Of a stretch of 26,685 bases of DNA, positions 1 through 26,685 are shown piece by piece. Source of the stretch: a virus. The number at the start of each line of letters is the position of its first letter. Position 1 is the first letter of the stretch. Under the pieces are notes generated by a model. It was not told the DNA's origin and ran no database searches. It was given only the letters and a program-made list of their open reading frames with translations. Where the stretch lies: the IMG/VR virus record IMGVR_UViG_3300025168_000552, positions 1-26,685 of that record; one strand, 5' to 3'. The position numbers and the translations under genes were made by a program.

Positions 1-231
1 TATTCCCTTCCCTCAATCGTGACAAGAGCATCAGCCAAGCATCAGAATTTTTCAAATTATCTGCCTCGTCAATCCCCCCTGCACATAAATTTATCCCTGC
101 CCAGCGTTTATAATTTTCTGCTGAACGGAGTATGATATTCGCATACCCCTTACCACTATCCCATTCAACCCTGTATTTAAGTTCGGATGCTGAATAAGAG
201 TAATCCCATCCCGCCTCCTTCAATAGCCTCT
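1..231. repeat. Terminal direct repeat, left copy (circular genome overlap)
   Basis: Bases 1-231 are repeated at the other end of the window at 26455-26685, with mismatches only at position 8 (T here, C there) and position 104 (G here, A there). The repeat begins and ends exactly at the window edges, as expected when a circular or circularly permuted phage genome is assembled as a linear contig. Both differences fall at third codon positions of the terminase gene and are silent (Glu GAA/GAG, Arg CGC/CGT). That points to two strain variants rather than assembly error. Confidence 0.93.
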
Positions 232-483
232 CCAATGTGGGTTGTAAAACATCCTTTATCATTGGATATGTAGGCTCTGCGAGTAATATTGTCCCAGATG
301 GGTTCAGTCCTGCCTGTCTCATCGCCATCAACACAAAGGCTGTGGTCTTTCCGCTTCCTTGTAAAAAGTTAAACCCCGAAGGGTTCAACCATACCCTGCC
401 ACGAGAGCAGGGTACTTGGCTTTACTCCTTACAAATAGATTCTGGTGCTTATATACCTTAAATTTCTTCGAGTTCAAACCCAT
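1..483 (-). CDS. terL: Terminase large subunit TerL, N-terminal part, interrupted by a 29-nt gap in the Walker A motif
   Basis: This is the ATPase end of the DNA packaging motor. The best start is the ATG at 481-483, inside the end of terS. The first 32 codons read MGLNSKKFKVYKHQNLFVRS and on to KYPALVAGYG, the usual TerL lead-in to the P-loop, and then hit UGA at 385-387. From 355 a different frame reads SGKTTAFVLMAMRQAG and stays open through position 1 and on from 26454 to 25646. The join GYG/SGKT rebuilds AGYGSGKT, a canonical Walker A sequence, if the 29 nt at 359-387 plus one glycine codon are skipped. The continuous protein would be about 419 residues, a normal TerL length. The downstream frame has no ATG before the P-loop and only a TTG at 386-388. 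Function is certain from the whole gene; how the gap is crossed is inferred. Confidence 0.93.
359..387 (-). other. Candidate translational bypassing gap in terL
   Basis: These 29 nt separate the glycine codon GGU (388-390) from the glycine codon GGA (356-358) in the P-loop of TerL. The gap opens with an in-frame UGA (385-387), continues as a CUUCGG-capped hairpin and ends in a CUUUUUACAA stretch before GGA. Omitting it (a 32-nt hop from GGU to GGA) converts the GYG frame into the SGKT frame with no other change. T4 gene 60 uses the same order: Gly take-off codon, stop codon, UUCG hairpin, Gly landing codon. Differences from T4 are the shorter gap, take-off and landing codons that are not identical (GGU versus GGA), and no obvious GAG-type helper site before the landing codon. 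Confidence 0.7.
369..388 (-). other. UUCG tetraloop hairpin inside the terL gap
   Basis: On the minus strand the sequence is UUGAACCC-UUCG-GGGUUUAA: eight base pairs (one G-U) closed by the very stable C(UUCG)G loop. The first paired base is the third base of the take-off codon GGU, and the UGA stop lies in the 5' arm. The hairpin begins directly at the P-site codon, which is too close for a normal -1 frameshift stimulator. It is followed by CUUUUU, so a weak terminator-like role is also conceivable. Confidence 0.9.
392..414 (-). other. Second hairpin directly upstream of the terL take-off codon
   Basis: The minus strand reads UACCCUGC-UCUCGUG-GCAGGGUA, a perfect 8-bp stem with a 7-nt loop, ending one base before the GGU codon. 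It is coding (YPALVAGY), so the pairing could be chance. Its placement matches the 5' stem-loop upstream of the take-off codon in T4 gene 60, which is thought to help drive the ribosome forward as it refolds. Confidence 0.7.
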
Positions 484-769
484 TCGGGGAATCTTTAAAA
501 GATGCCTCGACCTTCTCACTCTGTCCCAATATCTGTTTTCCAAGCCATATCAGCATAGTAACATTTCCACCCATAGCGACATTAATCTGCTTACTCCTCA
601 AACCATTTTTCATTTCCGCCCGTGCTTTTGTGAAAATACTTGAATAATTCTTGGATATCAATGATTCATCACAACCATAAAAGTCTGCAATGTCTCTTTG
701 TGAGCATCCATATCCTGCGAGTTTAATCACCTCCTCTGGGTCAATATCATATTTCTTTGGTCTTGCCAT
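458..769 (-). CDS. terS: Terminase small subunit (TerS-like, HTH)
   Basis: A protein of 103 residues that would recognise phage DNA and load it onto TerL. Residues 10-40 form a helix-turn-helix (VIKLAGYGCSQRDIADFYGC, then ESLISKNY). The second half has the pattern LRSKQINVAMGGNVTMLIWL followed by GKQILGQ, seen in many small TerS-like phage proteins. Its ATG overlaps the stop of the preceding basic peptide (TAATG), and its last 26 bases overlap the proposed terL start, the classic terS-terL arrangement. No start ambiguity is seen. Confidence 0.85.
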   Translation of the reverse strand: MARPKKYDIDPEEVIKLAGYGCSQRDIADFYGCDESLISKNYSSIFTKARAEMKNGLRSKQINVAMGGNVTMLIWLGKQILGQSEKVEASFKDSPNGFELEEI

Positions 770-912
770 TATCTTAAACCATTCCCGCCTCGTTTACGAC
801 CCTTATTACCCTTGCCCCTCCGTCTCCTCGCCTCAATCTTTGTACTATCTGGGATAGTTGCTTGTATCTCCCCCGTGTTTAAGAGGGTTGCAAGTATAAT
901 GAGTTTAATCAT
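769..912 (-). CDS. Small secreted-type basic peptide upstream of terS
   Basis: A 47-residue peptide whose N-terminus (MIKLIILATLLNTGEIQA) is a short hydrophobic helix like a signal peptide or membrane anchor. The C-terminal half is strongly basic and glycine-rich (EARRRRGKGNKGRKRGG). The ATG overlaps the stop of the upstream gene (ATGA), and its stop overlaps the terS start (TAATG), so it is translationally coupled in the packaging operon. Function unknown. The basic tail suggests nucleic-acid or envelope-lipid contact, which is inference. Confidence 0.75.
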   Translation of the reverse strand: MIKLIILATLLNTGEIQATIPDSTKIEARRRRGKGNKGRKRGGNGLR

Positions 913-1238
913 AAACCTTTCCTCTCGGCACTCATTTGGTTTTCAATTACATTGATTTCTAATTTGGATTGATAAATCTTTTGGAGGCAGGTATCATAAA
1001 GGGTGTCTGCAATATCTCTTTCCATTTTTAGGTTTGCTATAATCTTATTTCCCCTGCAAATATCATTAATAATTGTGACGGGTGTACCCTTGCCCCTTTC
1101 AATTAGTATTTGTTTCGCCAATTCGACACGATAGTCCCTTTCTGCCTGTGCTTTTACCTTGCCTCGCTTTTTCATCTCTGTGATGGCGAAGGTTAGGGTC
1201 TCACGCTTGGTGTTTAGTTCCGATAATAGTTCAAACAG
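909..1238 (-). CDS. Conserved phage protein with coiled-coil character, first gene of the packaging operon; likely CTG start
   Basis: The frame is open from about 1268. An internal ATG at 1173-1175 gives 88 residues (MKKRGKVKAQAERDYRVELA onward), but the preceding sequence FELLSELNTKRETLTFAITE is protein-like and continues the same charged helical pattern. The only plausible start for the longer form is CTG at 1236-1238, seven bases after GAGGG, giving 109 residues. Proteins of this type, with repeated KLE-type helices and an MKxRGKVKAQAERDYR core, are common next to terS in small siphoviruses, to my knowledge without a defined function. Its ribosome site lies in the arm of the hairpin at 1245-1268. 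Confidence 0.75.
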   Translation of the reverse strand: MFELLSELNTKRETLTFAITEMKKRGKVKAQAERDYRVELAKQILIERGKGTPVTIINDICRGNKIIANLKMERDIADTLYDTCLQKIYQSKLEINVIENQMSAERKGL

Positions 1239-1244
1239 GGGATA

Positions 1245-1268
1245 TCCCTCTTTAAGTTTAAAGAGAGA
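1245..1268 (-). promoter_or_regulatory. Hairpin sequestering the ribosome binding site of the packaging operon
   Basis: The minus strand folds as UCUCUCUUUA-AACU-UAAAGAGGGA, ten base pairs with one G-U. The 3' arm contains the GAGGG that would serve the CTG start at 1238 (or upstream initiation of that gene). It lies about 15 nt downstream of the promoter-like repeat at 1282-1319. It could tune translation of the first packaging gene; this is inferred from pairing only. Confidence 0.5.
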
Positions 1269-1281
1269 TTAAGGCGGTGGG

Positions 1282-1319
1282 GTTATATGAAATTACCTAC
1301 TTATCAGTAGGGTTATTAT
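1282..1319 (-). promoter_or_regulatory. Putative late promoter element, copy 1
   Basis: This 38-nt segment matches 23179-23216 at 33 of 38 positions. On the minus strand it contains CCCTACTGATAAGTAGG, a 6-bp palindrome with a four-base centre, then ATTT and TATAAC. It covers the end of the gene at 1297-1587 and precedes the packaging operon; the other copy precedes the scaffold/capsid genes. A palindrome followed 9-10 nt later by a -10-like TATAAC suggests a promoter activated by a phage or host regulator. No sigma70-type -35 box is evident. Confidence 0.55.
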
Positions 1320-1587
1320 TTGTGACCTTTTCGATGTTTTTGGGGGATGTATTGTACCAATCTTGAATCATTTGTATTTTAACCTCATAGGGAATAGAAA
1401 TATTATACATATCGGTAAGGCGGTGCATTGTTTCCATAGAGTTCCGCATCCCCATATTCCTTATAGATAATTCGTCATTAAGTCTAAAGGGGTAGAATGG
1501 GACTTGTTTCACTAACCTCACATTCCGCAACTCTAATTCGTTTTCGCTGTCCAATACTACCAGAGGGGTTTGTTTTCGCTTTTTCAT
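1297..1587 (-). CDS. Hypothetical protein
   Basis: A 96-residue soluble protein rich in charged residues (starts MKKRKQTPLVVLDSENELEL, then RNVRLVKQVPFYPFRLNDEL). I do not recognise a family. The start is supported by AAGGATATAA just upstream of the ATG. It is the last gene before the late-promoter-like repeat, and its final codons (NPTDK and stop) lie within that repeat. There are no cysteines, signal peptide or membrane segment. Position next to the packaging genes suggests the end of the early/middle block. Confidence 0.7.
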   Translation of the reverse strand: MKKRKQTPLVVLDSENELELRNVRLVKQVPFYPFRLNDELSIRNMGMRNSMETMHRLTDMYNISIPYEVKIQMIQDWYNTSPKNIEKVTNNNPTDK

Positions 1588-1595
1588 TTATATCC

Positions 1596-1851
1596 TTATT
1601 TTAATCGTTTTTCCCCCGTTCTAATATTAACATAGACAAAATCAAGTTCGGTTCTCCAATCCAAATTGTTTAAATCTACCTTTCCCGATTTCTCTTTTGA
1701 GGCATTTCTTACAAACCCCTTTCCATACTTTCGGCTCATAGTCTGGAACATATCTTGGATTTTGAAAACTATACATTTCAGAGTTGGAATTTTTACCACA
1801 ACATTCACATACAAATTGTCTTTTTCCAATATGCTTTACGAAACCAACCAA
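1596..1851 (-). CDS. Small zinc-ribbon-type protein, reading frame shifted near its C-terminus
   Basis: The frame starting at ATG 1849-1851 encodes two CxxC pairs (FVCECCGKNSNSEMYSF and WKGVCKKCLKREIG), a zinc-binding arrangement, and stops at 1642. A second frame, one base further on, encodes GKVDLNNLDWRTELDFVYVN and RTGEKRLK and stops at 1596, just before the ribosome site of the next gene. A +1 shift in the A- and G-rich stretch between about 1685 and 1702 would join them (for example CLKREIGKVDLNNLDW), giving about 84 residues. Either this is a one-base sequencing or natural indel, a programmed shift, or two overlapping small genes. Role unknown. Confidence 0.55.
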
Positions 1852-1919
1852 ACAACTACAACCCAGAAGGTTATTGAAAGCAGGGCGATACCCACATACA
1901 TACTAATTCTTTTACTCAT
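1836..1919 (-). CDS. Very small single-pass membrane protein
   Basis: A 27-residue peptide, MSKRISMYVGIALLSITFWV then VVVWLVS. A short basic N-terminus is followed by a hydrophobic segment spanning nearly the whole rest. Its ATG overlaps the stop of the lipoprotein gene (ATGAGTAA) and its end overlaps the start of the zinc-ribbon gene. The lipoprotein/membrane-peptide pair suggests a lysis or envelope role, but no family is recognisable at this length. Confidence 0.55.
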   Translation of the reverse strand: MSKRISMYVGIALLSITFWVVVVWLVS

Positions 1920-2052
1920 CCAGAACCACAACATACATCGGATTGAACCTTGTGCCAATCTGCCCATAATCTGCATTGAGTGGCTCTGTGGCACACGATG
2001 TCAATAATGCTAATAGATAGCCGAGTATTACATATTTGATTTTCTTTTCCAC
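1912..2052 (-). CDS. Small lipoprotein (candidate outer-membrane spanin-like)
   Basis: A 46-residue protein starting at GTG (2050-2052) behind AAAAAGGAG. The N-terminus MEKKIKYVILGYLLALLTSC is a lipoprotein signal peptide with lipobox LTSC, predicting lipidation of Cys20 and a mature chain of about 27 residues. Small lipoproteins of this size include outer-membrane spanin subunits (Rz1-like) and superinfection or lysis factors. The overlapping membrane peptide downstream would be a partner. If it is a spanin, the host is Gram-negative. Assignment as lipoprotein is good; spanin is tentative. Confidence 0.65.
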   Translation of the reverse strand: MEKKIKYVILGYLLALLTSCATEPLNADYGQIGTRFNPMYVVVLDE

Positions 2053-2077
2053 TTTTCGATTCTCCTTTTTAGTTAAA
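2053..2077 (-). promoter_or_regulatory. Repeated early-gene leader, copy A
   Basis: The minus strand reads AACTAAAAAGGAGAATCGAA and ends directly at the GTG start of the lipoprotein gene. Near-identical leaders precede the genes starting at 5738, 6761 and 9288. The shared part is longer than a ribosome binding site and keeps the non-SD element ATCGA between the GGA and the start codon. Confidence 0.65.
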
Positions 2078-2084
2078 AATATTA

Positions 2085-2135
2085 AGGGTGAGGCACATTC
2101 GTTTCAAGGTGTCCATGTGTCCAATTCCTCACCCT
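2085..2135 (-). terminator. Intercistronic hairpin, possible terminator
   Basis: The minus strand has AGGGTGAGG and CCTCACCCT as perfect 9-bp arms with a further CACAT/ATGTG pairing stacked inside, followed by TAATATTTTT. It separates the gene ending at 2160 from the lipoprotein gene. The T-rich run is a few bases away, so it may be a weak terminator or an RNA stability or processing element. Confidence 0.5.
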
Positions 2136-2159
2136 CTGCCTCTTTTGGTGTTACCCAAA

Positions 2160-2375
2160 TCATTCATCTGATTTTTCTATTTCTACAAAATTAGCAACAT
2201 TTTCAGATAATGTATTAATCTCCCTATGAAAATGCTTTCTCCAATGTTCGGTACTACTTTCTAAATCTTCAACCCTTGTGATTAATGATTCTATAATTTC
2301 CATCCAATCAACAGGTGGGTCAGAATTTTGTTTTAGTTCTTCTATTGTCAACCATAGTTCATTTATATCACTCAT
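2160..2375 (-). CDS. Hypothetical coiled-coil protein
   Basis: A 71-residue acidic protein beginning MSDINELWLTIEELKQNSDP. The start chosen overlaps the stop of the upstream nuclease gene as ATGA; an ATG six codons earlier is possible. The sequence is mostly predicted helix with heptad-like leucine and isoleucine spacing (IIESLITRVEDLESS, then INTLSENVANFVEIE). Function unknown. Coupling to the nuclease suggests joint expression. Confidence 0.6.
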   Translation of the reverse strand: MSDINELWLTIEELKQNSDPPVDWMEIIESLITRVEDLESSTEHWRKHFHREINTLSENVANFVEIEKSDE

Positions 2376-2932
2376 GCCACTTTTGGTTTCCATGCCATGT
2401 ATATTTGGTTCATCATGTGGTCTGGATTTACAACATCCCTCAAATATGAATATTTAATTTCATAATTATCCTGACTTAATACAAATTCCGTTCCATTGTT
2501 TCGAGTTCTTGTTTCTCCCTCCCTAAATAAAGATGCCTTTTCAAGAAATTCTTTTTTAGGAATCCAACCAACAATGGTCAATACATCTGTATTTTTATTT
2601 AATGAGGCAAACACATATACATCCGTTTTGTATGATTCTTGACATTTTGGAAAATTGCCAACCATATAATGAATATTAACAGGGACAGCCCTCCCCATTG
2701 TTTTTATGTCCACGACATACTCACCGATTCTAATATCCTCACCACCATCGAAACCTGTCGAACCATCAATAAGGGGAAACCCACAAGCATGAGCAACCGC
2801 AGACTCGCCAACAATTCCTGTCAACTGCTGTTCTGGAGTTCCATCACCCCTGCCTCGCTTTCCAAAATTATACAATTTTAATTGTTCAACACAATGGGTT
2901 CTAATATGGCTGTCAATTTTAAAATTAAACAT
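2372..2932 (-). CDS. PD-(D/E)XK-type nuclease candidate
   Basis: A 186-residue protein. Start chosen at ATG 2930-2932, after AGGGGTGGCA. Residues around 39-75 read GIVGESAVAHACGFPL, then FDGGEDIRIGEYVVDIKTMG: a helix with Glu, then an Asp on a strand, then D-x-K, the order of the PD-(D/E)XK nuclease core (E...D...DIK). It sits directly downstream of a NinG-like nuclease and among replication genes, so a role in recombination, resolvase-like processing or host DNA degradation is plausible. Family call rests on motif order only. Confidence 0.6.
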   Translation of the reverse strand: MFNFKIDSHIRTHCVEQLKLYNFGKRGRGDGTPEQQLTGIVGESAVAHACGFPLIDGSTGFDGGEDIRIGEYVVDIKTMGRAVPVNIHYMVGNFPKCQESYKTDVYVFASLNKNTDVLTIVGWIPKKEFLEKASLFREGETRTRNNGTEFVLSQDNYEIKYSYLRDVVNPDHMMNQIYMAWKPKVA

Positions 2933-3311
2933 TGCCACCCCTATTATCATAATCCTTTTTTAATTTCAAATACAATTCCTCCCTCTGGTGGTATTTAGCC
3001 AATCCAACCTTATGTGATGGTTTCCATCCAAGACTTTCCAATTCCACGATAATATTATCTCCATAGTGTTTCAATAAGTGATTTTGATAGGGAAGGACAA
3101 ACCCACCATGATAATCCTTCAAGTGACACTTTGCACATTGTAAATTGCAATTTCTCAAATCCCATCTGGTGCTAATGTGGGTTCTTGATATGTAGTGAGA
3201 CACTTGGAGGGTGTCATCATATCCACAGGTAACACAAACCTCATCCCTTGCCCTGACGATTTTCCTGACAATGGCATCTAATTTGTTGTTGATTGTTTTA
3301 AGTTTAGGCAT
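2925..3311 (-). CDS. ninG: NinG/Rap-like recombination endonuclease
   Basis: A 128-residue protein with the zinc-bound HNH-like layout of NinG (Rap) proteins. CVTCG at about 26-30 is followed by LQVSHYISRTHISTRWDLRN with the conserved SH and RWD, then CNLQCAKCHLKDYHGG. NinG cleaves branched DNA and recombination intermediates in lambdoid phages. Here it is close to the annealing-protein candidate (6171-6761), which fits a phage recombination set. The ATG overlaps the end of the small zinc protein upstream. It is shorter than lambda NinG, as is common in small phages. Confidence 0.75.
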   Translation of the reverse strand: MPKLKTINNKLDAIVRKIVRARDEVCVTCGYDDTLQVSHYISRTHISTRWDLRNCNLQCAKCHLKDYHGGFVLPYQNHLLKHYGDNIIVELESLGWKPSHKVGLAKYHQREELYLKLKKDYDNRGGNV

Positions 3312-3471
3312 TGTACATAATTCCCGTTTTCCTTAATGCCTGTCGCTTGTGGTGTTGTTCTCTCATGTAAGTCTTGCGACATGGGTCACACATTGAGTGT
3401 CTTGATATTCCTGTCTTTACAAACTCTGCCAAAGACTTTTCAGTTTCACAGAATTTACATATTTTTCTCAT
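3304..3471 (-). CDS. Small zinc-finger protein
   Basis: A 55-residue protein, MRKICKFCETEKSLAEFVKT and on to HSMCDPCRKTYMREQHHKRQ. Two CxxC pairs spaced about 22 residues apart form a probable zinc site, followed by a very basic helix. The start has a good AAGGAG six bases upstream. The basic tail suggests DNA or RNA binding. It lies in the replication block and overlaps the NinG-like gene. Confidence 0.65.
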   Translation of the reverse strand: MRKICKFCETEKSLAEFVKTGISRHSMCDPCRKTYMREQHHKRQALRKTGIMYNA

Positions 3472-3492
3472 TCATCTCCTTAATTTGATAGG

Positions 3493-3529
3493 GCAGGGAC
3501 AGGTGGGAATCGAGGTCACCCATCCCTGC
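3493..3529 (-). other. Strong intercistronic hairpin
   Basis: On the minus strand GCAGGGATGGGTG pairs with the downstream CACCTGTCCCTGC, giving about 13 bp (two G-U) around an 11-nt loop. It fills the gap between the coiled-coil gene ending at 3534 and the ribosome site of the zinc-finger gene. No T-run follows, so processing, stability or translational control is more likely than termination. Confidence 0.55.
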
Positions 3530-3533
3530 ATCC

Positions 3534-3716
3534 TTATTTAGAGGTTTCAATCCTATCCACCTCCTTCATACATTCCTCGGTCACTCTTGGTTGGAAATGA
3601 CCAATCTCATTTATCAGACCTTTAAGGACTGCGATAACTTGTTCCAACTTTTCAATCTTATTTTGCAGGACAATATTCTCATCAAATAGTTGGATGTAGT
3701 CTTTAATATTCGCCAT
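3534..3716 (-). CDS. Hypothetical short coiled-coil protein
   Basis: Sixty residues. The centre (FDENIVLQNKIEKLEQVIAV) is a heptad-repeat helix, so a small coiled-coil oligomer is likely. The ATG lies inside the end of the upstream gene. There are no catalytic motifs. Its position among replication accessory genes is the only functional hint. Confidence 0.6.
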   Translation of the reverse strand: MANIKDYIQLFDENIVLQNKIEKLEQVIAVLKGLINEIGHFQPRVTEECMKEVDRIETSK

Positions 3717-3927
3717 TTCTGGGTTTGTATCTTTTAAGTTTCTTTTTTAATGTGGCAATTTTCTCATCCCGTGCCTTTATTTGTAACGACTTGACCAGAT
3801 TGTCTTTACTCCAATCACTTGCCTGTTTTTGCCACCATACAAGGTGACAATCCTCCAACTCTGCGATGAGGGGGATAGCAATATCATCTGGTAAGTCATA
3901 TCCGTCAATTATCTTGCCAAATTTCAT
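3703..3927 (-). CDS. Hypothetical protein of the replication block
   Basis: A 74-residue protein starting MKFGKIIDGYDLPDDIAIPL. The frame is open further upstream to an ATG at 4024-4026 (107 residues), but that would overlap the previous gene by about 100 bases. The ATG at 3925-3927 overlaps the previous stop as ATGA, as elsewhere in this genome, so I prefer it. The C-terminus is strongly basic (IATLKKKLKRYKPRNGEY). Function unknown; nucleic-acid binding is possible. Confidence 0.55.
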   Translation of the reverse strand: MKFGKIIDGYDLPDDIAIPLIAELEDCHLVWWQKQASDWSKDNLVKSLQIKARDEKIATLKKKLKRYKPRNGEY

Positions 3928-4427
3928 AAAAGGTTTTTTAATGATTGTGTCTGGTTTGCCCTTTTTAACATAGGGTTTGTGGATGATGTTAAAAACTCCC
4001 TGTTTTCCATTTGACACCTTTTCCATACAGGTGAAATGTCCCTATATTTGAAATGTATTGTATTTTTTAAATCCTCTGGTGACATAAGTCCAAGCCTATT
4101 CAGTCCAATATCATCGACAATGGCTCTGGTAATATCGTGACCAAACTTAATTGATTCAATAGTCGCATAATTGGAGTCCTCTGCAATCTTTAGTATTTCT
4201 TCCGCAACCAATCTCTCCTCTGGAATTTCAACCATCCCCTCAATGATGTTTTTAATTCTGGGGAAAAATTCAGAGGTTTTACAGAGATTATAAGCCGACT
4301 TTTTAATTTTATCAATGTCATACTCCTTGAGCATTAAATAATAAGTCTCAAACTCATCCTCATTTGGTTCTTGACGAAATGCCTTATACATAAACACCAT
4401 CACCTTGCGAAATTCATCTTTGTCCAT
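3924..4427 (-). CDS. Helicase-loader-like replication protein, tentative
   Basis: 167 residues from ATG 4425-4427, which has AGAGG seven bases upstream; an earlier ATG at 4440-4442 is possible. The N-terminal half is helical (FRKVMVFMYKAFRQEPNEDE, then YYLMLKEYDIDKIKKSAYNL, then FFPRIKNIIEGM). It resembles the helical domain of phage helicase-loader or replication accessory proteins (G39P-like), in which a short motif before the FFP segment is typical. No Walker motifs. It directly follows the DUF4373/DnaD-like gene, the usual order of initiator and loader. Assignment is inference from layout and helix pattern. Confidence 0.5.
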   Translation of the reverse strand: MDKDEFRKVMVFMYKAFRQEPNEDEFETYYLMLKEYDIDKIKKSAYNLCKTSEFFPRIKNIIEGMVEIPEERLVAEEILKIAEDSNYATIESIKFGHDITRAIVDDIGLNRLGLMSPEDLKNTIHFKYRDISPVWKRCQMENREFLTSSTNPMLKRANQTQSLKNLL

Positions 4428-5202
4428 TGGCAAACCTCTCATATTTCAATCCCTTATCTCCCTGTTCATATTTGGCAAATAGGTTTTCAAATTTCATAAG
4501 ACCATTTTGAGATTTCTTACGCAACCCAGACAATGACAATGTGTTCACACTCCAAAAATCATCCCGAACCGCATAAGTCAAAGCACCCTTCACCTTGTCA
4601 AGTGTATAGCCATCAATTCTAACCAATTTATCTATCGTTGAAATACTATCACGATAAAGGGATTCTTTTCGCTTTTTAAAATTAGGATATTTATTAGGAT
4701 GTTGATTCATTTGGAAAATATAAAAATCATCCACAATTGTCTCTATCTCTGTAAGAGTATCACTCTCACTTGATTTAATATTATTTGATTTACTTTCCTT
4801 TAATATAATTTCCTTTAATGCTTGGGTTTTGCTTGGGTTTTGCTTGGCGGTTGGTCGTGATTTGCCTCCCTTCCGCCCTGCTTTTGCTCTTATATCCCGT
4901 AAATCATTCATTTTTTGCATCCGTCTATCGAAGGAGTTTGAATAAAAGTAATCCCCATCAAGTTCAAACAGGTCATAATTCTCAACTATATCAATAAGCG
5001 AATCAATCCCGATGTGTATTTCCATCTCATCAATCATTTCTAAATCGGTCATTGAAAGCCTGTAATCGCCCTGCTCTCGCATTATCTCCAACAACATGAA
5101 GAAAGCACCATATCCACTCGCACCATGCTTAAATCGTACTTTTAAGAGCCTTTGGTCATTTCTTGCATTTGAGTCATGTGGAAAGTAATAGGCATCCTTC
5201 AT
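4414..5202 (-). CDS. DUF4373/DnaD-like replication initiation protein
   Basis: 262 residues. The N-terminus YYFPHDSNARNDQRLLKVRF followed by GASGYGAFFMLLEIMRE is the Lin1244/Lin1753-like (DUF4373) domain, a winged-helix-type module of phage replication proteins. The middle is a basic, low-complexity linker (KAGRKGGKSRPTAKQNPSKT), and the C-terminal third contains a helical segment (DKVKGALTYAVRDDFWSVNT) like those that contact helicase loaders. With the loader candidate downstream, it would open the origin and recruit the host helicase; no phage polymerase or helicase is present. The start overlaps the upstream stop as ATGA. Confidence 0.7.
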   Translation of the reverse strand: MKDAYYFPHDSNARNDQRLLKVRFKHGASGYGAFFMLLEIMREQGDYRLSMTDLEMIDEMEIHIGIDSLIDIVENYDLFELDGDYFYSNSFDRRMQKMNDLRDIRAKAGRKGGKSRPTAKQNPSKTQALKEIILKESKSNNIKSSESDTLTEIETIVDDFYIFQMNQHPNKYPNFKKRKESLYRDSISTIDKLVRIDGYTLDKVKGALTYAVRDDFWSVNTLSLSGLRKKSQNGLMKFENLFAKYEQGDKGLKYERFANGQR

Positions 5203-5309
5203 TCATCACCCTCCTCATCAAAACAACAATGGTCACGACATTCAGAACAAAGACCAAAATTGTCATATAGTTCACCTAATGGTAAAGCACCACAGCAGTC
5301 TGAAATCAT
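5199..5309 (-). CDS. Tiny zinc-ribbon protein
   Basis: 36 residues, MISDCCGALPLGELYDNFGL, then CSECRDHCCFDEEGDE. The cysteine pairs at 5-6 and CSEC form a single zinc-ribbon, and the tail is acidic. Small proteins with this DCCGA...CSEC pattern are frequent between phage replication genes. It overlaps both neighbours by ATGA. Confidence 0.65.
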   Translation of the reverse strand: MISDCCGALPLGELYDNFGLCSECRDHCCFDEEGDE

Positions 5310-5578
5310 ACTTTATTCCCCCAATACTTGACCACCTCATCCTCATTAGCCTCTACACAGGGACATATTACAGGGACATCAACCTGTAAGGTGGTTACAC
5401 CATCAAACCAATCCTCCTTGTCTGTAAACATCCCATCACCACCGCAGAAATTACAATCCACATCCGATACCTGTCTGAAATCCTGTGTGGTGGCATGGTT
5501 AAGAAAGTTGTCATATATCTTGTCACTATAATCGTCAGTAATTACCTTGATAACTCCTAAAATGTCATTAGTCTGCAT
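5306..5578 (-). CDS. Hypothetical protein with a CxxCGGDG motif
   Basis: Ninety residues from ATG 5576-5578, six bases after AGGAGG; the longer frame upstream is the end of the previous gene read in another frame. The middle has CNFCGGDGMFTDKEDWFD and later CPC, so one DnaJ-like cysteine repeat (CxxCxGxG) plus a second CxC pair could bind zinc. Function unknown; possibly a small protein-binding or RNA-binding adaptor. Confidence 0.65.
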   Translation of the reverse strand: MQTNDILGVIKVITDDYSDKIYDNFLNHATTQDFRQVSDVDCNFCGGDGMFTDKEDWFDGVTTLQVDVPVICPCVEANEDEVVKYWGNKV

Positions 5579-5738
5579 ATTCAACCTCCTGAAAGTCGTT
5601 CCATAACTCCTCATATTGAGGTTTCTGCATTAGATGTTTCAATGTCATTAACCCATAGCCATTTTTGTCAAGCCAATCAATGAAGAAGAAAAACCTGTCC
5701 TCATAAATATCATGTGTTTTTTCGAATTTTATTTTCAT
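5568..5738 (-). CDS. Hypothetical small protein
   Basis: 56 residues (MKIKFEKTHDIYEDRFFFFI, then DWLDKNGYGLMTLKHLMQKP). The start follows the repeated leader (AAAAAAGGAATCGAGAAAA). It overlaps the start of the next gene by eleven bases. It has no cysteines or membrane segment and I know no family. Confidence 0.65.
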   Translation of the reverse strand: MKIKFEKTHDIYEDRFFFFIDWLDKNGYGLMTLKHLMQKPQYEELWNDFQEVEYAD

Positions 5739-5767
5739 TTTTCTCGATTCCTTTTTTAGTTTTAGTT
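5739..5767 (-). promoter_or_regulatory. Repeated early-gene leader, copy B
   Basis: The minus strand reads CTAAAAAAGGAATCGAGAAA up to the ATG at 5738, with a second AACTAAA immediately upstream. It matches the leaders ending at 2053, 6762 and 9289. Confidence 0.65.
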
Positions 5768-5863
5768 GATTTTACCCACTCTGCTTTTTAAATACGGACT
5801 TGTGACCGCCATCGGTAGCATTAGGCGGGGGCAGTCTCCCGACCCACCCCCTTTTTCACTTAA
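5768..5863 (-). other. Structured intergenic region
   Basis: Ninety-six bases between the SpoVG-like gene and the next leader, unusually G- and C-rich for this genome. The minus strand has GGGGGTGGGTCGGGAGACTG followed by CCCCCGCC, allowing a GGGGG/CCCCC hairpin or a three-tract G-rich structure, and then a 19-codon frame beginning MLPMAVTSPYLK without a ribosome site. On the plus strand the hairpin is followed by TTTTT. It may end the upstream transcript or act as a leader for the next unit; I cannot tell which. Confidence 0.4.
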
Positions 5864-6181
5864 CTAAAATGGCACATCTTCTTCCTCTACCACTTTAGGT
5901 TTACCATTTTCCTCCGTCAAGGTCAACACAGGTTCACCATTTGTCGGGTCATTATACATTTGGAGAGCCAAAACATTGACCTCCTCTTTGCACTCTTTTT
6001 CACCCCAAATGGTGTCGTAATATTCGCCATTTGTACCTTTCGCAGATGGAAACCCTACAAATAAACCGCTGATTCCTTCAACCAATTTAAACCCTTTGAT
6101 TGTTAAGCCTTCGGTTGTTGTTAGGTCAAAAAAGGCACGAACCTTCCCCCAACTACCCTTATTCATTCGACTAACTTGCAT
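5864..6181 (-). CDS. SpoVG-like protein with an SSB-type acidic C-terminus
   Basis: 105 residues from ATG 6179-6181, six bases after AAAGGAGG. The first 50 residues (MQVSRMNKGSWGKVRAFFDL, then LTIKGFKLVEGISGLFVGFP) follow SpoVG, including the GLFVxFPS segment. SpoVG proteins are small nucleic-acid-binding regulators. The C-terminus is acidic and ends EEEDVPF, like the protein-interaction tail of single-stranded DNA-binding proteins (DDDIPF type). It overlaps the annealing-protein gene, so it probably serves as the phage's single-strand DNA-binding partner. No other SSB is present in the genome. Confidence 0.75.
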   Translation of the reverse strand: MQVSRMNKGSWGKVRAFFDLTTTEGLTIKGFKLVEGISGLFVGFPSAKGTNGEYYDTIWGEKECKEEVNVLALQMYNDPTNGEPVLTLTEENGKPKVVEEEDVPF

Positions 6182-6761
6182 CAGCAACCTCCTTTAATTG
6201 TCCGTTCATTTCATTTTCATGCTTTGCCACATTCTGTTTCATTCGTGACAAGACAAGTTCTGTTTTGGAAAGTGTGTCGGCATCTCTCCAAGCATCCTTC
6301 ACCTCCTTTTTCTTGCCTGTAAAGGTATCATGTTTGAGGAGTCTGTCAAAATCGACAATCTGGTCATCCCTTTTATGATATACGGAGGTGTGTGGCTTTT
6401 TGAAATCGTCTGCCTCTGTGTCGGAATAAACCCCATACTCATAAGCATTAATAAGTTTCAAAACACACCTATCAACCCCTCGTTTAAAAGCCATGCAAAA
6501 AAGGTAATTTGTCCTGCAATTTTTGCGGTCAGCCTCTCCAACATCAATGATGGTTTTGTCTCCCATTTTCATCGTGATAATAAATCTCACAAGGTCATCG
6601 GTGCTATTTATGGTTTCAATATTAACCATTTGGATATTTTCTATTGATGCAATTTTTTCAACCGCATCATGAGTAATAATCCAAATCTTGTCGTTTTGTG
6701 GTAATTGCCAGAAATCGTCTTTACTTAAAGTATATTTTTTGGCAAGGTCTTTTATTTCCAT
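6171..6761 (-). CDS. Single-strand annealing protein candidate (Rad52/Erf-like)
   Basis: 196 residues from ATG 6759-6761, directly after the repeated leader. Residues 30-50 read WIITHDAVEKIASIENIQMV; residues around 80-115 read DVGEADRKNCRTNYLFCMAF followed by KRGVDRCVLKLIN. The pattern 'aromatic-x-MA-x-KR-x-x-DR-x-x-LxL' is shared by phage annealing proteins of the Erf/Rad52 group and related DNA-binding proteins. It would anneal complementary strands during recombination-dependent replication, together with the SpoVG/SSB-like partner downstream. The C-terminus is charged and helical. Exact family is uncertain. Confidence 0.6.
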   Translation of the reverse strand: MEIKDLAKKYTLSKDDFWQLPQNDKIWIITHDAVEKIASIENIQMVNIETINSTDDLVRFIITMKMGDKTIIDVGEADRKNCRTNYLFCMAFKRGVDRCVLKLINAYEYGVYSDTEADDFKKPHTSVYHKRDDQIVDFDRLLKHDTFTGKKKEVKDAWRDADTLSKTELVLSRMKQNVAKHENEMNGQLKEVADAS

Positions 6762-6786
6762 TCGATTCTCCTTTTTATTGTAGTTT
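6762..6786 (-). promoter_or_regulatory. Repeated early-gene leader, copy C
   Basis: The minus strand reads CAATAAAAAGGAGAATCGA and ends at the ATG of the annealing-protein gene. It overlaps the last codons of the upstream HTH gene, so in this copy it is partly coding. Confidence 0.6.
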
Positions 6787-6954
6787 ACTTTTATCAATAC
6801 CAAGAATTGATGAGATTTTCAATTTGTTAATCTCATTCGGTATTGCTTTCCCGTTTAACCAATGAGAAACACAGGCACGAGACACCCCAATCTTACGAGA
6901 GAGCCAAGCACCAGAGCGTTCCTCAAATTTTAATACCTCATTTAGTATTATCAT
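6775..6954 (-). CDS. Small helix-turn-helix DNA-binding protein
   Basis: 59 residues from ATG 6952-6954, which has CGGAGG upstream; a longer frame starting at 6996 lacks such a site. The centre reads WLSRKIGVSRACVSHWLNGK AIPNEI: a Cro/C1-type HTH in which the recognition helix is RACVSHWLNG. It ends about 60 residues in, like Cro-type repressors. It probably controls transcription, and the palindromes in 9317-9817 are candidate targets. No integrase is present, so a lysogeny role is unlikely. Confidence 0.75.
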   Translation of the reverse strand: MIILNEVLKFEERSGAWLSRKIGVSRACVSHWLNGKAIPNEINKLKISSILGIDKSKLQ

Positions 6955-6998
6955 CGTTTTCCTCCGTTTACACATTGTCAAATATAGGGTTTCCATAA

Positions 6999-7448
6999 CT
7001 ATCTGACAACCCCTTCCTCATCACCAATGACAACACCATTTAGGTGGTCAATTTCGTGCTGAATAATTGTGGCAACTTGACCCTCATACTTACCAATCCC
7101 CGTGCCAATGTTTTGAAATCCAAAGGTATCGTATGCCATTGTAAGTGAGACACTCCTTTCAACCTCGACCTCCCTATCTGGGACAGACAAACATTGTTCT
7201 GTCGTGGTCACTTTACTTTCAGAGAGTTCGACAATTATCGGATTAACAAAATGCTGAAACCTGTTTCCAATTTTCACCAGAATAACACGACCACCAAGAC
7301 CGAGTTGGTTACAAGCCAATCCAAGTGTCCCATCAATGTTGTTGTTTTTGAGCCAAGACACCATTTTTAAAGCGATTTTACTGCTTTGTTGATATGATAC
7401 CTCCCTGCATTTTTCACGAAGGTGATTAAGGTCTGTAATAATTCTCAT
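6999..7448 (-). CDS. def: Peptide deformylase
   Basis: 149 residues with all three deformylase motifs: GTLGLACNQLGL (motif 1, GxGLAxxQ-like), EQCLSVP (motif 2, where bacterial enzymes have EGCLS) and QHEIDHLNGV (motif 3, HExxH). Cys in motif 2 and both His of HEIDH bind the metal, and Glu is catalytic, so activity is expected. The enzyme removes the formyl group from new proteins. Phage copies are known, notably in marine phages, and are thought to favour processing of particular host or phage proteins during infection. The Gly-to-Gln change in motif 2 is a departure from the usual. The gene overlaps the Mom-like gene by ATGA. Confidence 0.9.
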   Translation of the reverse strand: MRIITDLNHLREKCREVSYQQSSKIALKMVSWLKNNNIDGTLGLACNQLGLGGRVILVKIGNRFQHFVNPIIVELSESKVTTTEQCLSVPDREVEVERSVSLTMAYDTFGFQNIGTGIGKYEGQVATIIQHEIDHLNGVVIGDEEGVVR

Positions 7449-8182
7449 TTATTCCCCCTTTTTGGATATGGTTTAACCCTACATTTTAAAGTTTCCAACA
7501 TTTCCCTGTTTTCTCTTTTATTACCGAGTAGTTTGATGTATCTCGCTTTTGGGAGAATATCCTTCTTATGTATTTTGGGATTATCTAACAGGAAATTACT
7601 TAAATTTTTATATTTATACTTTTTATTGAAATCCCTGTCATTCATAAAAAGTTTGCCATCTTCATATACAAGGTTGAAATGTTTTGTTGTGCCAAAACCA
7701 AGATAATACCAATTTGTTGCTTGATAGATAGTTCCTATTTCTCCTGCCTCTGGGTCAGAAAATGCAACTGCATACCTGTAACCCTCTTTTTTTAAATATT
7801 GTAGCGATGCACCAATCAATTTACTTGCCGAATGTGGATGCGACCAATGAACACAAGCACCCCTTGATAGTTGGATTCCCTTGTCGGCATAGTCATCACC
7901 GACAAATTTTCTGTACCCCTCCATCGCTTGAAAAAAACCATAACAAACCACCCCTGCACAATGCCCATCAAAATATATGCCAAAATGTTTTTGAGTTGTT
8001 CCCATTGTCCCGAGCCATTCATATTCTAAAATAATTCTTTTGGCGGTATCATAGTCAATAGGTCTTATTGTCGCTTTTTTAATATCAACATCAAGAGCCT
8101 CCCAATACCGCCCAAACAAAGGAAGAAAGTCAGAGTCTTGTTTTGAAATTTTCTCTCGAATAACTCTTTGGTGTGCTTTCAT
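7445..8182 (-). CDS. mom: Mom-like adenine modification enzyme (GNAT fold)
   Basis: 245 residues. The first half has IILEYEWLGTMGTTQKHFGI and the GNAT-like strand AGVVCYG. The diagnostic stretch is YRYAVAFSDPEAGEIGTIYQ followed by ATNWYYLGFG, which matches the [YF]xDPxxGxxGTIYQATNW signature of Mom-family proteins. Phage Mu Mom modifies adenines in phage DNA (N6-carbamoylmethyl-type modification), blocking many restriction enzymes. The C-terminal third is basic (NKKYKYKNLSNFLLDNPKIH). Active modification here is inferred. No Com-like regulator is seen beside it. Confidence 0.85.
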   Translation of the reverse strand: MKAHQRVIREKISKQDSDFLPLFGRYWEALDVDIKKATIRPIDYDTAKRIILEYEWLGTMGTTQKHFGIYFDGHCAGVVCYGFFQAMEGYRKFVGDDYADKGIQLSRGACVHWSHPHSASKLIGASLQYLKKEGYRYAVAFSDPEAGEIGTIYQATNWYYLGFGTTKHFNLVYEDGKLFMNDRDFNKKYKYKNLSNFLLDNPKIHKKDILPKARYIKLLGNKRENREMLETLKCRVKPYPKRGNK

Positions 8183-8341
8183 TCATTCACCCTCCGCAAT
8201 AGTTGAGTACCAATCTGGAGAACCACAGCCACCACATATAAAGGTCGGCTCTGGTGATGACATCCAAGCCACCACCACCATTGACACAAGCATCGCAACA
8301 CAGAACCCCAGAGCAAAGTAAAATAGTTTGTCAGATTTCAT
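8183..8341 (-). CDS. Small membrane protein with a CxxC motif
   Basis: 52 residues from ATG 8339-8341, after GGGGAGGTG. One hydrophobic segment (LFYFALGFCVAMLVSMVVVA) is followed by an outside-type tail with CGGCG. It overlaps the upstream stop as TGATG and stops just before the Mom-like gene. The role is unknown; it could be an envelope-associated early protein. Confidence 0.65.
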   Translation of the reverse strand: MKSDKLFYFALGFCVAMLVSMVVVAWMSSPEPTFICGGCGSPDWYSTIAEGE

Positions 8342-8580
8342 CAAAGCACCTCCCCATTTATTTTGATATATGTGCAACCTGCATTGGGCATTCCATAATC
8401 ATCAAGAGGTTCAAACCCATAATAATCTCCGTAAATCATACCCTCATAATAGCAGTTGTCATCGTCATCGTACATTGAGAAATGAGCCTTGTTTGAGGTG
8501 ATTGACTTATCGCCATTTGATACACCTTTAGCCTCGCCATCTTCAATCCTGTCTTTAGTGATTATCCAAAACCATTTCAT
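8341..8580 (-). CDS. Hypothetical acidic protein
   Basis: 79 residues from ATG 8578-8580, preceded by AAGGGGGG. Tyrosine- and aspartate-rich (MYDDDDNCYYEGMIYGDYYG), with no recognisable domain. Such small acidic early phage proteins often inhibit host enzymes or mimic DNA, but nothing here is specific enough to claim that. Confidence 0.65.
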   Translation of the reverse strand: MKWFWIITKDRIEDGEAKGVSNGDKSITSNKAHFSMYDDDDNCYYEGMIYGDYYGFEPLDDYGMPNAGCTYIKINGEVL

Positions 8581-8581
8581 A

Positions 8582-8881
8582 TTAAAACCCCCCTTCCACG
8601 ATACCACTATCGTAGTAGTTGCGAGGTACTGATTCTCTCATACATTTACAAGAGCAAAAGCGACCATCTTTTTTATAACCATAATATGCCCACCATTTCA
8701 ATCCTTTAGATGATGGAAAGAAAGTAATATGCTTGGGTTGTGATTTTGTGCAACCATCATTTTGACAGGCTCTTATTGGCATTTTTCTTTTAAGTTTGAT
8801 TGAGTAATGCTTACGGATTTCATAAACATAATAATCAAGGGTGTAAGTTTTATCTCCAAGTCTAATTCCTTTGTCAGCCAT
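8582..8881 (-). CDS. Hypothetical cysteine-containing protein
   Basis: 99 residues. Cys pairs at RACQNDGC and CSCKC could form a zinc site; the rest is basic and aromatic (KGLKWWAYYGYKKDGRFCSC). The ATG overlaps the upstream stop as TAATG. No family is recognised. Confidence 0.65.
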   Translation of the reverse strand: MADKGIRLGDKTYTLDYYVYEIRKHYSIKLKRKMPIRACQNDGCTKSQPKHITFFPSSKGLKWWAYYGYKKDGRFCSCKCMRESVPRNYYDSGIVEGGF

Positions 8882-9288
8882 TACTTACCTCCTATACATA
8901 TAGGGGCAGTCTCACCCGTTTTGACACCAAACTCATCACAGGTACGACCAAGATAATCATCACCATCATATCTGTGGGAAATGATTGTGAATAGGTCAGA
9001 GATGTCCCAATTATAATAGGAGTATTTTCCATTTGCATATTTTTCACCACAGATTGAATAACGGCTCCCATCAGCATCAACCTCACACTCAAAATAAATA
9101 ATTGCCCATAGGCGACCATTTAAATCCAAGAGAGTGTTGTTTTTGTTTCTTTTGGTATGACAAGACACATCGTAAGAGTTGTCCTCAAATGTCCGTGTCG
9201 TCATTCCTGTTTTTGCAGTCAACACCATTTTCTTGATTCCTTGATGTGGAGTCTCAACAAATAGTGTGAGTGTGTTTTTTTTCTTCAT
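8881..9288 (-). CDS. Hypothetical protein, first gene of the early operon
   Basis: 135 residues from ATG 9286-9288, chosen because it directly follows the repeated leader (AGAGGAATCGAGAAA); an in-frame ATG at 9337-9339 would place the leader inside the coding region. The sequence is mainly predicted beta strand (KKKNTLTLFVETPHQGIKKM, then RLWAIIYFECEVDADGSRYS). No motif is recognised. As the first gene after the control region it is probably expressed earliest. Confidence 0.65.
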   Translation of the reverse strand: MKKKNTLTLFVETPHQGIKKMVLTAKTGMTTRTFEDNSYDVSCHTKRNKNNTLLDLNGRLWAIIYFECEVDADGSRYSICGEKYANGKYSYYNWDISDLFTIISHRYDGDDYLGRTCDEFGVKTGETAPICIGGK

Positions 9289-9316
9289 TTTCTCGATTCC
9301 TCTATTTAGTTTTAAG
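9289..9316 (-). promoter_or_regulatory. Repeated early-gene leader, copy D
   Basis: The minus strand reads AACTAAATAGAGGAATCGAG and ends at the ATG at 9288. It shares AACTAAA, GGAATCGAG and AAA with copies A-C. Confidence 0.65.
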
Positions 9317-9382
9317 TGACCTGCTTTATCTGTTTCCATTAAGTGTAAAGTAAAACAATCCCGTTGATATGTGCAACACCTA

Positions 9383-9401
9383 ATTTAACAAAATGTTAAA
9401 T
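9383..9401. repeat. Inverted repeat ATTTAACA/TGTTAAAT
   Basis: Two perfect 8-bp arms around AAA, in A+T-rich DNA about 100 bp upstream of the first early gene. Suitable as an operator for the small HTH protein or as an origin element. Confidence 0.6.
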
Positions 9402-9590
9402 ATATTATTATCTATGAAATCCACCCTCCTAAACCATTAAAAGCCAATTAACAGAATGTAAAAGGTGGTAAGATAGAGGCTCCCGAATTTGCCCCATATT
9501 TGCCCCTTCCTGCCATTTTACCCTCGATTGTGTATGTTTTAACGGAAATGTTGAGAAAGTGATTCTCATAAGGAGAAAGTTGTTTTTGTT

Positions 9591-9605
9591 TAAAGTGACA
9601 CTTTA
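9591..9605. repeat. Palindrome TAAAGTGACACTTTA
   Basis: A perfect 15-bp palindrome with 7-bp arms. AAAGTG recurs at 9556-9561 (AAAGTGATTCTC) and GTGAT at 9646-9650, so related half-sites surround it. Probable operator. Confidence 0.6.
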
Positions 9606-9636
9606 GGTGGTGAAAATGAGTATTTTGAAACCCCTA

Positions 9637-9650
9637 ATCACTTTTGTGAT
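9637..9650. repeat. Inverted repeat ATCAC/GTGAT
   Basis: Five-bp arms around TTTT, adjacent to a TTGACT hexamer (9654-9659, minus strand). A repressor bound here would cover a promoter reading into the early genes. Confidence 0.5.
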
Positions 9651-9679
9651 ATAAGTCAAGGAATAAAAAGGAACTTTTT

Positions 9680-9694
9680 GGGTAATTATTACCC
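9680..9694. repeat. Palindrome GGGTAATTATTACCC
   Basis: A perfect 15-bp palindrome with 7-bp arms, different in sequence from the other three repeats. It lies about 50 bp beyond the tail-operon terminator. Operator or origin element. Confidence 0.55.
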
Positions 9695-9745
9695 ATAAAA
9701 ATATGCAAGATATACACATACACACTTATATATATAGGGGAAAGC

Positions 9746-9777
9746 AAAACCCCCACCAATAAAAGGGCAGGGGTTTT
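9746..9777. terminator. Rho-independent terminator of the tail operon
   Basis: A 12-bp stem (two G-U) with an 8-nt loop. On the minus strand AAAACCCCTGCC pairs with GGTGGGGGTTTT, giving a G+C core and a T-run, with A-runs on the other side so that it works in both directions. It lies about 40 bp after the last tail gene. Confidence 0.85.
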
Positions 9778-9787
9778 TCGGGAGAGA

Positions 9788-9816
9788 ATAGCGGAAAGGA
9801 GGAGTAAATCCGCTAT
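9788..9816 (-). other. Hairpin directly after the last tail gene
   Basis: ATAGCGGA and TCCGCTAT are perfect 8-bp arms around a 13-nt loop, one base after the TAG stop at 9818-9820. On the mRNA strand the loop holds ACTCCTCC, complementary to a ribosome binding site. It may protect the 3' end or act with the terminator that follows. Confidence 0.6.
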
Positions 9817-9817
9817 G

Positions 9818-10702
9818 CTATATAAATTCGGTAAATTCTGCGGAGACTTTCCAGAGAGAGGGGGACATCTGGGTTTGATTCCATTTGGTAATTCTGGCAA
9901 ACATATAATTCTCGTAATTGCCCGTCACCGCTTTATCAAACTCCACCGCCACAGGAATATGAGAGCCAAAGCAGATTCCCATCATCCTTGTAAAATCATT
10001 AATTCCACTTGAACCATTTGACCAATTAATGTACTCCCAAGATGCCTTAACAATTCTTTGCGAGTTGGTATTGTATAGAGTTGAATAAGATGCACCACTA
10101 AATGCGGTGTTGACCTTATTCTTGAATTTAGTATTATATGAGAGCGATGCAGTTGCATTGGTTGGTAGTTCAAAGATTTCCCCCACATGAAGGATATGGG
10201 TTCCCACATCTCCCACAAATGTACCCGTTCCACTATATGTACTTACAATGACACCCTTGACAACCCATGTGTCTTGAGTTTCAAAGATTGTCAGCCCTTG
10301 CGGATGTCCTGCCACTTCTGTGGTTGGTCTTACATATCCATCGGTAACCTCCGAGCCATTTACCAAGACATTAAGGGCAGTGATTAAAGTTCCTCCAGAT
10401 GATACAATTCCAATGTGTGCCTCTTTAGTAGCCCAATTATCTGAATTATAAAGGCACATTATTTTCATATCAGTATTCCCACCACCCGTAAAGGTGTCGG
10501 CAGATTCATAACGAAAATACCCAATAGCATCGGTTGGGTGTGTGGTGTATGATTGGAGTCGATGGTCAAGCCAAGCAAAATCATTTACAACCAGAGGGCT
10601 TACGGGTAATGTACTCGCATAAGAAAGGTCAGAGCCTGTTGCAATTAAATAATTAAAATAATCTGGGATGATTCTTATTTGTCCTAATTCTGGAACTGCC
10701 AT
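9818..10702 (-). CDS. Distal tail / tail-tip protein
   Basis: 294 residues, last gene of the tail operon, starting right after the previous stop (TAAATG). Nearly all predicted beta structure with many Thr, Ser and Gly, and no transmembrane or enzyme motif. Position after the tape measure and the large tail protein, and before the terminator, fits a distal tail or receptor-contact component. No separate long fibre gene is found, so this or the 689-residue protein probably recognises the host. The product name is inferred from position. Confidence 0.55.
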   Translation of the reverse strand: MAVPELGQIRIIPDYFNYLIATGSDLSYASTLPVSPLVVNDFAWLDHRLQSYTTHPTDAIGYFRYESADTFTGGGNTDMKIMCLYNSDNWATKEAHIGIVSSGGTLITALNVLVNGSEVTDGYVRPTTEVAGHPQGLTIFETQDTWVVKGVIVSTYSGTGTFVGDVGTHILHVGEIFELPTNATASLSYNTKFKNKVNTAFSGASYSTLYNTNSQRIVKASWEYINWSNGSSGINDFTRMMGICFGSHIPVAVEFDKAVTGNYENYMFARITKWNQTQMSPSLWKVSAEFTEFI

Positions 10703-12772
10703 TTAGCCTACCTCTCTTGCTTTAAATTTTAAACTATCCACCGACCTTGTGAGGTCTGTTATCATAAAGTAGTTACTTGCCCCCAAATCCGTATTAAATG
10801 CTTTTAATTCTAAATCTGTAAAGGTTACTATATCACCAATCTCCACACCCCATTTTGTAGGGTTTACAATATCACCACTCACAATGATTTTTATGTCACC
10901 GAAAATATTGAAATAATAATCCGAAAATTCTTGAATGTCATCTGTGCCTGTGTCCGTTTCAATAATAGCATCAAGTTTAATCTCTTTTATATTTTCTTTG
11001 GCTTGTATATTCCACTTATCACGAATGGTAGAACCCCCCCCAGAGAGGTCGGATTTATATTGCAGATATTCACCTGTTGGATGGTGTTTTTGATACCTGA
11101 CCTTATATCGTGTTTCCAATTCTGAAAATGGTGTATGGGATATTTTTACCCCAGACAAATCGCTATCTCCCAAAGTATGGTCAGCACTTGAATAGGAGGT
11201 TTTTACATATATATATTTTGCCCCGCCATCTGGTGTCCAAGTGAAAATAAATGCACCTTCATACTGAATTTTCTCCAGAACTTTTTGGATTGCGGTTGGC
11301 TCTGTTATCCAATATCTGACTTTCCAATCAGCACGGGCAGTATTAAGGTCTGACCACCCCTCTGGGGTTGAGGTTGATAATCCTGCATACCTAATTGTAA
11401 TATCTCGATGTACCTCATTAATCTGGTCACACAAACCACCACCACCCCAAGAATCAGAAAAGCCATTATCATACGAGTATAACCATTCGGGAACTTCTTG
11501 GTCATCCCCCTGCCTATATTCATTTTCCGCATAAATGTCTTTTATGTGGCAGGTCATTTGGCAGTATGCCGAGGCACTTTGTGTAAAAATATGCCTTATG
11601 TAAATCCTGTCTGGTGCATCTGTGGTGGTAGGGAGGGTATAAATTCCATTTGTATCTACCCCCGCCCCGTCACCATGGTCGTGCCTTGTTATTTCAACCC
11701 AAGTTGCATTATCAAGGGAATACTCAAGACGATTCCAATAGGGAGAGAGTAATGCTTGAAAAGATGTCAACCTCCATTTTATATATTTCTTCACATCCAC
11801 CCCCGTCATCTTACCCTCTGGAACAGGGAAGGAGTATTCCGTAACTGCATTAGCATCGGCAACGATGCTTGTTATGGTTTGAATGGAATCTGCATCAGTA
11901 TCATCATCACCATCAAAAGCCTGTGATTCATTTGACCAATTGTTAAAAGATGCTGAACTGCCCTTATCTTCATATTCGTTTGGTCTAAATCCAAACCCTC
12001 TTGTTTGTTGTGGATTAACATTTGAATAGTATGCCCCGCTCAAACCAACACTTGTTGAGGTGGTAGTTTCTATTGGAACAGGACACGACAATCCCTTATC
12101 ATATAAAAATAACTGCCCCTTTCCAGAATCATTTGTTTCCCCTACAAGATAACGATACCCGTATTTGGTTGATTGGAAATATCGACAGGGTTTCATAGTA
12201 AAATCTGGGACAACTTTCTCCCCGTTTGCATAGGTTGGCATAACACCATACGGATGGGTAAAGTTACCATAAGATACAGGAGTTGGAATCCTTGCAGTTG
12301 TGCCATAGGGAGATGAGGGAACCATATTGCTTGGAATTGTTATAAAATCCCAAGGTCTTGCCGATTGAATTTTCAAAGTGCAAGTTTCATGGTCATGTGA
12401 AATGTCAACAAGTCTGCCTGTGTAAATTGTGGCATCAACTCCATTATAATTGCCTTCAAATGATTGATATATAACAACCTCTTGATTTATGTAATTATTA
12501 GTCCCATGTAGTAGTTCAGCACTTAAAAATTTGGAGGGTAAATATTCATTGATGCAGGTGAGAGTTACATCACTCGTTTTAGCAGTTGACTTGGCAAGGT
12601 CAATAGAGGTGCGGATTGATGGTTTATTTTTAATAATAGGATAAAAGTAAACCGCACCTGTAAAATCTGTGGTGGCAATGGGGAAATACCCCCCCGTATT
12701 ATTGAATAATTTAATAGACCATACAGAAAAAGCATTGCCCGTGACAACTTGAGGGGCTAAAGTTAAACTCAC
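10703..12772 (-). CDS. Large distal tail protein (tail-tip / baseplate-like)
   Basis: 689 residues, starting at GTG 12770-12772 overlapping the tape-measure stop (GTGA). The N-terminal region is beta-rich (FSVWSIKLFNNTGGYFPIAT), the middle carries a carbohydrate-type beta segment (NRLEYSLDNATWVEITRHDH), and the C-terminal part resembles the hub-type domain that binds the tape-measure end (KVLEKIQYEGAFIFTWTPDG). Gene order (tape measure, this, last tail protein) matches tail-tip hub proteins. An eight-C homopolymer at 11033-11040 (plus strand) lies in the gene without breaking the frame. Confidence 0.65.
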   Translation of the reverse strand: MSLTLAPQVVTGNAFSVWSIKLFNNTGGYFPIATTDFTGAVYFYPIIKNKPSIRTSIDLAKSTAKTSDVTLTCINEYLPSKFLSAELLHGTNNYINQEVVIYQSFEGNYNGVDATIYTGRLVDISHDHETCTLKIQSARPWDFITIPSNMVPSSPYGTTARIPTPVSYGNFTHPYGVMPTYANGEKVVPDFTMKPCRYFQSTKYGYRYLVGETNDSGKGQLFLYDKGLSCPVPIETTTSTSVGLSGAYYSNVNPQQTRGFGFRPNEYEDKGSSASFNNWSNESQAFDGDDDTDADSIQTITSIVADANAVTEYSFPVPEGKMTGVDVKKYIKWRLTSFQALLSPYWNRLEYSLDNATWVEITRHDHGDGAGVDTNGIYTLPTTTDAPDRIYIRHIFTQSASAYCQMTCHIKDIYAENEYRQGDDQEVPEWLYSYDNGFSDSWGGGGLCDQINEVHRDITIRYAGLSTSTPEGWSDLNTARADWKVRYWITEPTAIQKVLEKIQYEGAFIFTWTPDGGAKYIYVKTSYSSADHTLGDSDLSGVKISHTPFSELETRYKVRYQKHHPTGEYLQYKSDLSGGGSTIRDKWNIQAKENIKEIKLDAIIETDTGTDDIQEFSDYYFNIFGDIKIIVSGDIVNPTKWGVEIGDIVTFTDLELKAFNTDLGASNYFMITDLTRSVDSLKFKAREVG

Positions 12773-14742
12773 GCAAGACCCTCTCGCCTTGCTCTGTCAA
12801 TGGCAGGGACAATCGTGTCAATGATTGTGTCATCAACAAGCGGGGCGGAAATATTTAAGGTAATTCCACCGCCACCACCCTCATTCATAGCAGATAAACT
12901 TTCAACACCTATGGATTCAACTGCTGACTTTCGCATCATAAACTCACCACCCTCGGCATTGATATTTACTCCGCCATTTGCGTGTGAGTTTCCAGAAATA
13001 AATCCACCCGTTGCCATTGTTTGTGATTCAATATTAGCCACATTTGCCATTCCAGAGGCAATCACCCCTGCCATTGCAATAAAGTTCCACGGAGGAGGTG
13101 CAGATGCGAGAGCCTTATTTGCCCCTGCCCAAGTATCAATCACAGCAGTTGATTGTGCCAATCGTTTAGCAACTAAAGCACCTTGCTTGTGTTCTCCTGC
13201 AAGTTTAGAAAGTCCCCCTGTAAGTTGTGACATTGAGGCAAGTTTCTGTGCTGTGGTGGCTTTTTCAACCTCGCCCGTAGTTAGTATTGCCTTCGCTTGG
13301 TCAATATAGGATTGAGTAATCTTGTCAACCCCATCTTTTAATGCTAAATCGAGAGCCATCTGTTCAATCTTTGCCTCATTATCAATTAATCTTTTGGCAA
13401 GAATTTCATCGTAAACAATCTGCAACTCTTGTAAGCCTGTGAGTTCAGCATCGCCACCGCCCTCCTCGTTTCCTTGTTTCTTCAATTCAACCCTTTGAGC
13501 CTCCAACCTGTTTAATTCTGCAACTATTTCTGCGACCTCTGTCAGTCCTTCAAGTTCTTGCTCAAGCACCCCCATCTCTTGTTGAATTAAGGCATATCTG
13601 TCAACCTCCGCCTTAACATTTTCATCAAGTGATTGTTTTAAATTTTTTGATGCCATTGCTGACCTCTCTCTCTGGATTGCCTCCCCCTCAATCGTGTCAA
13701 GATTTAATCCTGCAACATCCATTCCGCTTCTGGCAATCTCAAGTTGCCTCTGCATTGTATTAAATTGTTTTTCCTTTTCAAGCGAACCATTTGCCTCAAT
13801 ATTGCCTTGCTCTACTAATAAATTGCCCCTCTCCTCTTGGATTGCTCGTAATCTCTCCTCTATTTCGACATTGCTTTTTTGGGTTGAGGATGATTTCTCA
13901 AGTTCGCTGTTTAGTTTTCTAATCTCCTTGTCAAGTTGTATATTTTTAAGAACAAGCAAGGACTCGGTTGCAATTCCCAAATCCTCCAATTCCCTTATCG
14001 TGGTCTCGAGGTCTGTTTCTGTTAATTCTGCAAAAAATCTCCCCACCATTTCAGCACCTTGTTTGATATTCCCTGCAAATTCCACAATCATCGGGGAAAT
14101 TATAGTTCCGATTGTTTCGCCCATATCCCCCAGAGCATTGTGCATCTGGGCAACTGAACCCGTCATCGTGTCAGCAGATGCAGATGCTTGTCCTTCAAAT
14201 TTATCGGATATATTGCCAAGCATTGAGTCAAGTCTGGCGGTTGAACCAACTGCACCGACAACCTCAATTCCATATCTTGACAGGGCATTTGTGGATGAGC
14301 CTATTGATTTGGAAACTAAATCTCCTGCACTCTTTAAATCCATACCCGTTCCTTCGGCAAGGTCAAGGGTTGCTTTGGTTAAGCTTCTAATCGCATCCTC
14401 ATCTTTATTAAAAGCAGAGATGATTGTCATCACACCCATCACAGCCTCATCACCAAATCGAGTAGTCTGTTGTAATTGTCTTGCGTATGCTTTTAATCCC
14501 GTAGTATTGCCCCTAAATGCTGTTGCCAATTTCTTTTCAGCGAGTTCCTGTTCCCCTGCTAATTTAATAACTGCCTTCAATCCAGAAACAAGTCCTTGAG
14601 CAGAAAAATAAGCCAGAGCAACCCCACCGACTGACTTGGCAAGTGATTTCATTCCACCGCCAAGTTTCTTCGTCTGTCCTTCGGCTTTTTTAAAGCCTTT
14701 CGTCTCTGCCTGTATGGTGTATTTATTGGTCTTACTTGCCAT
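12769..14742 (-). CDS. Tail tape measure protein
   Basis: 657 residues. Residues 1-120 form the typical start (YTIQAETKGFKKAEGQTKKL, then MKSLAKSVGGVALAYFSAQG). A long coiled-coil section (about 260-470, rich in Glu, Lys and Leu) follows, then a small-residue hydrophobic region (ASAPPPWNFIAMAGVIASGM) and a glycine-rich end. The tape measure sets tail length; this size predicts a short to medium tail, near 100 nm by the usual 0.15 nm per residue. It follows the frameshifting chaperone, the canonical order. The start overlaps the end of the frameshift product. Confidence 0.92.
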   Translation of the reverse strand: MASKTNKYTIQAETKGFKKAEGQTKKLGGGMKSLAKSVGGVALAYFSAQGLVSGLKAVIKLAGEQELAEKKLATAFRGNTTGLKAYARQLQQTTRFGDEAVMGVMTIISAFNKDEDAIRSLTKATLDLAEGTGMDLKSAGDLVSKSIGSSTNALSRYGIEVVGAVGSTARLDSMLGNISDKFEGQASASADTMTGSVAQMHNALGDMGETIGTIISPMIVEFAGNIKQGAEMVGRFFAELTETDLETTIRELEDLGIATESLLVLKNIQLDKEIRKLNSELEKSSSTQKSNVEIEERLRAIQEERGNLLVEQGNIEANGSLEKEKQFNTMQRQLEIARSGMDVAGLNLDTIEGEAIQRERSAMASKNLKQSLDENVKAEVDRYALIQQEMGVLEQELEGLTEVAEIVAELNRLEAQRVELKKQGNEEGGGDAELTGLQELQIVYDEILAKRLIDNEAKIEQMALDLALKDGVDKITQSYIDQAKAILTTGEVEKATTAQKLASMSQLTGGLSKLAGEHKQGALVAKRLAQSTAVIDTWAGANKALASAPPPWNFIAMAGVIASGMANVANIESQTMATGGFISGNSHANGGVNINAEGGEFMMRKSAVESIGVESLSAMNEGGGGGITLNISAPLVDDTIIDTIVPAIDRARREGLA

Positions 14743-15151
14743 TATTTTGCTGTTCCTTTATTTGTTGATTTTGGATGAGGGTAAGTTCATCCCTAATAAT
14801 CACCCATTTATCAATGTAGTCCGCAGGGGTGTCTTGTATTGTGGCGAAAGGAGGTGTGTTGCTCTCTTTTGAGTATAAGTATGACCGAATCATCGCTTGG
14901 CTCTCCGTGTCAACTAAATCCGAGTTATTCGCAAAATATAAACTCTCATAAAAAACCGCTTCTCCCAATACTTTCCCGAAACCCTCCTGCTCTGACTGAT
15001 AGGCAACGATTAAAAGTTCATCCAACACATCACCCTTGTCCTTAAATTCTTTTACTCCCGAAGAACATTTTGCTCTATATGGAAACTTGAACCTGTCCTC
15101 CTCACATCCTCTCGCTGACAGGTGGCAATTTAGTCGGAGGATGAGGTCTTT
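14732..15151 (-). CDS. Tail assembly chaperone, frameshift extension (T part)
   Basis: This frame has no start of its own at the right place and begins within the -1 reading of the slippery A-run: KKDLILRLNCHLSARGCEED, then RFKFPYRAKCSSGVKEF. It continues to GKVLGEAVFYESLYFANNSD and ends by overlapping the tape-measure start. Fused to the upstream frame it gives about 227 residues. The upstream reading stops at 15130-15132. A long product made at low frequency is the standard chaperone arrangement (lambda gpG-GT), and it helps the tape measure recruit tail tube subunits. Confidence 0.85.
   Translation of the reverse strand, partial: KDLILRLNCHLSARGCEEDRFKFPYRAKCSSGVKEFKDKGDVLDELLIVAYQSEQEGFGKVLGEAVFYESLYFANNSDLVDTESQAMIRSYLYSKESNTPPFATIQDTPADYIDKWVIIRDELTLIQNQQIKEQQNNGK
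15105..15143 (-). other. Stem-loop downstream of the frameshift site
   Basis: CATCCTC at 15137-15143 (minus) pairs with GAGGATG at 15105-15111 (minus), with CTC/GAG continuing below. It starts a few bases after the slippery run, the right place to pause the ribosome. Confidence 0.55.
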
Positions 15152-15414
15152 TTTTTTGCGTTATTCTTTTCCTTGACTATCGCATTGAATAGTTGCATCA
15201 GTTCAGCATCTGCAAACTTGTTCAACTCATCATCTGGGTAGTCAGTACAGACCCGACAAACATTTATAATTCTGGAAAAATAATTTTTCGCAGGGTTGAC
15301 TTGAAAGTCCATCATCAAATCTAAAAATTTACCCCTATCTGTGAGGTTTAACTCTTTGACCTCCACCTCCCTGCTTGATATTACTTTTTCTCCGTCTTTT
15401 ACCTCTATTAACAT
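15130..15414 (-). CDS. Tail assembly chaperone, short form (G part)
   Basis: 94 residues (MLIEVKDGEKVISSREVEVK, then LTDRGKFLDLMMDFQVNP), starting after GAGGGAGAGGT. It ends KKKTSSSD when translation stays in frame. The C-terminal A-run AAAAAAAAA at 15149-15157 (minus strand) is the slippery site for -1 shifting into the T part. It sits between the tail tube and tape-measure genes as expected. Confidence 0.85.
   Translation of the reverse strand: MLIEVKDGEKVISSREVEVKELNLTDRGKFLDLMMDFQVNPAKNYFSRIINVCRVCTDYPDDELNKFADAELMQLFNAIVKEKNNAKKKTSSSD
15149..15157 (-). promoter_or_regulatory. Programmed -1 frameshift slippery site
   Basis: Nine A in a row, read GCA AAA AAA AAG in the zero frame and CGC AAA AAA AAA GAC after a -1 shift. 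A-AAA-AAA-type runs are efficient slippery sites in bacteria. The -1 frame is open for 139 codons; the zero frame stops eight codons later. Confidence 0.85.
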
Positions 15415-15432
15415 ACCTCTCCCTCTATTTAA

Positions 15433-16467
15433 TTACATAGACATTCCACAATATGCGGTGGCACTTTCAACATCTCCCATCCCTTTCAGCGTTATTGTGT
15501 TTCGCAATTCGGGATTGCCTGTATCCACACCCCCCTCCGTTACTTTACCATAACAAAAAACATTCCAATCATTCCCACCTGTGTTCCCATACATATCTAT
15601 GTATATATATGTAGAATCGTATAAAAGTGATTTTAGATTTGTAAAATTGGCATCTCTCTTATATGTGCAATTCATTGATACATCCCATTGTCCAACCATT
15701 GTATAACCAATGGGGCTGAAATCAGTAGCATTAACATAACCTATCCTTTGCACATCACGAGCCATCGACAATGAATATGAGTATGGATGTATTTGATACC
15801 CTGCATCACTTGAATGAATATCTGTTGCAGTAGTCCAATCACTAAAATTGGGGGAACCCTCACCCGTGAGATTGACCGCAGTATTGTGTGGGGCTTCACC
15901 ATCGCTCATATTGTCACCATATTCTGGATTGTATCCTGTCACAAAGGTCATATTAGCAACAGGTTTCCCACTCTCTGAATCAATGGCATGGGTGAGTTCT
16001 AAAGAGGTGCAGACACATCCCTTAAAATACATATCGGAATTTTCATCAGTCGAGGCAGTATTTTCCGAGAATCCTGCCCCTTGGATATAGATATTTTGTG
16101 TATCGGTGGCAGTTGCCCCATTTATCCAATTCGGAGGTCTGTAATTTCCGATTAAATTATTAACCCCGTCTCCATCCTCATAGGCATAAAGACACATTAG
16201 ATCCATAATAGTGGGAGATGCTAAAACAGAAAAGGAAATCTCATACATTTTATTAGTTCTATTGTGAAAAGCACCAGATTTACTCATAGTATGTGTTCCC
16301 AAAATGGGAGATGCTTCTTCAAGTGGTGCAGTTATATCTAAAATGGTGGGAGGTGACAGAATTGGGAGTACATAGAAGGTTGAACAAGTTGTTCCCCCTG
16401 TGGTCGTTGCTGTCCCGATTGATAATTTTAAATCTTGTGTACTTCTTACTGCCGTATCGACTGCCAT
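15433..16467 (-). CDS. Major tail (tube) protein paralogue 2
   Basis: 344 residues, starting after AAGGAGAAGGT. Beta-rich, with conserved segments shared with the preceding gene: SLSMARDVQRIGYVNATDFS, GNPELRNTITLKGMGD and CTSLELTHAIDSESGKPVAN. The position between the other tail protein and the chaperone fits a tail tube or tube-decoration subunit. A segment at 15494-15525 is nearly identical in DNA to 16760-16791 (30 of 32), so the two genes arose by duplication or exchange sequence. It lacks the C-terminal domain of the first copy. Confidence 0.75.
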   Translation of the reverse strand: MAVDTAVRSTQDLKLSIGTATTTGGTTCSTFYVLPILSPPTILDITAPLEEASPILGTHTMSKSGAFHNRTNKMYEISFSVLASPTIMDLMCLYAYEDGDGVNNLIGNYRPPNWINGATATDTQNIYIQGAGFSENTASTDENSDMYFKGCVCTSLELTHAIDSESGKPVANMTFVTGYNPEYGDNMSDGEAPHNTAVNLTGEGSPNFSDWTTATDIHSSDAGYQIHPYSYSLSMARDVQRIGYVNATDFSPIGYTMVGQWDVSMNCTYKRDANFTNLKSLLYDSTYIYIDMYGNTGGNDWNVFCYGKVTEGGVDTGNPELRNTITLKGMGDVESATAYCGMSM

Positions 16468-16476
16468 ACCTTCTCC

Positions 16477-17757
16477 TTATGCGTTTAAATTAATTGAAAC
16501 AATCTGTTTTGAAAAAGTCTCCAACAGCCAGACTCCTGTTTCTGTACTCGTTGACCAACTATTCAAGACCTCGAAAGTATCTTGATTGACACTCTGAATA
16601 TAATAAGAACCATCCAAAGAGGTGCTTGAATTTATTGTGACATATTGCCCTTCGCTTAATCCATGTCCCACAGATGTCACTTTTGTATATCCTCCACCAC
16701 CATCTGCTGTTGATGTGAATGAATCCGTTAGCAATAAATTTCCTGCCCCTTGAAATGAAATTGTGTTTCGCAATTCGGGACTACCTGTATCATTAGACAC
16801 AGCAGAAACCAATCCGTTCAACCAGACAGCATAATTTCCCGAACTTTTTAGATAAAACCCACTCATTTGATTATTGGTATAGTATGGTTCAATATTAGCC
16901 TGATTCGATGACGACCTGACAATCACATCTCCACTTACTGAATACGGGCTAAAATTATAGGCGAGGGGTTTTTTGTCAGCATCTTGGGTGTAGCCTACCC
17001 GATTCACATCCCTACTTATTTCAATATTATACCCATAGGCTCTCGCATCATAATTACTACTCCCATGTGTTTCCCCTTGAAATTTACCAACCATAGCACT
17101 CAAATCTGTAAAATGTACCCCAGAATTTCCCCGATTGTCAACCATTGTCGTAAGTAGGTCGTCGGTGAAATTATTAGTGTAACCCTTTTTATATCCTGTA
17201 ACGAATACGATAGTCATTTTTGCCAAACCACCATTATCCATGGAGTGAGACAATGATGCCGATTTACATACACAGCCAGAATAGACTAAATCCTTACTGA
17301 CAGATGTTTCCTCATCAAAGGTGTTTGTTCCCTCAAAATTAGCCCCCCTTATTACGATGACAGATGTGGGATGTTCGGCATAGGTATTTACTGCCCCGTC
17401 CCTTATCTCGACAGGATGCAATCCCGACACTAATGAGACAGGCTCTGTATTTGTTTTAAATAGACCTCCAAGCAATGAGGTCTGCAAAGAATATTCAGTA
17501 CCAAGAACTTCAAGGGTGATTTCCCACATAGGATTGTCAGTTCGGTGCTTCATTTGATTATGGTTCGGGGTATATAATCCAACTTGATTTGCCCCTGTAT
17601 CCAAAGCAACTTGATTAACATTAATGGTTGGCGGTGCTGTTATGGGAAGATTATACCAACTCGCAGATGCGTGTTTTGTCCCACTCCCAACGGATGCCTC
17701 TGTCGTGATTGCCACTTGTAACCTGTCTATTGCTTGAAAATTTTGCCCAATCGCCAT
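16477..17757 (-). CDS. Major tail (tube) protein paralogue 1
   Basis: 426 residues, start TAATG-coupled to the upstream gene with GAAGGAGATG. Shared core segments with the next gene are YNIEISRDVNRVGYTQDADK, TGSPELRNTISFQGAGN and SASLSHSMDNGGLAKMTIVF. Extra C-terminal 80 residues hold a small beta domain, GHGLSEGQYVTINSSTSLDG then YYIQSVNQDTFEVL, a type often appended to phage tail and head-decoration proteins. Which of the two paralogues forms the tube and which decorates or caps it cannot be told from sequence. Confidence 0.75.
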   Translation of the reverse strand: MAIGQNFQAIDRLQVAITTEASVGSGTKHASASWYNLPITAPPTINVNQVALDTGANQVGLYTPNHNQMKHRTDNPMWEITLEVLGTEYSLQTSLLGGLFKTNTEPVSLVSGLHPVEIRDGAVNTYAEHPTSVIVIRGANFEGTNTFDEETSVSKDLVYSGCVCKSASLSHSMDNGGLAKMTIVFVTGYKKGYTNNFTDDLLTTMVDNRGNSGVHFTDLSAMVGKFQGETHGSSNYDARAYGYNIEISRDVNRVGYTQDADKKPLAYNFSPYSVSGDVIVRSSSNQANIEPYYTNNQMSGFYLKSSGNYAVWLNGLVSAVSNDTGSPELRNTISFQGAGNLLLTDSFTSTADGGGGYTKVTSVGHGLSEGQYVTINSSTSLDGSYYIQSVNQDTFEVLNSWSTSTETGVWLLETFSKQIVSINLNA

Positions 17758-18119
17758 TATTCATCTCCTTCATCTGATGCAGAGCATTTGGCAAGTAAAT
17801 CAGCCTTCGTGTCACCGCTATTATAGTCAATAGAATTTGCATCCATGTAAACCTTTAGTTCGTCTTTTGTCCATTCGTCAGAAGGTTCGGCACTCTTTTC
17901 TGGAGGTGCTTCTGGTTCGGGAGGTGATTCTTTTACAGGCTCATCACAAGCCTCAAGATGTTCGATGAAATCCTTACCCATCAATCGAGGTGTGGTTTGT
18001 AATTTTATCACATCCCCATTTAGCAGGGCTTTATGTTTCCGAGGCGAAACCATCTTGTAAGACTCCTCCCCCTCTGGGATATTCTTATATGATTCTTTTG
18101 CCTTATACCAACCTCTCAT
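17757..18119 (-). CDS. Protein with a C-terminal HeH/LEM-type domain
   Basis: 120 residues starting after AAGGAGA. The N-terminal 65 residues are basic; residues 60-80 are a Pro/Glu linker (KESPPEPEAPPEKSAEPSDE). The end, EWTKDELKVYMDANSIDYNS then GDTKADLLAKC, matches the short helix-extended-helix (HeH/LEM) fold common in small phage structural proteins. It sits between the tail terminator and the tail tube genes and may mediate a connector or neck contact. Confidence 0.65.
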   Translation of the reverse strand: MRGWYKAKESYKNIPEGEESYKMVSPRKHKALLNGDVIKLQTTPRLMGKDFIEHLEACDEPVKESPPEPEAPPEKSAEPSDEWTKDELKVYMDANSIDYNSGDTKADLLAKCSASDEGDE

Positions 18120-18132
18120 TTATTTCTCCTTT

Positions 18133-18552
18133 TTAAACTGCATCGTGATTTTCCATAGTTAAATTAATTTGCGTGACACTAAAATTTTCTCTATCTGTCT
18201 CCATATCATATTCGATAGACGGAATATGGAGGTCATACCAATACCCAGAAATGCTCTGGTTGTCATTTAACATTGCCTTGAGCCTGTCAACCCTGTTTCT
18301 TACATATTCAGTCCGCAAGATTGAATCTTTATCCTCATAATAATGGAATAATTCCACAGAATAAGACCGCCTTTCAAACATATTTGTTGTAAGCACATCG
18401 TCAGAACTTGCAAGGTGGATTCTGATTGATTCATCCCCTGCCTGTTCAACCCATTCAGAACTGATATATATATTGGGAAATTCATTATTTAAAACTTTAA
18501 AAAGTTTCTCCTCAATCTTTGGGTAAGCGACTTTTGTATATGCTACCGCCAT
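18133..18552 (-). CDS. Tail terminator / minor tail protein
   Basis: 139 residues, mixed alpha/beta (YPKIEEKLFKVLNNEFPNIY, then ESIRIHLASSDDVLTTNMFE, then EYVRNRVDRLKAMLNDNQSI). Size, fold pattern and place before the tail tube genes fit tail terminator proteins that cap the tube and join it to the head. It overlaps the adaptor gene at its start. Identity is inferred from position. Confidence 0.6.
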   Translation of the reverse strand: MAVAYTKVAYPKIEEKLFKVLNNEFPNIYISSEWVEQAGDESIRIHLASSDDVLTTNMFERRSYSVELFHYYEDKDSILRTEYVRNRVDRLKAMLNDNQSISGYWYDLHIPSIEYDMETDRENFSVTQINLTMENHDAV

Positions 18553-19511
18553 AATTCAATACTCCCAGAACTTGCATTGGTTGGCTCGTCATTTCTCACC
18601 TCAATATACCAAGTATCCCCATCGGTTGCAGAGTTGCCCTCAAATCTCCCATACATACCGCCCATTGATTGCATCTGCCCCGTAATAATTTGCTCTGAAC
18701 CTTCCGTGCCATATAATTTGTTAGAATTGGATGACCATACTTTAAATTTGGAGACTCCGTAAATACCTGTCAAGGTACATTCAATCTTCAGCCTCTCATA
18801 TCGCTGTCCGCCCCAATCTCCAGAGAGTTCGGAAAGTTCCATTGTCCCCGAAACTGCACCCCGAATAATTCTGCCTTTAACATCAACCGCCTCCCTCTCA
18901 TTAGCAAGTTGAATAGAGCCATCATTGATTCTGTCAGCAATTCCCGTTTTATCTACATTCGTTACCTGCTCATATAATCTATCAGCAAGGTCGAAATCAC
19001 CCTCCGCATTAGCCATATTAGAGTAAGCCAACAAACACTCCGCCCGTTTGATAAAGTGGTCGTATTCGGGCAATTCTGTCCCTTCTACATCATTATAGAT
19101 AAAGGTCTTTGGGATGGGAGTCACAATGGATGTGATTAAGCTGTTCAGCATCATGGATGCGTTTACTAATTGTTGAATAACAAAGGTGTCTTTATCCTCG
19201 CCAATCTCAATCACCTCGTCATCATTCGGGTCATCGGATGCAGTTGCTGTAAAAATTGTAAGGGTATCATCCGCAGAATCGTAATACCATTCCCTCGCTG
19301 AATTAACTGCCCCCGCATTAATTACCTTAATCCCTTCAACTCCGTCAAAATACACCTGTGAAACCGATGTGCCAACTGAATCCATTGACCATTTATCGGT
19401 GGAAATATTTACAAAATTTTTAAGATGCACCCTTCCCAGATATTTCCCGTAATCTGGTGCAACACTTCTGAAGAAACTCTGGTCGCTATATTTAAAATCC
19501 GTGACTGCCAT
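18543..19511 (-). CDS. Head-tail connector / adaptor-like protein
   Basis: 322 residues. The N-terminal part is beta-rich (VYFDGVEGIKVINAGAVNSA). Residues about 105-200 form a helical bundle (DTFVIQQLVNASMMLNSLIT, then LAYSNMANAEGDFDLADRLY) like the core of head-tail adaptor proteins. The C-terminal third is a beta domain (CTLTGIYGVSKFKVWSSNSN). It lies before the terminator gene. The combination is larger than a typical adaptor, so an extra decoration domain is probable. Start at TAAATG after GGAG. Confidence 0.6.
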   Translation of the reverse strand: MAVTDFKYSDQSFFRSVAPDYGKYLGRVHLKNFVNISTDKWSMDSVGTSVSQVYFDGVEGIKVINAGAVNSAREWYYDSADDTLTIFTATASDDPNDDEVIEIGEDKDTFVIQQLVNASMMLNSLITSIVTPIPKTFIYNDVEGTELPEYDHFIKRAECLLAYSNMANAEGDFDLADRLYEQVTNVDKTGIADRINDGSIQLANEREAVDVKGRIIRGAVSGTMELSELSGDWGGQRYERLKIECTLTGIYGVSKFKVWSSNSNKLYGTEGSEQIITGQMQSMGGMYGRFEGNSATDGDTWYIEVRNDEPTNASSGSIELWR

Positions 19512-19661
19512 TTATAACTCCTTCAAAAAGACTTTTGCCTTTGCCCATACCTTGTCATCTGTCTCTGACCGAGTCGATTGAACATAAGTATCACCAACTT
19601 TGATGAGTATATCTTTTAACTTGAATCGTTTTGCCAACTTTTTAATTACCATTTTTAACAT
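19512..19661 (-). CDS. Hypothetical small basic protein
   Basis: 49 residues (MLKMVIKKLAKRFKLKDILI then KVGDTYVQSTRSETDDKVWA). A lysine-rich amphipathic helix starts it. The ATG overlaps the upstream stop (TAGATG). Size and place in a run of tiny genes between the phosphoesterase and the adaptor suggest a structural accessory or lysis protein; no family is known to me. Confidence 0.6.
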   Translation of the reverse strand: MLKMVIKKLAKRFKLKDILIKVGDTYVQSTRSETDDKVWAKAKVFLKEL

Positions 19662-19805
19662 CTATTTCCCCACCACCTTAAATATTGTTTTCTTGATTGA
19701 TGTCCATATCAAATCGTCCCATTCCGAGGGTGATAATGCCACTACTTTATCAATGGCAAGTATGCCGATTAATATATATTCCCAATTCTGAATAATTAAT
19801 TCCAT
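19662..19805 (-). CDS. Hypothetical small membrane-associated protein
   Basis: 47 residues (MELIIQNWEYILIGILAIDK then VVALSPSEWDDLIWTSIKKT). A hydrophobic first half, then an amphipathic part. Short proteins of the form 'NWEYILxGxxxxDKxVAxSP' recur beside lysis or connector genes in small phages. It could help a holin. The ATG directly follows the upstream stop. Confidence 0.6.
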   Translation of the reverse strand: MELIIQNWEYILIGILAIDKVVALSPSEWDDLIWTSIKKTIFKVVGK

Positions 19806-19952
19806 TTACTTATTCTCCTTATTGTTCCATAATGTAAATAATGTTTTCACCTTGTCTTTCAGCACATCAATATCCACCCTCATTCGGGTTAGGATTGTCA
19901 CCAATAGTACAAAGGCGGTAAGTTGTTCCCAATATTCTGTAATAAAATTCAT
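19806..19952 (-). CDS. Hypothetical small membrane protein
   Basis: 48 residues (MNFITEYWEQLTAFVLLVTI then LTRMRVDIDVLKDKVKTLFT). One membrane helix, then a charged helix. Similar in plan to the XhlA-like protein upstream but with the membrane segment first. A lysis role is possible. Confidence 0.6.
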   Translation of the reverse strand: MNFITEYWEQLTAFVLLVTILTRMRVDIDVLKDKVKTLFTLWNNKENK

Positions 19953-19955
19953 CCA

Positions 19956-20723
19956 TCACCCTTCAATTATTTCACCCCAAATTGTTGTCCTGCCATTTAC
20001 AATTTCAACCACTTCCACCTTAAAATTCCCATCTGGGAAAAAATCTACTATCCCGAAACAATGTCCCCAATTATGTAATCTGCCCTGCAACCATTCATTA
20101 TTCTCTGGTTTCATTGACTTGAGGCATCCCATTGACCAAGCACCGATTGAATTGTCGTGCCTTGTGTGGGTGAACCTCTGAATGTCGTGTGTGTGTCCGT
20201 ACATAATACTCATCCCGTATTGCTGTAAATGTTTTTTGGCATGGTGGACTGAAACATACGCACCATGAATCAAAGCCAATTTCCCAATCACTAAAGGCTG
20301 ATTGTGTGGCAGGACTATGTAACCCCGTTCTTCCCACTTACAAGCCTTCTCAAAGGTGTATCCATCCAAATAGGGATGAGCCTCGACAAACTGATTGAGC
20401 CACATATCGTGATTCCCTGTGAGAACATATCTCTCATCGCATCCCACATGGTCTAAAGCCATTGTCATTTTATTAATTCCATCATTCACCTGCTTAATCT
20501 CTTTCTTGATGATGGGCAAAAGGAATGAAAGTGGGGGCTTTTTTTTCTTCTTCCATGACCAATGTGAAACACTCGACCACTCTCCGACATCCCCCAAGTT
20601 TATGAAAATATCTGGTTTGATTATTCTCAATGATTGCAACACACATGAAATTGCTTTCTTGTCGTGCAAAGGGTAATGTTGGTCGGGTATGACCACCGCC
20701 CTACGATGTTCCCTAATTTTCAA
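19956..20723 (-). CDS. Calcineurin-like metallophosphoesterase
   Basis: 255 residues with the full metal-binding motif series: DQH (D-x-H) at about 14-16, GDVGE (GDxxx), GNHD and GHTH. Such proteins hydrolyse phosphodiesters, including DNA, RNA or small phosphate compounds. A run of lysines (WKKKKKPP) lies between motifs 2 and 3. The start used is TTG at 20721-20723; no ATG is available early and the ribosome site is weak, so initiation at an internal GTG 8 codons on is possible. It lies in the lysis/structural block rather than with the replication genes, so a virion- or exit-related function should be considered. Confidence 0.8.
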   Translation of the reverse strand: MKIREHRRAVVIPDQHYPLHDKKAISCVLQSLRIIKPDIFINLGDVGEWSSVSHWSWKKKKKPPLSFLLPIIKKEIKQVNDGINKMTMALDHVGCDERYVLTGNHDMWLNQFVEAHPYLDGYTFEKACKWEERGYIVLPHNQPLVIGKLALIHGAYVSVHHAKKHLQQYGMSIMYGHTHDIQRFTHTRHDNSIGAWSMGCLKSMKPENNEWLQGRLHNWGHCFGIVDFFPDGNFKVEVVEIVNGRTTIWGEIIEG

Positions 20724-20729
20724 AAAGCA

Positions 20730-20969
20730 CTAATTCTTATTAAATAAAAAGCCGAATATAGTCCCGAAGATAAGAGCCACAACAGAGCCAACACCCTGCA
20801 TGGCAGAGATATTTGTCTCCGCTTTACCGATTCGATTATTAAGTTTTGATAGATGTTTTTCATTCTTTTCCACCTTTTCCTTGATATGACTTACATCACC
20901 TTTGATTTCTGTCAAGGTTATTGTTAGCCATTCCCTGTGTTGCTGTGTGGTGTAACCTTCTTTTGCCAT
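20730..20969 (-). CDS. XhlA/holin-like membrane protein
   Basis: 79 residues. A soluble coiled-coil part (LTEIKGDVSHIKEKVEKNEK then HLSKLNNRIGKAETN) is followed by a C-terminal membrane helix (GSVVALIFGTIFGFLFNK). This is the plan of the XhlA/hemolysin-type cell-surface proteins that assist phage lysis. It starts at once after the M15 peptidase stop. Its neighbour supports a lysis role. Confidence 0.7.
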   Translation of the reverse strand: MAKEGYTTQQHREWLTITLTEIKGDVSHIKEKVEKNEKHLSKLNNRIGKAETNISAMQGVGSVVALIFGTIFGFLFNKN

Positions 20970-21362
20970 TTAATATCCCAATTCAAAGTGATTCAAATCG
21001 TCAAATGTTTGTTCTGAATCTCTATTGCTCAATAGGGTATCCCCGTTCCAATCTCCGCCCCATCTAATCGGAATACCCATTGCAAAAGCGACTCCCTTTA
21101 TTATCCCTGCCACATAGATGAACCGCTTTTCATCATCCCAATCAATCGGGTAAGGTGCAAGGTCAACCGCCTCGCCTGTCAAATGCTTCGATTCAAGGGT
21201 CTTGGCTGAACCAAGTTTCTTCAATTCCTTCTGTCTGTCAAGTGAACGGATGCCCTCAATAAGACTAATATCCACATATTTAATAACCTCCAACAAAAGT
21301 TCTTGCAAGTCCTCATTTAGACCACCCAAAACCCTTTTCGATTTCTTCCCAAATTTGGGCAT
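20970..21362 (-). CDS. M15-family peptidase (endolysin candidate)
   Basis: 130 residues, the size of a minimal M15 peptidase. The zinc motif SKHLTGEAVDLAPY (H...D) and the second site DLNHFEL (H) are present, with the family start GLNEDLQELLLEVIKYVDIS. Enzymes of this type (VanY or L-alanyl-D-glutamate peptidase, as in the T5 endolysin) cut peptidoglycan peptide stems. No signal peptide, so release would depend on the membrane protein encoded next. All three expected metal ligands are present. Confidence 0.85.
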   Translation of the reverse strand: MPKFGKKSKRVLGGLNEDLQELLLEVIKYVDISLIEGIRSLDRQKELKKLGSAKTLESKHLTGEAVDLAPYPIDWDDEKRFIYVAGIIKGVAFAMGIPIRWGGDWNGDTLLSNRDSEQTFDDLNHFELGY

Positions 21363-21365
21363 TTG

Positions 21366-21572
21366 TTATGGTCTGCGTCTTGGTGGTGGTGCAGGTGCAG
21401 GTGAAGGGCTTTTTCTCCCTTTTCCAACCTTTGATGCTCCACCAGAACCAAATCCTGTTGCACCATAAGATGCTTGACCTTTCTGAACCCTGCCAGAGCC
21501 ACGAGTCATCCCACTAATTCCGCCACCCCTATTGCTAAAAAATACCTGTGTCGAACTGCTTCTAATTTTCAT
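21366..21572 (-). CDS. Small glycine/serine-rich basic protein
   Basis: 68 residues from ATG 21570-21572 (a longer frame from 21614 has no better site). The sequence is low complexity: RGGGISGMTRGSGRVQKGQA, then SPSPAPAPPPRRRP. It is disordered and positively charged. It lies between the capsid gene and the endolysin gene, so it may be a minor capsid or DNA-associated protein; unrecognised. Confidence 0.55.
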   Translation of the reverse strand: MKIRSSSTQVFFSNRGGGISGMTRGSGRVQKGQASYGATGFGSGGASKVGKGRKSPSPAPAPPPRRRP

Positions 21573-21632
21573 TGATATAAGTCTCCAAGTAAGTGAGGGG
21601 GTAGAATTAACCACCCCCTCTCAAGGTTTTAA

Positions 21633-22511
21633 TTATACTTTGATATTACTAATCAAATCGCCATTGATTACTGCACTACCATAACAACAACTTGCAACAA
21701 GGTCAGTTGACAAGTATGCAATATTCTCTTGTGCCTTTGCATTTGGCTCAATAGAGAATGCGATACCTGTGGAACTACTATGGAATAGAGTCCCTTCAAC
21801 TTCGTCATTTGCAAGAGTACCATTGTCCCACAATGAACTTGGGACAACTTTAGCACCATGAATCATACCAAGAACACCTGTCACAACAGGATTACTTGCA
21901 TCGCCACGATTTAAAGCATGGGAGAATGAATCATCTTTTAATAGTTGGCTATACATTGCAGGAGAGCAATAAAGATAAAGACCACCATCATCAAGTGGGC
22001 AATCCTTCGCAAGTAGTTTTTCCATTGCACCCTCAAACCCTGCAAGATATTCTGCTTGTGTGACCGCTGTGTCAGCACCGAGTTGAACATCATTGGAGGT
22101 GTCTGCAACCATTTTGGTTTTAATGCCATTCTCTACACTCCGTGCAATAGCCTGACCCATTGAGCGAGACATCCCATCGAAGATGTCAAAACTTGTCTGG
22201 ACTGCAACAATGTCCGATATTCTTTTTGCAACAGCAGGTTGTTGATTGCAGTTAATTGTCACCTGTCCATCTGTGTCGTTAGTAAATGTCACAGACGCAT
22301 CAGTTCCACCGCCCTGTTGATAATCAACTGCGGTTTCTGCTGACAATGTGGGAACCATTATATTTTCCCCAACTTGACCCGATGTCATTGATGTGAAATC
22401 CGTAATACTGCTACGGAGTTTGTAATTGACTTCTGCGTATTTTAATACCGCATCAGACCAGATGTCTTGCAAAAAGGCGGTTGCCCCTTGTCTTTGATAA
22501 GTATCAGCCAT
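21633..22511 (-). CDS. Major capsid protein (HK97-type)
   Basis: 292 residues; start after TTAGGAGTAG. The N-terminal arm (MADTYQRQGATAFLQDIWSD), a spine-helix segment (SRSMGQAIARSVENGIKTKM) and conserved strands (VTGVLGMIHGAKVVPSSLWD) follow the HK97-type capsid plan, here of the 'N4-gp56/P22-like' length class. It follows the scaffold gene. No protease gene is present, so maturation probably does not rely on a dedicated phage protease. Confidence 0.88.
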   Translation of the reverse strand: MADTYQRQGATAFLQDIWSDAVLKYAEVNYKLRSSITDFTSMTSGQVGENIMVPTLSAETAVDYQQGGGTDASVTFTNDTDGQVTINCNQQPAVAKRISDIVAVQTSFDIFDGMSRSMGQAIARSVENGIKTKMVADTSNDVQLGADTAVTQAEYLAGFEGAMEKLLAKDCPLDDGGLYLYCSPAMYSQLLKDDSFSHALNRGDASNPVVTGVLGMIHGAKVVPSSLWDNGTLANDEVEGTLFHSSSTGIAFSIEPNAKAQENIAYLSTDLVASCCYGSAVINGDLISNIKV

Positions 22512-22570
22512 TTTTAACTACTCCTAAAATTTACCCTCGTTCAACTGCCAATATGACCTTCATGGAGAGT

Positions 22571-23128
22571 TTAAGTTTTCGTTTTAATAAAGTCTGTCCA
22601 TTTATTCTGTCGCTGTCTTGATGACAGCCCTTTGGAGTCGATGGAGAAATCACCAACACCCTGCTCGGTGTAATTCCGTGCCGATGGTCGTGATTCATTT
22701 ACAGACACTTTTGTTTCTTGAGAACTAAACCGCTTATTCACCTTCTTCAAATCTGCAATCGGAAGGTGTCCGAAGGTTTCTTTGTCCTCGTCAGACATTT
22801 TGGAAATTTCTTCTTCCCTCATTGTCTTTTTCAAATCAGCAAGTTCCTCTGAATCCGCCTTAAATGTTTCAATCTTGGCATCGGCTTCGGCAAGGATGGT
22901 TTTGTATTCACCCTCTGCCTCTAATTTATTTCGTGCCTCGACATCTTTGGCTTTTTCAAATTCAACGACCCTCGCCTCGAACTCTTTTCGTTTGGCGATT
23001 TCTTCGTTTAATCTTGCTCTTGGAATACTCTCATTTGATGCGACTTTTGTGTCGGCAGTTTCATTTACACCCTCTGCGTTGGTGGAGTCCTGTTTTACAT
23101 CTGGAGAAGATGATTCATGTTCTGACAT
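22571..23128 (-). CDS. Capsid scaffold protein
   Basis: 185 residues, highly charged, with a central coiled coil (ARLNEEIAKRKEFEARVVEF, then RNKLEAEGEYKTILAEADAK), a Ser-rich start and a short, basic end (SRQRQNKWTDFIKTKT). This is the composition of phage scaffold proteins, placed directly before the capsid gene. The start follows AAGAGGTAAAAA. The putative late promoter copy 2 lies upstream. Confidence 0.85.
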   Translation of the reverse strand: MSEHESSSPDVKQDSTNAEGVNETADTKVASNESIPRARLNEEIAKRKEFEARVVEFEKAKDVEARNKLEAEGEYKTILAEADAKIETFKADSEELADLKKTMREEEISKMSDEDKETFGHLPIADLKKVNKRFSSQETKVSVNESRPSARNYTEQGVGDFSIDSKGLSSRQRQNKWTDFIKTKT

Positions 23129-23151
23129 TTTTTACCTCTTTTGTTGAGTTG

Positions 23152-23177
23152 ATAAACCCTTTATAATAGGGGTCTAT
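23152..23177 (-). other. Leader hairpin before the scaffold gene
   Basis: On the minus strand ATAGACCC pairs with GGGTTTAT (8 bp, one G-U) around a 10-nt loop CTATTATAAA. It lies between the promoter-like repeat and the scaffold start, as the hairpin at 1245-1268 does after copy 1. Confidence 0.5.
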
Positions 23178-23178
23178 T

Positions 23179-23216
23179 GTTATACCAAATCACCTACTTA
23201 TGAGTAGGGTAATTAT
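23179..23216 (-). promoter_or_regulatory. Putative late promoter element, copy 2
   Basis: Matches 1282-1319 at 33 of 38 positions. It begins within the stop codon of the head gene and holds CCTACTCATAAGTAGG then ATTT and TATAAC on the minus strand, ahead of the scaffold and capsid genes. The differences spare both palindrome arms and TATAAC. Confidence 0.6.
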
Positions 23217-23677
23217 CTTGCAATTTTTGTATCTCCCTTATAGGTGGCAGGAACTAAACGACATTGACAATGTCTCCCACATACACTAAAACCACTCTTG
23301 GGATTGCCTATGGCATCAAAGTAATCCTGTGTCCCAACCTCTCCCTCTCTGCCATCACAATCTGGGCAGGGGTTTCCAGATATCGTCACCCACATGAAAG
23401 TATCAATTCCTGCACCTGTAAATTCTTTGGATGCTGATATATTTGCGACATTGTGGATGGCATCCTTTGTGATATTCTTAACCCCGTTCTTGAACTGCCC
23501 GAATACCGAGCCACCAGATTGAAGGTCACTAAATAGGGTTGCAGTAACAACCGACTCCTCTGCACCTGACAAGGTCATCCGAATAATAAGGGATTCAATA
23601 TCAATGGCAATCTTTTCCGCCATCGCAGAAAGTTCCGCCTCAATTATAAGTGATTCGTCTGAAAATGTCTGTGGCAT
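23213..23677 (-). CDS. Minor head protein, phage Mu F-like C-terminal zinc domain
   Basis: 154 residues. The C-terminal half carries WVTISGNPCPDCDGREGEVG and later SVCGRHCQCRLVPATYK, the CxxCxxR ... HCxCR(L/C)xP signature of Mu F-like head morphogenesis proteins. The N-terminal half is helical (SLIIEAELSAMAEKIAIDIE). It follows the portal block. Shorter than gpF, as many siphoviruses split this region. It probably sits in the portal vertex or helps capsid assembly. Confidence 0.8.
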   Translation of the reverse strand: MPQTFSDESLIIEAELSAMAEKIAIDIESLIIRMTLSGAEESVVTATLFSDLQSGGSVFGQFKNGVKNITKDAIHNVANISASKEFTGAGIDTFMWVTISGNPCPDCDGREGEVGTQDYFDAIGNPKSGFSVCGRHCQCRLVPATYKGDTKIAR

Positions 23678-24099
23678 TATTTTACCTTGTATAGCAATTT
23701 AAACCATTCCCTTACTGCTTTGTCAAGTGGTGGAATTACCCTTTTACCTACACCAAACCACTCTCGTTTTTCCTGCTTTCCCAATCCTTGATTATGGACA
23801 ACCGAAGGGATTTTCCTGTCTCTTACATTCATACTGATTTCGGCTCTATGGCTACCCCTTGATGCCTTGGTTTTTACATAGACCTCCTTCATTTTCCCCG
23901 AATCTATAAGTGGAACATCGTGACCCTTCCTGTCTGCGGTTTTCTTTGATATAGGTTCAAATGGGTCATCGTGGATGTCTTTCGATAGCCTTGTGATTCC
24001 TTCCTTTATATCCTTAACAATTATCTCCGCAACACGATTGACCATATCGTGAACCTTTGGCACATTGCTAAAATCAAACCCTCTCTTTGTCTGTTTAAT
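23677..24099 (-). CDS. Head-tail joining / head morphogenesis protein, start uncertain
   Basis: A frame of up to about 140 residues. A GTG at 24061-24063 gives 128 residues (MPKVHDMVNRVAEIIVKDIK). The codons before it (IKQTKRGFDFSNVPKVHD) are protein-like, and the only start covering them is ATT at 24097-24099, overlapping the upstream stop. The family fits the small basic proteins (HK97 gp10-like) that join the portal and tail: helical start, then KKTADRKGHDVPLIDSGKMK and GLGKQEKREWFGVG. The last segment is typical of such proteins. Confidence 0.65.
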   Translation of the reverse strand: MKQTKRGFDFSNVPKVHDMVNRVAEIIVKDIKEGITRLSKDIHDDPFEPISKKTADRKGHDVPLIDSGKMKEVYVKTKASRGSHRAEISMNVRDRKIPSVVHNQGLGKQEKREWFGVGKRVIPPLDKAVREWFKLLYKVK

Positions 24100-24334
24100 C
24101 TTTATCGGTCTTACCTATGATTTCCTTTGCGTGGCTCTTGCCTATGTCTATGGCTTCCAATAGTTCCGTGCTGTGAGCCTCATAAAATGCCTTTGCCATT
24201 GCTTTGAGGTATGTTCTGGGATTCTCAAGCATCCTTTCTAAATCAATCCCCTTGAGTATCCTCTCGCTATTCTTATCAACACCCTCCTTGAGTGAATCAA
24301 TGTTGTCCAAGAATTTATGTATTAAATTATGCAC
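24095..24334 (-). CDS. Hypothetical small helical protein
   Basis: 79 residues from GTG, overlapping the portal stop by eight bases. Fully helical (MHNLIHKFLDNIDSLKEGVD then RILKGIDLERMLENPRTYLK), no domain recognised. Small proteins directly after the portal often assist head assembly. Confidence 0.65.
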   Translation of the reverse strand: MHNLIHKFLDNIDSLKEGVDKNSERILKGIDLERMLENPRTYLKAMAKAFYEAHSTELLEAIDIGKSHAKEIIGKTDKD

Positions 24335-25649
24335 CGAGTTTAAATAGACTGCTTGGGGTGTCTGATTGTTGTTTGATATTACTCATCGTTTTCTTGCGGT
24401 CTGCCAGATGAACTTCAGCGTCTTTCCTATCCCAATCGGGATTGCGACGCACCAGAATATCAACCTCATCAATAAGTCCGTGAGATAAATCCCAATCGTC
24501 CTTTGCTCTTTGTTCCTCATCTGATAATACCTCCATTGATTCTGAAAAGTCCACGAGTTCTAATTCTCCCACATCTGTCCCCGTATGCTTTTGAATGATA
24601 ATCCTCTCAAGTTTAAACAGGTTATACTCCACATCTCGCCACCTTTCGAGTGATGCTTTCCGTTTGTCGTTTAACTCTTGGTTTCTAATGCGGAGGCTCA
24701 CCCCAGAGGATGCCTGTTCACTACCATCCACAAAGGATGTAGAGAGGTGGTAATTTTGTGCCAACATTTTGTATGAGGTGCGGATGCACTCATCTATTGA
24801 CCTTGTGGTGTCTGGGGGTGTAACCACTCCCATTGTTGAATCTAATTGCATTTTGGTAATCTTATCGGGTGCTACCTCCAGATATTTATTGTCCACCTCC
24901 CCCGTAATGTATACATACCCGAATGATTGAAATCGGATGTTTGCCTGTCGGTCGGATGCCATCATATTGATATTGAGATTTTGACTGATTAAATCTGGAC
25001 AGGCATCGGTATCCATATAGTATGTCTCTGGCTTTCCGTCACGAAAAACCTCCACGAATGGGAGGACACCATACGGGTTTAAATTGTCTGGGTTCTCTGG
25101 GTTAAACATCTTTTTGCCATTGTCATTTTTATCGTAAACGAAATGCTCACTCTCACTCCAATACGACCACAATTCGGGTGTGCTGTCCTTAACAGATGAA
25201 CGGGTTGCCAAAGGATATTCGATTGATATGGGTGTCATGGGGTCATCGCCAAAGGTAGGCTCAAAATCTGTAATGAGGTCAAATTCCATTCCACCATTTC
25301 TGAAACAGGGCTTGATGAGTATCAATTCCAAGAGGTTGGTATATACCTCTGCCTTTTGCATACGGAATGACTTACCTTTTGTTAAATCATAATACACATC
25401 ATTGCCAACCTCACGGATAGGGGCAACCATATAACAAAGCGACACCCTGTCAATGATTCGTTTGGTGATATTGATATTGGATGGCTCAATCTTTTTTAAG
25501 GTATCACCAGAATAAAAGGGAATGATGTACTCCTTTGTCCTGCCCTTGTAAAAGTTTAAGGCATCAAGTCTGGCTCTTAACCATTCATCCTTATCCTTTT
25601 GCTGACCATCAAATCTTGATTGCAGTACCATCTGTTTGCCATAACTCAT
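24327..25649 (-). CDS. Portal protein
   Basis: 440 residues. Features of phage portal proteins are present: N-terminal SNINITKRIIDRVSLCYM, the clip/wing region with NPYGVLPFVEVFRDGKPETY, a stem with DACPDLISQNLNINMMASDR, and the C-terminal helical part ASSGVSLRIRNQELNDKRKA. It forms the dodecameric entry channel and docks the terminase. The start overlaps the terL stop as ATGA, canonical gene order. Confidence 0.9.
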   Translation of the reverse strand: MSYGKQMVLQSRFDGQQKDKDEWLRARLDALNFYKGRTKEYIIPFYSGDTLKKIEPSNINITKRIIDRVSLCYMVAPIREVGNDVYYDLTKGKSFRMQKAEVYTNLLELILIKPCFRNGGMEFDLITDFEPTFGDDPMTPISIEYPLATRSSVKDSTPELWSYWSESEHFVYDKNDNGKKMFNPENPDNLNPYGVLPFVEVFRDGKPETYYMDTDACPDLISQNLNINMMASDRQANIRFQSFGYVYITGEVDNKYLEVAPDKITKMQLDSTMGVVTPPDTTRSIDECIRTSYKMLAQNYHLSTSFVDGSEQASSGVSLRIRNQELNDKRKASLERWRDVEYNLFKLERIIIQKHTGTDVGELELVDFSESMEVLSDEEQRAKDDWDLSHGLIDEVDILVRRNPDWDRKDAEVHLADRKKTMSNIKQQSDTPSSLFKLGA

Positions 25650-26685
25650 CTGTTCATTGCCCTTATGTTTGGAGTGGAAAGTGGGAAAACCTTACAAAGC
25701 GAATACCCCAGAGCATCGCTGATATGGGTGAGGTCTTTATGAATCCCCGTCTTTTGAATCTCTCTTGTCCCCTCTTTGTTAATCACTTGCTCTAAATCCC
25801 GAATCATTACTTTGCAGGATGGGTCAATGATTAGACTCTCCATCGCTTTGTTCACACAATTAACCCTGTCAACCACCATTGGATTCCGTCTGTCCATTAT
25901 CAAGTCCATACCCAAATCTTTCATGATAGTTGCATCAGTCCGCCTTGCCGATGTTCTCCGTTGCGTACTTGCCGAATCTGGGTACATCATATACTTTTGG
26001 TTGGGGTATCGTGCTTTGATTTCGTTGCACATTCTCTCGGTCATCAATTCGTTGCCTCCGCCATGTCGTATGACAACCTCATCGAAGACTCGAACTTTGG
26101 GATGGGTGTCATACTTCTGCCATAGAACCGAACACATGGGGTTGACATTTTGGTCGTTACCGATGCGAATTGGTAGAGAGGGGTTGTATTTGTTTTCTTT
26201 GACATTGTTTATCCTATTAAAGCAGTAATATGTTTGCTGTGAACCAAATATGTGACAAAATTCTCCATCCAAATATGCTTTCTGGAGTTGCTCATCATAA
26301 TTGTCCTTTAGACTTTCAATAAACTCTTTAGGCAATGACCTGTTGTCGATTGTCCTGCCTTGTATTAACTCATAACCCTTCTTTGGGTTGTCCTTCCAAT
26401 TCTCATACACCCACCCAAAGCCTTCGGGTGTCGTGGTAATAAATGCCTGTAAACTATTCCCCTCCCTCAATCGTGACAAGAGCATCAGCCAAGCATCAGA
26501 ATTTTTCAAATTATCTGCCTCGTCAATCCCCCCTGCACATAAATTTATCCCTGCCCAACGTTTATAATTTTCTGCTGAACGGAGTATGATATTCGCATAC
26601 CCCTTACCACTATCCCATTCAACCCTGTATTTAAGTTCGGATGCTGAATAAGAGTAATCCCATCCCGCCTCCTTCAATAGCCTCT
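25646..26685 (-). CDS. terL: Terminase large subunit TerL, C-terminal part (continues at 1-483 across the circular junction)
   Basis: This segment continues the frame of 1-355. It has the Walker B motif AGGIDEAD, the C motif around FITTTPEGFG, and nuclease-domain acidic positions (IGNDQNVNPMC, then YPDSAS, then HISDALGYSL). The domain is intact up to the stop at 25646-25648, which overlaps the portal start. The right copy of the terminal repeat covers its upstream end. Confidence 0.93.
   Translation of the reverse strand, partial: RLLKEAGWDYSYSASELKYRVEWDSGKGYANIILRSAENYKRWAGINLCAGGIDEADNLKNSDAWLMLLSRLREGNSLQAFITTTPEGFGWVYENWKDNPKKGYELIQGRTIDNRSLPKEFIESLKDNYDEQLQKAYLDGEFCHIFGSQQTYYCFNRINNVKENKYNPSLPIRIGNDQNVNPMCSVLWQKYDTHPKVRVFDEVVIRHGGGNELMTERMCNEIKARYPNQKYMMYPDSASTQRRTSARRTDATIMKDLGMDLIMDRRNPMVVDRVNCVNKAMESLIIDPSCKVMIRDLEQVINKEGTREIQKTGIHKDLTHISDALGYSLCKVFPLSTPNIRAMNR
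26455..26685. repeat. Terminal direct repeat, right copy
   Basis: Matches 1-231 with two mismatches (26462 and 26558). See the left copy. The circular unit is therefore 26,454 bp. Confidence 0.93.

Follow-up and report, generated by a model that had tools for sequence, protein, structure and literature searches.

Short stop-containing inserts at the ATPase motifs of a phage terminase gene and their probable translational bypassing

The large terminase subunit gene (terL) of the phage contig analyzed here meets a stop codon within its Walker A motif and resumes shortly afterwards in another frame, which raises the question of how, if at all, full-length TerL is produced. The stretch of DNA examined (hereafter the window) is the IMG/VR contig IMGVR_UViG_3300025168_000552, comprising 26,685 bases, which encodes terminase, portal, major head protein, and tape measure, and therefore represents a complete-looking tailed phage. 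Its ends form a direct repeat of 231 nt (1-231 = 26455-26685) with 2 mismatches, probably strain variation; the genome is effectively circular and was left unclosed in the assembly, and terL, located on the minus strand, therefore passes from base 1 into 26454-25646. The repeat does not include the insert, and no second terL was seen in the window, which leaves the interrupted copy as the sole terL found in this complete-looking genome. Elsewhere in the window, a peptide deformylase gene, which suggests a bacterial host, adjoins a Mom-family DNA modification gene (6999-7448 and 7445-8182), and a mostly intergenic 38-nt repeat (1282-1319 and 23179-23216; 87% identical) with a CCTAC...GTAGG-type palindrome is possibly a regulatory site.

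The insert in the Walker A motif

The minus strand reads ...GTACCCTGCTCTCGTGGCAGGGTAT GGT TGA ACCCTTCGGGGTTTAACTTTTTACAA GGA AGC GGA AAG ACC. As claimed in a preliminary description of this DNA, the frame encoding KYPALVAGYG hits TGA (387-385), and SGKTTAFVLM resumes in another frame at 355. Compared with intact relatives (relatives in general, intact or not, are coded L003, L004, L005, etc.), the insert comprises 32 nt (387-356; TGAACCCTTCGGGGTTTAACTTTTTACAAGGA), namely the 29-nt gap and the landing GGA. Omitting these 32 nt regains AGYGSGKT, the same sequence as in intact L003, L006, and L007; the search for homologs lacking the 29 nt at this site, which the preliminary description had proposed, was thus successful. 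The first part of terL shows 90% identity to the TerL of L003 and 93.5% to that of L004/L013, and the TerL of intact relatives matches Terminase_6N. The features of the locus are listed in Table 1.

Table 1. Features of the interrupted terL in the window
Feature	Position	Strand	Details	Basis
terL, first part	388..477	-	TTG start 477-475 to take-off GGT 390-388; encodes LNSKKFKVYKHQNLFVRSKAKYPALVAGYG	translation
5' stem-loop	391..415	-	10 bp, loop of 5, directly before take-off codon	predicted
Take-off Gly codon GGU	388..390	-	second Gly of GYG in Walker A	GGT also in L012, L004, L005
UGA stop	385..387	-	directly 3' of take-off codon	sequence
Take-off stem-loop	367..390	-	GGUUGAACCC-UUCG-GGGUUUAACU, 10 bp, contains Gly codon and stop	predicted
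Coding gap	359..387	-	29 nt	missing from insert-free relatives
Landing Gly codon GGA	356..358	-	within ACAAGGA	placed by SGKT resumption in homologs
terL, resumed, first stretch	1..355	-	SGKTTAFVLMAMRQ...	PHROG terminase large subunit, E 9.5e-11
terL, resumed, remainder across contig join	25646..26454	-		PHROG terminase large subunit, E 3.8e-26

Both hairpins put forward in the preliminary description are predicted, but not with the geometry given there: the take-off hairpin does have a UUCG loop and contains GGU and UGA, with a stem of 10 bp rather than 8, whereas the 5' hairpin, likewise of 10 bp and not 8, ends directly before GGU and not two bases earlier. Folding of the 81-nt region gave z = -2.95 against shuffles. 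Among the matches listed for 102 homologous terL sites, the 5' hairpin of the window was the most stable, and a hairpin at this site also occurs in insert-free L003, where it ranked 7th of the 102; the 5' hairpin is thus owed partly to the coding sequence, which favors a hairpin there generally. The basic nascent peptide suggested as a signal resembling that of T4 gene 60 is uninformative, being ordinary TerL sequence: KKFK is found in the window, in insert-free L003, and in L004, and is missing from L012, so that no shared signal is evident.

No other copy of the 20-nt hairpin core was found in the window or in IMG/VR, and the idea that the insert duplicates some repeat of the window was rejected, none having been found. 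The 3' end of the insert (AACTTTTTACAAGG, 357-370) is a near match to the beginning of the portal gene (AACTTTTACAAGG, 25544-25556), which may be due to chance or hint at an origin by copying. A transcription terminator was considered and rejected, since a U-rich stretch lies 3' of the hairpin in the window but in neither L012 nor L004.

Interrupted and intact terL in relatives

Relatives were gathered by TerL and portal profile scans and by DNA motif scans of viral contigs, yielding approximately 10 contigs of the same clade and many further, more distant ones. Cultured relatives showed TerL identity below 60% and no portal match, and a PDB sequence search with intact L003 TerL as the query returned no match. 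GYGSGKT is uninterrupted in L003, L006, L007/L015, and L016/L017. As a sample of IMG/VR, we used 102 distinct KYPxLVxGYG-type sites, defined by a pattern blind to what follows; among the matches listed, 99 run straight into GK[TS], and three (the window, L005, and L012), all belonging to this clade and all with GGT-TGA, are interrupted.

GGT-TGA inserts break terL in three relatives on other contigs, two of them at the codon identical to that of the window. The break in L012 is at this codon and differs in sequence (GGT/TGACCCGTAAGGGGTCGATGAATTAAGGT/GCGGGTAAAACA, slashes marking the breaks). L004 has an intact Walker A motif and carries a 47-nt insert at Walker B (GCCTCTGGT/TGACCATCTCTCTGGATGAAAATCTGGAGGGATGGCATTTAAAAGGC/GGAATTGATGAG). 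The insert in L005 (IMGVR_UViG_2786546419_000005, also NZCP01000007.1), again at the codon of the window, comprises only 5 nt (GGT/TGAGT/GCAGGGAAAACG; 2869-2876) on a contig with ambiguous bases; lacking a gap hairpin and a Gly landing codon, it may be a deletion derivative, have lost its hairpin in amplification or assembly, or constitute a true defect. The L005 contig was placed in a MAG labelled Woesebacteria and is perhaps a misbinned phage.

The layout observed in the window, L012, and L004 is the same: a 5' stem-loop, GGT, TGA in the stem of the gap hairpin, 7-8 nt of mostly A/U, and AAGGN, whose GGN is the final triplet before TerL resumes exactly. The insert sequences themselves are unrelated, and the hairpins are alike in position only. 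The gap up to the landing codon measures 29, 26, and 44 nt in the window, L012, and L004, and skipping restores GYGSGKT, GYGAGKT, and ASGGIDEAD, respectively, exactly. UGA directly follows the take-off codon in all four interrupted genes, and the hairpin containing the stop is found in all but L005. A 5' stem-loop is predicted in all four, but in insert-free relatives too. Take-off and landing codons are GGU/GGU in L012, GGU/GGC in L004, and GGU/GGA in the window, with no Gly landing in L005; GGU and GGC are normally read by one tRNA-Gly(GCC). The codon mismatch named as a weak point in the preliminary description is thus eased by L012 and L004, but persists in the window itself, and its other weak point stands, as inspection by eye of the window, L012, and L004 showed no Shine-Dalgarno-like helper at a fitting distance ahead of the landing codon. 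All four inserts have a length of 2 mod 3, a class that bypassing does not require. Only in L012 is the -1 frame interrupted, by a UAA just before the landing codon; in the other three it is open.

In random sequence of the window's composition, the probability per insert of a stop at the first position is ~0.07, and that of GGN at the last ~0.055. Folding as stable as in the window, L012, and L004 was reached by random sequence at frequencies of 0.03, 0.007, and 0/3000, and by dinucleotide shuffles of the inserts at 0.14, 0.02, and 0/2000, respectively. Because of the 0.14 obtained against dinucleotide shuffles, which is not significant, the window hairpin is unconvincing alone; the joint recurrence is convincing. 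The GGTTGA..AAGG pattern was no commoner in the relatives' records than in the control, and the motif alone is therefore not diagnostic. A relaxed Walker A plus TGA scan gave 19 matches, with terL only in L005 and L012, and a Walker B plus TGA scan recovered L004 only. Frame-break comparison across the clade found terL as the sole broken gene, and together with a GGN-stop scan revealed no further bypass sites in the remaining genes of the window. In a distant terL (L096, IMGVR_UViG_3300013112_000011, minus strand), a single in-frame TAG (YELT-TAG-GRTED) might reflect amber suppression, an altered code, or a variant introduced by sequencing.

Outside the insert, TerL is open in all four genes. 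The dN/dS of the resumed terL is 0.08 for window/L003, 0.08 for window/L004, and 0.05 for L005/L012 (the last with saturated dS; the L006/L016 pair was left out as misaligned). These values of 0.05-0.08 indicate that terL is maintained as a protein under strong purifying selection, in agreement with the earlier view that the gene is intact beyond the insert. On the TerL tree the inserts have a scattered distribution for which well-supported branches require three changes or more, which implies several gains or repeated losses; repeated gain at both ATPase motifs of TerL is probable. They are possibly mobile elements, although mobility is inferred and hinted at only by the recurrence at conserved motifs. 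A mobile origin at the P-loop had been suggested before; Walker A and Walker B are the insertion sites of mycobacteriophage terminase inteins, P-loops being frequent targets (PMC5050341). A scan of 20 ORFs upstream of terL in the window revealed no homing endonuclease, the nearest thing being a NinG-like ORF that matched HNH weakly. The ORFs of relatives were checked for homing endonucleases only in part.

Bypassing and alternative explanations

The explanation that we consider probable, in the absence of protein or RNA data, is that the inserts in the essential terL gene are recurrent gains, possibly mobile, which the ribosome bypasses in translation. This reading, already offered in the preliminary description, is favored because directly observed features converge on it: terL is insert-free in close relatives, unrelated inserts share one layout, the motif is restored exactly, dN/dS is low, the interrupted gene is the sole terL found in a complete-looking phage, and the order of elements is that of T4 gene 60. 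Bypass itself, its efficiency, and the production of full-length, gap-free TerL are inferred. The ribosome would translate terL as far as the Walker A Gly codon GGU, with UGA in the A site, where the gap hairpin holding the stop would hinder termination and help peptidyl-tRNA-Gly to release its codon. With the 5' hairpin folding in its wake, the ribosome may then be biased toward forward sliding, until the peptidyl-tRNA re-pairs at the Gly codon ending the insert (GGA in the window, GGU in L012, GGC in L004) and synthesis goes on as SGKT.... Against bypassing stand the third-base mismatch of GGU/GGA in the window, the lack of a common nascent-peptide signal and of a visible Shine-Dalgarno-like helper, the 5' hairpin in insert-free L003, and the absence of a gap hairpin and Gly landing in L005. 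The uniform 2 mod 3 length, with a -1 frame open in three of four, also counts against it; this length is unexplained, and the T4 gap is 2 mod 3 as well.

The inserts could instead reflect decay, defective genomes, or scars of error-prone repair, for instance after cleavage of the P-loop by a homing endonuclease or CRISPR, or an assembly error. The scar-like 5-nt insert on the ambiguous L005 contig and the frequent use of P-loops as insertion targets (PMC5050341) fit this explanation, but it is unlikely, as the inserts come from four different contigs, the remainder of terL is open in each of these with low dN/dS, no other broken gene was found, and random scars would not have a stop, a hairpin, and a GGN ending in common. 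An assembly error at the contig end is itself unlikely, given comparable inserts on other contigs.

Somewhat less probable still is a split terminase, in which translation ends at UGA and begins anew at the UUG overlapping it (UUGA), so that TerL would reassemble from two chains, an N-terminal peptide of 30 residues and a C-terminal protein. Split genes have a precedent in T4 topoisomerase (PMC3014915), and a UUG that shares bases with the stop and leads into the resumed frame is present in the window, L004, and L005. However, the ATP-binding loop would be divided between two chains, and in L012 UAA shuts the UUG frame before the landing site, with the next in-frame start lying after Walker A.

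RNA-level removal of the insert, as a minimal intron or a processed hairpin cut from the mRNA, would account for the precise restoration of the protein and the paired flanks, and we rate it marginally lower still. It leaves unexplained why an insert should start with a stop and end in a Gly codon, and a size of 29-47 nt makes splicing improbable: to our knowledge, this is far below known self-splicing introns, and the archaeal splicing endonuclease is absent from bacteria.

Least credible of all is a conventional -1 frameshift at GGU-UGA with the insert translated (GYGLNPSGFNFLQGSGKT), giving a product that would carry GLNPSGFNFLQGSGK (insert-encoded residues LNPSGFNFLQ in the window), which suits the 2 mod 3 lengths and the open -1 frame of the window, L004, and L005 but, like the UUG restart, fails in L012 because both need an open -1 frame, shut there by TAA, and which would lengthen the P-loop into a non-canonical form at a GGU-UGA that is no slippery heptamer known to us.

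Returning to bypassing, a broader hypothesis, which we put forward tentatively and hold to be somewhat less than an even chance, is that the Walker A/B codons of terL in one clade are invaded time and again by very small mobile elements, each made up of a stop, a hairpin, an A/U-rich tail, and AAGGN, which remain harmless via bypassing and perhaps guard against homing endonucleases or time packaging-motor synthesis.

Comparison with known systems

We know of one well-proven gene with programmed bypassing in bacteria, T4 gene 60, and a few candidates. No description of the terL inserts was found in the open-access literature, most subscription papers and preprints being outside the scope of the search. 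Bypassing of a terminase is not wholly new, having been proposed for Streptomyces phage phiHau3 (PMC5009743); what is new is a second terminase lineage, a gene 60-like design of stop plus hairpin, three dissimilar elements that are built alike, and the use of a second site. Unrelated elements of one layout would separate needed features (stop, take-off hairpin, Gly landing) from dispensable ones (UAG, one specific nascent peptide, perfect codon matching), and recurrence at terL P-loop sites, including phiHau3 in another terminase family, suggests a connection, open to testing, of bypassing with insertion at conserved motifs. In the output of gene callers, such terminases will appear as broken genes.

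In T4 gene 60, the sequence runs from a 5' stem-loop through GGA, UAG, and a UUCG take-off stem-loop including both, to a landing GGA. There, the A-site stem-loop and the nascent peptide prevent termination, the upstream mRNA promotes sliding in one direction as it refolds, and of the ribosomes that enter the bypass approximately half go on to resume (PMC11194080, PMC5009743). The present inserts resemble this 50-nt bypass in the Gly take-off with an immediate stop, the hairpin holding both, the 5' stem-loop, the Gly landing, and the 2 mod 3 length (PMC5009743, PMC11194080), and the window alone also in the UUCG loop. In contrast, the T4 gene encodes topoisomerase and not terminase and uses GGA-UAG instead of GGU-UGA, whereas the gaps described here are shorter (29, 26, and 44 nt), have matched landing codons only in L012, show no conserved KKYK-type nascent peptide and no visible landing Shine-Dalgarno sequence, have no homing endonuclease in the neighboring ORFs scanned, and represent several elements at two sites. 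Protection from a homing endonuclease has been associated with the T4 insert (PMC5009743).

The phiHau3 terminase, named as a probable bypass in the same review (PMC5009743), breaks at about 2607-2625 of our record L064 (GWG/TTACTCCGGT/KDPLLA), with GGC take-off and GGT landing; it is our own reading of the sequence that the KGWG/KDPLLA break is at a Walker A-equivalent position. Position and Gly codons are thus shared, but the phiHau3 gap of 7 nt is too short for a gap hairpin, UUA rather than a stop follows the take-off codon, and both terminase family and host are different. The mitochondrial byp elements of Magnusiomyces capitatus are likewise short, sporadic inserts in essential genes that are skipped in translation and tolerate imperfect take-off and landing matches (PMC5009743); they number 81 in 12/15 genes and are read by mitochondrial ribosomes, whereas here only terL is affected and bacterial ribosomes are presumed. 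Finally, mycobacteriophage terminase inteins occupy the same gene and the same Walker A and Walker B motifs (PMC5050341), but they are long, in-frame, and removed at the protein level, in contrast to the inserts of 29-47 nt with a stop codon described here.
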